A stretch of DNA of 64,000 bases from Arenibacter nanhaiticus (GTDB lineage: Bacteria > Bacteroidota > Bacteroidia > Flavobacteriales > Flavobacteriaceae): contig NZ_FQYX01000006.1 of NCBI RefSeq assembly GCF_900141935.1, positions 1 to 64,000 on the forward strand, given 5' to 3'. The notes under the pieces are model-generated. The model did not search any database and was not told where the DNA came from. It saw only the letters and a program-made list of their open reading frames with translations. Below, one piece after another: positions 1 through 64,000 of this stretch. A program made the translations under genes and the position numbers. The stretch's first letter is position 1. Every line of letters begins with the position of its first letter.

Positions 1-222
1 AATTCTGGCCGGATCTATATCACATATAGCGGTAATTAGTACATCGTCCCTTTTTAAAAGGTTGTTTAGGTGGTTGGTTCCTCTAAGTCCAATCCCTAAA
101 ACAGCAACTTTTAATTTCTCTGTATTTCTTTTAAACGATTTTCCTAAAGATATGTTCGGAAGAATAGCAATACCAGCTGATGTTATAGCGGTCTTTTTGA
201 TAAAATTTCTCCTGTGGTTCAT
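1..222 (-). CDS. Gfo/Idh/MocA family oxidoreductase, N-terminus only (cut by window edge)
   Basis: The reverse strand from the ATG at 222 reads 74 codons to the window edge without a stop. The N-terminus has MNHRRNFIKKTA followed by a hydrophobic stretch. This is a Tat-like signal, although the canonical twin arginine is only approximated by HRRNF. A Rossmann start follows, KVAVLGIGLRGTNHL, then an acidic end of beta-2 (AICDIDPA), which is typical of NAD(P)-dependent Gfo/Idh/MocA sugar dehydrogenases. In marine Bacteroidota such exported enzymes often sit in polysaccharide utilisation loci, and this one is divergent from the hybrid regulator at 435. The substrate cannot be read from this fragment; some GH109-type glycosidases also share the fold. 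Confidence 0.8.
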   Translation of the reverse strand, partial: MNHRRNFIKKTAITSAGIAILPNISLGKSFKRNTEKLKVAVLGIGLRGTNHLNNLLKRDDVLITAICDIDPARI

Positions 223-391
223 TGGTTCTTTTTTGTGTTAAATAAAGGCCAACAAATATTAATATTATGTAAAAAAATAAGGTGTAAATTATTTACATTT
301 TAGGGGGAGAAAATCGGATATGCCCCGAAAATAGGCGGATTTTACACCTTTTTAATCAAAATGACCGCATTAGGTTATTGATATTATTGAA

Positions 392-399
392 TATATTTG
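392..399 (+). promoter_or_regulatory. candidate -7 promoter element (TATATTTG) for the hybrid regulator
   Basis: TATATTTG matches the Bacteroidota -7 consensus TAnnTTTG and lies 35 bp upstream of the ATG at 435. The -33 TTG is not well placed (TTG at 378-380 is too close), so this is a motif match only. Confidence 0.4.
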
Positions 400-434
400 T
401 TACATCTATGTTTAGTTAGGGTTAATAAAATTAT

Positions 435-3400
435 ATGTTTACAAAAAGGAAGTTAATTAGGGAACCAATGCTAGGGGTAATGTTATGGCTTTGGTTCTTA
501 GGGAGTACCGCTGTGTATTGCCAAAAATCTTCTAATTTTATTAAACTTCCTTTTACACTCGATAATCAAAAAATAAGAGTATATCAGACCGTACAAGATA
601 GCTTGGGCTTTGTATGGTTGGCCCATGGAAATGGATTGTCTAAATATGATGGGCATAGATTTACCTTTATTTCTTCTGATAAAATATTTAAAGAGGATCT
701 AAATCAAAACGAGGTAAAAAAAATTCTAAAGGATAGCTATAGCCGTATTTGGGTCTTGTCTACCAGTGGTGAATTGCGCTATCTGGCCGCTAATGATACC
801 TTTCTCCCAATTGGTGAAGAAGCAAATTCCATCTTAAAAAACCATAAACTAACCATGTTTATGGAAGAAAAGGGCATCTTGTGGTTGGGGACGTCAAATG
901 GTGGGATTTTTACCTATGATGTTTTAACTGGAAAATTGAATGGTATTACTACCATACCTAATGTTACGGAAGGAAGTACAGAATTGACATCGATGGTTGT
1001 CCGAAATTCAGAACAATTGATCGTTAGTACTTATATGGGGCCCGTATATATTTATTCCTTGGTAACCGGAGAATTAAAGGAATTTAATGTGCCTTATGAA
1101 ACGAGAATTCCAGATAATGTGTTTTTGCTTCTAGATAATAAAGATCGACTTTGGCTTGGGTCTTCTTATGTTAATCATGGGTTGCTAATTTACGATTTTG
1201 ATACAAAAAACTTTGTGCAGGATGCCATTTTTGACAAGGAAAGGAAGAATCTCCTTAAGGACCCATTTACTTTTATGTACAAAGATTCTAAAGGGATTTT
1301 TTGGATCGGCACGGATGGTAACGGGCTCTTTAAAATTAATTTGGATACAGATGAGTTTCAAAACTACAAGCACAACGACCTTAATGAATTTTCTCTGAGC
1401 AGTAATACTATTTTAGATATATATGAGGATATGAACCATAATTTATGGGTCATCAGCAATTATGGGGATATAAAAATCCTCCCCAATCCAGATGGTCAGT
1501 TTAAGTATCATTCCGGATCCTTAAATAACAAAACGGCGCGGGTATTATCAACATATAGGGCACAAAACAATGCCTTATGGATAGGGACAGATGGACAGGG
1601 ATTAATGAAGTTTTCGGAAGAAAGCAAACTAGAAAAACAATTTTTTGCTTCTTCAAAAAAGCAGAAGGCCTTTTATATACACACTATCAATGAAGATAGG
1701 AACAATGATATTTGGGTAGGAACTTATAAGAACGGACTATGGGTGTACGATAAAGAAATCAAAGAGTTTTCCAAGATACCCCTTGTGGGCGGCAAGGGCT
1801 TAGAGGCATCCGATGTAAGAACAAGTTTTCGGGATGCTAAGGACAGAATATGGGTGGCTACCGATATAGGGGTTTATGTATTTGCAGACAAAAATCGTTT
1901 GTTGGCAAGTTTTCCAAATAATAGTGCTGGGCTGTCCGGGATAATAACCCAAAGCATTGTTCAGGACCATAAAGGGGGCTTATGGTTGGGAAGTGATGGT
2001 GGAGGGTTATTTGAGTTTAAAGAAGATTTTTCAGATTTTTCTAAATCTACATTTAAACAGTACCCTTATGTAGACGAAAAAGGTCAAACGAAGAAGAGTT
2101 TTAGAATTCAATCCATGGCAGCAGTTTCCAATGGGGATATATGGGTTGTGACTACTTTGGGGAGCCTGTTAAAATTCGATCCGAAGACAGGGGAGTTTAA
2201 GTCCATGGAGATTAACGATCCTTCAAAAAAGGTGGTCTTTAGATCGGTGGTGTCGGATTCTCAGGAAAAATTGTGGTTAGGGTCTAGCCATGGGCTGTGG
2301 AATTATAACCCCAAAGATTCCTTGCTTAAAATATTTTACGATAAGGACGGATTGCAGGATAACTATTTCATGCCCCGCAGCGCTCATAGGGGAGCGGACG
2401 GGTATTTGTATTTTGGAAGTTTAAACGGAGTCAATTATTTTAAACCCAATAACCTGAAAAAGAAAGAATACGTCCCTAACTTACTTTTAGAGGAGATCAA
2501 AATTTTAAACCAACCGGCTATTTCCGTGATTCCCGAACAGTTAAAAAACGGGGTCGAAAAAATAACGCACCTTTCTTTAGAACACGATCAATCATCATTT
2601 TCTTTTCGGTTTTTGGCGTTGGACAATGTTCTTTTTCCGCATTATAGTTATGCTTATCGGTTAAAAGGATTTAATGAAGATTGGGTTATTTCCGAAAATG
2701 AACGATTGGCGAGCTACACCAATATTCCGCCGGGAAATTATGTTTTTGAGGTAAAGGCAGGAACTGATAAAGACTTGTGGAATATTGCTCCCATTGCAAT
2801 TAATATTCATATTGCTCAGCCATTTTGGAATACACCTTGGGCACATATAATATATGTATTGTTGGCCCTAGCTTTAATTTATAGCATATTCGTATGGCTA
2901 CAATTAAGGAATAAACTTGCTTCAGAAGAATTGCAAAATCGACATGAAAGGGAATTATATGCTTTAAAAATGAACTTTTTTGCCAAAATGTCACACGAAA
3001 TACAAACCCCCTTGACCTTAATCCTTATTCCGTTGGAGAATATGATAGATAGAGCCGTAAAAAGCGGGAATGTTGTTTTGGAAAAAAGGCTGCGCTTAAT
3101 AGAAAATAATGCCCGTAGATTATCCAGAATTGTCTTTGAACTTACTTCTCTTCGAGATAAGGAATTAGAAAAACTGGTTCTTAGGGCTTCCCCTGGCGAT
3201 ATTATTGAGGATTTAAAACTGATTGTGGCTTCCTTTGAAGAGCAGGCCGATTTTAAAGGGATAAGATTTAGGTTTAATTATCCCTCGAACGGACTGACCA
3301 TTTCGTACGATAAGGAGAAAATAGAGCATGTTTTTTATAACCTCTTGTCGAATGCCTTTAAATTCACACCCAAAGGAGGTACTATATGTTTAGACATATT

Positions 3401-4532
3401 AGTGGAGGAATGGGACAAAAAAGTAAAAATTTCCATTACCGATTCGGGGCCTGGAATACCTAAAGAAGAGCTTGATAGTATTTTTAAATTGTTTTACCAA
3501 ACGGGTGCTGGCAAAGAGAAAATAGGAACTGGAATTGGGTTAGCACTAACCAAGGAGTTGGTAGACTTACACAATGGATCCATAGACGTAAAATCGGATC
3601 CAGAAAAAGGAAGTTGTTTTATTGTAACTCTTCCTATAATCAGGGATTTAGATACTGTGTCTGAAGAAAATAAGAGTGCCAATAGTTTAGATGAAGGGCT
3701 AAAAGAAAATACCTTGGAGGTTCTTCCATCAAAGGATTTGTCAACCAAGGAGCAAAGTAAAACTATATTAATTGTCGAAGACAATTATGAACTGCAAATT
3801 TCTTTAAAGGATATTTTTAGGGATTCTTACCAGATCATATTGGCCGATGATGGAAAAGAAGGATATGACTTGGCGTTGCAACATCTTCCGGATTTAATTA
3901 TTAGCGATGTTATGATGCCAAAAATAGACGGCATTCAGATGAGTGAAATGCTGTTGAAAAATACAAACACTGCCCATATCCCCATTATCTTGTTAACAGC
4001 AAAGAAGGAATCGCAAAGTAAAATATTGGGCTTACGCGCTGGGGCCGTAGAATATATTAATAAACCGTTTAATATTAATGAGCTCATCCTAAAAGTTAAT
4101 AATATTCTTACTAGACGAGATCGGTTGCTTTTTAAGTTTAAAAATGACCTGATCAGTACGCCCACAAAAGGAAACTTGAAATCACAAGACGAAATATTTC
4201 TTGATAAAATTGTCGCTCTCATCGAAAATAACATGGGGAATCCCGATTTTAAATTGGAGGATTTGGCAGTTGAATTTAATATGAGTTATTCGGCCATATA
4301 TCGAAAGTTTCAAGCCTTGACCGGAAAAAAAATAGTCGATTTCGTAAGAACTATGCGCCTTAAAAAAGCAGCGGTCCTAATTGGAGAGTGTAATTACTCC
4401 ATTTCCGAAGCAGCCTTTATGGTTGGATTTAATGATCCGAAATACTTTTCTAAGTGCTTTAAAAAAGAATTTGGGAAAAGTCCAGGAAAATTAAAAGGTA
4501 AAAATAGAACGAACAGTAGTCCCGAGGCCTAG
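435..4532 (+). CDS. hybrid two-component system sensor/regulator (HTCS)
   Basis: At 1365 residues this has the usual size and order of a Bacteroidota HTCS. A signal peptide ends near residue 29. Two-component-regulator propeller repeats (many WLG/WIGT strands) run to about residue 690, followed by a Y_Y_Y domain (about 713-790) and one membrane helix (about 800-825). The HisKA domain has the phospho-acceptor His near 854 in KMSHEIQTPL. The HATPase domain shows N box HVFYNLLSNAFKF and G boxes DSGPGIP and GTGIGLAL. The receiver domain has its Asp near 1157 (ISDVMMP), and the C-terminus is an AraC-type helix-turn-helix. HTCS proteins sense oligosaccharides in the periplasm and activate adjacent glycan genes in one polypeptide. 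The genes downstream suggest a galactose-containing ligand; this is inference. Confidence 0.95.
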   Translation: MFTKRKLIREPMLGVMLWLWFLGSTAVYCQKSSNFIKLPFTLDNQKIRVYQTVQDSLGFVWLAHGNGLSKYDGHRFTFISSDKIFKEDLNQNEVKKILKDSYSRIWVLSTSGELRYLAANDTFLPIGEEANSILKNHKLTMFMEEKGILWLGTSNGGIFTYDVLTGKLNGITTIPNVTEGSTELTSMVVRNSEQLIVSTYMGPVYIYSLVTGELKEFNVPYETRIPDNVFLLLDNKDRLWLGSSYVNHGLLIYDFDTKNFVQDAIFDKERKNLLKDPFTFMYKDSKGIFWIGTDGNGLFKINLDTDEFQNYKHNDLNEFSLSSNTILDIYEDMNHNLWVISNYGDIKILPNPDGQFKYHSGSLNNKTARVLSTYRAQNNALWIGTDGQGLMKFSEESKLEKQFFASSKKQKAFYIHTINEDRNNDIWVGTYKNGLWVYDKEIKEFSKIPLVGGKGLEASDVRTSFRDAKDRIWVATDIGVYVFADKNRLLASFPNNSAGLSGIITQSIVQDHKGGLWLGSDGGGLFEFKEDFSDFSKSTFKQYPYVDEKGQTKKSFRIQSMAAVSNGDIWVVTTLGSLLKFDPKTGEFKSMEINDPSKKVVFRSVVSDSQEKLWLGSSHGLWNYNPKDSLLKIFYDKDGLQDNYFMPRSAHRGADGYLYFGSLNGVNYFKPNNLKKKEYVPNLLLEEIKILNQPAISVIPEQLKNGVEKITHLSLEHDQSSFSFRFLALDNVLFPHYSYAYRLKGFNEDWVISENERLASYTNIPPGNYVFEVKAGTDKDLWNIAPIAINIHIAQPFWNTPWAHIIYVLLALALIYSIFVWLQLRNKLASEELQNRHERELYALKMNFFAKMSHEIQTPLTLILIPLENMIDRAVKSGNVVLEKRLRLIENNARRLSRIVFELTSLRDKELEKLVLRASPGDIIEDLKLIVASFEEQADFKGIRFRFNYPSNGLTISYDKEKIEHVFYNLLSNAFKFTPKGGTICLDILVEEWDKKVKISITDSGPGIPKEELDSIFKLFYQTGAGKEKIGTGIGLALTKELVDLHNGSIDVKSDPEKGSCFIVTLPIIRDLDTVSEENKSANSLDEGLKENTLEVLPSKDLSTKEQSKTILIVEDNYELQISLKDIFRDSYQIILADDGKEGYDLALQHLPDLIISDVMMPKIDGIQMSEMLLKNTNTAHIPIILLTAKKESQSKILGLRAGAVEYINKPFNINELILKVNNILTRRDRLLFKFKNDLISTPTKGNLKSQDEIFLDKIVALIENNMGNPDFKLEDLAVEFNMSYSAIYRKFQALTGKKIVDFVRTMRLKKAAVLIGECNYSISEAAFMVGFNDPKYFSKCFKKEFGKSPGKLKGKNRTNSSPEA

Positions 4533-4633
4533 GTATACAACCATTGACCGATAAGATTGGCTGTTGGTTAATTACGTATTTTAAAAGAAGAGAAGTAACA
4601 AATTCCATTGGGGGAAATAATCAATTAGTAAAA

Positions 4634-6028
4634 ATGACAAAAACAGTTTTGAATGATCAGCAACGACAAGCATGGGCTTTGTCTATCAATGGATTTAGCT
4701 TGCTAAAGCTTTTTCTTATTACAATTTTAGCGTCTTCCTGTAATACGCTGTCAAAACAAGATATTCATGGACAAATGAGTCCGGAGAAATTAGAATTCTC
4801 GGCCACAATTAACCCTAGGGGTAACACTTGGGTAGTTAATAATCTAGCCGAAAATCAGACCATGATTACTAAAGAAGGTGTTCAAAACTGGAAAAATATA
4901 GATAATGAGTTACGCACTTACTTTAAGACAAATGCCATTGGGAATTTACATCTAGGGCTTCATATAAAAGTACCTGAAGGAATTTCTAAAATAAAGGTGA
5001 GCGTAGGTGACCAATCCAAGGAAATAACAGTCTCTAACAGAGGTTTTGAAAATATACCAGTCGGAGTGTTTACCATTGGCAAAACGGGGTATCATTATAT
5101 CCAATTAGAGGGTATAGAAAAAACCGGTGCCACAGTAGCCGATATAAAGGAGGTCTTGGTAGGAGGTCCAGCGGTTAATGGAGCAATTACCCATGTGAAG
5201 GAGGATTTTTATTGGGGTAGGAGAGGACCATCGGTACATTTAAGTTATATCACTCCTGAGGATACCGATATTTTATGGTTTTATAACGAAATTACCGTTC
5301 CCGAAAATGAAGATGTAATAGGTTCTTATTATATGGCCAATGGCTTTGGGCAAGGGTATTTTGGAATGCAGGTAAACACTGAGACCGAAAGACGGGTCCT
5401 ATTCTCGGTTTGGAGTCCATTTGAAACCCAGGATCCAAATGAAATTCCAGATGACCAAAAAATTATACTGTTGGGAAAGGGGAAGGGAGTAACCACTGGC
5501 GAATTTGGTAATGAAGGTTCTGGTGGACAGAGCTATAAAGTGTTTGATTGGAAGGCAGGAAACACCTATAAATTTTTATTAAAAGGGGAGCCTTCAGAAA
5601 ACAATTCGACTGATTTTACGGCGTATTTTTATGATCCTGAGATTAAGGAGTGGAATTTAATAGCTAGCTTTAGAAGGCCTCATACGAGTACCTACCTCAC
5701 AAGGCCCCATTCTTTTCTAGAGAATTTCGAAACTGAAATGGGGTTTGTTTCTAGACAAGCAGAATATACCAATCAGTGGGTTTTTGATACGAAGGGCAAT
5801 TGGCATGAACTTACCCAAGCTAAATTTACTGCCGACGCAACGGCCCGAAAGGGATCAAGGGAAGATTATGCCGGCGGTGCATACGGGAATACATTTTATA
5901 TGAGAAATTGTGGTTTTTTTAGCGATAAGACCGATATGGACACTTTTCATAGAAGGAAGAGTAATGGAGTAGCACCAAATATAGACTTTTCGGCTTTAGA
6001 AGTGCCCAATAAGAATACTGTTAAATAA
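4634..6028 (+). CDS. DUF3472 domain lipoprotein
   Basis: The reading frame is open from a TTG at 4544. The ATG at 4634 is preferred because it places a lipoprotein signal (LASSC lipobox) about 38 residues from the start. The N-terminal half resembles the DUF5077 sandwich that often precedes DUF3472. The C-terminal half (from about FYWGRRGPSVHLSY) has the DUF3472 pattern, with a YMANGFGQGYFGMQ segment and a closing NCGFF motif. The function of the family is not established. It recurs in carbohydrate-degradation loci and probably binds or acts on a glycan at the cell surface. It lies about 100 bp after the hybrid regulator and 110 bp before the beta-galactosidase on the same strand, so it may be co-transcribed with them. 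Confidence 0.8.
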   Translation: MTKTVLNDQQRQAWALSINGFSLLKLFLITILASSCNTLSKQDIHGQMSPEKLEFSATINPRGNTWVVNNLAENQTMITKEGVQNWKNIDNELRTYFKTNAIGNLHLGLHIKVPEGISKIKVSVGDQSKEITVSNRGFENIPVGVFTIGKTGYHYIQLEGIEKTGATVADIKEVLVGGPAVNGAITHVKEDFYWGRRGPSVHLSYITPEDTDILWFYNEITVPENEDVIGSYYMANGFGQGYFGMQVNTETERRVLFSVWSPFETQDPNEIPDDQKIILLGKGKGVTTGEFGNEGSGGQSYKVFDWKAGNTYKFLLKGEPSENNSTDFTAYFYDPEIKEWNLIASFRRPHTSTYLTRPHSFLENFETEMGFVSRQAEYTNQWVFDTKGNWHELTQAKFTADATARKGSREDYAGGAYGNTFYMRNCGFFSDKTDMDTFHRRKSNGVAPNIDFSALEVPNKNTVK

Positions 6029-6115
6029 TAGAAGTGAACGCCCCTAGTGATGGAGCAGGGTTTGTTAAAACCTTAAAAGGCAAAATTCCTTAGGTAGGGA
6101 CTGGAGCTTAAATAA

Positions 6116-9487
<3,372 letters not shown>

Positions 9488-9532
9488 GATATAGGACTGT
9501 TTTTTCTAAGTATTAGTAGTATTTTTGAGCCG

Positions 9533-9582
9533 CTGTTTGGAGTTTTATAAGTTATTATATAAAACTTCAAACAGTTTTTTTT
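9533..9582 (+). terminator. intrinsic terminator after the beta-galactosidase
   Basis: A 17-bp stem with a single G-U pair (9533-9549 with 9558-9574) and an 8-nt loop is followed by eight T residues (9575-9582). It ends the GH2 transcript and separates it from the M28 peptidase. Confidence 0.85.
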
Positions 9583-9623
9583 AAGGCGTAATTCCAATTA
9601 TTTATTCAAGAAGTAACTAAAAA

Positions 9624-10589
9624 ATGAAAAGTTTAAAAATTTATTTGACGGCAGTTTTAGGGAGCATGGTTTTGCTCTCTGCCAATGCACAGCAAGACAT
9701 TACAACTGCAGAATTAAAAGAGCATATCGAGTTTTTGACATCAGAAAATAAGGTGGGCCGTTATCCGGGAGGGAAAATAAACAGGAAGATTGTAAAATAC
9801 ATCATCAATGATTTTAAAGAAGCTGGGATACCGCCTTTTTCAAAATCGTATACCCAAAAGTTTAAGGCCCAATTACGCTTTAAAGAGGGGGATGCCCCTA
9901 AAGGAAAGGCCAAGACATGGAACGTAATCGGTTTTATAGAAGGTAATGATGATAAATTAAAGCACGAATATGTGGTTCTTGGAGCGCATTATGACCATTT
10001 GGGTATGGGTGGAGGCCCTTCTACCAAATCAGATAAAATTGCCATTCATTACGGTGCCGACGACAACGCTAGTGGAACTTCGGCCCTGATGGAAATTGGA
10101 GAAAAATTAAAAGCACACCAATCAGAATTAAAAAGGAGTATTATTTTAGTAGCTTTTGGCGCTGAGGAACAGGGATTATTAGGTAGTAAATTCTTCGTTG
10201 ATAATCCTATTGTACCGATTTCACAGATTAAATTGATGGTGAATATGGATATGATAGGAAGGTTGAATTCTGAGAACCATATTTATATGGGTGGAGCAGG
10301 AACATTTCCTGGCGGTGTAGAATTAATGAAAGAGTTAGGGCCTCCGTTAGGACTTACTCCTTTGGTGCATGCAGGATCCGTCGGTGGGTCGGACCATGTT
10401 TCGTTTTTCAAAAAAAACATTTCGGTTCTTGGCCTTCATACCGGTGGTCACCCACAATATCATACTCCGGAAGATACTATAGAATTTATCAATTTTGAAG
10501 GGCAAAAAAGAGTCAGTGAGTATATATTCCAAGCTATTATGAAAGTAGCAAGTACCGATTATAAAATGGAATTTATTTATCAGGAATAA
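9624..10589 (+). CDS. M28 family zinc aminopeptidase, secreted
   Basis: The 321-residue protein has a signal peptide ending near residue 22 (SANAQQ). The M28 metal ligands are visible in order: His in GAHYDHLG (about 120), Asp in GADDNASG (about 147), the Glu pair in FGAEEQG (about 181), Asp in VNMDMIG (about 208), and His in YHTPEDT (about 280). M28 enzymes remove N-terminal amino acids using two zinc ions. It has its own flanking terminators (9533-9582 upstream, 10626-10662 downstream), so it is probably a single-gene unit rather than part of the glycan operon. A link to galactan use is not evident. Confidence 0.92.
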   Translation: MKSLKIYLTAVLGSMVLLSANAQQDITTAELKEHIEFLTSENKVGRYPGGKINRKIVKYIINDFKEAGIPPFSKSYTQKFKAQLRFKEGDAPKGKAKTWNVIGFIEGNDDKLKHEYVVLGAHYDHLGMGGGPSTKSDKIAIHYGADDNASGTSALMEIGEKLKAHQSELKRSIILVAFGAEEQGLLGSKFFVDNPIVPISQIKLMVNMDMIGRLNSENHIYMGGAGTFPGGVELMKELGPPLGLTPLVHAGSVGGSDHVSFFKKNISVLGLHTGGHPQYHTPEDTIEFINFEGQKRVSEYIFQAIMKVASTDYKMEFIYQE

Positions 10590-10625
10590 AGAAAATCCTG
10601 AGTACGCTTAGATTATTAATATTTG

Positions 10626-10662
10626 ATATCCCCGAAGTTTTGCTTCGGGGATATTTGGTTTT
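10626..10662 (+). terminator. intrinsic terminator after the M28 peptidase
   Basis: A perfect 12-bp stem (10626-10637 with 10643-10654) with a 5-nt loop is followed by a T-rich tail. Confidence 0.8.
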
Positions 10663-10719
10663 AAGAAGTATTTTATTGGTAACTTTACCCTTCATAATTT
10701 CTGAAAATTAATTTATAGA

Positions 10720-11856
10720 ATGAGGAGTCTTAACATATTTGGTGCGTCGCTGTTGGTTTTGCTAACGGTGCAATGTAAAGAAAATAAAAAAACAGGAGAG
10801 AAAAGTGATCCACAAAAATCGACCTTGAATGAATCAATTTCGGCAGAGGTTCTCAGCACCCTTATTTATGAAAAGCCATCAAATATAGAGACGCCTAAAG
10901 GAATGGTATGGATTCCTGGAGGCGAATTTATACAGGGAGCGGTTCCACAAGATAAGATGGCCATGTCTCATGAAAAGCCAGCCCATAGAGTTGCTGTTGA
11001 TGGGTTTTTCATGGATGTTACCGAAGTTACCAATGCCCAGTTTTCTAAATTCGTAAATGAAACCGGGTATATAACAGTGGCAGAAAGGGCCATAGACTGG
11101 GAAGAAATGAAATCTCAAGTACCCGAGGGAACTCCAAAGCCACACGATTCTATTTTACAGCCGGGGTCATTGACCTTTAAAAAAACAAAAAACTCGGTCC
11201 CTAATCTATTTGATTTTTCCCAATGGTGGAATTGGACCGTCGGTGCTAATTGGAAACAGCCGAATGGTCCGGGAAGTAGTATTCAAGGAAAAGATAACGA
11301 ACCGGTAGTGCAAGTGGCATACGAAGATGCGTTGGCCTATTGTAAATGGGCCAATAGACGTTTACCAACCGAGGCCGAATGGGAAAGGGCTGCAAGAGGA
11401 AAAAAAGAATCCAGTATTTATTTCTGGGGCGATGAGGAGAAGGTTTTGTCCCAAATGGCGAATACTTGGGAAGGCGAATTTCCTGTAAATAATATTAAAT
11501 CCGACGGATTCGAAGCTCGTGCAAAAGTGGGATCATACCCTCCAAATGAATTTGGGTTGTATGATATGGCCGGAAATGTTTGGGAATGGACCAGTGATTG
11601 GTATAATGTAAATTATTATAAAGAGCTTCAAACATCACAGCAACCAATAGTGAATCCTAAAGGAGCAACAACGGCTTATAACCCCAACTCCCCATACGCC
11701 AAAGAAAAGGTCATGAAAGGAGGTTCGTTTTTATGCAATGCTTCCTACTGTGCTAGCTATAGAATTTCTGCTAGGATGGCAAGTAGCTTAGATTCTTCTT
11801 TGGAACACTTAGGATTTAGGACTGTAGCTACCGTAGAAATGTTGTCTGCCAACTAA
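10720..11856 (+). CDS. formylglycine-generating enzyme (sulfatase-maturing), lipoprotein
   Basis: The 378-residue protein has a lipobox (LLTVQC) and one FGE-sulfatase domain from about residue 60 (GMVWIPGGEFIQG). The two catalytic cysteines of true aerobic FGE are present at about 339 and 344 in GGSFLCNASYC, followed by the RISAR and LGFR signatures. Many relatives in the SUMF1/EgtB/PvdO superfamily lack this Cys pair, so sulfatase maturation is a sound call. The enzyme uses O2 and copper to convert a Cys in sulfatases to formylglycine. As a predicted lipoprotein it would act outside the cytoplasm, on sulfatases exported in unfolded form. No sulfatase is encoded in this window, so its clients must lie elsewhere. 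Confidence 0.88.
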   Translation: MRSLNIFGASLLVLLTVQCKENKKTGEKSDPQKSTLNESISAEVLSTLIYEKPSNIETPKGMVWIPGGEFIQGAVPQDKMAMSHEKPAHRVAVDGFFMDVTEVTNAQFSKFVNETGYITVAERAIDWEEMKSQVPEGTPKPHDSILQPGSLTFKKTKNSVPNLFDFSQWWNWTVGANWKQPNGPGSSIQGKDNEPVVQVAYEDALAYCKWANRRLPTEAEWERAARGKKESSIYFWGDEEKVLSQMANTWEGEFPVNNIKSDGFEARAKVGSYPPNEFGLYDMAGNVWEWTSDWYNVNYYKELQTSQQPIVNPKGATTAYNPNSPYAKEKVMKGGSFLCNASYCASYRISARMASSLDSSLEHLGFRTVATVEMLSAN

Positions 11857-11947
11857 GGTAGGCAACAGTCCATAGGTCATTATTAATTTAATGAGAGCCT
11901 TTTATCGATTTATAAATGTATTTAATACGTTTATAAAATAATATTTC

Positions 11948-11955
11948 TATTTTTG
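11948..11955 (+). promoter_or_regulatory. candidate -7 promoter element (TATTTTTG) for galK-galT
   Basis: This is an exact match to TAnnTTTG, 28 bp before the galK ATG. No clear -33 TTG was found at the usual spacing. Confidence 0.45.
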
Positions 11956-11982
11956 AGTATAGCAATTCACAAACTAATATAA

Positions 11983-13113
11983 ATGCAGTTTCTAGAAAAC
12001 TTTACGCCTCAGCTGATTGTCGATTCTCCTGGGAGAATTAATATTATTGGAGAACATACGGATTACAACCTTGGGTATATATTGCCAACGGCCATTGACA
12101 AAACGATTAAATTCAGTTTTCAAAAAAACGGATCGGAAAATACTTGTCAGATATACAGTCTAGGGTACGACACCGGATTTGAAGCTGATTTGGGCAGTAT
12201 AGCAAAAAGCGAGGTGCAATGGGAAAATTATGTTCTTGGTGTACTGCACCAAATAGCTCTTAGGACCGATAAGTTAAGGGGGTTTGACTGTATAATAGAA
12301 AGTAAATTACCAATAGGATCTGGGGTAAGTTCTTCTGCTGCATTGGAATGTGGATTGGCCTATGGTCTGAACGAACTTTTTGATTTGGGCTTGTCTAAAA
12401 TAGATATAGTAGAACTATCTAGGGCCGCAGAGCATAACTACGTGGGGACCAAATGCGGAATTATGGATCAGTACGCTTCAGTAATGAGCAAGGAAGGCCA
12501 TGTAATTCTTTTAGATTGTGAATCTTTGGAAGCTACTTATATTCCAATAGAAATAGCGCCTTACAGAATTTTGTTGTTAAACACGAATGTTTCGCATAGT
12601 TTGGCAACAGGAGAGTACAATACAAGACGTAGCGAATGCGAATCTGGAGTAGCTATGATCCAAGCACAAAATACTGAAGTAAAGGCCTTAAGACATGTTG
12701 ATCTCCAAACATTGGCGACCTATAAAGATACCATGGACCCTATCGTGTATAAACGCTGTAGTTATGTGATCGAGGAAAACCAAAGGGTTCTTGACGCAGT
12801 GAAGGCCTTAAAAGAAAACGATTTAAAAACCCTGGGGACTTTAATGTACGAAACACATCAGGGCTTAAGTGAACAGTATGAGGTTAGTTGCCCGGAACTA
12901 GATTTCTTGGTAGATTTCTCCAAGGGAAGGGATGGAGTCTTAGGAGCAAGAATGATGGGTGGCGGTTTTGGTGGCTGTACCATTAATTTGGTCCACGAAG
13001 ATGCCATGGAAGCTTTTATTGAGGCCGCATCCAAAGCTTATGCAGAAAAGTTTAATATAGCGTTGACGGCTTTTGAAGCCCAACCAAGAGAAGGAACCTC
13101 CATCGTAAAATAA
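11983..13113 (+). CDS. galK: galactokinase
   Basis: The 376-residue GHMP kinase phosphorylates galactose at C1 in the cytoplasm, the first step of the Leloir pathway. The galactokinase signature GRINIIGEHTDYNLG lies near residues 17-31. The ATP-binding GHMP loop GSGVSSSAALECG begins near 109, the catalytic Asp is in GIMDQYAS (about 162), and the C-terminal motif MMGGGFGGC is near 324. The length matches bacterial GalK. The galT gene starts 5 bp after its stop, so the two are certainly co-transcribed. Together with the GH2 enzyme upstream this completes a route from beta-galactosides to galactose-1-phosphate. Confidence 0.97.
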   Translation: MQFLENFTPQLIVDSPGRINIIGEHTDYNLGYILPTAIDKTIKFSFQKNGSENTCQIYSLGYDTGFEADLGSIAKSEVQWENYVLGVLHQIALRTDKLRGFDCIIESKLPIGSGVSSSAALECGLAYGLNELFDLGLSKIDIVELSRAAEHNYVGTKCGIMDQYASVMSKEGHVILLDCESLEATYIPIEIAPYRILLLNTNVSHSLATGEYNTRRSECESGVAMIQAQNTEVKALRHVDLQTLATYKDTMDPIVYKRCSYVIEENQRVLDAVKALKENDLKTLGTLMYETHQGLSEQYEVSCPELDFLVDFSKGRDGVLGARMMGGGFGGCTINLVHEDAMEAFIEAASKAYAEKFNIALTAFEAQPREGTSIVK

Positions 13114-13118
13114 ATACT

Positions 13119-14159
13119 ATGTCTAAAGAGTTTAACAACAATCCACATAGAAGACTTAATATATTGACCGGAGAATGGATTCTAGTATCTCCGCATAGAA
13201 ATAAGAGGCCATGGCAAGGGAAAACAGAAAAACAAGCTGTAACAGATCGCCCGCAATACGATCTGGCCTGTTATTTGTGTCCTACCAATGAAAGAATGGG
13301 AGGTGAAAACAATCCCGATTATAAAAAACCGTATTCTTTTGTCAATGACTTTTCGGCTTTGTTGAACGATGTCAAGGATGAAAAATACGAAAATGGACTC
13401 TTGTATGCCGAGTCTGAATCTGGCATTTGCAAGGTCGTTTGTTTTTCACCTGACCATTCGGTAACCTTGCCACTAATGTCTATTTCGGCCATTACAGATG
13501 TTATTTCTCTTTGGCAAAAGGAATATAAAGAACTGGGGAGTATGAAAGGTATTAACCACGTTCAGATTTTTGAAAACAAAGGAGACGTCATGGGGTGTAG
13601 TAATCCGCATCCTCATGGACAGGTATGGGCTCAAAAGAATATACCTTTAGAAGTGGCGAAAAAAATAGACAGACTGAAGGATTATTGGGAGAAAAACCAA
13701 AAAAGTATTTTGGAAGATTATGTGCAACAAGAGTTAAAATTGGATGAACGTATTATTCTAGAAAACGAACATTTTGTGGCTCTTGTGCCTTATTGGGCTG
13801 TATGGCCTTATGAAACTATGATACTTCCCAAACGAAAAATAGCCCATATTGGCTTGCTTACAGAGAAGGAAAAAGTTTCCTATGCAGAAATCCTAAAAGG
13901 CATGACGATTAAATACGATAATTTATTTAAGACTTCTTTTCCCTATTCTGCAGGGATACATCAAGCACCAACAGACGGTGAGGAACACCCCGAATGGCAT
14001 TTTCATATGTCATTTTACCCGCCATTATTACGTTCGGCTACCGTTAAGAAATTTATGGTAGGATATGAAATGTTTGCGAACCCACAACGTGATATCACAG
14101 CTGAACAGGCGGCCGAAACCTTGGCATCCTTACCGAGCATTCACTACAGTAAAACATAG
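13119..14159 (+). CDS. galT: galactose-1-phosphate uridylyltransferase
   Basis: The 346-residue protein exchanges UMP between UDP-glucose and galactose-1-phosphate. The active-site motif HPHGQVWA is at about residues 164-171, with the covalent histidine at about 166. The zinc-site CYLCP lies near 50, and the HFHMSFYPP region near the C-terminus is typical of class I GalT. It follows galK by 5 bp. No epimerase (galE) is present in the window; that activity must come from elsewhere in the genome. Confidence 0.97.
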   Translation: MSKEFNNNPHRRLNILTGEWILVSPHRNKRPWQGKTEKQAVTDRPQYDLACYLCPTNERMGGENNPDYKKPYSFVNDFSALLNDVKDEKYENGLLYAESESGICKVVCFSPDHSVTLPLMSISAITDVISLWQKEYKELGSMKGINHVQIFENKGDVMGCSNPHPHGQVWAQKNIPLEVAKKIDRLKDYWEKNQKSILEDYVQQELKLDERIILENEHFVALVPYWAVWPYETMILPKRKIAHIGLLTEKEKVSYAEILKGMTIKYDNLFKTSFPYSAGIHQAPTDGEEHPEWHFHMSFYPPLLRSATVKKFMVGYEMFANPQRDITAEQAAETLASLPSIHYSKT

Positions 14160-14164
14160 TACTA

Positions 14165-14217
14165 ATAAGATTTCCGAAGTATGTCCTAAACAAAGGCCAT
14201 GCATCGGAAAATCTTAT
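14165..14217. terminator. weak inverted repeat between galT and the convergent TerB-like gene
   Basis: Arms at 14165-14177 and 14204-14217 pair over 13 bases with one bulged T and a 26-nt loop. The T tail is poor, so a terminator role is only possible. Confidence 0.3.
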
Positions 14218-14349
14218 AATTTCCTAGTGGGGATTGACATGTTAAAAGTGACCTTTGTTCTTCAAAGCGACAAACTATCAATAGAGGAGCATTGAATTCC
14301 AATCTAAAACAAACAATAAGTTGTGTCAGGGGCTTCTTTCTTATTGGAT

Positions 14350-14754
14350 TTACTCATCTAACAAGATTTTTAATTTTGTCAAAATAATAACTTCCGCTTT
14401 ATTTTTATTGGCAAATGCAGCTGCGATTTTATTGGAGGTATCCCAAATTAGTTTTTTAATAGGAATGGTGAATTTTGATTTATGCTCCCTATAAAAATCA
14501 CTGAACTCCTTAAAATATATAGAACCCTCATGTTCTTCATTCTGTAACCAATCAAAAACAATTTCGATTTGGTATGCGGTGTCAGTACCAAATTGATCTT
14601 TAAAATCCTCAAGGGAAACCCAATTTTCACGTACCGCAGCATGTAGTTTTTCAACCTCACTAGACCTAACTTTATTATCGGCCATAGCAACGGCATAGAA
14701 TAATTTTCCTAGATTTTGGTAGAGCTCATCGCTTATTTTATTGGATTGTTCCAT
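14350..14754 (-). CDS. small helical protein resembling the TerB-like fold
   Basis: The 134-residue cytoplasmic protein has no signal peptide or membrane segment. The region LGKLFYAVAMADNKVRSSEVEKL resembles the first acidic helix pair of TerB-like domains (a D-N-K-V...E pattern), a family seen in stress-response and metal-related settings; the match is by eye. The gene is convergent with galT and lies 105 bp downstream of the small protein at 14859-15095 on the same strand. It may therefore share that gene's promoter and the Fnr-like site at 15152-15165. The specific function is unknown. Confidence 0.7.
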   Translation of the reverse strand: MEQSNKISDELYQNLGKLFYAVAMADNKVRSSEVEKLHAAVRENWVSLEDFKDQFGTDTAYQIEIVFDWLQNEEHEGSIYFKEFSDFYREHKSKFTIPIKKLIWDTSNKIAAAFANKNKAEVIILTKLKILLDE

Positions 14755-14858
14755 GTCTTATTGTTTAAGATTAGCAGTAAATTAAAACCATTCACCTCAA
14801 AAGAACCAAAAGGCAAGGAATACTTATTGCGCTTTAGTTAACAGCTGACTTCTATACC

Positions 14859-15095
14859 TTAAAAGGACACCTCAGATTCTTTATAGTCCGTTAATGCATG
14901 AAGGGTATGTTTAATTCTCATCAATTCTTTTTTAACCTTTTCTAAGGTAAAAGGATGGTTATAGCGTATGGATATAGTTTTATTTTCCACACTGATATCG
15001 AGAATTCGTAAATCTAAAATTCTACTTAGATTTCTAACTATAATACGTTTGCATTGCTCCGAATTAAGATCCGGTACTTGAATTAATGTTTTCAT
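14859..15095 (-). CDS. small HMA-like protein lacking the metal-binding CxxC
   Basis: The 78-residue protein has a ferredoxin-like alternation (MKTLIQVPDLN, RILDLRILDISVEN, ISIRYNHP) like a heavy-metal-associated domain. At the position where copper chaperones carry CxxC there is only a single Cys (SEQCKRI), so metal transfer of the usual kind is unlikely. Such degenerate HMA proteins occur beside stress genes in Bacteroidota, but I do not know their role. The start at 15095 is 57 bp from the Fnr-like palindrome. The candidate reverse-strand -7 element at 15122-15129 (TATTTTTA on that strand) is centred 33 bp from the palindrome centre. Confidence 0.7.
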   Translation of the reverse strand: MKTLIQVPDLNSEQCKRIIVRNLSRILDLRILDISVENKTISIRYNHPFTLEKVKKELMRIKHTLHALTDYKESEVSF

Positions 15096-15151
15096 TACAG
15101 TAAGATTTTGGGTTTAATTCTTAAAAATAACCACTCAATTGTAGATAGTAA

Positions 15152-15165
15152 ATGATATATATCAT
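15152..15165. promoter_or_regulatory. Fnr/Crp-like operator, perfect palindrome ATGATATATATCAT
   Basis: This 14-bp perfect palindrome has the form TGAT-N4-ATCA (centre 15158.5) in the divergent gap between the HMA-like gene and the ROK gene. An imperfect forward -7 element (TTGCTTTG, 15188-15195) and a reverse one (15122-15129) are both centred 33 bp away. That geometry is close to a class II activator site overlapping the -35/-41 region. Confidence 0.6.
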
Positions 15166-15247
15166 AACAAAGGGGGCGAAATTTACGTTGCTTTGTAATA
15201 ACGCATTCATTTATGAAGGATATCATAGTTGTTTTATTCCCAAAGCG

Positions 15248-16210
15248 ATGAAAAAAATAGTATTGGCCATAGATATTGGAGGTACTAATACCAAAATAGG
15301 GTTGGTAACCAAGGAAGGTAGGATTCTAGGGGTAAAGGTGTTCGAGACCCGAGCAAAATTGCCCTATAAAAACTTTATGCAAAAGCTCGAAGAAAAAGTG
15401 AATATGTTGCTCAATGAGCACAATGCTTTTTTTAGGATAGAGGCGATTGGGGTAGGAGCACCTAATGTTAATATCCTTACCGGAAACATGGAAAACCCAC
15501 CTAATTTAAATTGGGGAACTTCGGTTCCTTTGACGAAATCAATAGAAGAAATATGGAAATTCCCCACCATAGTGGCTAATGATGCCAATGCCGCCGCGAT
15601 AGGAGAAATGACCTTTGGAATGGCCCAAGGAATGAAAAACTTCGTGATGTTGACCCTTGGGACCGGATTGGGGAGCGGTATAGTGATCAATGGACAATTA
15701 TTGACAGGGGAACACGGTCTGGCTGGAGAATTGGGACATACCAAAGTAGATCCCTATGGCCGACAATGTAATTGCGGCTTAAGAGGATGCTTGGAAAATT
15801 ATGTTTCCGTAACAGGGATTAAGCGGACCGTTTTTGAACTTATTTCTGAAATGACGGAAGACTCCCCTCTAAAAAAATTAAGCTTTGATGACCTAAAAGG
15901 AGAAATGATTGCCGAGGCAGCCTTAAATGGAGATCCTATTGCCATAAAAGCTTTTGAACTGACCGGTGAAATTTTGGGAAGTAAATTGGCCGATTCCGTC
16001 GCACATCTAGATCCAGAGGCTATTATCTTGGCAGGTGGATTGGGAAACGCCGGAGATATTCTTTTAAATCCGACGGTGGCAAGTATGGAAAAAAACCTGT
16101 TTACGGCTTACAAAGGAAAAATAAAAGTCCTTATTTCTAAGGAGCCAAGTGCCAATTCCATTTTGGGGCCAGCAGCACTAGCCATTAATAATCTCACCTA
16201 CTCTTCATAG
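15248..16210 (+). CDS. ROK family sugar kinase (glucokinase-like)
   Basis: The open frame extends back to 15152, but the ATG at 15248 starts the conserved MKKIVLAIDIGGTNTKIG phosphate-1 motif. The 15152 region is occupied by the operator palindrome. The 320-residue product shows the ROK signature around GELGHTKVDP and the zinc motif CNCGLRGCLE, with GTGLGSGIVINGQ before it. ROK kinases with the CxCGxxGC motif phosphorylate glucose, fructose or N-acetyl sugars, and the exact substrate cannot be told. Its 3' end overlaps that of the convergent cbpM by 13 bp. It is placed in the stress island rather than with the galactose genes. Confidence 0.9.
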   Translation: MKKIVLAIDIGGTNTKIGLVTKEGRILGVKVFETRAKLPYKNFMQKLEEKVNMLLNEHNAFFRIEAIGVGAPNVNILTGNMENPPNLNWGTSVPLTKSIEEIWKFPTIVANDANAAAIGEMTFGMAQGMKNFVMLTLGTGLGSGIVINGQLLTGEHGLAGELGHTKVDPYGRQCNCGLRGCLENYVSVTGIKRTVFELISEMTEDSPLKKLSFDDLKGEMIAEAALNGDPIAIKAFELTGEILGSKLADSVAHLDPEAIILAGGLGNAGDILLNPTVASMEKNLFTAYKGKIKVLISKEPSANSILGPAALAINNLTYSS

Positions 16211-16491
16211 AGATCTAATTTGTTTTTTAGGAAAGTAATCTCATCTTGCATTTTTTCGATACGATCTAACAAATGATTGATTACTGCTATCCCCTCTAAA
16301 TTGATCTCTAAATCCGAATATAACCTAAGAATCTTTTCGGTCCTTGGTAATTGCTGAAGTGGTATGTATCTTGTTTTTTCCCTAGAAACCAACTCTATCA
16401 GTCCATAATCATGTAGTTCCAATATAAATTTTGAAGAAATATTATGGCTTATACAGAAATCGGTAATCGCTATATAGTGTTCGTTTCCCAT
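16198..16491 (-). CDS. cbpM: CbpM-like chaperone modulator (MerR-type fold)
   Basis: The 97-residue protein starts 2 bp after the stop of the CbpA-like gene. It has the MerR-like N-terminal helices (ITDFCISHNISSKFILELHDYG) and a C-terminal coiled coil (LLDRIEKMQDEITFLKNKLD) typical of CbpM. In Escherichia coli CbpM binds the J-domain of CbpA and inhibits it. The role here is inferred from sequence pattern and gene order. The short length rules out a full DNA-binding MerR regulator with an effector domain. Confidence 0.85.
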   Translation of the reverse strand: MGNEHYIAITDFCISHNISSKFILELHDYGLIELVSREKTRYIPLQQLPRTEKILRLYSDLEINLEGIAVINHLLDRIEKMQDEITFLKNKLDLYEE

Positions 16492-16493
16492 GA

Positions 16494-17393
16494 TTAGGTT
16501 TGTTTTTTAAGGGTTGCCAATTCTTTAAACAGCTCTTTCTCCTTTGGGCTTAGGTTTGTTGGAACTATAATATTATAGGTAATATATAAATCCCCGAACT
16601 GCCCTTCTTTTTTGTACACAGGAAAGCCTTTGCCCTTAAGTTTTACTTTAGTTCCGTTCTGAGTCTCTGGTTTTACTTTTAGTTTAACTTGACCTTCAAA
16701 GGAGTCTACAGTAATATCTCCTCCTAAAACGGCCTTGTAAAGATCTAAATTTACCGTGGTATACAGATTGTTGCCGTCTCTTTTAAACGGCGTATCGTTT
16801 ATGATAGTGAAACTAATGTAAAGATCCCCATTGGGTCCGCCTTGTTGTCCTGGCCCTCCATGGCCACTTATCTTAATAGTCTGCCCATTTTCTATTCCTG
16901 CCGGTATGTTGAGCCGGATTTTTTTATCGTTGATGGTCAAAGTTCGCTTATGGGACGTATAGACATCCCTAATATGCAATTGTAAGGAGGCATTTAGGTC
17001 TTGCCCTCTAAATTTTACTCTTCCCCTGCCACCAAAATTTTGGGAACCCCCAAACATAGATTCGAAAAAATCCGAAAAATCCTGTGCACTATAACCTTGT
17101 GATGATCCAGAACTCTGCGGACCATAACTGTATTGTCTGGATTTTTTGGCTTTTTCAAACTCTTCGGCATGTTGCCAGTCCTTACCGTATTGGTCGTATT
17201 TTTTACGGTTTTCAGGATTGCTCAACACCATATGAGCTTCATTGATTTCTTTAAACTTTTTCTCGGCTTCCTTATTGTTGGGGTTTATATCGGGATGATA
17301 TTTTCGGGCCAATTTTCTGTAAGCTTTTTTAATATCGCTTTGGCTGGCACCTTTATCTAAATCAAGAACCTTGTAATAGTCTATAAATTCCAC
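16494..17393 (-). CDS. cbpA: CbpA-like DnaJ family co-chaperone
   Basis: The 299-residue protein has a J-domain at 1-70 with the HPD motif at 33-35, a Gly/Ser/Phe-rich linker (about 85-120, including [10 protein letters not shown]), and two C-terminal substrate-binding beta domains. It lacks the DnaJ zinc-finger cysteines, which identifies the CbpA class. It stimulates the DnaK ATPase and delivers misfolded proteins. It is followed by cbpM and preceded on the same strand, 118 bp upstream, by the coiled-coil gene at 17512-17934, which carries an Fnr-like site at its promoter. The three genes may form one stress-induced transcript. Confidence 0.93.
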
Positions 17394-17511
17394 CTTGTTG
17401 ATATTTATAATTCAATAATAGATTGAGTGTATTGTTAAGCTACTATTTCTTCTGCGGTTTAAACAATATTGAAATTCTGTAATGGGTAAATAGGCTTCAG
17501 AGGATACGATC

Positions 17512-17934
17512 TTATGTTGTTTTAAAATTTAAAAGGGTAGGGGCGGTAATTTTGAAGATGTCCTTTTTTGCTAGTTTGAAAGCCTCCGTAATATCATACA
17601 TCGTTTTTTTTAACTTTAATTGTTTTTTGATTATTTCCAATGCCGTTTCTTTTGGAGCAAAATAGGGGATGCAGGCGAGCTCAAATTTTCGATACTCAAT
17701 CTTTTGGATGAGCTTGTCACATTTAATTCTTAGGGACTCAAAGCGGATTAAAACTTGCCTGACATCGTCCAAATTTTCATTTTCTGAACTATTGGAAAAA
17801 TACCGGTCCAATAAAAGTTGTAAAACAATAAGTTCTTCCTTGTGTTGGGTTAAATCGGACATCCAATCATCTAAAGTGGTGTAAATTAAGGATATATTTA
17901 AGGGTTGTTTGTTGGTTGCTTGAAATGAATCCAT
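17512..17934 (-). CDS. uncharacterised coiled-coil protein of the stress island (copy 1)
   Basis: The 140-residue soluble, strongly helical protein has no signal peptide. The N-terminal segment LIYTTLDDWMSDLTQHKEEL is followed by LLLDRYF, a variable Asn/Glu-rich loop, then long helices. The same pattern (LY-x3-T-x2-W-x-S-x-L, an acidic residue, LL-x2-Y, a loop, and a late FK-x2-K-x2-IF) appears in the protein at 30760-31182. The two are probably paralogues bracketing the island. The promoter region carries an Fnr-like palindrome (17985-17998) with a reverse-strand -7-like TAAATTTA at 17955-17962, 33 bp from its centre. I do not recognise a named family. Confidence 0.75.
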   Translation of the reverse strand: MDSFQATNKQPLNISLIYTTLDDWMSDLTQHKEELIVLQLLLDRYFSNSSENENLDDVRQVLIRFESLRIKCDKLIQKIEYRKFELACIPYFAPKETALEIIKKQLKLKKTMYDITEAFKLAKKDIFKITAPTLLNFKTT

Positions 17935-17984
17935 AATGATGTTGTTTATTTTTATAAATTTAAGGAGCCCTTTTTGGTCGCGAC

Positions 17985-17998
17985 ATGATTTAAATCAT
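17985..17998. promoter_or_regulatory. Fnr/Crp-like operator, perfect palindrome ATGATTTAAATCAT
   Basis: This 14-bp perfect palindrome (TGAT-N4-ATCA, centre 17991.5) lies in the divergent gap between the coiled-coil gene (start 17934) and the sensor kinase (start 18114). The best -7 match, TAAATTTA on the reverse strand at 17955-17962, is centred exactly 33 bp away. No good -7 was found at that spacing towards the kinase. Confidence 0.65.
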
Positions 17999-18113
17999 TT
18001 CGACTTATAGGAAACAGCTTTTTAACGGCAGAAAATCGATATTTCATCAGCTCCTATTTTAAAGAACACGAAAATGAAACCTTAAGGGCGTTAATATTAA
18101 AGCAGCTCGGATA

Positions 18114-19352
18114 ATGAAGACTTTTGAAGAGAACAAGTCGTTTTTTCTACTGCTTACCCAAGCAGTATCTCAAGGAATTGTAATAATAAATAAAGAAGGT
18201 ATTATTATAGCTGCTAGCGAACGGACCCATGCCATGTTTGGATATTCGGAAGATGAGGTAATAGGAATGCCGATAGAAGGGTTAATAGTTGACCGGGATA
18301 AACAATCTTGTAGTATTGCGGTAAAAGCCGTGTTTAATAAAATAGAGAACATCAACATTATTTCTAGTACGTCATTAATAGGACAACGGAAAAATAAAGC
18401 GCAACTGCCTTTAGAAATAGTTTTCTTTAGGTTCCAAGATCAAGGACTAAAATACGTTTTAGCCCTGTTTAAGGACATGACGGTTCTAAAAAACAAAGAT
18501 GTTGAAATACATGAACTGCACAGTCAATTAGAATTAAAAATAAAGGAACGCACAAGGGAGCTTCGCGACACTGTGGCTATTCTTAAAAAAGAAATGAAGC
18601 GAAGGGAGAAGGCCGAAGCCCAGTTGGCCTTAACACTTCAGAAGGAAAGGGAATTAAATGAGTTAAAGACAAAATTCCTTTCCTTGGTTTCCCATGAGTT
18701 TAAAACCCCATTAGGAGGTATTCTTACCTCTGCGACCTTGGTAGGGAAGTATAAAACAACCTTAGACCAAGAGATTAGGGATAAGCATCTATTTAAAATT
18801 ATTGGTGCGGTACGGCACCTTAATTCTATTTTAGACGATTTCCTCTCTGTAGAACGACTGGAAAAAGGGAAAGAGGTTTACCGTAAAACAAATTTTTCCC
18901 TAAGCAAAATTGTCAATGATGTCATTTATAATGCGAATATGCTTTTAAAGAGTGGGCAACGCATTAATTATCCGGCAAATATAGATGAAGTTATCATTCG
19001 GCAGGATGAGAAAATTGTATCTTTAGCATTAACCAACTTGTTGCACAATGCTATTAAATATTCTCCCGAAGATATGGAGATAGATGTACAAGTAGTATTG
19101 TGCAAAGAAAAAGTCATTTTTCACATAATTGATAGGGGGATAGGAATTCCTTTAAAGGATCAAAAACATATTTTCGAAAGATATTTTAGAGCAGAGAATG
19201 TTTTGTTAACCCAAGGTACTGGTATTGGCCTAAACATCGTAAAAACGCATATAGAAAACTTAGGTGGTAAAATATATTTTAGTAGTGAACCTGAAAAAGG
19301 AAGTACCTTTTCCTTAGAGTTCCCCCTCATAGCGCAAATACCTAAAAATTGA
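18114..19352 (+). CDS. PAS-domain sensor histidine kinase
   Basis: The 412-residue protein has no evident membrane helix, so it should be cytoplasmic. An N-terminal PAS domain (about 10-130, with a GYSEDEVIGMPIEGL core) is followed by a coiled coil (ELHSQLELKIKERTRELRD). The HisKA domain has phospho-acceptor His 194 in SLVSHEFKTPLGG. The HATPase domain has N box NLLHNAIKYSP and G boxes DRGIGIP and GTGIGLNIV. No haem or flavin ligand can be assigned in the PAS domain by eye. It is followed after 49 bp by the REC-Crp regulator, its obvious partner, and the pair heads the universal stress protein array. Confidence 0.93.
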   Translation: MKTFEENKSFFLLLTQAVSQGIVIINKEGIIIAASERTHAMFGYSEDEVIGMPIEGLIVDRDKQSCSIAVKAVFNKIENINIISSTSLIGQRKNKAQLPLEIVFFRFQDQGLKYVLALFKDMTVLKNKDVEIHELHSQLELKIKERTRELRDTVAILKKEMKRREKAEAQLALTLQKERELNELKTKFLSLVSHEFKTPLGGILTSATLVGKYKTTLDQEIRDKHLFKIIGAVRHLNSILDDFLSVERLEKGKEVYRKTNFSLSKIVNDVIYNANMLLKSGQRINYPANIDEVIIRQDEKIVSLALTNLLHNAIKYSPEDMEIDVQVVLCKEKVIFHIIDRGIGIPLKDQKHIFERYFRAENVLLTQGTGIGLNIVKTHIENLGGKIYFSSEPEKGSTFSLEFPLIAQIPKN

Positions 19353-19401
19353 AATGAAAGTGGGAAAAGGTACTTTTTAAATCTTTCAAAAAAATCAGTA
19401 T

Positions 19402-20448
19402 ATGAGCAAAATATTAATTATTGAAGATGATCCGTTATTACGCGAAAACACTGCAGAATTATTAGGGTTGTCTGGTTATGAGGTGCTTACGGCCGAAAAT
19501 GGTCAAAAGGGGGTGAAGACTGCAAAAGAACTGTTGCCAGATTTGATAATTTGTGATATTATGATGCCGGTATTGGATGGTTATGGGGTTTTAAAGGCAC
19601 TTTCTAAGGAAGAAACCACCAGATTAATCCCTTTTGTTTTTATGTCGGCAAAAACAGAAAATAAGGATGTCAGAAAAGGGATGGCCTTGGGCGCCGATGA
19701 TTATTTGACCAAACCTTTTGAGGAAGCAGACCTCCTTGGGGCCATTGAGAGCAGGTTGGCAAAAATAGCTATCTTAAAAGAAAGAAATGCCTTGTCCTTG
19801 ACAGTAGGGGACGTTTTTCAAATTGCGACGATCGATGATTTAAAATGTCATATTAAAAACAAAGGAAAATCTTATGATTTTAAAATAGGAGAGTACGTAT
19901 ATAAGGAAGGTGATCATGTAAATATGGTGTTTATTATAATAAGGGGTGTCGTTAAAACCCATAGATTAGATGAACAAGGAAAGGAATTGATTACCGGGGT
20001 GTATAAGGAGGGCGACTTTTTTGGGTTTGGTTCCTTTGGCAATACACCCTTTTACGCAGAATCAGCAGCCCCCTTAGAGCATACAACCTTGGTGGGATTA
20101 AGGAATGAAGAATTTCGGAATATATTACAACAAAACAGTCTTCTTTCTTATGAATTAATGAAGCTTTTGGCGGTAAACCTTTCAGAAACCAAAACGCAAC
20201 TCTTGGAAATGGCATATGGATCGGTTCGTAAAAAAACGGCCAGGACCATTCTAAAATTTGCCGAAAAACTAGAGACCGATGCGGAAGGGTGTATTCATAT
20301 CTTACGAACTGATCTGGCAAGTGTGGCTGGAATGGCCACGGAAACATTGATAAGAACCCTCTCGAGCTTTAAAAAAGAAGGTCTAATAGAAATAAAAGAT
20401 AGAAATATTAAGGTAATCGATATTGAAAAGTTGAAAAAAATTCAATAA
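19402..20448 (+). CDS. response regulator with REC and Crp/Fnr-type output domains
   Basis: The 348-residue protein fuses three modules. A receiver domain (1-120) has acidic pocket EDD near residue 8, phospho-acceptor Asp 52 in ICDIMMP, and the KP pair in YLTKPFEEAD. A cyclic-nucleotide-binding-like beta-barrel follows (about 150-265). The C-terminal Crp-type helix-turn-helix has recognition segment AGMATETLIRTLSSFKKEG. It keeps the Glu and Arg (ETLIR) that contact TGA half-sites in Crp/Fnr proteins. The N-terminal cysteines of iron-sulfur Fnr are absent, so the signal should come by phosphorylation from the adjacent kinase. The TGAY-N4-ATCA palindromes around it are its likely targets; this is inference. 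Confidence 0.92.
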   Translation: MSKILIIEDDPLLRENTAELLGLSGYEVLTAENGQKGVKTAKELLPDLIICDIMMPVLDGYGVLKALSKEETTRLIPFVFMSAKTENKDVRKGMALGADDYLTKPFEEADLLGAIESRLAKIAILKERNALSLTVGDVFQIATIDDLKCHIKNKGKSYDFKIGEYVYKEGDHVNMVFIIIRGVVKTHRLDEQGKELITGVYKEGDFFGFGSFGNTPFYAESAAPLEHTTLVGLRNEEFRNILQQNSLLSYELMKLLAVNLSETKTQLLEMAYGSVRKKTARTILKFAEKLETDAEGCIHILRTDLASVAGMATETLIRTLSSFKKEGLIEIKDRNIKVIDIEKLKKIQ

Positions 20449-20477
20449 TTTGGGTGTTTGGGTTTGCTTAAGATAGT

Positions 20478-20521
20478 ATGACAATAATCATTTACTAAGC
20501 GCGGATTCTCAAGTATTTTTA
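20478..20521 (+). promoter_or_regulatory. Fnr-like operator (ATGACAATAATCAT) plus -7 element for the first usp gene
   Basis: The palindrome at 20478-20491 has one half-site deviation (TGAC-N4-ATCA, centre 20484.5). A TATTTTTA -7-like element at 20514-20521 is centred 33 bp downstream, and the usp ATG is at 20549. The arrangement is the same as at 15152, 17985 and 21886. Confidence 0.55.
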
Positions 20522-20548
20522 GGGAAATAAGTTGTAATCCTTTATGAT

Positions 20549-21388
20549 ATGAGGCAAATCTTAATTCCAACCGATTTTTCCAACAACTCTTGGAATGCCA
20601 TTACTTATGGACTACAATTTTTCAAGAAATCTAGATGTACTTTTTACCTATTGCACATCATTCCCATATTCTCTTTTTCAGAATCCTTAAATGAATCAGC
20701 GAATTCGTCGGCCGATCTACAGGAACAATTGTTGATTGAAAAACAGGCAGAACTACAAAAAGTGATTGATAAGATTGAAAAAAAATTCCTGAATCCAAAG
20801 CACCGTTTTATAGGTGTTGCAGTATATGATTTTTTTATAGATGCTATCCGGAAACAAGTACTGGATAAACAAATAGATATGATCATCATGGGAACCAAAG
20901 GAGCTTCCGGATTAAAAAAAGTAGCTATAGGGAGTAACACCGGAGATGTCATTACGAAAGTAAAATGTCCCTTATTGGCCATACCTGAAAACTCCCAGTA
21001 TATAAGACCAAAGGAAATAGCGTTCCCTACAGATTTTCAAATGGGGTTCGATTTAAAAGTATTGTATACACTTTTAGAAATAGCCGGTAGATACAAGGCT
21101 ATTATCAGAGTATTGTACATTTCTAAAAAGAAAGAAAGCCTAAGTTTGGAACAAACTAAAAACAAAGATTTTCTGCATGATTACTTTTCAGATCTGGAAC
21201 ATACTTTTCATTTTGTTACCGGAAATAAAATGGAAACCGCTATACAGAGTTTTACAGAGCGCAATGAGATCGATATGATTGCCATGGTTGCGAAAAATTT
21301 AAATTATTTTCAACGTATTTTATTCAAACCGGAAGTAGAAGAAATAAGTTACCATACAAAAATCCCGTTTTTAGTTTTACACGAGTAA
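20549..21388 (+). CDS. universal stress protein, tandem UspA domains (copy 1)
   Basis: The 279-residue protein contains two UspA folds. The first starts with MRQILIPTDFSNNSWNA and ends with the ATP-binding pattern G-2x-G-9x-G-S (MGTKGASG...IGSNT, about 111-127). The second (from KEIAFPTDF, about 153) lacks that loop, so nucleotide binding should be confined to domain 1. UspA proteins are cytoplasmic stress-survival factors of diverse function. It follows the REC-Crp regulator by 100 bp, with an Fnr-like site between them, and is convergent with trxA. Confidence 0.93.
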   Translation: MRQILIPTDFSNNSWNAITYGLQFFKKSRCTFYLLHIIPIFSFSESLNESANSSADLQEQLLIEKQAELQKVIDKIEKKFLNPKHRFIGVAVYDFFIDAIRKQVLDKQIDMIIMGTKGASGLKKVAIGSNTGDVITKVKCPLLAIPENSQYIRPKEIAFPTDFQMGFDLKVLYTLLEIAGRYKAIIRVLYISKKKESLSLEQTKNKDFLHDYFSDLEHTFHFVTGNKMETAIQSFTERNEIDMIAMVAKNLNYFQRILFKPEVEEISYHTKIPFLVLHE

Positions 21389-21430
21389 TTAACACCTTTT
21401 GCCTTCATTATAAAAACCATCTTTTTGATG

Positions 21431-21730
21431 TTATCCTCTGGATTGTATCGTACTAATTAAGGCCGCTTTTTGTACTATTCCAGATTCTCGCCACACCTGT
21501 TGTCCATTTTTAAATAAAATCATCGTGGGTACTCCACGCACGTTATATTTACTGGCTAATTCCTGGTTTTTATCTACATCTATTTTAATGATTTTTACGC
21601 CATCGCCAAGTTCTTCTTTTACTTGTTTAAGGATGGGAGCCAAAGATTTACACGGTCCGCACCACTCTGCAAAAAAATCTATTAAAACAGGACTGTCCGA
21701 GTTTAAAAGTTCATTAAAGCTAGTTTTCAT
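21431..21730 (-). CDS. trxA: thioredoxin
   Basis: The 99-residue single-domain thioredoxin has the active site AEWCGPCKS (Cys 24 and 27), the cis-proline loop GVPTMILF, and no signal peptide, so it is cytoplasmic. It supplies reducing equivalents to reductases such as MsrA and is recycled by TrxB, encoded at 31603. It is transcribed opposite to the flanking usp genes. The Fnr-like site at 21886 is about 156 bp upstream. The -7 position expected on this strand is a poor match, so control by that site is doubtful. Confidence 0.95.
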
Positions 21731-21885
21731 GTTTTGTAAGATTTATTATGGTTACACCTACTTATAGTACGTTTCTAAAAGGAGTATAGCTTATATGGTC
21801 CTTTTAATTGTTGGAAATTTTTTGAAACAGCCCAAAAGCATATTTCTTTAAACCTTATAAGTATTCAAATATACCATTTTTTAAC

Positions 21886-21929
21886 CTGATTGATATCATG
21901 TTTATTTACATTATGGAAGCTTAAATTTG
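21886..21929 (+). promoter_or_regulatory. Fnr-like operator (CTGATTGATATCAT) plus exact -7 element for usp copies 2-3
   Basis: The TGAT-N4-ATCA site lies at 21886-21899 (centre 21892.5). TAAATTTG at 21922-21929 matches TAnnTTTG exactly and is centred 33 bp downstream; the ATG is at 21956. With transcription starting just after the -7 element, the operator would sit near -40, the class II activator position of Crp/Fnr proteins. Confidence 0.65.
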
Positions 21930-21955
21930 AACGTATAAGCTAGTAAAAATTAACC

Positions 21956-22801
21956 ATGAGAAAAGTTTTGATTCCAACAGATTTTTCCGACAATGCTTTT
22001 AACGCATTAAAATACGCCTGTCAAATTTTTAAATACGAAACCAGTGAATTTTATATTATGCATGCTTATGCGGACGAAGTGTATAATCAGAACATTGACA
22101 CGGATCGCAGTTTGTTGGAGGTGAAAAAAGAAGAGTGCTTTCAGGAATCTGAGATAAAACTTAAAAATATTCTGGTTGAGATTAAAAAATACTCCCCAAA
22201 TCCAAATCACACTTATTTTACGCTTTCCAAATTTGGTTCGTTGATAGATGAAACAAACGACTTGGTGAACGAGCACAATATGGATATTGTCGTCATGGGA
22301 ACCAAAGGAAAAACCAATGACCGGCATCTTACCTTTGGTAGCCATACCCTGCAGGTATTGAAGTACATACAGAGTCCTGTTTTGGCCATTCCCGAAAATT
22401 ACGAATACAAAGCACCTAAAGAAATACTTTTTCCTACCAATTATTTAGTGCCAAACAAACGTAGGGAGCTTAAATTATTATGTGAGATAACGGCCTCCTT
22501 CAGGTCATCGATACATGTATTGTATATAGATCCCATAAAAAAATTGACACTGCGGCAGGAAGACAATTTAGAGTTTATTAAAAACTCTCTAAAAAAGGCA
22601 AAAATTATCACGGCCACTAGCCCAGAGAAAGACAAGGCCAAAGCCATTACCAATTTTATATCCGCACATCAGATAGATATGTTGGTGATGGTAAATACAA
22701 GACATTCCTACTTAGAAGATATGTTGTACCAATCTACCATAGATAAAATTGGTCTGTATATAAAGATCCCTTTTCTGATTTTTCAAAACCTTGCTCGTTA
22801 A
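21956..22801 (+). CDS. universal stress protein, tandem UspA domains (copy 2)
   Basis: The 281-residue protein has the same plan as its neighbours. It starts MRKVLIPTDFSDNAFNALKY. The nucleotide-binding pattern in domain 1 (MGTKG...FGSHT, about 110-125) keeps the nine-residue spacing but has a more polar, less typical loop (KTNDRHLTF). Domain 2 lacks the loop. It lies directly downstream of an Fnr-like site with an exact -7 element, and usp copy 3 begins 20 bp after its stop, so the two form an operon. Confidence 0.92.
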   Translation: MRKVLIPTDFSDNAFNALKYACQIFKYETSEFYIMHAYADEVYNQNIDTDRSLLEVKKEECFQESEIKLKNILVEIKKYSPNPNHTYFTLSKFGSLIDETNDLVNEHNMDIVVMGTKGKTNDRHLTFGSHTLQVLKYIQSPVLAIPENYEYKAPKEILFPTNYLVPNKRRELKLLCEITASFRSSIHVLYIDPIKKLTLRQEDNLEFIKNSLKKAKIITATSPEKDKAKAITNFISAHQIDMLVMVNTRHSYLEDMLYQSTIDKIGLYIKIPFLIFQNLAR

Positions 22802-22821
22802 AAAAATAAATACGATCCCTT

Positions 22822-23679
22822 ATGAAGCGCATTCTGATACCTACCGATTTTTCTGAAAATAGTTATAAGGCAATAGCGTATGCTTTACAGTTGTTAAAAT
22901 CTAAAAGCTGCACCTTTCACTTGTTAAATACTTATACCCCTGCAATATATCAGGCCGAGTATTTATTGCACAGTCCGGCGCAAATAGGATTGGGCGATAT
23001 TTACCAGACAAATTCGGAGACCCAATTGAAGGAGCTAAAAATTAAGCTCACTACCGAATTTAAGAATCCACTGCATGAGTTTGTGACCCATACCGCCTTT
23101 AATGTATTAGTGGACGCAATAGATGAATTGGTGAGTAATGAAAGTATAGACCTTGTTGTGATGGGGACACAGGGTGCAACAGGTGCCAAGGAAATATTCC
23201 TGGGAAGCAATACCGTACACCTGCTTAAACGCGCTAAATATCCTGTTTTGGCCGTTCCTAACAACTACGAGTTTAGGGTTCCAAAAAAGATTTTATTTCC
23301 CACAGATTATGAGATAAATTATAATACAGCCCTCTTAAAAGAGGTGCTCTATTTGGCAGATATTCATAAGGCAAAGATAAAGGTGATGCATATATCACAA
23401 AATTACGAGCTCAGTACGGAACAACAAAAAAACAAAAGTAAATTAACCGAACTTCTTTCGGGGGTTGTACATCAATTTCACGACCTGCCAGATCAAGGAA
23501 TAATTGAAGGTATCAATAGCTTTCAGCAAACTCATGAAACAGATGTTTTGGTCATGGTTAAAAACAAACATAGTTTTTTAGAAAATCTTTTTCTTAAACC
23601 CGTCATCAACCAAATAGGGTTTCATACTAACATCCCCTTCTTGGTGTTGCCATATAACTTGCTTCAGGAAGCTAAATGA
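22822..23679 (+). CDS. universal stress protein, tandem UspA domains (copy 3)
   Basis: The 285-residue protein starts MKRILIPTDFSENSYKAIAY. Domain 1 carries the ATP-binding signature MGTQGATG...LGSNT, with the G-2x-G-9x-G-S spacing. Domain 2 (KKILFPTDYEINYNTALLKE) has lost it. It is the second gene of the operon that begins at 21956. The closest look-alike in the window is copy 1, which suggests local duplication. Confidence 0.92.
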   Translation: MKRILIPTDFSENSYKAIAYALQLLKSKSCTFHLLNTYTPAIYQAEYLLHSPAQIGLGDIYQTNSETQLKELKIKLTTEFKNPLHEFVTHTAFNVLVDAIDELVSNESIDLVVMGTQGATGAKEIFLGSNTVHLLKRAKYPVLAVPNNYEFRVPKKILFPTDYEINYNTALLKEVLYLADIHKAKIKVMHISQNYELSTEQQKNKSKLTELLSGVVHQFHDLPDQGIIEGINSFQQTHETDVLVMVKNKHSFLENLFLKPVINQIGFHTNIPFLVLPYNLLQEAK

Positions 23680-23848
23680 TCTTGGTAGAAACTAAATCCT
23701 GTGAATATGAAATGTTTTAGAGGTTGTTGTGATAGGTATTGGTGTTTACTCCAGTACACGATGGTTTCTGCCCATTGTAAAAAGATTATGGCATGGTTTT
23801 ACAGAGTCATGGAATTTACATTTATCAGAGAAGTTAAAGGATTGAAAT

Positions 23849-24697
23849 ATGGATAAAAGAATTTTATTGCCGACAGATTTTTCAAGGAATTCTTTGAATG
23901 CCATTATATATGCATTGGAATTTTTTCAGGATCAAAAATGTCATTTTTATATTTTGAACGCCTATTTGGTAAACGGATATTCCATAGACGACTTTAGGGT
24001 GCCCGTTCCCGGAAACAAGGCCCATCAAGCAGCCCATACTGCCTCTCAAGAGAACCTTCAAAAGGTTCTGGAAAAACTAAAACTCCACCAAAACGTACGC
24101 AATCATACCTTTCATACTATTTCAACGAACAATTCCCTGTGCTATGGTATTAAAAATATAATCACTAAAAAAAATATCGATTTGGTGATCATGGGTACCA
24201 AAGGGGCAACAGGGGCAAAAACTGTAATATACGGCACCAATACGGTGGCAATTATGGAAGAGATCACTGAATGTCCGGTAATGTCGGTTCCAGAAGAATT
24301 CAAATTTTCTCCGCCCAAGGAAATTGTTTTTACCACTAATTACAAAGCGAATTTTAAACGAAGAGAATTACTCCGCTTAATAGAGATCGCAAAAATACAT
24401 CACACTCCAATAAGGGCGTTACATATAAGGGAGGGCCTCGAGCTTAGTTCCTTGCAGCAAAATAACAAGGAATTACTCGAAGGTGTTTTAGAGTCTTTAG
24501 AGCATAGTTTTCATCATCTTTCGCCAATGAACCTCCATAAGGGAATAGGGGCTTTTATTGAAAGTAGGGGGAGCGATATAGTAGCCTTTCTAAATAAAAA
24601 GCATCATTATTTCAAAAGTATTTTTACCAACCCCTTGGTAAAGGAAATAGGTTACCATGCGGTCATTCCGGTCCTAGTGCTGAACGATTATACCTAA
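23849..24697 (+). CDS. universal stress protein, tandem UspA domains (copy 4)
   Basis: The 282-residue protein starts MDKRILLPTDFSRNSLNAIIY. Domain 1 has MGTKGATG...YGTNT, matching G-2x-G-9x-G-T. Domain 2 lacks the loop. It lies 169 bp after copy 3, so it may have its own promoter: TACATTTA at 23817-23824 resembles a -7 element. No Fnr-like palindrome is present 33 bp before that element, unlike copies 1 and 2. Confidence 0.92.
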   Translation: MDKRILLPTDFSRNSLNAIIYALEFFQDQKCHFYILNAYLVNGYSIDDFRVPVPGNKAHQAAHTASQENLQKVLEKLKLHQNVRNHTFHTISTNNSLCYGIKNIITKKNIDLVIMGTKGATGAKTVIYGTNTVAIMEEITECPVMSVPEEFKFSPPKEIVFTTNYKANFKRRELLRLIEIAKIHHTPIRALHIREGLELSSLQQNNKELLEGVLESLEHSFHHLSPMNLHKGIGAFIESRGSDIVAFLNKKHHYFKSIFTNPLVKEIGYHAVIPVLVLNDYT

Positions 24698-25325
24698 GAG
24701 TATACAGGGCGCTGTTCTAATATCTAGAACGATAAAGCCGCAGAAATTCCCTTAAATACGAGGCTTTTAATTAAAAAGGAACAGCATTATAACAATTTTA
24801 AAACGATCAAAGTGTACCATTAAACTGGTGGTTTCCTATATTAAGTATTCAAAAACGTATTATAATTAATCATAATAAGTACCTTTGCATCCTATATGTT
24901 GACGGTCCAAGACTGTCTTAGTTGTCTGCACCGGATAATTAGTCCATATAAATACATATTGAAGAGGCTTACTGTTTACGGACCTAGAGAAAGCAAAAAT
25001 TTCAGGGCCAGTAGCATAATATGCAGTCCACCTTATGTTTCTTTCAGTAGCAATAAAATTATTGGCCAACGCGAGAGGAAGACTGAATAGTTTTTTTGGC
25101 AGCAACCGAAAGAATATAGTAAAGAGGGTTATTTTTTGTTATAGGAACAGTTTTTAGGGTTGATAAAGTCTCTTTCTCGAACTTAAGGTTCTACCCTAAT
25201 GATGCGGATATTCACCCGTATATTATACTTTTTTTAATTAGTTAGGGCCCTAAAATATTTTATAAATATCTGAAATTTTTGCTTCCATAACAATTATTAG
25301 TTTATACAATTTTTAAAATCACTTA
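24698..25325. other. 628-bp intergenic region with a 12-bp palindrome before the porin gene
   Basis: No convincing gene or RNA was seen; the short open frames here lack codon or motif support. Near its end is the perfect palindrome TTAGGGCCCTAA (25242-25253). It lies about 30 bp centre-to-centre before AATTTTTG (25274-25281), a near match to TAnnTTTG. It could be an operator for the porin-BCCT-usp genes, but it does not resemble the Fnr-like sites. Confidence 0.4.
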
Positions 25326-26477
25326 ATGATAGAGAAAAACACTCATTTACCATTCCCAAAACCTTTTTGCCTTGCATTCCTTGTCTTGTTAATGGTGCTT
25401 CCTGTTTTTGCCCAGGAGACACCAGAACTAAAAATTGGCGGAGCCTTGCGGTTCAATTATAATTTATCCTCCTGGAAAGAAGGTCAGAAAAAGCGTGGCG
25501 GAGATTTTGGATACGATATGTTTAGAATAAATGCCGAAGCTGCCTATAAAGGGATATTTCTGAATGCCGAATACAGATTGTATTCTGAAGGTTTTGGAGG
25601 TGGATTCTTAAAGCAGGGGTGGGTAGGGTATAATTTTAACGAACAAGATAAAATTCATATTGGATTGACCCAGGTTCCTTTTGGAATTCAACAATACAAC
25701 TCTCACAATTGGTTTTTTAATTTGTCATATTACGTAGGGATGGAAGATGACCATGATATGGGGGTGAAATACTTGCATTCAGGAGAAAAAATTGAATATC
25801 AATTGGCCTTTTTTAAAAATGCGGAGGAATTGAGATTTGGAAACAATACCGAAACCTCTCCGAACAGATATTCTTATGACATCACTGGTCGAAACAAAGA
25901 AGTAAATCAAATCAACGGAAAAATTGTTTATAAATTTGGAAAGGAAGCTGCCCATAGGTTGGGGGTTTCCCTAGAATATGGGGGTCTTTATAATCTTGAC
26001 ACCGAAGAAATGGGCGATCACGCTGCATTTGCCGCCCATTACGAAATAACCAAAGGGAAATGGAACGGAAAAGCACAATTTATAACAGCCTCTCATAACC
26101 CGGAGAATGCGCAGGGGGAATCCCGGGATGTAGTGGCGATGGCTGCCTATGGAGCGCCTTATGAGGTTGCTTCCGATTTTAAAATGTATTCTTTGGGAAT
26201 CTCCCGAAATGTTCCGGTAACATGGGGACCTGTTTCCAATGTGCAATTTTATAATGATTTTGGTTATATGCAAAAAGAAGCCCTCGGGTTTACTGATTCT
26301 TACATGAATGTAACCGGAGTATTGGTCTCTGCTGGAAGTGTGTATATGTATATTGATTATGCTGCGGGATACAATCATTCTTGGTTAGGTGGGAATTTTG
26401 TAGACGATTTCTCCAAAGGGAATCCGGATGCCAAATGGGAAGCACGGTTTAACATCAACATTGGCTACTATTTTTAA
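25326..26477 (+). CDS. outer-membrane porin-like beta-barrel protein
   Basis: The 383-residue protein has a signal peptide ending near residue 30 (LPVFAQ). The remainder alternates hydrophobic and polar residues with many aromatic strand ends (GGALRFNYNLSSW, FLNAEYRLYSEGF, KIHIGLTQVPFGIQQY) and ends in an aromatic residue (NINIGYYF), as required for BAM insertion. The pattern is like phosphate-selective or OprP-type porins of Bacteroidota. The BCCT transporter gene follows 70 bp later. The porin may admit the osmolyte, for example glycine betaine, that the BCCT protein carries across the inner membrane; this link is inferred from gene order. Confidence 0.82.
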   Translation: MIEKNTHLPFPKPFCLAFLVLLMVLPVFAQETPELKIGGALRFNYNLSSWKEGQKKRGGDFGYDMFRINAEAAYKGIFLNAEYRLYSEGFGGGFLKQGWVGYNFNEQDKIHIGLTQVPFGIQQYNSHNWFFNLSYYVGMEDDHDMGVKYLHSGEKIEYQLAFFKNAEELRFGNNTETSPNRYSYDITGRNKEVNQINGKIVYKFGKEAAHRLGVSLEYGGLYNLDTEEMGDHAAFAAHYEITKGKWNGKAQFITASHNPENAQGESRDVVAMAAYGAPYEVASDFKMYSLGISRNVPVTWGPVSNVQFYNDFGYMQKEALGFTDSYMNVTGVLVSAGSVYMYIDYAAGYNHSWLGGNFVDDFSKGNPDAKWEARFNINIGYYF

Positions 26478-26547
26478 CATTTTCACAAAGTACAGAGGGA
26501 GGAAAACTCTTATAGAAATATAATTACATTACAAAACAAAATAATTT

Positions 26548-28173
26548 ATGGCTAAGAAGATTATAAGAAGTGATGAGAGAAAACCAATTTTCGGACTGGA
26601 GGTGAATGGCCCTGTGTTCTTTACATCGGCTATTACCATTATCATCATCATAACATTAACCCTGATGTTTAAAGAAAGGGCAGAACAATATTTTACCGCA
26701 ATCCAGGGTTTTGTCTCTAAGAATGCCGGTTGGTTTTTTATATTGAGTATAAATATTTTTCTAATATTTATGATTTATCTGGCCTTCAGTAAATTTGGAC
26801 AGTTAAGGATTGGAGGACAAAGTGTGAAACCCGAATTTAAAACTATTTCCTGGTTCGCAATGCTATTTAGTGCGGGGATGGGAATTGGACTGTTGTTTTG
26901 GAGTATTTCAGAACCAATTTATCATTTTTTGAGTCCACCAATGGCAGAAGGCGGAACCGCCGAAGCAGCCAAGGAAGCCATGAAATTTACCTTTTTACAC
27001 TGGGGGTTTCACGCCTGGGCAGTGTATGCATTGGTCGGATTGTCCCTAGCGTATTTCACGTATTCTCGTGGACTCCCCCTTACCATTAGATCGGTCTTTT
27101 ATCCTTTTTTAGGAGATAAAATTTACGGAAAAATTGGAGATGCCATAGACATTTTTGCAGTGCTCGCCACTCTATTTGGCCTTGCCACTTCTTTAGGAAT
27201 GGGGGTTCAACAAATTGCGGCCGGATTAAATCACCTCTTTGGAGTGGATAGCGGTGTACAAACTCAAATTATGCTAATTGCGGGAATTACCTTAGTTGCT
27301 ACCATCTCGGTTGTTTTGGGAGTAGATAAAGGTGTGAGGATATTGAGTGAATGGAATATGAGAATAGCAGTGTTATTTCTTTTGATAGTATTAATATTGG
27401 GGCCAACGATCTTTATATTTAAATCCTTTGTACAAAATACAGGGAATTATTTAGCTGGTTTTCTGGAAGTTGCAACCTGGACAGAAAGTTTCACAGGGTC
27501 CAATTGGCAAAATACATGGACTCTTTTTTACTGGGGATGGTGGATTGCCTGGTCTCCTTTTGTAGGAATGTTTATTGCCCGTATTTCTAAAGGACGTACT
27601 GTGCGTGAGTTTATTTTGGGAGTTTTAATAGTGCCTGCAATTGTAACCTTTTTTTGGATCTCAGCTTTTGGAAGCACAGCGATACATCAGGCACTTCTTG
27701 GAGATGATACTATTATAAATGCCGTAAACGATAATGTTGCCACCGCTCTGTTTGTGTTTTTGGAAGATTATCCTTTTGCCTTTATTCTAAATATTATTGC
27801 CGTAATTTTAATTGCAGGATTCTTTATTACCTCTTCGGATTCCGGATCTTTGGTGGTAGATAATTTAACCTCAGGAGGTAAAATAGATGCGCCGGTAGGA
27901 CAAAGGATTTTTTGGGCCATTGCGGAAGGTAGTATTGCTGCGGTTCTTTTGATTGGAGGTGGATTGCAAGCACTGCAAACTGCCACTATAGTAACAGGAC
28001 TGCCCTTTGCGGTGATATTATTAATTATGTGTTTTTCATTATTTAAGGGATTAAGCGAAGACCTGAAAAAATTGAAAAAGCGGGAATCCCAAAAAGAACT
28101 TGAAAATTATGAGGAAATCGTTTCTGCCATCGTAAAAAAACGAAATATTAATCAGCAAAACAATATTAAATAA
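26548..28173 (+). CDS. BCCT family osmolyte transporter (betaine/carnitine/choline type)
   Basis: The 541-residue protein has about 12 membrane helices. The first conserved motif is FSAGMGIGLLFWSISEP; the GMGIG form is that of Na+-coupled betaine carriers. The aromatic substrate box is intact in YWGWWIAWSPFVGMF, followed by RISKGRTVREF. A charged C-terminal tail (KKLKKRESQKEL) resembles the osmosensing tail of BetP-like proteins but is short. It probably imports compatible solutes under salt stress. A UspA gene begins 8 bp after its stop, so transporter and stress protein are co-expressed, a known recurring pairing for transporters. Confidence 0.93.
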   Translation: MAKKIIRSDERKPIFGLEVNGPVFFTSAITIIIIITLTLMFKERAEQYFTAIQGFVSKNAGWFFILSINIFLIFMIYLAFSKFGQLRIGGQSVKPEFKTISWFAMLFSAGMGIGLLFWSISEPIYHFLSPPMAEGGTAEAAKEAMKFTFLHWGFHAWAVYALVGLSLAYFTYSRGLPLTIRSVFYPFLGDKIYGKIGDAIDIFAVLATLFGLATSLGMGVQQIAAGLNHLFGVDSGVQTQIMLIAGITLVATISVVLGVDKGVRILSEWNMRIAVLFLLIVLILGPTIFIFKSFVQNTGNYLAGFLEVATWTESFTGSNWQNTWTLFYWGWWIAWSPFVGMFIARISKGRTVREFILGVLIVPAIVTFFWISAFGSTAIHQALLGDDTIINAVNDNVATALFVFLEDYPFAFILNIIAVILIAGFFITSSDSGSLVVDNLTSGGKIDAPVGQRIFWAIAEGSIAAVLLIGGGLQALQTATIVTGLPFAVILLIMCFSLFKGLSEDLKKLKKRESQKELENYEEIVSAIVKKRNINQQNNIK

Positions 28174-28181
28174 TTCTACTA

Positions 28182-29039
28182 ATGACTGATATAAAAAACA
28201 TCCTGGTCGCCTTAGACCTCTCAGATATTGATACGACTTTAATTGAGTATGCATCATTCATTGCCGATGCCTTGAAGGTTGAGAAAGTGTACTTTGTTCA
28301 TAATATCAAAAAATATGAGATTTCAGAATTATTTGATGAACAGTTAAAGGATATTAATCTTGACGAAATAATAGGGGATGAGTTGAATGAAAAGGTAGAA
28401 GAAAAATTTACGTCTTCGGCAGAATGGGAAGTCCTTATTTCAGAAGATCCTTATTCCGAATCTCTTATCAATTATATTGTCAATAAATATCAGGTACAGC
28501 TTGCTATCATCGGAAATAAAAACAGGTCAAAAGGTACTGGAGTGGTTAGTGGAAAATTACTGCGACTTTTAAAGTGCAATATTCTGTCTGTCCCTAAAAA
28601 TGCGGAAGCTGTTATTACCAATATTTGGGCAGGAACAGATTTTTCAAGTGCTTCCAGAAAGGTTTTTGGAGTGGCTGAAAGTTTACAGAGAGCCACAGCG
28701 GCAAAAGTAAAGGCCGTGCACGTATTCAATGTGCCCGTTCAATTTTCTCCTTACATTCCAAAAGAACATCTCGATCTGAAAATAGAAGATCATTTAAAGG
28801 GGAAATATGAGAAATTCATCAAAAAAATCGGATATGAAGGCGACTTAACTTCAGAGATTATTCCAGGAAGAGATAGCGGAGTTGCAGAAAAACTGCGTAT
28901 CAAAGCTCAAACTTCCAGGGTAGATCTTATTATTGTTGGCGACAAAGGAAGAAACACCTTCTCTTCCTTACTTGTAGGAAGTGTGACCGAGGAGCTTTTT
29001 AATCAGGACTTGGATGTTCCTTTATGGATCGTAAAGTAG
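28182..29039 (+). CDS. universal stress protein coupled to the BCCT transporter
   Basis: The 285-residue protein has two UspA folds but differs from the four array copies. Domain 1 has a degraded loop (GNKNRSKGTG), while domain 2 carries the intact ATP-binding pattern G-2x-G-9x-G-S (VGDKGRNTF...VGSVT, about 249-265). The nucleotide site is thus in the C-terminal domain, the reverse of the array proteins. The 8-bp gap to the BCCT gene implies coupled expression and perhaps modulation of transport. It is unlikely to be a recent duplicate of the array members. Confidence 0.92.
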   Translation: MTDIKNILVALDLSDIDTTLIEYASFIADALKVEKVYFVHNIKKYEISELFDEQLKDINLDEIIGDELNEKVEEKFTSSAEWEVLISEDPYSESLINYIVNKYQVQLAIIGNKNRSKGTGVVSGKLLRLLKCNILSVPKNAEAVITNIWAGTDFSSASRKVFGVAESLQRATAAKVKAVHVFNVPVQFSPYIPKEHLDLKIEDHLKGKYEKFIKKIGYEGDLTSEIIPGRDSGVAEKLRIKAQTSRVDLIIVGDKGRNTFSSLLVGSVTEELFNQDLDVPLWIVK

Positions 29040-29316
29040 AACATTAAATCTTGAGAAAAACAATAGGAATCCGTTTTTGATCGGACGGTGGCACTTCCGA
29101 AAGGTTGTATGGTCCATATTTTTACGGACCAATAAATCACATTATAGCCGCGAAAAAACTAAATTAGGGGCTTAAGGAATATTTACAAAAAGGTGAATGT
29201 TTTTTAAGTTCCTTAATTATAGTAATTTATCTTCTTTTTCTTACCTTTAATTACACGGGTCCTGTCCCCTTACCCAGTTTAGCGATTATTCCTATTACGA
29301 ATTAAAATATTCTGAT

Positions 29317-30702
29317 ATGCAAACTGTAAAACTTCATTTCTTAGGTGCCTCGGGCACTGTAACAGGATCTAAATACTACCTAGAAACATCTGAATGTAAT
29401 ATCATGATCGATTGTGGGATGTTTCAAGGATTAAAGGAATTGCGTGAACTGAATTGGAAGCCGCTGCCTATAGATGCTTCAAACATAGATATAGTGCTGC
29501 TAACCCATGGGCATTTTGATCATATCGGGTATTTGCCAAGATTGTTAAAAGAGGGGTATAATGGTAAAATAATAGGAACCGAACCTACCTTGGCCATTAC
29601 AGAAATTGTATTATTGGATAGTGCTAAGATTCAGGAAGAAGCAGCAGAAAGGGATAACGAGGATGCCTTAAGTGTACATCAACCCGCACTGCCTTTTTAT
29701 AGCATAGAAGAGGCCGCGGTGACGTGTAAAAAATTTCAGGCTGAAAAAAGGGATATTTGGCATTCCCTATCTACAAATATAAAGTTCAGGTATCGTTATA
29801 ACGCTCATATATTGGGGGCCACCTTTATTGAAATGGAGGTCTTTGGGAAACAGTTTGTGTTTTCCGGAGATATCGGACGGCCGCTAGATTATTTATTAGA
29901 TGCTCCAGAGCGCCCCCGTTGGGCAGATTATATATTGTTGGAAAGTACCTATGGCAACAAATTACATCCCAAAGAAAATGTAGAGGAAGCCTTAACAGCA
30001 CTGGTCAATAAAACTATTCTGGAAAAAGGAACTTTAATAATACCCTCCTTTGCCGTAGAACGCCTTCAATCTTTAATGTATATTTTTTGGAAACTTTACA
30101 AAAAAAACAAAATTGCCGATATCCCTATATTTATAGATAGTCCAATGGGAAACAATGTACTGTCGGTTTTCGAGGCTTTTCCGAAATGGCACAAACTAAG
30201 CCATGTAGAATACCTTGCCATGAGAGATCATTTTAATATTGTAACTTCCTATCGAGAGACCTGGGAGACCATTGACGATCCTAGGCCAAAAGTGGTAATA
30301 GCAGGTAGCGGGATGGTTACCGGAGGAAGGGTGTTAGCCTATCTCCAACAACTTGTAGATCTAACGACAACCACGGTATTATTGGTAGGGTACCAGGCCG
30401 AAGGTACAAGAGGAAGACAACTACTAGAAGGTGCCCATGAACTAAAGCTCTTTGGGAAGTACTATCCGGTTAAAGCTAAGATCGAACATTTTGAAAGCCT
30501 CTCTGCTCATGCCGATCAGGAAGAATTGCTACATTGGCTAAAGGATATTAAAAATATTCCGGAAATGGTTTTTTTGGTTCATGGAGAACCCTTGGCATTA
30601 GATGCGTTTAGGGTGAAAATAAAAGATAGTTTGGGATGGCTGGTCAAGGTGCCAAAACTTTATGAAACGGTTGAAATATTAATTGACGCAAAAACTGATT
30701 AA
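29317..30702 (+). CDS. MBL-fold/beta-CASP hydrolase with RNA-specificity domain
   Basis: The 461-residue protein has the metallo-beta-lactamase zinc motif LTHGHFDHIGYLPRL (HxHxDH, near residue 65) and a beta-CASP insert. The later motifs are the Glu of LLESTYGNKLH, AGSGMVTGGR, and the RMMBL domain (FESLSAHADQEELLHWL, then VHGEPLALDAF). These are the features of CPSF-like RNA-processing nucleases. Bacterial members near stress genes have not been widely characterised, and this protein may be an exo- or endoribonuclease. The gene stands alone 280 bp after the usp gene and 57 bp before the coiled-coil gene, with which it may be co-transcribed. Confidence 0.9.
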   Translation: MQTVKLHFLGASGTVTGSKYYLETSECNIMIDCGMFQGLKELRELNWKPLPIDASNIDIVLLTHGHFDHIGYLPRLLKEGYNGKIIGTEPTLAITEIVLLDSAKIQEEAAERDNEDALSVHQPALPFYSIEEAAVTCKKFQAEKRDIWHSLSTNIKFRYRYNAHILGATFIEMEVFGKQFVFSGDIGRPLDYLLDAPERPRWADYILLESTYGNKLHPKENVEEALTALVNKTILEKGTLIIPSFAVERLQSLMYIFWKLYKKNKIADIPIFIDSPMGNNVLSVFEAFPKWHKLSHVEYLAMRDHFNIVTSYRETWETIDDPRPKVVIAGSGMVTGGRVLAYLQQLVDLTTTTVLLVGYQAEGTRGRQLLEGAHELKLFGKYYPVKAKIEHFESLSAHADQEELLHWLKDIKNIPEMVFLVHGEPLALDAFRVKIKDSLGWLVKVPKLYETVEILIDAKTD

Positions 30703-30759
30703 TATCATAGCATTGGGGCATTCTGTACGATAGATTTGTGGTCAATTAAGGGATCAAAG

Positions 30760-31182
30760 ATGAAAAAGAGCTTTAATATAACAGATCAGAATAAAAAACT
30801 GGAGGTATTATACCGCGACACCCAAAAATGGAAATCAAATCTGAAATTTTTGGAAGATGAGGCGCAGTTTATTACCCAACTATTAAATTCTTATGTGTTT
30901 GAGCCCAATACACCCAACCTGTTTGAACGATTGCAGGGCTATGGGAGTCGAATGACAACTGTGTCCCAACAAAAGAATGTTCTAAACGAACAGATAGCGA
31001 ACCATGAAAAAAGCTTGGGAGGCATGTTGGAATGTAAGGACGAAACCTGTGATTTTACCTATTATAATAAACATGAAGAACTGCAAAAAGAGGTAGACCG
31101 TTGTTTAAATGGTTTTAAGGAAGTTAAAGCCGAAATTTTTAATTACGCAGGGGGAATTTTAAAGAACCGAAAAGAAAATTGA
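30760..31182 (+). CDS. uncharacterised coiled-coil protein of the stress island (copy 2)
   Basis: The frame is open from 30736, but the ATG at 30760 (MKKSFNITDQNKK) is the better start. The product is 140 residues, highly helical and without a signal peptide. LYRDTQKWKSNLKFLEDE, then LLNSYVF, a loop, and FKEVKAEIF near the end parallel the protein at 17512-17934, which also has 140 residues. Two Cys (LECKDETCDF) are unique to this copy. The function is unknown. Its place after the beta-CASP hydrolase marks the right edge of the stress island. Confidence 0.75.
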   Translation: MKKSFNITDQNKKLEVLYRDTQKWKSNLKFLEDEAQFITQLLNSYVFEPNTPNLFERLQGYGSRMTTVSQQKNVLNEQIANHEKSLGGMLECKDETCDFTYYNKHEELQKEVDRCLNGFKEVKAEIFNYAGGILKNRKEN

Positions 31183-31602
31183 GACCTTTTAAGAGGGACG
31201 TGGAACCTACATTATACCAGCAACGAGTGTAGCATTACATAATGACGTCCTTGGGCTGATGCTATTGCCCCGTAACACTTCAAGGATAATTCCTTTATAG
31301 GAATTCTGAACAATCTCCAAGATTTATGCCTATTATAAAAAGCTATTGCCTTTATTAAAAAAAGGAGGTAACTTTCGAAATTAATTTAAGGAGGAATGCT
31401 TTCCCTAAAATAGCATAAATATGGTCCTTTAGATAATAAAAAGATGGTACCTAGACTCCTATATAGATTGGATTATAGAAAAATAGTAAGATTGGATTTT
31501 GATGTTCCCTATGCTATTATAATAACTTTTTATAACTTTTGAACTAAGATTTTTATGGAAACACCTACTTTTGCCATATAACATGTATTGAAGATTTTGA
31601 TT
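31183..31602. promoter_or_regulatory. 420-bp intergenic region with candidate trxB -7 element at 31566-31573
   Basis: TACTTTTG at 31566-31573 matches TAnnTTTG and lies 30 bp before the trxB ATG. The nearest upstream TTG (31538-31540) is farther than usual for a -33 element. The rest of the gap shows no gene, RNA or strong hairpin. Confidence 0.45.
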
Positions 31603-32568
31603 ATGACAGAAAAAATAGAACGTTTAAAAACGCTGATTATAGGTTCGGGACCTGCAGGTTATACTGCGGCAATATATGCAGCAAGGGCAGATTTAAAACC
31701 TGTTCTATATACCGGAATGGAACCTGGTGGACAATTGACGACAACTACGGAGGTAGATAATTTTCCAGGATACCCAGAAGGAATAGACGGACCAACGATG
31801 ATGGTGCAATTACAGCAACAGGCAGAAAGATTTGGTACCGAAGTTCGAATTGGAATGGCTACAGCTGTCGAATTTAGTGATGAGGTTGGAGGCATTCATA
31901 AAATAACTATCGACGACAGCAAGGTTATAGAAGCAGAAACGGTGATCATTTCAACCGGAGCTACTGCAAAATATTTAGGGATTCCTAGTGAACAAAAACT
32001 AAGAGGAGGCGGTGTATCTGCATGTGCCGTATGTGATGGATTCTTTTACAAAGGACAAGACGTAGCTATTGTAGGTGCCGGTGATACCGCAGCCGAAGAA
32101 GCTTCTTATTTGGCAAATATTTGTAAGAAAGTAACCATGTTGGTGAGAAAGGATCATATGCGAGCCTCAAAAGCGATGCAGCATAGGGTTGAAAGTCTCG
32201 ATAATATTGAAATCCGTTACAACACTGAAGTAGACACCGTATTAGGAGATCAAGTGGTAGAAGGCTTAAGAATGGTCAATAATGTTACCGGAGAAAAAGA
32301 AGATATTTCTATTACCGGATTATTTATCGCTATTGGACATAAACCCAATACCGATATCTTTAAAGGGCAATTGGAAATGGACGAAACCGGGTATATTGTT
32401 ACTAAAGGGAAATCGACCAAAACAAGTAAACCTGGTGTTTTTGCTAGTGGAGATGTTCAGGATAAAGAATACAGACAGGCTATTACGGCTGCCGGAACAG
32501 GATGTATGGCGGCATTGGATGCTGAACGTTATTTAGCTACTGTAGAGTCTGCAGAAGAAGTTTCTTAA
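31603..32568 (+). CDS. trxB: thioredoxin reductase
   Basis: The open frame begins at a TTG (31588); the ATG at 31603 gives MTEKIERLKTLIIGSGPAGY with the FAD-binding GxGxxG at the proper distance. The 321-residue product has the redox motif CAVCDG (Cys 141 and 144), the NADPH-binding IVGAGDTAAEEA, and the C-terminal FASGDVQDKEYRQ FAD motif. It uses NADPH to reduce thioredoxin in the cytoplasm. It ends in a strong terminator shared with the convergent gene. Confidence 0.97.
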   Translation: MTEKIERLKTLIIGSGPAGYTAAIYAARADLKPVLYTGMEPGGQLTTTTEVDNFPGYPEGIDGPTMMVQLQQQAERFGTEVRIGMATAVEFSDEVGGIHKITIDDSKVIEAETVIISTGATAKYLGIPSEQKLRGGGVSACAVCDGFFYKGQDVAIVGAGDTAAEEASYLANICKKVTMLVRKDHMRASKAMQHRVESLDNIEIRYNTEVDTVLGDQVVEGLRMVNNVTGEKEDISITGLFIAIGHKPNTDIFKGQLEMDETGYIVTKGKSTKTSKPGVFASGDVQDKEYRQAITAAGTGCMAALDAERYLATVESAEEVS

Positions 32569-32587
32569 AGCATAAATGATACCATAT

Positions 32588-32631
32588 AAAAAACAAAAAC
32601 CGCTCCTAAAGTTGAGCGGTTTTTGTTTTTT
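32588..32631. terminator. bidirectional intrinsic terminator between trxB and the convergent lipocalin-like gene
   Basis: The arms at 32589-32605 and 32614-32630 are perfectly complementary over 17 bp and bounded by A and T runs. The structure works in both directions. Confidence 0.85.
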
Positions 32632-32649
32632 ATAAAGAAGTTATATCTC

Positions 32650-33096
32650 TTATTTGATTCGAACATAATTCTCAGAGAAGGTTCTGTTTCCTTCCTCATC
32701 GACCGTAATTTGACTGTAGTTGTCCTTGTTCAGTACTAGTTCAAACTTAAATTCCCTTAAATCCCCTGCAATTTTCACCATGGTGGCAGACATGTATTCA
32801 ATATTTTCGGTTAGGGAGTTTTCTGTGGTCGAATAGCTACCATAACCAAACCATTCCGAAGAATCTTTAGGGACATATCGGGTCCACATAACTTTTCCGT
32901 TATAATACATTTTGATTTGCCGATAACCATCCGTAGTAGGAATGGTTTTAACAATTTCGTTACCATCGTAATTGTTAAAGCTAACAAGTTCCCAAGTACC
33001 TTCTAAGGAGTGTTCGTTTTGTAGTTTTGGAGATGTAAAATTAGTTGCTGAAACTAAAAATAACACCATAAAAACCAATCCAAGTAGTTTTTTCAT
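32650..33096 (-). CDS. secreted lipocalin-like protein (DUF4488-like)
   Basis: The 148-residue protein has a signal peptide (about 1-22). The mature part opens with LEGTWELVSFNNYDG, the lipocalin/DUF4488 start motif, followed by alternating strands (QIKMYYNGKVMWTRY) and ends in SENYVRIK. Such small periplasmic barrels are common in Bacteroidota and of unknown function; they probably bind a hydrophobic ligand. The gene stands alone, and its promoter was not resolved. Confidence 0.78.
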   Translation of the reverse strand: MKKLLGLVFMVLFLVSATNFTSPKLQNEHSLEGTWELVSFNNYDGNEIVKTIPTTDGYRQIKMYYNGKVMWTRYVPKDSSEWFGYGSYSTTENSLTENIEYMSATMVKIAGDLREFKFELVLNKDNYSQITVDEEGNRTFSENYVRIK

Positions 33097-33219
33097 GGGG
33101 TAAGGTTTTAGTGATATATAATATCATGATTACCACAAAAAGTTACAAAATAAATTAGACAAAACCCATAAAAATGAAAAAAATATATTATTAATATTGA
33201 TTCTTAAGAATAATTTAAT

Positions 33220-34272
33220 TTATCGAGAAAAAAAAGTTTGAAGTAACTGTGAAAGTCTTTCAATATCCTTTTTAGTGTGTTGGGCGTTGATAACAATTCT
33301 GCTCTTCATCTCGGCCGACGCATCGGGGTAGTGAAAATTGGTTACCAACACCTTGTTCTTTTCCAGATATTCGGATAGGGAAGGGTTTTTAAAACTAAAT
33401 GCCGGATGATATGGCATACTGGTAAAATGGACGTTTTTACCTAATTTTAGCTTAAACAATGCAATATTCTTTTGTAGTGCGGTCCTTTTTTTATGGCATA
33501 TCGCAGTGCTTTTCATTAGGGTAGCCATAGCTGCCGGGGCAGGCGGACTGGCACCTCCAAAAAAAGGGGTGTTTGTAAACTGGTCGATTCTTGTTTTTGT
33601 GCCAAAAATGGCACCGGCCTGTATACCTAAACTTTTTCCTAAAGAACAACATACGATAAGTTCCTTTGGTGCTAGGCTCAATAAGTAGCGATACATAGAA
33701 CCTCCTTGAGTGCCCAAAATTCCAATTCCATGTGAGTCGTCGGCAATGAGGATGACCTTGTCTAAGGGAAGCGATTTTAAGCCTTCAAAAGCGGGGTAAT
33801 GAGTACCCGAAAATTCTACGGTATCCAATAAAACTAAAGGAATGATATGTGGCTTATGGGCCAAATGTTCCCTTAAGGCAATATCAAGGCTTGCAAAGGT
33901 AGTATAGGAGCAGACATTGCTTTTAGACAGAGAAGCATGGGTATTTGGGGCATAAAAGAATTCATACGAGGGCTTGTCAAAATACTGAACCACCATTTGT
34001 CCGCTTAAGTAGCCCGAAGAAAGCGTGGTACAGGCCTCGCTCCCCACTAGGTCGCACAGAAAGTTTTCTGCTTGTTCATATACCGAAAATCGGATGTTCG
34101 AATTCCTCGAAGCTCCATAATGCGTACCGTATTTTTTTATATTGGCTATATGCAGGTCTTGAAATTCATCATCGCCCTGAAGGCCTAGATAGGAAGTGCC
34201 TCCAAAATATAAAAACTCCTGTTGCCCCAGTACAATGGTTCTGCCCGGAAACTCGTCAATATAATATGCCAT
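33220..34272 (-). CDS. PLP-dependent alpha-oxoamine synthase-like enzyme (BioF-like)
   Basis: The 350-residue fold-type I PLP enzyme has DDSHGIGILG carrying the PLP-contacting Asp and His, and the Schiff-base lysine at about residue 213 in CSLGKSLGIQAG. The N-terminal FGGTSYLGLQ and HYGASRNSNIR match the BioF/KBL/SPT family, in which an acyl-CoA condenses with an amino acid. It is shorter than typical BioF (about 385 residues), and no other biotin gene is nearby. Its ATG overlaps the stop of the dipeptide epimerase by one base (TAATG), so both are made from one coupled message. The substrate is unknown. Confidence 0.82.
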   Translation of the reverse strand: MAYYIDEFPGRTIVLGQQEFLYFGGTSYLGLQGDDEFQDLHIANIKKYGTHYGASRNSNIRFSVYEQAENFLCDLVGSEACTTLSSGYLSGQMVVQYFDKPSYEFFYAPNTHASLSKSNVCSYTTFASLDIALREHLAHKPHIIPLVLLDTVEFSGTHYPAFEGLKSLPLDKVILIADDSHGIGILGTQGGSMYRYLLSLAPKELIVCCSLGKSLGIQAGAIFGTKTRIDQFTNTPFFGGASPPAPAAMATLMKSTAICHKKRTALQKNIALFKLKLGKNVHFTSMPYHPAFSFKNPSLSEYLEKNKVLVTNFHYPDASAEMKSRIVINAQHTKKDIERLSQLLQTFFSR

Positions 34273-35282
34273 TATCGCATCTTTATTCCGCTTCCCCCCA
34301 GGGTCGGAAATACAATATTTCCGTTTTGTTCTATAATAACCCCGTGGGCTATATCTTCCTTAAGAAGCATGGCACCATCCATATCAACGTAATCTAATTG
34401 CGGAATAAGCTGGGCAATGGCAGAGATGCCAACGCTAGATTCCGTCATACAGCCTACCATAACTTTAATGCCCATGGCTTTGGCCTCGGCGATCATGCGT
34501 CGGGCAGGAGTGAGTCCACCACATTTGGTCAATTTTATATTGATCCCGTTAAAATGAAGTCCACATTGCGGTACATCGGATTCAACAATACAACTTTCAT
34601 CGGCTATAACAGGGAGTACACAATGTTGCTGTACTTTTTTCATGCCTTCCCAATCATCGGCCTTTAAAGGTTGCTCAATAAATTCGACCCCTAGCTTTTG
34701 TAAGATCGGAGCATTGGCAATTGTTTCTTCAGCAGTCCATGCACAATTGGCATCGACTCGAAAAATAGCATTGGTATGCTTGCGCAATTCTCTTACAATT
34801 TCGACATCATCCTTAGTGCCCAATTTTATTTTGTAGATAGGCCAAGGAGTTTCCTTCATTTTCTCGACCATTTTAGGTATAGAGTCTATGCCTATTGTAT
34901 AATTAGTAATGGGGTAGGTGCTGTTGTCTGTTTGCCAAATGTCATACAAAGGTTTGTTCAATAGTTTTCCGTATAAATCATTGGCCGCAAGGTCTAAGGC
35001 ACAAATAGCAAAATTGCTTAAGTTTTTAGACACCAAAAAGGCATGAAAAGTTTCGGGAAGGGTAAAATTGAAATTTTCAATTTCGTTTCTGACGGCCTCT
35101 ATCTCGGCTTTCATATTGTCGAAAGTCATCTTGTAATAAGGATTTGCCGTGGCTTCGCCATAGCCGGTTTCCCCATCGCGAGAAAGGCCAACGATCATGG
35201 AGTCTTGAAAATCGTGGGATTCACGAGAAATACTAAAAGTGTGCTTTAAAGGAAGCACATACTTGGTGATACTTATTTTCAT
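34272..35282 (-). CDS. dipeptide epimerase (L-Ala-D/L-Glu type, enolase superfamily)
   Basis: The 336-residue protein starts at the ATG at 35282 (MKISITKYVLPLKHTF); an upstream in-frame start at 35315 would add 11 residues without homology. The enolase-superfamily residues are all visible: KIKLG (catalytic Lys), RVDANCAW (metal Asp), FIEQPL (metal Glu), IADES (metal Asp) and INIKLTKCGG (second Lys). The pattern with PIYKIKLG and CMTESSVGISA is that of L-Ala-D/L-Glu epimerases, which recycle murein peptides, though related enzymes act on other dipeptides. The coupled oxoamine synthase-like gene is an unusual partner. Confidence 0.9.
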   Translation of the reverse strand: MKISITKYVLPLKHTFSISRESHDFQDSMIVGLSRDGETGYGEATANPYYKMTFDNMKAEIEAVRNEIENFNFTLPETFHAFLVSKNLSNFAICALDLAANDLYGKLLNKPLYDIWQTDNSTYPITNYTIGIDSIPKMVEKMKETPWPIYKIKLGTKDDVEIVRELRKHTNAIFRVDANCAWTAEETIANAPILQKLGVEFIEQPLKADDWEGMKKVQQHCVLPVIADESCIVESDVPQCGLHFNGINIKLTKCGGLTPARRMIAEAKAMGIKVMVGCMTESSVGISAIAQLIPQLDYVDMDGAMLLKEDIAHGVIIEQNGNIVFPTLGGSGIKMR

Positions 35283-35331
35283 ATGGATGGTTAAAGGACT
35301 AAGATAAACAAACAACAGCGCTTATAAAATG

Positions 35332-35359
35332 AAAACCCATTGAATTTTCAATGGGTTTT
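35332..35359. terminator. terminator between the DUF2807 gene and the epimerase gene
   Basis: A 12-bp perfect stem (35332-35343 with 35348-35359) with a 4-nt loop is followed by T residues. It lies just after the stop of the reverse-strand DUF2807 gene and should end the PadR-PspC-DUF2807 transcript. Confidence 0.75.
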
Positions 35360-35405
35360 TTATATATTTTACTAGTTCCTTTTAGGCTCGTTAAGATACG
35401 GGATT

Positions 35406-36131
35406 TTAAAAATGGGATACACTGCCCGAACTCGTTTTGCGTTGTGTTAGTTGTGCCTTGCCGGTATAGGAAATATGGCCTCCGCTGCTGGCATCGGCTT
35501 CCAAGGAACTAGAAACGTTTATTTGTATGTTGGCACCGCTGCTAGCTTCGGCTTGACATATGTTGGACAGTAGGTTTTTGGCGTCTATAGAAGCGCCGCT
35601 GCTAGCTTTGGTATATAGGTTATTTACCTCGCCGCCCAAGGTTATGGAAGCGCCACTGCTAGTGCCTGCCTTTATGTCATCTGCCATTAGCTGCTCTATT
35701 TGAAGCCTGGAGCCACTACTGGCACTGAGTTTTACATTTTTGGCGGTAATGGTGTTTTTAGTGCGCATATTGGCGCCACTGGAGGTTTCCAAGGCAGTAA
35801 TTTTCGGTAACATTACAAATACTTTTTTGGTAGCCTTTCCTATATTTTCCTGGGCGTGGATCCGTAGGGTCCCATTTTTAATGTCTGTACCAATAAGGTC
35901 TAACACGTTTTCATCGGCTTCTACTAAAATCTCGAAATCACTCCCTTGGGTGATAAAAACGTTTAATCCTTCTGAAGCCGTGACGGTTGTAAAGTTCTCC
36001 TGGACGGGGCGTCGCTCTTCGGTAATAATACCGTTCCCCTTTTTGCCTGCTCCAAAATTAAGATCAAAGCCGCAGGAGGAAATTAAAATAGCGATGATTA
36101 GGCTGATTAAAATTCGTGCTAATGTTGTCAT
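35406..36131 (-). CDS. DUF2807 (head GIN domain) lipoprotein
   Basis: The 241-residue protein has a lipoprotein signal (LISSC). It is almost wholly beta-solenoid with seven SSG motifs (SSGANMRT, SSGSRLQ, SSGASITLG, SSGASIDA, SSGANIQI, SSGGHIS, SSGSVS) spaced 18-25 residues apart. Each corresponds to a recurring DNA string near CCGCTGCTAGC, a sign of repeat expansion within the gene. The family is thought to be an envelope or adhesion component; its mechanism is unknown. It follows the PspC gene on the same strand (102-bp gap), a common flavobacterial order. Confidence 0.9.
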   Translation of the reverse strand: MTTLARILISLIIAILISSCGFDLNFGAGKKGNGIITEERRPVQENFTTVTASEGLNVFITQGSDFEILVEADENVLDLIGTDIKNGTLRIHAQENIGKATKKVFVMLPKITALETSSGANMRTKNTITAKNVKLSASSGSRLQIEQLMADDIKAGTSSGASITLGGEVNNLYTKASSGASIDAKNLLSNICQAEASSGANIQINVSSSLEADASSGGHISYTGKAQLTQRKTSSGSVSHF

Positions 36132-36233
36132 GATGGTCGATTTTTGATTGATAAATGTAAACTCTATTTCTAAGAAAAATTAAATATCGATGATGGAATG
36201 TAGTATGTTGGGGACGAATAGTATGCCTTGTAC

Positions 36234-37949
36234 CTAGTTCCCTGTCTTTATTTTTACACCGTTCTCGTCAATTTTCATTTTAAAAGAATCACCATTGTCC
36301 TTGATGTCAATGTCGATGCCTTCCTTGTTTATTAATATTTTATTGTTTTCCTTTTCATCGAGGTCCTTTTTTAGGGGACAGTTTACACATTCCAGGGATC
36401 CATTAGCTCCCATTTGCCACAGGTAATCCTCCATATTTAAAAAATCCATTTCACGATCTGTTTTTGTCCGATAACCCAATTTGTTTTTAGCCGATTTATC
36501 TAATCGTATTACGGTTTTCTTTGGAAGGTACAGAGTAACCCTTACGTCCTGTGACCTGATCTTATTTGCGGCGGCAGTAATAAAAAACCTATCCAAGATT
36601 AGTTTGTTGCCTTTTAGCTCATAATTATAGGCGATTTTGCTGGCTCTATCTTTGGCATCGTTAAAAGAGTGTCCGCTGGCGTCCTTGGTGATTTTGATAT
36701 GTGCTTGTCCGTCTTCGGAAATCTTCAGGTTAAATCTTACTTCATCGTTAAACAACACCTTTTCCCCCTTATCGTTGTAAGCGACCCTCATTCCGTCAAA
36801 ATCGTAATCTTCCTGATATTCATATAGGTCACTGCTTTTCATGGTAATTTGTAGAGTGTCCAAGGCAATATTGTAAGGTAGTATTTCCTTTGTGGTAGTA
36901 CTTCCGGTATAGGCATGGGCGGTTGCTTGCTGTACACCAAGGACAACCAAAGTTACAATCGATAGGAACCATAGCCCTACTAAGGAGTACTTAGCGAGGC
37001 TTCCGATAGATTTAAGATTGTTGATCAAAACTTTCAACCCTAAATAAAGAAGGAAGAAAAACGGAATCCCGATCGCAAAAAAAGATAATAAGGATACCAG
37101 CCATATAGGGGTTCCGGTAGAATTTATCATATCGTAAAAGTCAATTCCCGGGATATGAATGACCTCTAGAACCCCCACGGTAAAAAGACCAATAAACAAA
37201 CCCACTAATCCGGCTGCCCCAAGGATTATAAGAAAAATGCCAAAAACTTTTCCGATGATTTTAAATAGAAAGGTGATAATCTCTGTTAGGGCGTCAAAAA
37301 AATTTTTACTGCCTTTTTTAACTTTATTCCCTACTTGTTCATAATCTACATTTTTCACCTTTTCCGCAACATCGTCAAAGCCTTCCTTAACTTTTTTTTC
37401 AATAGTACTGATGTTAACGGTTTCACCGGTCATATCCAATTTTTGAGCCGTGGTAACCGCTTCAGGGACAAGGATCCATAATAAGGCATAGATAAATACA
37501 AATCCACCCCAACTAAAAATGGTCAATAGAATCCAGATAAGCCGTATCCAAAGGGCATCGATTCCAAAATAATGTCCTAAGCCTGCCGAAACACCCCCAA
37601 TATACTTGGACTCTATGTCACGGTATAATTTTTTGATCTTAATGGGATTGGAAGTACTTTTGGGAAGATCTTCAAAGATATCTTCGTCTACCATATAATC
37701 TTCTGGTTGGCCCATAATATTGATGACTTCATCGACCTCTTTTAAGGTGATTACCTGTCTTTCATTTTCCATTTTCTCATGGAACAACTCTGCAATCCGA
37801 GCCTCTATATCAGCAATAATTTCATCGCTACCGCTAGTATTGGCAAAAGACCTTTTTATGGCCTCCAAATACCGCTGCAATTTGCTATAGGCTACTTCAT
37901 CTATGTGAAAGAATAAATTGGCCAGATTTATATTTATTGTCTTGTTCAT
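36234..37949 (-). CDS. PspC domain-containing membrane protein
   Basis: In this 571-residue protein the PspC domain lies near 108-165 (YRDIESKYIGGVSAGLGHYFG, then a membrane hairpin). About three further membrane helices follow between 215 and 345. The extracytoplasmic C-terminal half is mostly beta strands, with a CVNC motif near residue 520 and a repetitive acidic/lysine-rich end (DIDIKDNGDSFKMKIDENG). It probably monitors envelope stress. The gene overlaps the upstream padR-like gene by 4 bp (ATGA), so the PadR protein is likely to be its autoregulator. Confidence 0.9.
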   Translation of the reverse strand: MNKTININLANLFFHIDEVAYSKLQRYLEAIKRSFANTSGSDEIIADIEARIAELFHEKMENERQVITLKEVDEVINIMGQPEDYMVDEDIFEDLPKSTSNPIKIKKLYRDIESKYIGGVSAGLGHYFGIDALWIRLIWILLTIFSWGGFVFIYALLWILVPEAVTTAQKLDMTGETVNISTIEKKVKEGFDDVAEKVKNVDYEQVGNKVKKGSKNFFDALTEIITFLFKIIGKVFGIFLIILGAAGLVGLFIGLFTVGVLEVIHIPGIDFYDMINSTGTPIWLVSLLSFFAIGIPFFFLLYLGLKVLINNLKSIGSLAKYSLVGLWFLSIVTLVVLGVQQATAHAYTGSTTTKEILPYNIALDTLQITMKSSDLYEYQEDYDFDGMRVAYNDKGEKVLFNDEVRFNLKISEDGQAHIKITKDASGHSFNDAKDRASKIAYNYELKGNKLILDRFFITAAANKIRSQDVRVTLYLPKKTVIRLDKSAKNKLGYRTKTDREMDFLNMEDYLWQMGANGSLECVNCPLKKDLDEKENNKILINKEGIDIDIKDNGDSFKMKIDENGVKIKTGN

Positions 37950-38287
37950 TTTTGGCTATTTTTTGTATTTGTAATTAGGTTCGTTGCATTTCTTAATTCG
38001 TCCCAGGTAGTGTCTAGTTCCTTTAGGAACATTTTTCCCGTTTCTGTGAGGGTATAGTATTTACGAGGTGGTCCCGAAGTGGATTCCTCCCAGCGATAAT
38101 TAAGAAGTCCTGCATTTTTTAACCTTGTGAGCAAAGGGTATATAGTACCCTCGACAACAAGCATTTTAGCGTCTTTAAGAGTTTCTAGGACCTCAGAGGT
38201 ATATTTGTCCTCTCCGTCTAAAATAGAGAGAATGCAATACTCCAAAACCCCTTTTCGCATTTGCGCCTTTGTGTTTTCAATGTTCAT
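37946..38287 (-). CDS. PadR family transcriptional regulator
   Basis: The 113-residue winged-helix protein has MRKGVLEYCILSILDGED, followed by VEGTIYPLLTRLKNAGLL (recognition helix) and SGPPRKYYTLTETGK (wing), the PadR signature. PadR proteins repress and sense small molecules or envelope signals. It is the first gene of the PadR-PspC-DUF2807 operon and overlaps the PspC gene by 4 bp. Confidence 0.95.
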   Translation of the reverse strand: MNIENTKAQMRKGVLEYCILSILDGEDKYTSEVLETLKDAKMLVVEGTIYPLLTRLKNAGLLNYRWEESTSGPPRKYYTLTETGKMFLKELDTTWDELRNATNLITNTKNSQK

Positions 38288-38452
38288 AGTGGCATGATTA
38301 TAATAATTTAACTGTTCGTTTTTTTGAGCCTAACCCATTCAGTGGTGAAGCTCTAATTGATGATGGGCAATGGTTCCAACTTCAGGGAACGCATTAATTG
38401 ATTTGATGAATAAACACTGGTTTTAAGTGTGATGAGCACTTTTATAAGTTGA

Positions 38453-38935
38453 CTATTTTATAAAATTGATGGTTAAAGGGTATTTGAAATTTTCACCTTC
38501 GTTACTCCTGATAGTCGCTAAAATGGTATAAACAATATTTACTATTGACAGCATTATCTGCCCCAAAACAAGTATCGCAACGGGCCATATAAAAGTTGGG
38601 ACATGAAAATTTTGACTATCCAGATGTATAGAGAAGTCCTCAAAATTCATTGGAGCAATAAAGTTGAAGTTTTCCCAAAGGAGGACTTCTGATAATATGC
38701 CGATAAAAAATGGTATCGTTAACATAGCTAAGACCAGGGAATATACCAAAAGACTAATTTGGAAATTTATGGCCTGTTTGCCCTGTTCGGCAACAAACTC
38801 ATATGTCTTCTTGTTGGCAACCCAAAGTATCAATGGAACAATAATATTTCCAAACGGAAATAAATACTTTGAAAAAGTGGAGGCATGTATGATGGAGGCC
38901 AAATTTCTTTCGTGTTTATTTACTGTTGTTACCAT
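38453..38935 (-). CDS. DUF4870 family membrane protein
   Basis: The 160-residue protein has three to four membrane helices and the DUF4870 start pattern: NLASIIHAS, then FGNIIVPLILWVANKK, then VAEQGKQAINFQIS. The function is unknown; it is a widespread inner-membrane family. It stands 165 bp upstream of padR on the same strand, with its own probable promoter. Confidence 0.88.
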   Translation of the reverse strand: MVTTVNKHERNLASIIHASTFSKYLFPFGNIIVPLILWVANKKTYEFVAEQGKQAINFQISLLVYSLVLAMLTIPFFIGILSEVLLWENFNFIAPMNFEDFSIHLDSQNFHVPTFIWPVAILVLGQIMLSIVNIVYTILATIRSNEGENFKYPLTINFIK

Positions 38936-39069
38936 GACATAATAGTTTCTTATGCAAATATATGTCTAAAAGAAGGTACTATGCAAAACAAAGTACTGTA
39001 AATTAACATAAAATTAACTTTTAGTCCTTCGGTTTTTTTCAATACTTTTAGAAAAAAATATCTGTTAAT

Positions 39070-39525
39070 ATGGCGGCAAACGCAAGTAAATTCAACACCT
39101 TTACCTTTTTTAAGCTTCCATCGGCATGGTGGTGTGGCGTACGGCTAAGGCATTTAGATGAACAGAAGGCAGTGGTAACGGTACGGCATAGATGGATTAA
39201 TCAAAATCCGTTTAAATCTATGTTTTGGGCCGTTCAGGGGATGGCTGCAGAACTATCGACCGGAGCCTTGGTAATCAGTAGAATAAAAAGCAGCGGTAAA
39301 AATATATCTATGTTAGTAGCCAATAACAAGGCTTCTTTTACTAAAAAAGCTACCGGAAAAATTACATTTAGTTGTGAAGATGGACATCTTGTTCAAGAAA
39401 TTGTAGAAAAGGCGGCAAAGACCGGTGAAGGGCAGACCTTGTGGATGACATCTGTGGGTAAAAATGAAGAGGGAGTTGTGGTTTCTACCTTTAATTTTGA
39501 ATGGACCCTTAAAGTGAAGGAGTAA
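39070..39525 (+). CDS. DUF4442 hotdog-fold thioesterase-like protein
   Basis: The 151-residue protein has the DUF4442 features KLPSAWWCGVRL, VRHRWINQNPFKSMFWAVQGMAAEL and a C-terminal strand pair ending FNFEWTLK. The fold is that of PaaI-type acyl-CoA thioesterases, but the substrate is unknown. It is a single-gene unit without a signal peptide. Confidence 0.85.
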   Translation: MAANASKFNTFTFFKLPSAWWCGVRLRHLDEQKAVVTVRHRWINQNPFKSMFWAVQGMAAELSTGALVISRIKSSGKNISMLVANNKASFTKKATGKITFSCEDGHLVQEIVEKAAKTGEGQTLWMTSVGKNEEGVVVSTFNFEWTLKVKE

Positions 39526-39857
39526 GATGAATTGTTAACTGCACAATACCATTTTGGAGAAAGTTGCTGCTGTGTTTAGGACAAAAGGGGGGGCTTGTAA
39601 TTTGTAAAAGGGCTATTCCTAAAATGTATGATACGCAAATAAGTAGCATAGTTATTTGGTCTAGGAGCTGCGAATAAAGCCTGTATACCTGCAGAAATAA
39701 AAGATAAATAAATAGCTGAAAAATTATAGAAATTGCTTATTGCTTGTAACAAATTGTATTTTAGTTTTACTTATAGAGCGATTTTAGTTTAAAACGGACA
39801 GCGAACAGATTATTTCGTTTTACCGATTTTATAGTTTAACAAAATAACTTTAAGAAA
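39526..39857. other. 332-bp intergenic region without recognised features
   Basis: No open frame with coding character, hairpin terminator or RNA was recognised. It contains a G7 homopolymer near 39588-39594 and AT-rich sequence upstream of the AIM24 gene, presumably holding its promoter. Confidence 0.4.
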
Positions 39858-40652
39858 ATGAACGCACATGAAATAGATTACCGTATATACGGGGAAGAAA
39901 TGCAATATGTAGAAATAGAACTGGACCCTCAAGAAGCGGTAGTCGCCGAGGCAGGTAGTTTTATGATGATGGATGCGGATATAAGAATGGAGACCATTTT
40001 CGGAGATGGATCGAATCAGGATAGTGGGGTCCTTGGAAAATTATTTTCTGCAGGGAAACGATTGCTTACCGGGGAAAGCTTATTTATGACGGCCTTTTTA
40101 AATGTTGGACATGGGAAAAAGCAGGTGAGCTTTGCCTCGCCTTATCCGGGGAAAATTATTCCCATAGACCTTGCGGAAAAACAAGGAAAATTTATTTGTC
40201 AAAAGGATGCCTTTTTATGTGCCGCGAAAGGAGTTTCCGTAGGTATAGAGTTTTCCCGTAAACTGGGGCGTGGACTTTTTGGGGGAGAAGGGTTTATTAT
40301 GCAAAAGTTGGAAGGCGACGGAATGGCCTTTGTACATGCTGGAGGTACTATGGCTAAAAAGGTCTTGGGACCAGGCGAAGTATTAAAAGTGGATACGGGC
40401 TGTATTATAGGTTTTTCGCAGGAGGTAGACTATGATATCGAATTTGTAGGAGGTATTAAAAACACGGTTTTCGGTGGTGAAGGTTTGTTTTTTGCAACCC
40501 TGAGAGGGCCTGGAACAGTCTATATTCAATCCTTGCCATTTAGTAGGTTGGCTGGCAGGATAGTTGCTTCTATTCCAGGAGGAAAAAGCAAGGGTGAAGG
40601 AAGTGTATTAGGGGGATTGGGAAATCTTCTAGATGGGGATAACCGCTTTTAA
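39858..40652 (+). CDS. TIGR00266/AIM24 family protein
   Basis: The 264-residue Gly-rich beta protein has EAGSFMMMDADIRMET, LTGESLFMTAF, the KLGRGLFGGEGFIMQKLEGDG core, and the closing RLAGRIVASIPG. These are the hallmarks of the AIM24-like family (double-stranded beta-helix). The role in bacteria is uncharacterised. It ends in an intrinsic terminator before the DUF2461 gene. Confidence 0.92.
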   Translation: MNAHEIDYRIYGEEMQYVEIELDPQEAVVAEAGSFMMMDADIRMETIFGDGSNQDSGVLGKLFSAGKRLLTGESLFMTAFLNVGHGKKQVSFASPYPGKIIPIDLAEKQGKFICQKDAFLCAAKGVSVGIEFSRKLGRGLFGGEGFIMQKLEGDGMAFVHAGGTMAKKVLGPGEVLKVDTGCIIGFSQEVDYDIEFVGGIKNTVFGGEGLFFATLRGPGTVYIQSLPFSRLAGRIVASIPGGKSKGEGSVLGGLGNLLDGDNRF

Positions 40653-40665
40653 TAGAACAACTTAT

Positions 40666-40698
40666 AACTTCTCCTCCCAGAAGGCGAGGGGAAGTTTT
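40666..40698 (+). terminator. intrinsic terminator after the AIM24 gene
   Basis: An 11-bp stem with one G-U pair (40666-40676 with 40686-40696) and a 9-nt loop ends in a run of T. The structure decides the start of the next gene: the in-frame start at 40633 would place this hairpin inside the coding region, so the ATG at 40723 is preferred. Confidence 0.65.
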
Positions 40699-40722
40699 AC
40701 ACTAAAAGAACTTAATAGCAAA

Positions 40723-41376
40723 ATGAACTTTAAAAATGTATTCGAATTTCTGGAGCAGTTAAATCAGAACAACTCCAAGGAATGGATGGATCAAAACCGA
40801 AAATGGTACCATGAGGTTCGCGATAGTTATATTTCTTGGCTCAATGGTTTGGATCTTAGTTTAGCGGCGATTGACGATGAATACTATCCCACTCCGGGAA
40901 AAAGAGGCATTAATAGAATTAACAATAACCTCATGTTCCATCCCAATAAACCCATTTATAAGGATCATTTTGGGGCCGGATTGGATAAGGAACCCAATAA
41001 GGGCGATTTTTACATAGAAATAGGACTAAAGCATTGTATGCTGGCAGGTGGCCTCTGGCGGCCAGATCCTAAGACATTAAAAAGTATTCGTGACGGCATA
41101 GATTATGATGGAGAAGAATTGATAAAGATCCTGAACAAACCAACTTTTAAGGCGGCCTTTGGTGGCTTGGTAGAAGACGAAAAATTAAAAAAGGCGCCCA
41201 AGGGTTTTAGCAATGGTCATCCACATATCGAATTGTTGCGGAATAAAACCTTTGCGGTAATGCACCCACTTGCCAAAAAAGAAGTGCTACAGGATGATTT
41301 TAATGATAGAATCATCGAAATATATAAAGAAATGCTCCCTTTTCGCCGCTACTTAAATAGGGCGGTGACGGTGTAA
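40723..41376 (+). CDS. DUF2461 family protein
   Basis: The 217-residue protein, from the ATG at 40723, begins MNFKNVFEFLEQLNQNNSKEWMD, the usual DUF2461/TIGR02453 start. PGKRGINRINNNLMFHPNKPIYKDHFGAG and GLKHCMLAGGLWRP are also typical of the family. The function is unknown. An upstream in-frame start (40633) overlaps the AIM24 gene and its terminator and is unlikely. Confidence 0.9.
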   Translation: MNFKNVFEFLEQLNQNNSKEWMDQNRKWYHEVRDSYISWLNGLDLSLAAIDDEYYPTPGKRGINRINNNLMFHPNKPIYKDHFGAGLDKEPNKGDFYIEIGLKHCMLAGGLWRPDPKTLKSIRDGIDYDGEELIKILNKPTFKAAFGGLVEDEKLKKAPKGFSNGHPHIELLRNKTFAVMHPLAKKEVLQDDFNDRIIEIYKEMLPFRRYLNRAVTV

Positions 41377-41520
41377 TTGCAATGAAAACAGGTGTTTTCA
41401 GCACTTAGGTATCCTATAAAACAGCAATGATTTGAAATGGGCATGACCGAAAACTGGTCGCAAATACGAAATCAGCTATGCGTATTGCATCTGTCCGTTA
41501 AAAGCCAATAAACGTTTGCA

Positions 41521-42111
41521 ATGAAAAACAACAAGGTAAGAAATATAAAAAAGGAACTCTTGTCCGACAATTGGTATACCTTGGAAAAGGTGACTTTTGA
41601 ATATGAAAAGGAAGAAGGGGTATGGGAAGCTCAATCCCGTGAAGCCTATGATAGGGGCAATGGAGCCGCTATTCTTCTGTATAATCAAAACAAGGGAACC
41701 GTAATATTAACCAAGCAATTTAGGATGCCTACGTATTTAAACGGCAATGATTCTGGAATGATGATAGAGGTTTGTGCTGGCTTGTTAGATGGTGACCATC
41801 CGGAAGATTGTATCATAAAGGAGGTAGAAGAGGAAACCGGGTATAAAATAGAGACCGTAAAGAAAGTTTTCGAAGCTTATATGTCTCCTGGTGCTGTCAC
41901 AGAAATGCTGTATTTTTTTATTGCTGGCTATGAAGATACGATGAGAGTAAGTGATGGTGGCGGAGCAGCGGACGAAACCGAAAATATAGAGGTGATAGAA
42001 TGCTCCTTTGAAAGTGCATTGGAAATGGTAGCCTCGGGAGAAATTAAAGATGCCAAAACCATTATGTTATTGCAGTACGCAAAATTAAATAGGTTATGTT
42101 CCCTTGTTTGA
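41521..42111 (+). CDS. Nudix hydrolase, NudK/ADP-sugar type
   Basis: The 196-residue protein has the Nudix box [22 protein letters not shown] near residue 85, with Lys in place of the usual Arg before EVxEE. The N-terminal [22 protein letters not shown] and the downstream [19 protein letters not shown] resemble GDP-mannose pyrophosphatase NudK. It hydrolyses a nucleoside-diphosphate sugar, releasing NMP and sugar phosphate; the exact sugar is not determined. It is 15 bp upstream of msrA, so the two are probably co-transcribed. Confidence 0.9.
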
Positions 42112-42126
42112 TACGACTAAACTTTT

Positions 42127-42633
42127 ATGGGTACGATTTCTAAAATAGCATTTGGGGGAGGTTGTCATTGGTGTACAGAGGCAATATTTATGTCCGTCAA
42201 TGGGGTAGTAGGAGTAGACCAGGGTTTTATATCTATCGATACCGGGGAAGATTCTTTTTCTGAAGCGGTGATTGTATATTACCAAGCCGATAAAATTGGG
42301 CTGCACGTTTTAATCTCCATTCACTTATATACCCATCGCAGTACTTCTGTACACAGTATGAGAAAAAAGTATCGCTCGGCCATTTATACTTTTAATGAAG
42401 CTGATAGAAAAAGTGCGGAAACCTCCTTGGAAATATTGCAGCAACAATTTAGTACTCCTCTAATTACACAGGTATATCCGTTTAAGGCTTTTAGGTTTTC
42501 CGATGAAATGTTTCACAATTATTATTATACCGATCCTAACAAACCTTTTTGCACTAGCTATATAGTACCAAAACTAAAGGTGCTTTTCAGAGAATTTGGC
42601 CTTTACGCAAACAAGGAAAGGATAGGTGGTTAA
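42127..42633 (+). CDS. msrA: peptide methionine-(S)-S-oxide reductase MsrA, divergent
   Basis: The 168-residue protein has the catalytic region FGGGCHWCTEAIF (Cys near residue 13); most MsrA proteins have GCFWC. It then shows GVVGVDQGFIS and EAVIVYYQADKIGLHVLI. The active-site Cys and Glu remain, so it is probably active on oxidised Met. The resolving cysteines usual in the C-terminus are not obvious; Cys in PFCTSYI is a candidate. It is cytoplasmic and follows the Nudix gene by 15 bp. Its 3' end overlaps the convergent PBP4-type gene by 4 bp. Confidence 0.85.
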   Translation: MGTISKIAFGGGCHWCTEAIFMSVNGVVGVDQGFISIDTGEDSFSEAVIVYYQADKIGLHVLISIHLYTHRSTSVHSMRKKYRSAIYTFNEADRKSAETSLEILQQQFSTPLITQVYPFKAFRFSDEMFHNYYYTDPNKPFCTSYIVPKLKVLFREFGLYANKERIGG

Positions 42634-43931
42634 TAGTTATCCCGGAGCCATTCAAAAATTTCTTGCATTTGCTCTTTTACTTCTTTGCTACTCTTTTTAA
42701 AATGATTGTTCATAAAGCTAAATATGAGGGTTTTTCCAGAATTAGTGAGCAGATAGCCGCTCAGGCAATAATTATTCCCCAAGGAACCCGACTTAGCGTA
42801 TATATAGGGGCTGTTTTTTCCGGGATAAGAATCTTTTAGGGTTCCAGAAATACCGCCTATGGGAAAATATCCCAATAACCGTTCTTGTGGGATTTCTTGA
42901 TACATTTTGTTTAAAACAAAGACTATAGACTCTGGGCTAAACAAATTATATCTAGAAAGTCCGGAACCGTCTACCCAGCGTGGCGATTGTGGCATTTCTT
43001 TTAGGTAGGTGTCCAAGACATGGTTTCGTGCTTTAGCACTGCTTAAAGTGTCCGAAAGGGTAGAGGAAGCCAAGATTAACAACTGTTCGGCTATAAAATT
43101 ATCACTTTCGTACATCATTCTTGTATAGAGCGAATCTGAAGGTATGCTGTATATGGTCCTTTTTTCTGAAGCCGGCATTTTTGGTACAAGGCTCAGTTTT
43201 TTATGTAGTGCTTTTTCCAATAAATTTTGTATGACCAGGCTGTCTACCAAAAAAGGAATCTCTAGGGTGTCCTTTCGGTTAGGTGCTACATAAAAAAGGT
43301 TTTCGGTTAGCGCTCTTCGCGTAGCCTGCTTTTGCGATATGATTTTCGGGCTAAAAAAACTGGGGCTCGCTACTATTGTGTCTGTTTGGTAAACAGACAG
43401 GGTATTTCCATAAAGGGGAAGACCACTTCTTTCGGGGCTATAGTTTCTGTCATAGTCATCCCAAGCCCATCCGGGTCCAAATTTGGTTTCCTGGAAATTG
43501 TTTAAATGTAGGGCGATATTTGGATAACCAGCGGCAAATTTCAGGGCCGTACTGTCGTTATAATAATGGTGTAACAAGGTAGGGTCGCCTGTGCCTTCCA
43601 TGTAAAGGGTATCGCCCAGAACAACATATTTTAAGGCAGGAATGTTGTTTGGCAGGGTTTTAAGTGAGGCAAAGAGCGTGAAAATCTTGGTGTTACTGGC
43701 AGGGGTGAAATATTTTTGACTGTTATGTTGGTATAGGGTGTCCTTTTTTTGTGGATCGTAGATAAACACTCCTTGGAAGTAATTATTGTTGCCTTCGGAA
43801 GCCAAGGCTTGGTCTATCGTAAGGTGTAGTTTTTTATGTGGTAGTGATTTACATCCATATAATGAATGAAGAAGCAGTATAAGGGCTGACAGTAATTGAA
43901 GGTATTTTCTTGTAGGTGAAATAAGGGCCAT
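42630..43931 (-). CDS. dacB: PBP4-type D-Ala-D-Ala carboxypeptidase, lipoprotein
   Basis: The ATG at 43931 places a lipobox (SLYGC) near residue 27; an in-frame ATG at 43961 adds 10 residues. The three penicillin-binding motifs are present: SxxK as SNTK (Ser near 79) in YFTPASNTKIF, SxN as SDN in MYESDNFIAEQ, and KSG in YAKSGSLGNNYCLSGYL. The class C (DacB) family normally carries a large insert between the first two motifs; here the spacing of about 210 residues fits. It trims or cleaves peptidoglycan peptides in the periplasm. It is about 433 residues, near the family norm. Confidence 0.92.
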   Translation of the reverse strand: MALISPTRKYLQLLSALILLLHSLYGCKSLPHKKLHLTIDQALASEGNNNYFQGVFIYDPQKKDTLYQHNSQKYFTPASNTKIFTLFASLKTLPNNIPALKYVVLGDTLYMEGTGDPTLLHHYYNDSTALKFAAGYPNIALHLNNFQETKFGPGWAWDDYDRNYSPERSGLPLYGNTLSVYQTDTIVASPSFFSPKIISQKQATRRALTENLFYVAPNRKDTLEIPFLVDSLVIQNLLEKALHKKLSLVPKMPASEKRTIYSIPSDSLYTRMMYESDNFIAEQLLILASSTLSDTLSSAKARNHVLDTYLKEMPQSPRWVDGSGLSRYNLFSPESIVFVLNKMYQEIPQERLLGYFPIGGISGTLKDSYPGKNSPYIYAKSGSLGNNYCLSGYLLTNSGKTLIFSFMNNHFKKSSKEVKEQMQEIFEWLRDNY

Positions 43932-44050
43932 AAATCGGGGTTTGGTCGAAAAAAAAAACATTTTATCTATTAATTAACAATAGTATTGTAATATAATATA
44001 TCTTTTATTAGTTATATTAGTCAAACCAATCAAAAAAATGAATTTGAGAT

Positions 44051-44248
44051 ATGGCAAGAGCTATGTTAGAGTACACCAAGACTGTACTCCAAAAGGTTAG
44101 TTTTGATACCAAACTGTTTTGTAAAGAATTAGAAAAAGCAATCACACGACTATTGCCTTTTGAATTAGAAGAATTAAAAGTCTGGTTACAGAGATTTATA
44201 TTTGATAAGCCAGAATTGCGACCAAGTTTACTTTGTTTAAAAACATAA
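44051..44248 (+). CDS. small conserved-type cytoplasmic protein
   Basis: The 65-residue protein MARAMLEYTKTVLQKVSFD... is rich in aromatic and basic helix residues (CKELEKAITRLL, LEELKVWLQRFI). Sequences of this shape (E-Y-T-K-T-V-L-x-K-V-S-F-D) are recurrent in Bacteroidota, as small proteins of unknown role. It is supported as a gene by a strong terminator at its very end (44245-44285). Translation may start at 44051 or at the ATG at 44063. Confidence 0.75.
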   Translation: MARAMLEYTKTVLQKVSFDTKLFCKELEKAITRLLPFELEELKVWLQRFIFDKPELRPSLLCLKT

Positions 44249-44285
44249 ATAAAAAACCACTTTTTTAAAGTGGTTTTTTATTTAT
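44245..44285. terminator. bidirectional terminator, 19-bp perfect stem
   Basis: The arms at 44245-44263 and 44267-44285 are perfect complements with a 3-nt loop; A and T runs lie within the stem. It serves the small gene on the forward strand and possibly oxyR on the reverse. Confidence 0.85.
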
Positions 44286-44388
44286 TCGGACTTTCTCTAA
44301 TCGGAAGTCCAAAAAAGCTAGGAGTGGCATTTGTATACTCAATACGATTGTTGTTATTAATATCGATGGATTGGTATGCCCATTTTCT

Positions 44389-45327
44389 TTATTTATTAAG
44401 GGGACTTACAATATTTACATCCTGAAAGGTGATAGCTCCTCTTATTACACCGGCGATGATATCGTAAAGAGCCTCGGTGATCTGTATTTTAAGTTCACTT
44501 TTATGATAAATGAGACTTACTTCTCTAGCAGGGGAAGGGGCTTTAAAAAATTTGAGGTTTTTCCTTTTTTTATCGTCCAGCTCCAATGTGTTTAAGTAGG
44601 GTAAAAGCGTCATTCCCAAGCCTTCGTTGGCAAGGTTGATCAGTGTTTCAAAACTTCCGCTTTGGAGTTGAAACTGTTCTTTTAAATTACTTTTGGAGGC
44701 ATTACATAAGTTGATGACTCCGTCTCTAAAACAGTGTCCATCCCTTAACAGAAGCACATCGTTAATGTCCAGGTCACCAGGGGACAGTTCGGTAACTTTT
44801 TCCAATCGGTGCAGCTGAGGGACATAGCCAACAAAGGGTTCGTAATACAAAGGCCTTTCCTTGATAAACTCAATTTCTAACGGAGTGGCGGCGATGGCCG
44901 CATCTAAATGTCCATCCTGTAAATTACGGATAAGGTTTTCGGTACTCTGTTCCTTAATAATTAAATTTACTTTCGGATATTTTTTTATAAAAGTCTTTAA
45001 GAACATTGGCAATAAAGTGGGCATTATCGTAGGGATAATACCTAATATAAATTCCCCACCTATAAATCCTTTTTCCTGGTCTACAATATCCTTAATTCGG
45101 TTGGCCTCATTCACAATGTTTTTGGCCTGATTTACTATTTTCTGACCTACCTCTGTAATCGTTATAGGTTTTTTTCCTCTGTCGAAAATGATAATATCCA
45201 ATTCCTCTTCAAGCTTTTGCACCTGCATGCTTAAAGTAGGCTGGGTTACAAAACTTTTTTCTGCGGCCAAAGTGAAATTTTGATATTCGGCAACGGCCAA
45301 TACATATTGTAATTGTGTTATGGTCAT
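44389..45327 (-). CDS. oxyR: OxyR-type LysR regulator of the peroxide response
   Basis: The 312-residue LysR protein has its winged helix-turn-helix at 1-60 (FTLAAEKSFVTQPTLSMQVQKLE). The OxyR redox cysteines are conserved in LRDGHCFRDGVINLC (about 198 and 207, nine apart as in Escherichia coli). In OxyR these form a disulfide on H2O2 exposure and switch on antioxidant genes. It is divergent from dps, a classic OxyR target, across 248 bp, which supports regulation of dps by this protein. Other LysR functions lack this Cys pair, so the assignment is strong. Confidence 0.95.
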   Translation of the reverse strand: MTITQLQYVLAVAEYQNFTLAAEKSFVTQPTLSMQVQKLEEELDIIIFDRGKKPITITEVGQKIVNQAKNIVNEANRIKDIVDQEKGFIGGEFILGIIPTIMPTLLPMFLKTFIKKYPKVNLIIKEQSTENLIRNLQDGHLDAAIAATPLEIEFIKERPLYYEPFVGYVPQLHRLEKVTELSPGDLDINDVLLLRDGHCFRDGVINLCNASKSNLKEQFQLQSGSFETLINLANEGLGMTLLPYLNTLELDDKKRKNLKFFKAPSPAREVSLIYHKSELKIQITEALYDIIAGVIRGAITFQDVNIVSPLNK

Positions 45328-45575
45328 TCAGTATAATTTAAAACAATAAAAATATGAAAACTATCAGTAAAAACTATGCTGATTTGGGTTTACTCCGATA
45401 TTTTAGGCCGATTCTATTTAGAAGCCCTAGTTCTGTAGGGGTATGAATAGATTTTTAGCGGTTTCTTTTTGTTGGTATAAGAAAATACTATTTCAAGATC
45501 AGTTCCATAGATGACGATTGGGAATAAGTCTAATTTCTTTTAAGTAATTTGCAGGTAACTTAAAAAAATAACAAT

Positions 45576-46055
45576 ATGAAATTAAATAGTATAGGACTCA
45601 GTGCTAGCAAGTCGAAATTAATAAGCGATGATTTAAATACGTTATTGGCAAATTTTCAACGCTATTATCAGAATCTTCGGGGAATTCATTGGAATATAAG
45701 AGGAAAAAGGTTTTTTGATCTACATGTTAAATTTGAGGAACTGTATACAGATGCCAATTTAAAAGTAGATGAGATCGCCGAGCGTATCCTTACTTTGGGT
45801 GGGGTTCCTTATCACACTTTTGAAGATTATATTAGCAATGCAAAGGTTCGGGCAGGAAAAAATATTTCTAAGGACGAGGAGGCTATTCGGCTAATAGTCG
45901 ACTCTCTACAAGAACTTTTGATCATTGAAAGAGCCATATTAGAGACCTCGGCAGAAGCTTCCGATGAGGGGACCAATGCTATGATGAGCGATTTTATTAC
46001 CGAACAGGAAAAAACCGTATGGATGATGAAAGCTTGGTTGGCAGAAGAAATCTAA
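45576..46055 (+). CDS. dps: Dps family ferritin-like DNA-protection protein
   Basis: The 159-residue four-helix protein has the Dps ferroxidase residues in RGIHWNIRGKRFFDLHVKFEELY and VDEIAERILTLGG. Dps dodecamers oxidise ferrous iron with H2O2, store the iron and shield DNA. It is transcribed divergently from oxyR, so peroxide induction is likely. Its lysine-poor tail may limit direct DNA binding. Confidence 0.95.
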   Translation: MKLNSIGLSASKSKLISDDLNTLLANFQRYYQNLRGIHWNIRGKRFFDLHVKFEELYTDANLKVDEIAERILTLGGVPYHTFEDYISNAKVRAGKNISKDEEAIRLIVDSLQELLIIERAILETSAEASDEGTNAMMSDFITEQEKTVWMMKAWLAEEI

Positions 46056-46517
46056 GCTGCCCCAAATGGCGAAAACAATACGGATAAGCAAGTTGCATTA
46101 GAGTGCGCTTCCAAAGGAAAACGACCAATGCAGACCAATACAATTGATGGTCTACATAGATAGCTGCGAATAACCTAAGGGTGGTATTCTCGTTTTTTAT
46201 TTTTCCAATGGGCAGATGGGGCAATGGTTATATTTTACCAATATCCCGCGTTAGGGACCGCGGCGGCATCCCCGCAGCAACGCAAGGGATATAGCCAAGG
46301 GCCCGCCCGACTTAGGAGGGAACGCCCAAATTAATAGAGCAACCCTAGTACAAAAGAAATTATAATTGAAAGGATTTCATTTTCGACAGATAGTGGCTTT
46401 TACTCTTTAAAATGTGGCTAATTTTAAACATACTTCCCCGACCAGACGTCAAAAGACTAGTAGTTAGGGAAAAAATATAAATAATGCGACCATAGGAATA
46501 GGTGTAAACGCCTACTT
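46056..46517. other. intergenic region holding copy A of a dispersed repeat
   Basis: No gene was recognised. The central 84 bp (46248-46331) is a GC-rich dispersed repeat whose inverted copy lies at 54536-54619. The rest is AT-rich and unremarkable. Confidence 0.6.
46248..46331 (-). repeat. 84-bp dispersed GC-rich repeat, copy A
   Basis: The reverse complement of this stretch matches 54536-54619 at about 78 of 84 positions with no gaps. It is much richer in GC than its surroundings and contains complementary strings able to form hairpins, such as ATCCC and GGGAT around the central region. Flavobacterial genomes carry elements of this type, seemingly non-coding. Confidence 0.85.
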
Positions 46518-46940
46518 CTATTGTTGCATTTTTAAGTAGTAATCTGCAGAATGTTTTCCCGATCCGTAAAATAGAAAGAAAACACATACCAAAAAGGTGA
46601 TACTGGCCAACAATAGGTTGTTAACATTCATTTCTCCGAAGAAATTCACCAATATGGCTCCTACTAAGATTGGCAATTGCGCTAATACAGTTAGACGGGT
46701 AAGCAAACCGATGACCAGTAAAAAGCCGCCTATAAAATGTGCAGGTGCTACATAGTGCATTATCCAAATACCCATAGGCATGTTTTGGAATGGTCTGAAT
46801 ATTTCGGCCATTTCTACGGGATTGGACATAAATTGGATTCCTTTTATAAAGAGAAATACACCCAGAGCTACTCGTAACAGGTCCAATGGATAATAAGTAT
46901 GCGCATTGGCCCATTTGTTTAAAGACTTAATTGTATCCAT
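46518..46940 (-). CDS. DoxX family membrane protein
   Basis: The 140-residue protein has four membrane helices, with DLLRVALGVFLFIKGIQFM, then HYVAPAHFIGGFLLVIGLLTRL, the core DoxX pattern. The biochemical role of this class is generally undefined; members take part in sulfur and redox chemistry in some species. It lies alone on the reverse strand after the repeat region. Confidence 0.9.
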   Translation of the reverse strand: MDTIKSLNKWANAHTYYPLDLLRVALGVFLFIKGIQFMSNPVEMAEIFRPFQNMPMGIWIMHYVAPAHFIGGFLLVIGLLTRLTVLAQLPILVGAILVNFFGEMNVNNLLLASITFLVCVFFLFYGSGKHSADYYLKMQQ

Positions 46941-47201
46941 GATGTACTAATTTAAGTGGGTTATACTCTAATGTACTTATTTTTAGTAAAATATGAAAGT
47001 TAAAAGAGCTCTAATAATGAGCGGATGCACTATTTTAGAAGCGTTTTTAGCAGGGTTTCGGGCGTCATTAGCCTTGGTATTGCTCTATTGATACGAAGGC
47101 CATAAATGGGTTTGTTAGCGTCATTTCCCCATGGGTACCATAAAAACAGTCGAGGTGGTACTTTTGAGTACGGCCCCACATAAGCATAGTACTCCATTGC
47201 T

Positions 47202-47963
47202 TTATTGCCTTGATGCTGCCAAAACTTTTCCGCCAAGACCGCTAAGTGCCTCTTTGTAAATCCACAATTCTTCAGATTCACCGTTGGTCGTATCTTCAAT
47301 CTCTTTTAAAAAGTTCTTAAAACTTCCAGAACCATATACTTCTTCATAATGTAAGGGAAAGGAATCCCTGTTTCCCATCCAAGCAGATTTTTCAAAGAAA
47401 TCTACCCATGCAAAATCCATTCCTTCCATATTGGCCATGTCATTTATGTAGATGCCGTAGGGGTGATCGGGCATTTTTTCCAAATATACCTTTTGTACTT
47501 TTTTTACGGCTTCCATGAATTCCATATGTTTAAACCGCTTTACATCGACCACAAATATCAAAAGGTTTTTTATAGTGAAATCCTTGCTAAAGTTCGATAA
47601 TTCAGGATGAAACCTCCAATAATGCTGCTCGGTTTCTGGGAGCATATATGGAAGTACATTGGTATTCCAGTCCATGTCATGTCCTTCTTGTGCTGGCCTG
47701 GTATCCATGGCGCTCCAAGGTAATGGGCCCATCACCCAAACATACTTGCCGGCGTTTTTTCCGTTGGCAATCCAATATACCCTAGCCCCATAGATACCTT
47801 GGGCATGGTACTTTTTGTTGTGTGCTGCCATCCCGCTTTCAAATTCCTGTATTTTTTCTGGATTTGCGGTGAGCATGGCATTTTCAATGACGTTGTACTC
47901 CTTGGGAGCCTGTGATATTACCATGAAGGGAATGAGTAATACGAGATACATTATTGTTTTCAT
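47202..47963 (-). CDS. secreted protein of unknown function
   Basis: The 253-residue protein has a signal peptide (MKTIMYLVLLIPFMVISQ). The mature protein may be two copies of a ferredoxin-like alpha/beta unit: YNVIENAMLTANPEKIQEFE, and later a FVVDVKRF segment. I see no catalytic motif. It shares broad layout with the secreted protein at 48960-49727 and lies in the same orientation. I cannot assign a family securely; NIPSNAP-like or dimeric alpha/beta barrel relatives are possible. Confidence 0.6.
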   Translation of the reverse strand: MKTIMYLVLLIPFMVISQAPKEYNVIENAMLTANPEKIQEFESGMAAHNKKYHAQGIYGARVYWIANGKNAGKYVWVMGPLPWSAMDTRPAQEGHDMDWNTNVLPYMLPETEQHYWRFHPELSNFSKDFTIKNLLIFVVDVKRFKHMEFMEAVKKVQKVYLEKMPDHPYGIYINDMANMEGMDFAWVDFFEKSAWMGNRDSFPLHYEEVYGSGSFKNFLKEIEDTTNGESEELWIYKEALSGLGGKVLAASRQ

Positions 47964-48186
47964 AGGATCTATTATTTAAAGGTTCATATTCTAGTGTGTC
48001 TTGAAGGGGGAATTGTTACGCTCGGTTTCTCGCCCAACATCACCGTAACTTTGAACGGCTTTTCTGTGCCAATCACTATGTTGGGAAGTCATTTTATATG
48101 GTCTATATTCTATTATAACAAAGGTTGTTTCGATATTCTTAACAAATCCGATTAAATGCAGTTTTTTAGGGACTAAACTGAATAGA

Positions 48187-48705
48187 TTAGTTTTTTACAG
48201 TTGCTTTTTTGCCCGGTTTTTGATTTTCCAATTTCTCGATGGCTGCCAGATATTTGGATAAATCATAATATCCCTGCTCTAATACAATTTTACCGTTTAC
48301 AAATTGAAGGGTAAGATGTATCGGAATGACGAGTTCTTCGCCGGTAGCTGCCATGGTACCTTCCCAGGTTCCCCAGAAATTTACCCATTTTTGGCCTTTA
48401 TCGTCTATTATCATTTCACAAAACATAGCTTCATCCGAAAAACCGTACTTGGACAAAGGCTGCAAATTATTTTGTAGCCCTTGTTGAATTTCTAAAGGGG
48501 TAGAGGGGGCTATGGTATTGTGGCGTACTATGGCCGTATCTGCATAATGACTCAACCATGATTCCCAGTTTCCTTCATTGTAATCCTTTACCAGTTCCTG
48601 AACTTTATTAACCTCTGGAGAGCTATTCGTATATCGAGTTATTTCTTTAGGTTGGCAACTTGTAAAAAAAAAGACGATTAAGCCGTATAAAATAATGATT
48701 TTCAT
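48187..48705 (-). CDS. NTF2/SnoaL-like lipoprotein
   Basis: The 172-residue protein has a lipobox (FFFTSC). The mature part has the NTF2-like plan: KVQELVKDYNEGNWESWLSHYADTA, then strands including GQKWVNFWGTW and IHLTLQFVNGKIV. SnoaL-like proteins are often small-molecule binding or isomerase-like; here nothing identifies the ligand. It lies between two secreted proteins on the same strand, and the three may work together. Confidence 0.82.
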   Translation of the reverse strand: MKIIILYGLIVFFFTSCQPKEITRYTNSSPEVNKVQELVKDYNEGNWESWLSHYADTAIVRHNTIAPSTPLEIQQGLQNNLQPLSKYGFSDEAMFCEMIIDDKGQKWVNFWGTWEGTMAATGEELVIPIHLTLQFVNGKIVLEQGYYDLSKYLAAIEKLENQKPGKKATVKN

Positions 48706-48765
48706 TAGGTTACTTGTTTTAATGGTTATTCCCTATGTCTCTCTGATCGGAGTACTATTGGTGGC

Positions 48766-48846
48766 TCAAAAAGTAACTTCCAATGCTTGCGCCAATTTCT
48801 GGTCTTTAGGCTTTAGTTCGTCAGAATAGTTCTTAATTCTAACCAT
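48766..48846 (-). CDS. possible 26-residue small protein or gene remnant
   Basis: The frame from ATG 48846 encodes MVRIKNYSDELKPKDQKLAQ plus six residues and then a stop. The coding-like frame continues upstream to a TAG, suggesting a fragment of a longer ancestral gene rather than a true small protein. No Shine-Dalgarno-like sequence is evident. Confidence 0.2.
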   Translation of the reverse strand: MVRIKNYSDELKPKDQKLAQALEVTF

Positions 48847-48959
48847 GTCATGGTCGTTTGTTTTTTCTGGTATTGGCTACCGACTGCCCTTCCTAAAAAA
48901 GGTATTGCTTATATTGTTATCGGTAAAAGGGATCCTGGTTTTGATGTTTGAGCCTTGGT

Positions 48960-49727
48960 CTAGTTTGGCGCGTATTTCAAATCAGGTCTAATTTCTCCCT
49001 GTTTTTGTTTGTATTTTAATAAGCTGCTCAACAAGTCGCTCATAACGGATTGTCCCACATCTCCCAGTAATTCATCGTTTTCTAAACTTCGGCTGGCATA
49101 ATGCAGGGCATCCTTTGCCGCTATAGCCACTAAATAATGTTCGCCGTCGGCCCCAAAACCACTGCGATATACCCTATAGTGTACAGGCGATCCTTTTCTG
49201 GTAAACAGGTCTTTAACAGCTATCATATGTTCTTTAACAACAGCCCGGTTGCCAGGTGATACGTACAGCCAATGCATGGTCCGGAAATTTTCCCCTTCTG
49301 GGGTTAGGGTAATTCCATTGGGCATGTAGGTGAGCTCCTTGTCTAAGTGAATGACATAGTCGAGTTCGGTATCATAGCATTTGTCCATTCTCTTAAAAAT
49401 CTCGCTTACCGTCTCTTTGCCAGCTTTTTCCGATAGCTCGATAAAAACTTGGTGATTGATGTCTGCCATACTTTTAATGGGAGACACAAAACTATAACTG
49501 GCGTCATAAGTATTTAGGGCAATCCATCCCGTAATCTGTATCTCATGTGTTTTTAATAGGTTTAGAAGCTCTTTGACCGTTTTTTCATATTCGGATACCA
49601 TCGATGGCTTTACTAGGTCTTCGTGTACCCAATATGCTTGTGAGACCTCCTCTTCTTGTCCCTGTACGGATCCAAAAGGCAGGAATAACAGTAATGCTCC
49701 GATGAATTTTATCAGTTGTCTTCCCAT
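48960..49727 (-). CDS. secreted protein of unknown function
   Basis: The 255-residue protein has a signal peptide (MGRQLIKFIGALLLFLPFGSVQGQ). Two repeats of a ferredoxin-like unit can be traced: YWVHEDLVKPSMVSEYEKTVKEL and later LYVSPGNRAVVKEHMIAVKDL. This is the dimeric alpha/beta-barrel or NIPSNAP-like arrangement. The protein at 47202-47963 has a similar length and layout. The function is unknown. Confidence 0.65.
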   Translation of the reverse strand: MGRQLIKFIGALLLFLPFGSVQGQEEEVSQAYWVHEDLVKPSMVSEYEKTVKELLNLLKTHEIQITGWIALNTYDASYSFVSPIKSMADINHQVFIELSEKAGKETVSEIFKRMDKCYDTELDYVIHLDKELTYMPNGITLTPEGENFRTMHWLYVSPGNRAVVKEHMIAVKDLFTRKGSPVHYRVYRSGFGADGEHYLVAIAAKDALHYASRSLENDELLGDVGQSVMSDLLSSLLKYKQKQGEIRPDLKYAPN

Positions 49728-50218
49728 AGTACGCTGTATTGGTAGTTGTTTAATTTGTCTGCGAAATTGTTTTTTTTATAAAGAGGACATTTTCTAAGGA
49801 TATCCTATTAGAGGTAAGGGATTCTAAGAGCCTTACCTAGGTCTGAAAATAAGGTGCTGCCAAGGAAAATGAGTCCGTTCCGAAGCACTATCATTCTTAT
49901 CCGGTATGAGGGCCGTAAATTTTCCTCTCCCGTACTTTTATCCCATTAGCAAGGGTAGCCCATGGGGTTTACGATCTTTTACAAATAAGAAATTGAAATA
50001 CCCATATTTATTATAGCAATAGCCTTTATAGGATTGAAAAAGCGAATTAAGAATTTGGAGTATTCTAAGTAATACATTTTATTTATTATAACTAACCGGT
50101 TAAGGACGAAGGCATAGCTTTTTTGTCCAAAGCAAGGATTTTATTTACCAAGTGGAATTTGGAAATAATATTCGTATATTTATTATCCCCGGATTTTTTA
50201 ATTATATATGATTAAGAA
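49728..50218. other. 491-bp intergenic region, only weak signals
   Basis: This is the divergent gap between the secreted protein (start 49727) and the sensor kinase (start 50219). An 8-bp inverted repeat (49812-49819 with 49831-49838) is present without a T tail. A TATATTTA stretch near 50173 resembles a -7 element for the kinase. No gene or RNA was recognised. Confidence 0.4.
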
Positions 50219-51259
50219 ATGGGAAAACTCGTCTGTATAATCCTTTTAAGTTATTTGATCTTTTCGGTAATTTCCTATAGTTGTATTACAGACTTAAAGG
50301 ATCATAAAGTATATACGGATCAATTTGCAACATTTCAAGATATTGGAACATCCTATAAGGGGAATTATAACGATGGGCACCTTTGTCCTTCTTTATCGGA
50401 CCAAAGGGATTCTAAAAAAGAAATTTTCACCACAACCATTAGCAGTGGAGTAGTACAGGTACCATCAGCAATAGGACTATTTGAAAAAGAAGAAAGTTGT
50501 TCCTTGCAAGACAATCATGTTCGGAAACAATTTGCTGGCCTGGTCCTAACCCCAAGGCTATTGGGCTTGTTATTATTTTTATTGCTGATCGGTTTTGTGA
50601 TAATAATACAAAATAGAAGGAAAAATCATTTCCTGCTTTTACAGATCCAAAAAAAAGAATTGATAATTCAAGAGATCCACCACAGGGTTAAGAATAATTT
50701 TGAAGTAGTATGCAGTCTGCTTGCCCTGCAAGCTGCCCATGTCAAGGATCAGAAGCTAAAAGACAGTCTTCACCACTTTCAGACCCGCATTCAGAGTATG
50801 AATATGATCCATCAGAATTTGTGTCAGGGATACCATGGCGAAGCCATTGAAATGTCTGGTTATTTTAAAAGTTTGGGGGCCTATATGCTCCACACCTACG
50901 GGGCAGCGGATAAGGTTCTAATAAAATATGAATTGGAAAAGACGACCCTGCCTATAGACTTGGCAATGTCCTTGGGATTACTAGTGAATGAATTGCTCAC
51001 GAATTGCCTAAAACATGCCTTTCCAAACGGCTTAAGGGGCACTATAAACATTGGGCTTAAAAAGACACCCCTTCATTTAGAGCTATGGGTCAGCGATGAT
51101 GGGGTGGGCATGGGCGATTTGCCGGGGATAACAGACTGCGGTTTTGGCACGCAATTGATACATCTTTTGGCAAAACAATTGGATGGGAAAATGAGACTGA
51201 AAAAAAGCGTAGGTACCTCGGTGACTTTTGAATTTCAACAACCAAAGGCAGTCTTATGA
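50219..51259 (+). CDS. membrane sensor histidine kinase, HisKA_2 type
   Basis: The 346-residue protein has an N-terminal membrane signal (about 1-25), an extracytoplasmic segment to about 115, and a second helix (RLLGLLLFLLLIGFVIII). The HisKA_2 dimerisation domain has phospho-acceptor His in QEIHHRVKNNFEVVCSLLALQ. The HATPase domain has NELLTNCLKHAFP and SDDGVGM. The His-H-R-V-K-N-N form defines this subgroup. It overlaps the LytTR regulator gene by 4 bp (ATGA), so the two form a cotranslated two-component pair. Confidence 0.92.
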   Translation: MGKLVCIILLSYLIFSVISYSCITDLKDHKVYTDQFATFQDIGTSYKGNYNDGHLCPSLSDQRDSKKEIFTTTISSGVVQVPSAIGLFEKEESCSLQDNHVRKQFAGLVLTPRLLGLLLFLLLIGFVIIIQNRRKNHFLLLQIQKKELIIQEIHHRVKNNFEVVCSLLALQAAHVKDQKLKDSLHHFQTRIQSMNMIHQNLCQGYHGEAIEMSGYFKSLGAYMLHTYGAADKVLIKYELEKTTLPIDLAMSLGLLVNELLTNCLKHAFPNGLRGTINIGLKKTPLHLELWVSDDGVGMGDLPGITDCGFGTQLIHLLAKQLDGKMRLKKSVGTSVTFEFQQPKAVL

Positions 51260-51993
51260 TACACGAAAAAACCCGAATTTTGGTTGTAGAGGACGATATG
51301 ATCGTCGCAGCGAATATTTCCCTGCAATTAACAGCCTTGGGATATGAAGTTACTGGCATAGAATCGAGGGGAGAAGAAGCCGTGATGCATGCAGGTCTAA
51401 ATACCCCCGACATTATTATTATGGATATACTGCTAAAAGGCACCTTAAACGGTATAGAAGCGGCAAAGAAGATCCAACAAACCCAGGATATAGCTATAGT
51501 GTACCTGACCGCCAATACGGATGAAGCTACTTTTTCAAAGTCAAAAAGCACCCGTCCCTATGCCTTTCTTCCCAAACCCTTTAATTCCCTTAATTTAGAA
51601 AGAACCATCGCCTTAGTGGCCGAACAGTTAAAGGACCATATGGGGTATAGATTGCAGAAACTCGAAAATTTTAAAGTACTTAAAGATCGGATTTTTGTTA
51701 GGCACAATGGTAAAATGATAAAACTGCTGCTCGATGAAATACTCTATATTGAAGCCGATAGGAATTATAGCAATATTGTGACCCAAACGGGAAAATATCT
51801 CATCAGTACAACCCTCAAGACGGTAGAAAGGGAACTAAAAGCCTCCAGTTTTATTCGGGTGCACCGCTCCTATATTGTCAATATCTCCAAGTTAGATGTG
51901 GTAGCAGATCATCATTTGGAAATCAAACGAAAAGTAATTCCCATCAGCAAAGGCCTTAAAGATCACCTTCTAAAACATTTACACACCATTTAA
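51256..51993 (+). CDS. LytTR family response regulator
   Basis: The 245-residue protein has a receiver domain (1-125) with VEDDMIVAA and phospho-acceptor Asp in DIIIMDILLKG, an LTAN segment, and KPFNSLNLERT. A LytTR DNA-binding domain (about 140-243) has ILYIEADRNYSNIVT, RVHRSYIVNISKLD and PISKGLKDHL. LytTR domains bind direct repeats upstream of target promoters; the targets are unknown. It follows its kinase with a 4-bp overlap and is convergent with rpiA. Confidence 0.95.
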   Translation: MIHEKTRILVVEDDMIVAANISLQLTALGYEVTGIESRGEEAVMHAGLNTPDIIIMDILLKGTLNGIEAAKKIQQTQDIAIVYLTANTDEATFSKSKSTRPYAFLPKPFNSLNLERTIALVAEQLKDHMGYRLQKLENFKVLKDRIFVRHNGKMIKLLLDEILYIEADRNYSNIVTQTGKYLISTTLKTVERELKASSFIRVHRSYIVNISKLDVVADHHLEIKRKVIPISKGLKDHLLKHLHTI

Positions 51994-52054
51994 GGTTGCT
52001 AGAAACCGATTAACAGATGCTGCTTAAGAGTGCTTAGACCAATCAATTAGCTCC

Positions 52055-52729
52055 TTAACGTTTAAAGACTTCCGTAGTATCACCCCTTCCTATTATAACA
52101 ATATCCGCAATATCCAAGAACAGTCCGGTCTCAACAATACCAGGAAGTTGTTTTAGGGTATTTTCCAATTGGGCGACATTGCTTATATGGGTGATGTCCA
52201 GATCTAGAATATAATTGCCTTCATCGGTAATAAAAGGGCTGTTGTCTTTTTCCCTAAGAATAGGGTGTAAGTTCATTATCCGCAGTTTTTTAATCAAAAT
52301 CGGCGTAGCAAAAGGAATGGTTTCAATGGGGAGTTTAAACTTTCCCAGTCGAGAGACTTGTTTATGGCAATCGGCAATAATAATATTTAGTTTAGAATTA
52401 AAGGCTAAAATCTTTTCCCTTAAAAGAGCGCCACCGCCACCTTTTATAAGTTGTAAATAGGGATCAAATTCATCTGTGCCGTCTATATTGATGTCTATAG
52501 CCGAAATATTGGCGAAATCGGTAAGGGGAATACCATTGGCCAACGCTAATTTCTTAGTGCTTTCAGACGAGGGTATGCCTACGATGTTTAATCCCTTGGC
52601 TACCTCTTCTGCCAAGGCGGTAATCATATGGGCAGCCGTAGAGCCCGTTCCCAGGCCTATAGTCATCCCATCTTCAATATATTTTATAGCAGCCTTGGCG
52701 GCCAATTCCTTTTCTTTTTCTGTGCTCAT
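52055..52729 (-). CDS. rpiA: ribose-5-phosphate isomerase A
   Basis: The 224-residue protein has GLGTGSTAAHMI (phosphate loop), INIDGTDEFDP (catalytic acid region) and KGGGGALLREK, all in the expected order. It interconverts ribose-5-phosphate and ribulose-5-phosphate in the cytoplasm. The length matches bacterial RpiA. The convergent LytTR gene and the upstream PaiB-like gene are unrelated in function. Confidence 0.97.
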   Translation of the reverse strand: MSTEKEKELAAKAAIKYIEDGMTIGLGTGSTAAHMITALAEEVAKGLNIVGIPSSESTKKLALANGIPLTDFANISAIDINIDGTDEFDPYLQLIKGGGGALLREKILAFNSKLNIIIADCHKQVSRLGKFKLPIETIPFATPILIKKLRIMNLHPILREKDNSPFITDEGNYILDLDITHISNVAQLENTLKQLPGIVETGLFLDIADIVIIGRGDTTEVFKR

Positions 52730-52769
52730 TTTTATGACGGTTATAGTAGGTGCCCAGGGGGCTTTCGCA

Positions 52770-53384
52770 TTATTTTTTGGTGTTGTTTTTCATCATTTCA
52801 GCTATTTCCCTAGCCCCTGAATGCTCTTGGTGCTGTAGCTCGTCTATAATGTTGGCATGGTCTTGCGATCGGGTTTGAGAAAGCTTATAGGTGGCCTGTA
52901 TATCGGTAATGGCAATTTGGAAACCTACAATTCCTTGAATCTGATTCATGGTCTCAGCAGACATATGGTGTAGGGAAATAGGGTTTTTGGCCACTTTTTC
53001 GTGCTTGTCTACCAGTTGGTGCAAGGAGGCCAGCACCTCGGCTTCACTCAATATTTTTACAGCCCCATACACGTGAACCGCAACATAATTCCAGGTAGGG
53101 ACTTCCTCTTGCTGGTACCAAGAAGAAGAAATATAACTGTGGGGACCATTAAAAATAGCCAACACCTCTTCTTGTTCCTTAAAATATTTCCACTGTGGAT
53201 TGGCCTTGGAGAGATGGCCTACCAAAATATCCTTTCCGTCCTGGTCTTCACTTAACTCTAAAGGAATATGGGTCGCCCAAGGGCGGCCCTCTAGTTGGTT
53301 TACCAAAATGCCAAAGCTATTTTGTTTTAAAAATTCCTTTACTTCTGCTAGGTTCGTATTCTTATAATGGGATGGGATATACAT
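52770..53384 (-). CDS. PaiB-like FMN-binding protein
   Basis: The 204-residue protein has MYIPSHYKNTNLAEVKEFL, the PaiB start. FGILVNQLEGRPWATHIPLEL, LVGHLSKANPQWKYF, and ISSSWYQQEEVPTWNYVAVHVYG form the flavin-reductase-like split barrel. In Bacillus PaiB is linked to negative control of sporulation and protease genes, but it is probably a flavin-dependent enzyme. The 6-bp gap to the EEP gene upstream suggests an operon. Confidence 0.92.
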   Translation of the reverse strand: MYIPSHYKNTNLAEVKEFLKQNSFGILVNQLEGRPWATHIPLELSEDQDGKDILVGHLSKANPQWKYFKEQEEVLAIFNGPHSYISSSWYQQEEVPTWNYVAVHVYGAVKILSEAEVLASLHQLVDKHEKVAKNPISLHHMSAETMNQIQGIVGFQIAITDIQATYKLSQTRSQDHANIIDELQHQEHSGAREIAEMMKNNTKK

Positions 53385-53390
53385 GATACA

Positions 53391-54236
53391 TTACGGATTT
53401 GCAATGGTGATAAATACAGGATAATGATCGGAAATGTGTTTGTTGTTGTCCAGTTTGTCATCGATATGTACATAAGACAATACCTGTAGGTTTTGAACAA
53501 ATATATAATCGATCCTTTGATCTGCTATTTTATTTAAATCGAAGCCGTTGAAGGTGCCAACCGGTCCGTAGAATGGTTTTTCTGAAAATTCTTGGGCATC
53601 GGTCAGATGTTTTTTTAAATATTGTATCGGAGCCTCTTCTGGACTTAAGTTTAAATCGCCCATAAGGACAACCGGTAAATTTGCCGTGTTGATTTCGGTG
53701 ATTTTTTTATGGATAAGCTGTGCAGAATTAGCTCTTGCTAGAGTTCCCCTATGGTCAAAATGCGTGTTAAAAACCCAAAATTGTTTTTTGGCAACTACAT
53801 CTTCCAACAAGGCATAAGTACAAATACGCTCCATAGAAGCATCCCATCCCACAGATACCTTTTCGGGGGTGTCCGATAGCCAAAAAGTTTCGGATTGTAC
53901 AACCTTAAACTTATCTTTCCTGTAAAAAATAGCAGTGTATTCTCCCTTGGTTTTACCATCGTCCCTTCCTACGCCAACATAGTCATAATTGCGAAGTACA
54001 CTGTCTAAATAATCAACCTGGCGATGCAGCCCCTCTTGTATCCCCAGAATATCGGTTTCGTAATGCTGTACCAACTTCACCAAACTAGTCTTTCGATCGT
54101 TCCAATTGTTTAAGGCATCGCCCTCATTATCGTATTTAATATTATAAGAAATGATATTGGTCGTTTGGGAAAAAACCGATGAAGGGAGCAAGAAAAGAAC
54201 AAGTACAATAGTACAAGAGGCAAGTATGTTTTTCAT
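53391..54236 (-). CDS. endonuclease/exonuclease/phosphatase family protein, secreted
   Basis: The ATG at 54236 gives a clear signal peptide (MKNILASCTIVLVLFLLPSS); the frame extends upstream to 54272. The mature EEP fold shows ISYNIKYDNEG, GIQEGLHRQVDYL (metal Glu), FNTHFDHRG, MGDLNLSPEE and a final SDHYPVF. All five are EEP motifs with catalytic His and Asp. Substrates in this family range from DNA to sphingomyelin and inositol phosphates; here it is undetermined. Confidence 0.9.
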   Translation of the reverse strand: MKNILASCTIVLVLFLLPSSVFSQTTNIISYNIKYDNEGDALNNWNDRKTSLVKLVQHYETDILGIQEGLHRQVDYLDSVLRNYDYVGVGRDDGKTKGEYTAIFYRKDKFKVVQSETFWLSDTPEKVSVGWDASMERICTYALLEDVVAKKQFWVFNTHFDHRGTLARANSAQLIHKKITEINTANLPVVLMGDLNLSPEEAPIQYLKKHLTDAQEFSEKPFYGPVGTFNGFDLNKIADQRIDYIFVQNLQVLSYVHIDDKLDNNKHISDHYPVFITIANP

Positions 54237-54535
54237 AACCAAGACTGTAAAGTTTAGGAATCCTAAGTTCAATTTTAAAAGGTTAAATATCCTGAATTTT
54301 TTAAATACGTGCTAATTATTGGCGTTTTATATAAGACTAAAATTTAAAATGCCATGCGATGGTGTTTGTAATCATGCCCTTTATTTATTGAGCCTTAGGG
54401 GTTCGATTGTACGGAATAACATGATCAGAAAATTATCCATTCAAAATTCCGCTTGTTTTAAAACGGGTCCGAATGCGTTGGGAAGTAGCCATTATAAGAG
54501 GTAGCCTTCCAATACCCATAGCCCTTAGTGCTGTA

Positions 54536-54619
54536 ATTTGGGCGTTCCCTCCTTCGTCGGTCGGGCACTTCGCTATATCCCTTGCGTTGCTGCGGGGATG
54601 CCGCTGCGGTCCCTAACGC
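54536..54619 (+). repeat. 84-bp dispersed GC-rich repeat, copy B
   Basis: This is the inverted copy of 46248-46331, about 93 percent identical by eye. It occupies the middle of a 551-bp gene-free stretch (54237-54787) between the EEP gene and the helicase terminator. Open frames running through it are artefacts of its GC content. Confidence 0.85.
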
Positions 54620-54711
54620 ATTATGATATGGCTTGGTTTATAGGTAGTAATAGAGCAATGGTTAAGGGAGAGTGTCGTGAAGGATTAGGAAAGAATGTGT
54701 TATGGATTAGA

Positions 54712-54763
54712 AATAAAAAACCCAAGACAGGAAGATACATAAGGTATGCTCTTGTCTTGGGTT
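54712..54763 (-). terminator. intrinsic terminator of the DEAD-box helicase gene (reverse strand)
   Basis: An 11-bp perfect stem (54719-54729 with 54753-54763) with a 23-nt loop is followed on the reverse strand by six T residues (54713-54718). It lies 25 bp after the helicase stop. Confidence 0.75.
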
Positions 54764-54787
54764 CTAATTCAATATACGAAAAGGGAA

Positions 54788-56065
54788 CTAGTCTCTTTTA
54801 GGTCTGCCGTTATCACTTCGTCGGCTGTTGGTTCTACTTCCGCCACCTCTGTGCTTGGCATTAACCGGACGTTTTTTGTTTCTGTTGTGATGCGATTTTG
54901 TTTTCTCTAAAGGAATTTCGCTAGCCGTATCGTCAACAAAAGGATGATCGGAAATTACCGGTACTTGTTGATTGATTAACTTCTGTATATCTTTAAGGAA
55001 AGGCCTTTCTTCTGCATCGCAAAAGGATATGGCAACCCCACTGGCGCTAGCTCTTCCTGTTCTACCGATTCGGTGTACATAGGTCTCCGGGACATTGGGT
55101 AAATCGTAGTTGACCACTAGGGCCAATTCCTCTACGTCAATCCCCCTTGCCGCGATATCCGTAGCAATTAATACTTTTAACTCGCCGTCCTTAAAGTCGC
55201 CCAAAGCCCTTTGCCTTGCGGTTTGGGATTTGTTACCATGGATGGCATCGGCCTTAATGTCGGCTTTTGCCAATTGTTTTACAATTTTATTGGCTCCGTG
55301 CTTGGTACGTGAAAAAACCAAGGCAGAATCGTTTGGGTTCTTTTCCAAAAGGTGAATAAGCAATTCGGGTTTGTTCTTTTTAGTGACAAAATAAACAGCT
55401 TGTTCTACCTTTTCGGCCGTAGCCTGTTGTGGTTTAATGGTAACCCTATCGAAATCGCCAAGAATCTTTTGGGAAAGTTCTACGATCGCAGGAGGCATAG
55501 TAGCCGAAAAGAAAAGGGACTGCCTGTCCGCTGGTAATTTGGCGATTATTTTTTTAATATCGTGGATAAAGCCCATGTCCAACATTTGGTCGGCCTCATC
55601 TAACACGGCATATTTTATATCGCGCAAGGAAATAAATCCCTGGTTCATTAAATCTAATAATCTTCCCGGGGTAGCAATAATCACATCGGCTCCTTTTCTT
55701 AAAGCGTCTGTTTGTCTGGCTTGTTTGATACCACCAAAAATGACCGTATTTCTAATATCCGTAAAGCGGGAGTAAGAGGTGAAGTTTTCACCGATCTGTA
55801 TGGCCAGTTCCCTTGTTGGGGTAACCACTAACGCTCTAACCTTTCTATGGCCGCCATTCTCCTGGCGGTCTTGGATCAATTGTTGAATTATAGGAATAGA
55901 AAAGGCAGCCGTTTTACCGGTGCCTGTTTGTGCACAACCCAATAAATCCCTGCCTTTCAGTAAAATAGGGATAGATTGTTCTTGGATTGGAGTTGGATTT
56001 GTATATCCTTCCAGCGTAAGAGCCTTTAGGATTGGGGCAGTAATGCCTAAGTCTGTGAATGTCAT
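54788..56065 (-). CDS. DEAD-box ATP-dependent RNA helicase, RhlE type
   Basis: The 425-residue protein has all the motifs: Q motif GYTNPTPIQEQSIP, motif I AQTGTGKTAAF, Ia PTRELAIQ, II DEAD (in AVLDEADQMLDMGF), III SAT, IV-V (VLIATDIAARGID), and VI HRIGRTGR. The C-terminal tail is short, basic and disordered (KKRPVNAKHRGGGSRTNS), as in RhlE-like proteins. It remodels RNA structure in ribosome assembly or decay, particularly in the cold. It has its own terminator. Confidence 0.95.
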   Translation of the reverse strand: MTFTDLGITAPILKALTLEGYTNPTPIQEQSIPILLKGRDLLGCAQTGTGKTAAFSIPIIQQLIQDRQENGGHRKVRALVVTPTRELAIQIGENFTSYSRFTDIRNTVIFGGIKQARQTDALRKGADVIIATPGRLLDLMNQGFISLRDIKYAVLDEADQMLDMGFIHDIKKIIAKLPADRQSLFFSATMPPAIVELSQKILGDFDRVTIKPQQATAEKVEQAVYFVTKKNKPELLIHLLEKNPNDSALVFSRTKHGANKIVKQLAKADIKADAIHGNKSQTARQRALGDFKDGELKVLIATDIAARGIDVEELALVVNYDLPNVPETYVHRIGRTGRASASGVAISFCDAEERPFLKDIQKLINQQVPVISDHPFVDDTASEIPLEKTKSHHNRNKKRPVNAKHRGGGSRTNSRRSDNGRPKRD

Positions 56066-56126
56066 GTATTATGAAAAATATGTGGCAAAGGTAGGCCAAT
56101 AGTTTGGATAAATCTATTTAATGGTA

Positions 56127-57683
56127 TTATAGTCCCACTATCGCAGCCTCTGCACACCTTTCTCCGTCCATGGCAGCCGATACTATTCCGCCGGCATAAC
56201 CACCGCCTTCACCACATGGAAAAAGACCTTGGATCTCCGGATGCTCCAAATTTTCATTCCGCGGAATGTTTACCGGGGATGAGGTTCTAGATTCTACTCC
56301 GACAATATTGGCCTCCTCGGTATAATACCCCTTCATTTTTTCTCCAAAAGCCATAAAACCACCACGTAGTCGACTACCGATAAGTTTTGGTAAAAGGGAA
56401 TGTAAGGGCGCCGATTTTAATCCAGGCTGATAGGAGGTCGGATTTAAACTTGGGGAAAGCTTTCCTTCGACAAAATCTGTTAATCGCTGGGCAGGGGCCA
56501 CTTGGCTGCGTCCACCAGAGGTAAAAGCAAGACGCTCTAGGTCCTTTTGGTATTCTAAACCTTTTAAAGGGCCAAAACGTTCGTATTTCGGTATATCTAC
56601 ATCCACATTAATTTCTACGACGATTCCCGAGTTAGCATATAGATTGTTTCGTTTGGAAGGAGACATACCATTGACCACAACTTCGCCAGGTGCCGTTGCG
56701 GCCGGAACTATGAATCCGCCCGGACACATACAAAATGAATAAACACCTCTGTTTTTTACTTGCTCCACAAGGCTGTAAGAGGCTGCCGGTAACAGCTCAT
56801 TTCGCGATCCGGAACAATGGTATTGGATGCTGTCGATGATGTGTTGTGGGTGTTCTACCCTAACTCCCATAGCAAATGATTTGGCTTGTATGGCAATATT
56901 CTTTTTGTGTAATAGCTCGTAAATGTCCCTGGCAGAATGACCAGTGGCCAAAATTAGACGCGATACTGACATTTCCTTGCCGTTTTGCAGAACAATACCC
57001 TGTATGGCATTGTTTTTAAGGATGATATCGACCATCTTGGATTCAAAATGGATTTCTCCCCCAAATCGTATGATGGTCTCCCGAATGTTTTCTACCAATT
57101 TTGGTAACTTGTTTGTTCCAATATGGGGGTGGGCATCGACCAATATTTCGTGGGTGGCACCGTGATATACTAAGTTTTCGAAAATTCTGCGTACGTCTCC
57201 TCGTTTAAGACTTCGGGTGTATAACTTCCCGTCCGAATAGGTTCCGGCACCGCCTTCCCCAAAACAGTAGTTAGAATCTTCGTTGACAATATGTTTTTGA
57301 TTAATGGCCCTTAAATCGCGACGGCGATCCTGTACGTTTTTACCTCGTTCTAAAACTATGGGTTTGAAACCTAATTCTATACAACGCAAGGCCGCATACA
57401 TTCCAGCAGGTCCAAAACCAATAATATGGATTTCCTTGGCTTTGGAAACATCCTTATATTCAAAAGTGTAATCGCTTTTCTCAGGAGCGGCCTCCCTTAT
57501 ATAAACCGATACTTTGTAATTAAAGTAAATGGTGGCCTTTCGAGCGTCTATAGATTTCTTTAAGACCTTTACCGTCGTAATGTCCGCTATATCGACGCCC
57601 AAATATTTTGAAGCTTTCTTTGTTAGGATTCCCTCTATTGGCTCTTCCCTTAAAGTGGTTCTTAGTTGAATGTTTCTTACCAT
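56127..57683 (-). CDS. COG2509-type FAD-dependent oxidoreductase
   Basis: The 518-residue protein has an N-terminal beta-sheet domain (about 1-85), then the FAD Rossmann fold IIGFGPAGMYAALRC, LERGKNVQDRRRD and the family-specific CFGEGGAGTYSDGKLYTR. The C-terminus has FPCGEGGGYAGGIVSAAMDG. Members of this large uncharacterised flavoprotein family carry a covalent or tight FAD; no substrate is known. The gene stands alone before a gene-free stretch of about 600 bp. Confidence 0.88.
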   Translation of the reverse strand: MVRNIQLRTTLREEPIEGILTKKASKYLGVDIADITTVKVLKKSIDARKATIYFNYKVSVYIREAAPEKSDYTFEYKDVSKAKEIHIIGFGPAGMYAALRCIELGFKPIVLERGKNVQDRRRDLRAINQKHIVNEDSNYCFGEGGAGTYSDGKLYTRSLKRGDVRRIFENLVYHGATHEILVDAHPHIGTNKLPKLVENIRETIIRFGGEIHFESKMVDIILKNNAIQGIVLQNGKEMSVSRLILATGHSARDIYELLHKKNIAIQAKSFAMGVRVEHPQHIIDSIQYHCSGSRNELLPAASYSLVEQVKNRGVYSFCMCPGGFIVPAATAPGEVVVNGMSPSKRNNLYANSGIVVEINVDVDIPKYERFGPLKGLEYQKDLERLAFTSGGRSQVAPAQRLTDFVEGKLSPSLNPTSYQPGLKSAPLHSLLPKLIGSRLRGGFMAFGEKMKGYYTEEANIVGVESRTSSPVNIPRNENLEHPEIQGLFPCGEGGGYAGGIVSAAMDGERCAEAAIVGL

Positions 57684-58276
57684 GGGGACAAAATTACTTC
57701 AATTAATACAATTATTTAGCCTAGGCCTTATACCTTTTAAAGGATATATACACTTTTCTTACAAATAATTGAAAATCACCGAATATTAATGATGAGACCA
57801 TTTTAAATTGGTGATAATGAGGGTGTGTTAGGTTATATTTCTTGTCAAGTAGGAATAACCAAGAAATAATACCCTTCATTTATTATAAAATAAAACCATA
57901 ATTTTTGTAAATAAATTCTCTAAGTATATTTTTATTACTATATTTAAGATTCATAAGAGAGGTTAAAAATTAGTTTGTTATTTGTTGGTTTGTTAGTTTG
58001 AATGTAAACGAACTATTTTTAATTTGAAGAAAAGGACGTAGGGGTACGTCCTTTTCAATTTATGATCAGGTGTAAAATATTGGAAAAAAATCCAATCCTT
58101 AATGAACACCTATCTAAGTATGGAACACTAAAATGTTCTCTTTCCTTGTCCTTGTCCTTGTCCTTGTTATCCTCCTTGCCAACTCGTCCCTGATTATTGA
58201 CAATTCGGTTATTCTTTTTTCAAAAAGTTCATTGTTTGTTTCAGATTTGTGCTGTTCATAAACCAAGAAATCTGTT
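57684..58276. other. 593-bp intergenic region with an orphan terminator hairpin and possible small RNA
   Basis: A perfect 12-bp hairpin (58029-58040 with 58045-58056, loop GGGG) has A/T-rich flanks and no neighbouring gene to terminate. About 30 bp upstream is TAGTTTG (57994-58000), one base short of TAnnTTTG, with TTTG at 57974-57977 at a -33-like distance. A transcript of about 50-60 nt is conceivable. Nothing else is recognised except the hexanucleotide repeat at 58144. Confidence 0.35.
58144..58167. repeat. simple repeat, four copies of CCTTGT
   Basis: The 24-bp uninterrupted hexanucleotide repeat lies about 110 bp before the small gene at 58277. Its 6-bp unit would not alter reading frames, but it could vary in copy number. 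A short reverse-strand open frame over it reads as Thr-Arg repeats and is probably not a gene. Confidence 0.85.
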
Positions 58277-58555
58277 ATGCTAAAAATAATACTTATCGTC
58301 ATTGCAATGATCGTAGAACAACTTTCGGCAGGGCAATTAAAAAATACTTCCGGAACCGATATCGACGCAAAATCGGAATGTTCCTTTTTAAATATTACAA
58401 CCTTAGAAGAGGAATGGACTTTAGATTGTCTTTCTTTTGGGGATCGGGGAGCGAATTCTTGCTATGACCATACTCCTCTAACTATTTTAGTTTTTGCTAA
58501 CTTTAAGCCAGAAAGCCATGTTGCCCTTAAGGACGAGCAAAATAAAAAGTATTGA
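58277..58555 (+). CDS. small secreted protein of unknown function
   Basis: The 92-residue protein has a plausible signal peptide (MLKIILIVIAMIVEQLSAG). The mature part is acidic and carries three Cys (DAKSECSF, LDCLSFG, NSCYDHT) that could form disulfides. It lies 29 bp before the 2TM-fused kinase, on the same strand, so it may be the first gene of that operon and an exported sensor or ligand partner. No family is recognised. Confidence 0.5.
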   Translation: MLKIILIVIAMIVEQLSAGQLKNTSGTDIDAKSECSFLNITTLEEEWTLDCLSFGDRGANSCYDHTPLTILVFANFKPESHVALKDEQNKKY

Positions 58556-58584
58556 AGGAAAAAGATAATTAGTGTTTTTTAAAT

Positions 58585-59907
58585 ATGACTAATTTATTTA
58601 AAATATTAAAAATCAGTATATATATTACTATACTTCTTATTCTGGTACCAAGGATCATATATTGGCACCATGAGATAGTGTGGAAGGAACAGTTAGCCTA
58701 CGGCATTAATAGTTTTTTATATTCCTTAGTGATTACCTCGGTAAATATATATTATTACAGCTGTGTTTCTAAGAAATACAGTTGGGAGCACCATCCACAA
58801 AAGAGATTGTGGATTGGAGCCTTGGGGGCTATTGGTCTTACTCTTATAGCTTTTGCTTTTGTAAGGTTTGCAGTGTCACTAGGGTATTATGGACAAACCA
58901 TTAGTGGTTTTATAAAAAATGAGGAGCCGTTTCCGTATCTAATAGCCTTGTCAATAGCTGTTGTGGTCTCACTATTTTTACATGCGTTCCATTTTTATAG
59001 GGCGCTACAAGAGAACAAGGTTAAGGAGCAGAAAATTATCGCAGGCACAGCATCGGCACAGTTCGATGCCCTTAAGAACCAATTAGATCCTCATTTTTTA
59101 TTTAATAGTCTAAATGTACTTACAAGTTTAATAGAAGAAAATCCAAATAAGGCTCAGAAATTTACAACCTCTCTTTCTAAGGTATATCGCTATGTATTAG
59201 AGCAAAAGAATAAGGATTTGGTTACCGTAGATGAAGAATTGGCCTTTGCTAAAACCTTTGTTAACTTGATGAAAATGCGTTTTGAGGAGAGTATTGTTTT
59301 TGAGGTTTTGGAGAACAGTCCTAATCCCGAAGCCAGGATAGTACCCTTGTCCTTGCAGCTTTTGTTAGAAAATGCAGTAAAACACAACGTGGTTACGGCC
59401 AAAAAGCCGCTGTACATAAAGGTATATGAAGAAAAAGGGATGCTTTGTGTGAGCAATAATTTGCAAGAGAAACAGGTCGTTAAAAAAAGTAGTGGAGTGG
59501 GGCTTAGAAACATAATGCAACGATATCAAATTTTATCGGACAGGAAGGTCGTTATTCGAAAAACAGAGACCGACTTTAGTGTAAGGCTTCCCATGCTGAC
59601 AAAACAATTGACGATCATAAAATCACAGGAAGATTTTATCGAAGACAAGCGTTACCAAAAGGCCAAGGCGCGGGTAGAGGCCTTAAAGGGGTTCTATGGC
59701 AATGTATTAGCGTATTGTATTGTGATTCCTTTAATGGCATTCCTTAATTATAGTACTACAAGTTTTCCATGGGTGATTTTTCCAGCCCTCGGATGGGGGG
59801 GTGGAGTACTAATGCACGGAATGGAGGTATATGGGTATAATCCTGTTTTAGGGAAACGATGGGAAGAACGAAAAATGAAGGAATATATGGAAAATAAGAA
59901 TTTTTAG
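58585..59907 (+). CDS. LytS/YehU-type sensor histidine kinase fused to a 2TM domain
   Basis: The 440-residue protein has about four membrane helices in residues 1-135, then the His_kinase motif DALKNQLDPHFLFNSLNVL with phospho-acceptor His 170. The HATPase domain has LLLENAVKHNV and the short G box SSGVGLRNI. At about 350-435 follows a C-terminal 2TM domain (KAKARVEALKGFYGNVLAY, then a second helix, then EERKMKEYM). This domain recurs as three separate small proteins directly downstream. The cognate LytTR regulator is at 61264. The signal may be relayed through 2TM-2TM contacts; this is inference. Confidence 0.92.
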   Translation: MTNLFKILKISIYITILLILVPRIIYWHHEIVWKEQLAYGINSFLYSLVITSVNIYYYSCVSKKYSWEHHPQKRLWIGALGAIGLTLIAFAFVRFAVSLGYYGQTISGFIKNEEPFPYLIALSIAVVVSLFLHAFHFYRALQENKVKEQKIIAGTASAQFDALKNQLDPHFLFNSLNVLTSLIEENPNKAQKFTTSLSKVYRYVLEQKNKDLVTVDEELAFAKTFVNLMKMRFEESIVFEVLENSPNPEARIVPLSLQLLLENAVKHNVVTAKKPLYIKVYEEKGMLCVSNNLQEKQVVKKSSGVGLRNIMQRYQILSDRKVVIRKTETDFSVRLPMLTKQLTIIKSQEDFIEDKRYQKAKARVEALKGFYGNVLAYCIVIPLMAFLNYSTTSFPWVIFPALGWGGGVLMHGMEVYGYNPVLGKRWEERKMKEYMENKNF

Positions 59908-60167
59908 TCATGAGTTTTTACTAGAAGGGCTAGTAAAAGATGTTGTCCAGGGTAAAACAGTCCTTCTAGGAGTTTTATACGGCAGCTAATTTTATTGTCT
60001 GTGGAAGGAGCCAACAAGAACTGAAAAAGGAAAAGTAAAGTGGGGATAGGGCGAAAGACAATAGCTAGCAACAATCCAACCCGTATACTTGACAGTTCGG
60101 TATTTTTTTTTTAGAAATTGATCCAGGTCTTTGGAAATTAGCAGCGTAGTCAAAAAAAATAATTAAA

Positions 60168-60470
60168 ATGGAAAATATAGAGAAAGAAAATAAATACTTC
60201 AGGGCTAAGGCCAGAGTAGAAGAGATCAGGAAGTTTTATTCCAATCTGAGTATGTATGTAGTTTTTATTTCATTTTTGGCATTTATTAATTACTGGACCA
60301 ACGAGTGGAGCTATCCATGGTTCCTATGGGCTGCCTTTGGATGGGGTATTGGAGTGGTATTCCATGCCATTAAGGTATATCGCGGCAATTTATTCTTCGG
60401 TAAAAATTGGGAAGAACGAAAGATAAAAGAGTTTATGCAAGGCGATGATAAAACCCATAAATGGGAATAA
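60168..60470 (+). CDS. 2TM domain protein (stand-alone copy 1)
   Basis: The 100-residue protein has an amphipathic N-terminus (YFRAKARVEEIRKFYSNLSMY), two membrane helices separated by a short NYWTNEWSYPW loop, and the C-terminal NWEERKIKEFMQ signature. It matches the C-terminal domain of the kinase upstream residue for residue in these motifs. The 260-bp gap to the kinase may contain its own promoter. The family's function is unknown. Confidence 0.88.
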   Translation: MENIEKENKYFRAKARVEEIRKFYSNLSMYVVFISFLAFINYWTNEWSYPWFLWAAFGWGIGVVFHAIKVYRGNLFFGKNWEERKIKEFMQGDDKTHKWE

Positions 60471-60500
60471 AATACTATGTGGTTATAAAAAAGGAACCGT

Positions 60501-60827
60501 ATGGAAACCGACAGTGAAAAACGAAAAAGAGCAGAAAAACGGATAGAAGAACTAAAGGGGTTTTACATACATTTAATTGTCTATATCTTGGTAAACTCCT
60601 TTGTGTCCGGAAATAAAATAATAAGAAATTTAAATAATGGTGAAACATTTGGGGAGGCATTATGGGACTTTGGGACTTTTGCCCTATGGGGGTTTTGGGG
60701 AATTGGGATCTTTTTTCACGGGGTAAAAACCTTTCATTTAAATCCATTTTTTAGCAAGGATTGGGAAGAAAGGCAGATAAAAAAATATATGGATGAGGAA
60801 CAAAAGGATTTTGATAAATACCGCTGA
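60501..60827 (+). CDS. 2TM domain protein (stand-alone copy 2)
   Basis: The 108-residue protein starts METDSEKRKRAEKRIEELKGFY, then has two membrane helices with a longer loop (KIIRNLNNGETFGEALW) and ends DWEERQIKKYMDE. It begins 30 bp after copy 1. Its stop codon overlaps the ATG of the original start of copy 3 (TGATG at 60825-60829), so translational coupling was once, or still is, in place. Confidence 0.88.
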   Translation: METDSEKRKRAEKRIEELKGFYIHLIVYILVNSFVSGNKIIRNLNNGETFGEALWDFGTFALWGFWGIGIFFHGVKTFHLNPFFSKDWEERQIKKYMDEEQKDFDKYR

Positions 60828-60876
60828 TGGAAGGGAATAAATATAGCTTGGAGCAATTGGAAAAAGCCAAAGGGAT

Positions 60877-61206
60877 ATGGCTAATATAAGAGGGTTTTAT
60901 AGCCACCTTTGGGTATGTCTTCTTATTACATTAGGCCTAGTAGGTATAGGATTGTATGTGGGACAATATCAAGAAGGATGGATGCAAGGGGATGAAAACT
61001 TTCAAACATGGATTCAATGGAATGTATGGTTAACCCCGATTGGTTGGGGTATAGGTGTTTTGATACACGCTATGGAGGTCTTTGGGAAAAAGCCCCAATT
61101 TATAAAACGATGGGAAGCCCGTCAAGTTCATAATTATCTGGACCAAGAAGCCTTCGAAAACAAAAAGACACCTTCGTTCTTTGCTGAAAGTACTACAGGA
61201 GATTAG
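60877..61206 (+). CDS. 2TM domain protein (stand-alone copy 3), probably frameshifted near its N-terminus
   Basis: The ATG at 60877 yields 109 residues starting MANIRGFYSHLWVCLLI, so it lacks the amphipathic N-terminal helix of its paralogues. That helix is encoded upstream in another frame: the ATG at 60827, coupled to the previous stop, reads MEGNKYSLEQLEKAK and then shifts at 60869-60874 (AAAGGG). One extra A there would join the frames as ...EKAKRDMANIRGFY, a normal 2TM start of about 126 residues. Either a base was lost (in the genome or the sequencing) or a shorter protein is made. The C-terminus KRWEARQVHNYLDQE is intact. Confidence 0.75.
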   Translation: MANIRGFYSHLWVCLLITLGLVGIGLYVGQYQEGWMQGDENFQTWIQWNVWLTPIGWGIGVLIHAMEVFGKKPQFIKRWEARQVHNYLDQEAFENKKTPSFFAESTTGD

Positions 61207-61263
61207 TGTTTAATAAAATTTAAGAGCTAAAAAGCTGTTTTAATTTAACTTAGCGCCAAATAA

Positions 61264-62019
61264 ATGAACGTTATAATTATTGAAGACGAAAAGCCAGCTG
61301 CACGAAGACTGGGCCGTTTGTTGCAAAATTTAAACCTAAGGGTTTCTACGATGTTGCATTCGGTAGAAGAGGCTATTCTTTGGTTCGATAAAAACGAACA
61401 TCCCGATTTAATATTCCTGGATATTCAGCTTTCAGACGGACTCTCTTTTGAGATTTTCGACGCCATCGATATTCAAAGCTCCATCATATTCACCACCGCT
61501 TACGACGAGTACGCCCTTCAGGCATTTAAGCTCAATAGTATCGATTACTTGTTAAAACCAATAGACGAAGAAGAACTGGAGGCTGCGGTAAAGAAGTTTC
61601 TTTTTCTTTATCCCAAAAGACAATCTTTGACCATAGATTTTGAGGATATTAAAAAAATGTTGGTCAATCCACTGGAACGAGAATATAAGAAGCGTTTTAC
61701 CGTAAATGTTGGGCAGCATATGAAAATTGTCAATGCCGATGAGATAGAATGTTTTTACAGTGAAAATAAAGGAACCTATATGGCTACCATGGAAGGTAGG
61801 AATTATTTGATGGACCTTAGTCTTGAAAATCTAGAAAACGAGCTGCAGCCAGAAATGTTTTTTAGGGTAAGCCGAAAATTCTATATCAATATCAAATTCA
61901 TAAAAGACATCATAGCCTACACTAATTCTAGGTTGAAAATTAAGCTCAACAACTATAACGATCAGGAAATAATTGTGAGCAGGGAGCGAGTAAAGGATTT
62001 TAAACTATGGCTGGGCTAG
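61264..62019 (+). CDS. LytTR family response regulator of the 2TM cassette
   Basis: The 251-residue protein has a receiver domain with acidic pocket IIEDEKPAARRL, phospho-acceptor Asp in LIFLDIQLSDG, an FTTAYDEYALQAFK segment and the YLLKP lysine. The LytTR domain (about 145-250) shows IECFYSENKGTYMA and FRVSRKFYINIKFIKD. It lies 57 bp after the third 2TM gene and is the likely partner of the LytS-type kinase at 58585. Targets are unknown. Confidence 0.95.
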   Translation: MNVIIIEDEKPAARRLGRLLQNLNLRVSTMLHSVEEAILWFDKNEHPDLIFLDIQLSDGLSFEIFDAIDIQSSIIFTTAYDEYALQAFKLNSIDYLLKPIDEEELEAAVKKFLFLYPKRQSLTIDFEDIKKMLVNPLEREYKKRFTVNVGQHMKIVNADEIECFYSENKGTYMATMEGRNYLMDLSLENLENELQPEMFFRVSRKFYINIKFIKDIIAYTNSRLKIKLNNYNDQEIIVSRERVKDFKLWLG

Positions 62020-62030
62020 AGAACTCAGTT

Positions 62031-63202
62031 TTAATCCACTCGGTTTTCATCAAAGGCCGATGGAAGTAATTTGGGAATCAATTTTATAAAAACAGGAAGT
62101 AATACAGCCCCGCCAGGGAGAATGAAAATAGCTACTAGGGAAGGAATGATTTTAAAAATATACAAAAGCTGGTTTTGTACTTTTTTACGCTCCACCGGCG
62201 TAAATTCCTATACCGTCGATTTTGACAATAAGGCTACCAGTTCTTTGCTTTCCGATAGTTCCTTAAGCAATCGTCTGCTGTTTCTTAAAATAAGTTTATT
62301 GTTAATTCTAGACATGCTGTCATAAAACTGCACCGCCGTATTATGGTCTTTGAAATGAGGTGTTTTATGGATATTTATCTCAAAAAATAAGCTTACCTCG
62401 TATAGCGATTTTGCCATGGTTGAAGGGGCAAATCCTAAATCCTTTCCGATCCCAAAAATAAATTCAGATTCCTATAATCCCACAAATGATCTTCCCATAC
62501 CGTAAGGCATGCCACATCTAAAAAATATTGGTTTTCATAAACCGAGAACCTTTGTGGTAACTGATGGCGATAAGAACCGTCAAAATTTTATTGTTGCTAT
62601 CAATAAAGGTGAGAGAGGCCGCAAAAAGTTGTGCGAGCTTTTCATCGGTCCTGTTCTTAGCCTTTGAATTTAAGGCGTAATAGGTGATATTGATGGTAAT
62701 ATGCCCTAAACCTTTCGCTATTTCCTTGATTGAAGGCGTTCTTTCCAAATACCTTTTAAATGCGAGTACATCTATAAATAGTAAAGTGTTGGTAATGTTG
62801 CTGTTAAAGGTTTTGCTAATAAGGTTGGCTTTTTAATAGATCCTAGAATCTAATAGTTTTCTAGTTGGTCAGAGGTTTTCTTTCCCGTTCATGTCTTATT
62901 TAAGAAGGAAATTTTGTTGATTTAGAAATCCTTATAGAACTTAAAAATACTGGGAAATCATGGTCTTGGGGCTTAAACCTGTATGTGTGGTAGAGGGCTG
63001 TTGGGAGATTTATTTTAGCTTTTTCATCTTAAGACAGTGGGTGTTCACTTTCAATAAAGGCAGGTGCCTTTAGATTAATGCCGTACACAAAACCGGCGTC
63101 CCTTAATTGGGTGTATAAATCCTCAAAGTAAGTAAAATACGCTCCATGGTCCTTTATTGGAAAGCAAAACTTAGCGATCCAACCAAAGGCAGAAGGTTTC
63201 AG
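62031..63202 (-). pseudogene. decayed LETM1-related biofilm-associated protein gene
   Basis: Conserved blocks of the flavobacterial LETM1-related family appear in order on the reverse strand but in broken frames. The N-terminal block KPSAFGWIAKFCF (about 63201-63163) has CTG where the start ATG should be. KTFNSNITNTLLFIDVLAF and NITYYALNSKAKNRTDEKLA follow (about 62809-62640). VACLTVWEDHLWDY and QFYDSMSRINNKLILRN (about 62518-62295) precede KKVQNQLLYIF and ILPGGAVLLPVFIKLIPKLL (about 62186-62064). In-frame stops occur at 63029-63031 and 62208-62210, and frameshifts at other points, for example near 62445. The span of about 390 codons matches an intact gene, so decay is by point changes and small indels. 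Confidence 0.8.
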
Positions 63203-63261
63203 AGGTATAATATTTAGAAAATTTGGATAAAATATATTTTTCCAATCATAAAATACAACAA

Positions 63262-63298
63262 ACCCCTTTCCCTATAAATTATGGATGGGGAAAGGGGT
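63262..63298 (-). terminator. terminator hairpin after the DoxX/DoxA gene
   Basis: An 11-bp stem (63262-63272 with 63288-63298) is followed on the reverse strand by a T-rich tail, 64 bp after the stop of the gene at 63362. Confidence 0.6.
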
Positions 63299-63361
63299 GC
63301 TTAAAGGGTGGTTACCACAACGGTTGATGGTAATTTTTATACCATTTACGGTTCAAATACT

Positions 63362-64000
63362 TTACTGTTTTTCAATATTGGCCTTCCAAGTGGCACCACT
63401 AATATCGATTAACTTTAATTCATAAGAACCACTCGCTAAGTTCCTGAATTTTTCGTCTTCGATCGTTAGCGTTGCTTTTGCTCCCAAAGGAATGATCATA
63501 CTATGAGCGCCTGGTTTTACCATAGCAACATAGTTGTTAGCGATATTTTCTTTAGGAAAAGCAGATAGATCTTTACCATTTAATTCCATAATTTTTTTTC
63601 CCTCCTCGGTGGTAAGCTCTATTCCGATCAAAAACGAACCGTATACATCGGCACCCTCTACTCTATAAACTTGAAAGGAAAGTTGGTTTTGAACTATATT
63701 AGAATCGGCAATTTCAATTTTTGGTTTAACAGATTTATTATGTAGGTTACCCCAAACGCCACCGTGGAAAACCTGGTTGGTGAACAGGGTCATAAATAAT
63801 ATCAGCAAAGCTCCGGTTAGTACAACTTTGGGAATCACCTTCGTTTTTAAAGGTAATATTCCCGATCCTATCCAACTAAACCAAGACTTCTGGGTAATTT
63901 TATGGTTTCGTTGTAGAAGAAAATAATCTAGCGAATACTTGTCGCTTCCACTAAGGAAAAGGGTAAAGCCTGCTGCTATTCCCAGAACGCCAATCTGCCA
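63362..64000 (-). CDS. DoxX/DoxA-type membrane protein, C-terminal part (cut by window edge)
   Basis: The frame is open from the window edge, and the first residues (IGVLGIAAGFTLFLSGSDKY) form a membrane helix end. YSLDYFLLQRNHK is a loop. A second helix follows (VVLTGALLILFMTLF), then NQVFHGGVWGNLHNKSVKP and a C-terminal beta domain like the small subunit (DoxA) of thiosulfate:quinone oxidoreductase, ending SGATWKANIEKQ. The GTG at 63838 is internal, not a start. At least 212 residues are seen. The role in sulfur metabolism is known for archaeal DoxDA; for this bacterial protein it is inferred. Confidence 0.75.
   Translation of the reverse strand, partial: WQIGVLGIAAGFTLFLSGSDKYSLDYFLLQRNHKITQKSWFSWIGSGILPLKTKVIPKVVLTGALLILFMTLFTNQVFHGGVWGNLHNKSVKPKIEIADSNIVQNQLSFQVYRVEGADVYGSFLIGIELTTEEGKKIMELNGKDLSAFPKENIANNYVAMVKPGAHSMIIPLGAKATLTIEDEKFRNLASGSYELKLIDISGATWKANIEKQ

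Follow-up and report, generated by a model that had tools for sequence, protein, structure and literature searches.

A fixed-spacing Fnr-type promoter pattern of Flavobacteriaceae, probably shared by REC-Crp and Fnr-like regulators

Fnr-type palindromes in the genome of Arenibacter nanhaiticus stand at one fixed distance from a -7 box, and the same arrangement recurs across the Flavobacteriaceae. We consider, with a probability of roughly three in four, that these palindromes are best explained as class II Crp/Fnr-activator sites on sigma-A promoters, served by REC-Crp and Fnr-like proteins. The observation on which this rests, made in a preliminary description of a 64,000-nt stretch of this genome (the window), is real and larger than first described. 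Four TGAY-N4-RTCA palindromes had been listed there as intergenic and evenly spaced from a -7 element; all four were confirmed, their intergenic position is borne out by ORF calls, and a TAnnTTTR box lies at exactly 23 nt from each. A fifth palindrome, absent from that description and overlapping the final 7 nt of ORF 29317-30702, has its box at the same gap. When perfect boxes were counted around the five palindromes in both orientations at gaps 0-60, five were found at gap 23 and one at gap 13. The elements are as follows:

15122-15129, minus strand: -7 box TATTTTTA, gap 23
15153-15164, no strand assigned: palindrome TGATATATATCA, pattern match
15188-15195, plus strand: weak -7 box TTGCTTTG with one mismatch, facing the ROK gene
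17955-17962, minus strand: -7 box TAAATTTA, gap 23
17986-17997, no strand assigned: palindrome TGATTTAAATCA, 117-128 nt before the kinase gene, its box facing away from the kinase
20479-20490, plus strand: palindrome TGACAATAATCA, pattern match
20514-20521, plus strand: -7 box TATTTTTA, gap 23
21887-21898, plus strand: palindrome TGATTGATATCA, pattern match
21922-21929, plus strand: -7 box TAAATTTG, gap 23
30696-30707, plus strand: fifth palindrome TGATTAATATCA, pattern match
30731-30738, plus strand: -7 box TAGATTTG, gap 23

The palindrome at 15153 is conserved in L001, which is too close a relative to be telling; the counterpart there of the box at 15122-15129 is TATTTTTG.

The whole A. nanhaiticus genome contains 228 TGAY-N4-RTCA palindromes. 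Among gaps 9-37, gap 23 accounts for 30 of 51 box matches, and the remaining 21 are shared among 28 gaps, an average of 0.75 each (Poisson P for the gap-23 excess about 3e-37). The reversed-pattern control gave 0. With regard to the comparison with shuffled sequence proposed in the preliminary description, these figures place the spacing far above background. Counted alone, gap 23 yields 31 sites, since a shorter overlapping match had hidden one. Five of the 31 lie inside ORFs of at least 100 aa, as called mechanically in the stretches of this genome that were covered, and four of these overlaps correspond to long start-codon extensions or gene ends, the fifth being that of C28:59521. In the surroundings of the regulator genes of 60 relatives (L001-L060), 224 boxes were found at gap 23 versus 2.4 per other gap, and one-mismatch boxes were also enriched there (99 versus 15.1 per other gap). 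No gap-23 excess was seen in these loci for inner spacings N3, N5 and N6 or for two control palindromes (0, 0, 0, 0 and 1 match). A T directly after the palindrome, outside the search pattern, is present in 217 of the 224 sites with a box versus 235 of 542 oriented palindromes without one.

Two genes lying amid these sites encode a kinase and a candidate regulator:

18114-19352, plus strand: PAS histidine kinase (PAS_9, HisKA, HATPase_c)
19402-20448, plus strand: REC-Crp regulator (Response_reg, PF00072; cNMP_binding, PF00027; HTH_Crp_2, PF13545)

PF00027 and PF13545 place the REC-Crp protein in the CRP/FNR family, and PF00072, along with an Asp52 and a Lys104 that all 80 relatives share, identifies it as a response regulator. 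Its recognition helix had been said to keep Glu and Arg, which agrees with the E-x-x-I-R found in all 80 relatives. The same helix is present in the 30 closest sequences of an Fnr-like protein encoded on contig C31, in whose 30 closest orthologs Cys 4, 7, 53 and 106, candidate ligands of an oxygen-sensitive Fe-S cluster, are invariant, with a spacing different from that of E. coli FNR. A second REC-Crp and PAS kinase are encoded on contig C27. The proposal of a REC-Crp regulon stands as regards a genome-wide regulon and REC-Crp as a regulator; its exclusivity to the REC-Crp of the window does not, because a four-cysteine Fnr-type protein tracks the sites and the C27 REC-Crp exists. Of 60 loci, 47 have a fixed-gap promoter no more than 400 nt behind REC-Crp; of 58, 42 have a palindrome in the 350 nt preceding the kinase. 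Activation by REC-Crp of its own kinase operon was considered and rejected: the fixed-gap box faces away from the kinase in 32 loci and toward it in 1.

The relationship between sites and regulators was surveyed across the Flavobacteriaceae with a single genome for each genus, 149 in all, and co-occurrence was counted ignoring kinship. These genomes contain 2301 sites versus 82 for the reversed pattern, with at least one match in 139 of the 149, where one or two can be chance. The median number per genome was 25 with both REC-Crp and Fnr, 14.5 with REC-Crp only, 9 with Fnr only and 0.5 with neither. The regulator searches scored at most 14 or 19 candidates per genome, so that a regulator absence can be false. 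Two genomes with neither regulator are exceptions, having 10 sites (G112; control 3) and 4 sites (G146; control 1). Sites precede hemN and cbb3 oxidase genes in all five genomes read, two REC-Crp-only and three Fnr-only. A division of half-sites, with TGAC for Fnr and TGAT for REC-Crp, was suggested by A. nanhaiticus and rejected on the basis of 82 genomes with a single regulator. There, C/C, T/T and mixed half-sites numbered 113, 181 and 205 of 499 sites in REC-Crp-only genomes and 112, 204 and 250 of 566 in Fnr-only genomes (Fisher P for C/C 0.26). Beyond the family, 123 of the 247 genomes surveyed in the phylum have any match. Three genomes from a different family of the same order have 3 to 11 each, other families within the class range from 0 to 17, and the rest of the phylum mostly has 0 to 2 (highest 8).

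It could be argued that the sites belong solely to the Fnr-like protein or to another Crp paralog, and that REC-Crp controls something else. The presence of at least two sites in 52 of 52 Fnr-only genomes would fit with this, as would the fixed-gap site that the A. nanhaiticus Fnr gene itself has 23 nt before its start. We regard it as unlikely, however, given that all 30 REC-Crp genomes without a close Fnr ortholog have at least six sites, and that the same hemN and cbb3 genes lie behind sites in the two REC-Crp-only genomes read. The other paralogs read, two in G115 and one in G021, also argue against it, having R-type helices and relatives in the site-free genomes G138 and G067. Nonetheless, a more distant Fnr-like protein is present in the REC-Crp-only genomes G029, G059, G085 and G089 (E 1e-32 to 1e-38), one Crp paralog of G105 has an ESLVR helix, and other Crp paralogs could bind the sites in some REC-Crp-only genomes. 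Shared use by REC-Crp and Fnr-like proteins means that the same switches probably answer to two regulators with different wiring, of which one is kinase-run. With some reserve, we favour the view that the Flavobacteriaceae have one class II low-oxygen/stress promoter set with an interchangeable master activator, REC-Crp replacing Fnr or standing beside it at the same boxes. Since the activators would be interchangeable, the input of the whole response would be rewired with the promoters unchanged.

In Flavobacterium psychrophilum, the -7 box is located at -12 to -5 (PMC9723704). If this position is carried over from that other species, gap 23 implies a palindrome centred on -41.5, as in class II Crp/Fnr activation. 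This supports the initial proposal, in which a class II-like geometry is combined with the -7 promoter of Bacteroidota. In the mechanism that we infer, Crp/Fnr-family activators would bind the palindromes at -41.5 on promoters of ordinary Bacteroidota sigma-A type with a TAnnTTTR -7 box. In place of the -33 element there would be the promoter-side half-site and the almost invariant T (TCAT, its last base at -35). Once bound, the activator would activate in direct contact with RNA polymerase, presumably with phosphorylation involved and oxygen as the signal. Two kinds of activator would use the sites, REC-Crp beside a PAS histidine kinase and the Fnr-like protein with four cysteines, and the genes served would be mostly related to low oxygen or stress (cbb3 oxidase, hemN, usp, pyruvate metabolism). 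Family-wide, this promoter set would persist while the activator is REC-Crp, Fnr or both.

Crp/Fnr proteins can also repress from positions overlapping the promoter, and here the palindrome shares bases with the expected -33 element, so the bound protein might cover the -33 region and block RNA polymerase. Such repression seems to us quite improbable: an activator would be expected to keep a constant distance from the -7 box, which a repressor need not do, and the cbb3 oxidase is strongly up at low oxygen in F. psychrophilum, the available text naming no regulator (PMC9723704). Lastly, single -7 boxes are weak (TANNTTTR occupies 0.16% of oriented positions in the A. nanhaiticus stretches covered), but the enrichment at gap 23 only, together with near-zero reversed-pattern and altered-palindrome controls, leaves an accident of AT-rich intergenic sequence with a negligible probability and refutes a chance origin for the set, although single sites can be chance, as may be the case of C28:59521, which has no gene behind it.

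The genes located behind the sites of the window are:

14859-15095, minus strand: putative 78-aa gene (ORF) behind site 15153, 26 nt after the box, initially called HMA-like
17512-17934, minus strand: 140-aa protein, initially called coiled-coil, starting 20 nt after the box
20549-21388, plus strand: universal stress protein gene (Usp, Pfam)
21956-22801, plus strand: another putative universal stress protein gene, assigned to Usp from the start of its sequence
30760-31182, plus strand: 140-aa protein behind the fifth site, starting 21 nt after the box

The usp genes had been proposed as targets, and fixed-gap promoters precede their homologs in 43 of 58 loci for the first and 47 of 58 for the second, best matches of different usp queries being able to coincide. 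In the coiled-coil/cbpA/cbpM set, the first gene has a fixed-gap promoter in both loci with a homolog. The assignment is weak for the others: a perfect box at gap 23 precedes DnaJ homologs in 2 of 13 loci and cbpM homologs in 0 of 9, and co-transcription with the coiled-coil gene would be required for cbpA and cbpM to be served. Assignment of a site to the ROK gene is weak: its box has a mismatch and neither of the two ROK homologs in the 60 relatives' loci has a perfect box, while one-mismatch boxes are, as a class, enriched at gap 23. Of 8 loci with a homolog of the 30760-31182 gene, 2 have a fixed-gap promoter before it. No Pfam match was obtained for the 17512-17934 protein, nor for an 84-aa C27 protein resembling the 78-aa gene product.

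Bacteroidota and E. coli have different core promoters, and activated promoters have been little described in this phylum. The pattern provides a concrete promoter rule, TGAY-N4-RTCAT-N22-TAnnTTTR, with two likely regulators named; it predicts regulated promoters across the Flavobacteriaceae, where regulator exchange at constant promoters would constitute a natural experiment. It also points to promoters that may underlie the induction of cbb3 oxidase at low oxygen described for the fish pathogen F. psychrophilum (PMC9723704). HcpR and HcpR2 are likewise Crp/Fnr-family proteins of Bacteroidota. The predicted HcpR2 box of Bacteroides and Porphyromonas, as given in the text available, is GTAAC-N4-GTTAC with hcp as target (PMC1274295); the box here is TGAY-N4-RTCA, which sets these sites apart from an HcpR2 regulon, and the targets read, with 25 of 54 Pfam families listed, included no recognisable hcp gene. 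A Crp/Fnr protein of the same order, Flavobacteriales, from an anammox reactor under oxygen cycling was placed close to MalR, a Bacteroides MalR matrix being used for the scan, and the portion of that report available names no receiver fusion or -7 spacing (PMC8510549). Our literature search, covering open-licence papers, found no earlier description of fixed-spacing Fnr-box promoters.

At class II promoters of E. coli CRP and FNR, the palindrome is centred at -41.5, beside the sigma-bound box, and FNR-type proteins read TGAT/TGAC half-sites with Glu and Arg in the recognition helix. The centre, half-site and helix residues are alike here; the differences are the Bacteroidota TAnnTTTR promoter and the receiver fusion in one activator. 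The Ile of the E-x-x-I-R helix presumably occupies the position of Ser212 in E. coli FNR. In the rhizobial FixLJ-FixK system a histidine kinase provides the input to a FixK/FNR-type box with cbb3 oxidase and hemN targets, all of which have parallels here, but receiver and Crp domains are in one protein, with no separate FixJ-FixK step. FixL-type heme sensing by the window kinase was rejected, the heme-binding His and the FixL PAS Arg being absent from its sequence, and in most neighbouring kinases it was rejected as well, with the His/Arg PAS pattern in only 8 of 78. Judged by eye, the C27 kinase shows a FixL-like His/Arg pattern.

The preliminary description had placed four TGAY-N4-RTCA palindromes at a fixed distance from a -7 element. 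All four are present (12-mers starting at 15153, 17986, 20479 and 21887), a scan of the window added a fifth at 30696, and the fixed distance held: each of the five has a TAnnTTTR box exactly 23 nt away on one side. With both orientations of these palindromes searched at gaps of 0-60 nt, all perfect boxes but one (gap 13) lay at gap 23, where there were five; the 15188 box, on the ROK side, has one mismatch. In the close relative Arenibacter sp. 6A1, DNA identity to the window is 93% over 7.3 kb.

The 4.36 Mb genome holds 228 TGAYNNNNRTCA palindromes, and a search for the palindrome followed by 9-37 nt and TANNTTTR gave 51 matches. Gap 23 took 30 of these (31 when searched by itself), and the remaining 28 gaps shared 21. 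Among 60 loci encoding receiver-Crp fusions (REC-Crp) 50-96% identical to the window protein, gap 23 gave 224 matches versus 2.36 per other gap, with at least one in 59 of the loci, while five control patterns at this gap gave 0 or 1 match each; boxes with one mismatch likewise peaked there (99 versus 15.1 per gap). In 20 more distant loci the figures were 13 and 0.64. Positions beyond the search pattern are fixed as well: T directly follows the palindrome in 217/224 sites with a box versus 235/542 oriented palindromes without one, and among 201 non-redundant sites the preceding base is mostly C (54%) or A (36%). The distant loci also showed 20 box matches with TGAY palindromes at gap 45, versus 0.64 per other gap, possibly a repeat.

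In Flavobacterium psychrophilum, the sigma-A box TAnnTTTG spans -12 to -5 (PMC9723704). If this position is transferred, the box is centred at -8.5 and the palindrome, whose centre is 33 bp further upstream, would be centred at -41.5. This is the class II position of CRP and FNR. For 68 sites from five other genomes, the median distance between box and start codon is 26 nt, and 47 sites fall in the range of 10-60 nt.

The genome encodes five HTH_Crp_2 proteins above the Pfam cut-off, given here with the kinases adjoining the fusions:

18114-19352 (+), PAS histidine kinase of the window
19402-20448 (+), REC-Crp of the window, 96% identical to the regulator of Arenibacter sp. 6A1
G000:C27:57889-60461, second PAS kinase/REC-Crp pair, on another contig, within a larger cluster of fixed-gap sites
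G000:C31:51632-52318, Fnr-like protein, on a third contig
two other HTH_Crp_2 proteins

In the PAS kinase adjoining the second REC-Crp, the first PAS domain carries a His and Arg pattern like that of FixL, which is missing from the window kinase. Heme sensing is not a general trait of the kinases next to REC-Crp.

Receiver residues Asp52 and Lys104 are kept in 80/80 REC-Crp. The E, I and R of an E-x-x-I-R recognition helix are invariant in these 80 as well as the 30 closest Fnr sequences, and because this helix is common to both, REC-Crp and Fnr would fit the same sites. Sorting of TGAC versus TGAT boxes by regulator was not borne out. Cysteines 4, 7, 53 and 106, absent from REC-Crp, are invariant in the 30 Fnr sequences and spaced unlike those of E. 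coli FNR; from its sequence, the Fnr-like protein of this genome may hold an unusual cluster.

Sites and regulators were counted in 149 Flavobacteriaceae genomes, one per genus. REC-Crp matched in 78, reduced to 77 after dropping G002 (a receiver-only match), and a close Fnr ortholog (E <= 1e-50) in 99 of 133 with any match. The median was 25 sites in genomes with both regulators (n=47), 14.5 with REC-Crp only (n=30, range 6-37), 9 with Fnr only (n=52, range 2-31) and 0.5 with neither (n=20, range 0-10, ten at zero); all genomes together held 2301 sites versus 82 reversed-pattern matches. Many genomes with neither are small, yet G032, G057, G067 and G138 (3.0-5.0 Mb) are site-free. Exceptions are G112 (10 sites, control 3) and G146 (4 sites, control 1). 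G112 has neither regulator by the cut-offs used, and three of its nine Crp hits, when read, had R-type helices.

Among the other Crp paralogs, those read (two of three hits in G115 and one of three in G021) have R-type helices (TRPTLN, SRVVVS), and their relatives also occur in site-free G138 and G067. Against a clean assignment stand an ESLVR helix in one G105 paralog and a more distant Fnr-like protein in G029, G059, G085 and G089. Activation of the class II type by Crp/Fnr proteins and the -7 box of Bacteroidota are known separately. Searches of open-licence papers, among them PMC9723704, PMC1274295, PMC12750200 and PMC8510549, gave no earlier account of the two combined at one spacing across a family and probably shared by a receiver-Crp fusion and an Fnr.

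A fixed-gap promoter lies within 400 nt behind REC-Crp in 47/60 loci. The proposal of usp genes as targets was supported (homologs with such a promoter in 43/58 and 47/58 loci); the assignments of cbpA/cbpM (DnaJ homologs 2/13, cbpM 0/9 loci) and ROK (0/2 homolog loci, besides the mismatched box in the window) were weak, and thioredoxin homologs had such a promoter in 2/28. A palindrome also occurs within 350 nt upstream of the kinase in 42/58 REC-Crp loci, with a fixed-gap box pointing away from the kinase in 32 and toward it in one, which hints at a divergent promoter or kinase repression.

Listed sites were fetched from genomes with REC-Crp only (G115, 20 sites; G021, 15) or Fnr only (G045, 10; G036, 12; G056, 12). 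In 5/5, there is a site before hemN (named from sequence; Pfam match Radical_SAM) and another before the fused cbb3 gene. Pfam scanning covered 34 proteins of the REC group (one duplicate left out) and 31 of the Fnr group (after exclusion of two short, dubious ORFs, and with one site lacking an ORF). Usp made up 5/34 and 4/31, respectively, and COX1/FixO proteins occurred in both. The REC group includes pyruvate:ferredoxin oxidoreductase, pyruvate phosphate dikinase and NadA, and the Fnr group pyruvate formate lyase, phosphotransacetylase and an S30AE ribosome protein. In the A. nanhaiticus genome, sites stand before a hemN-like gene, a cbb3 cluster, the Fnr gene, P-type ATPase, MlaE, PfkB and several usp genes (cbb3 and usp calls partly by eye).

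The site clusters repeatedly contain small proteins (128-144 aa) that start alike, are W/E/L-rich and, on visual inspection, look like coiled coils:

17512-17934, window
30760-31182, window
G000:C27:42090-42476
G000:C27:70002-70415
G000:C27:70640-71074

Pfam scans of the 17512-17934 and C27:42090 proteins gave no match; two proteins behind G115 sites are of similar appearance.
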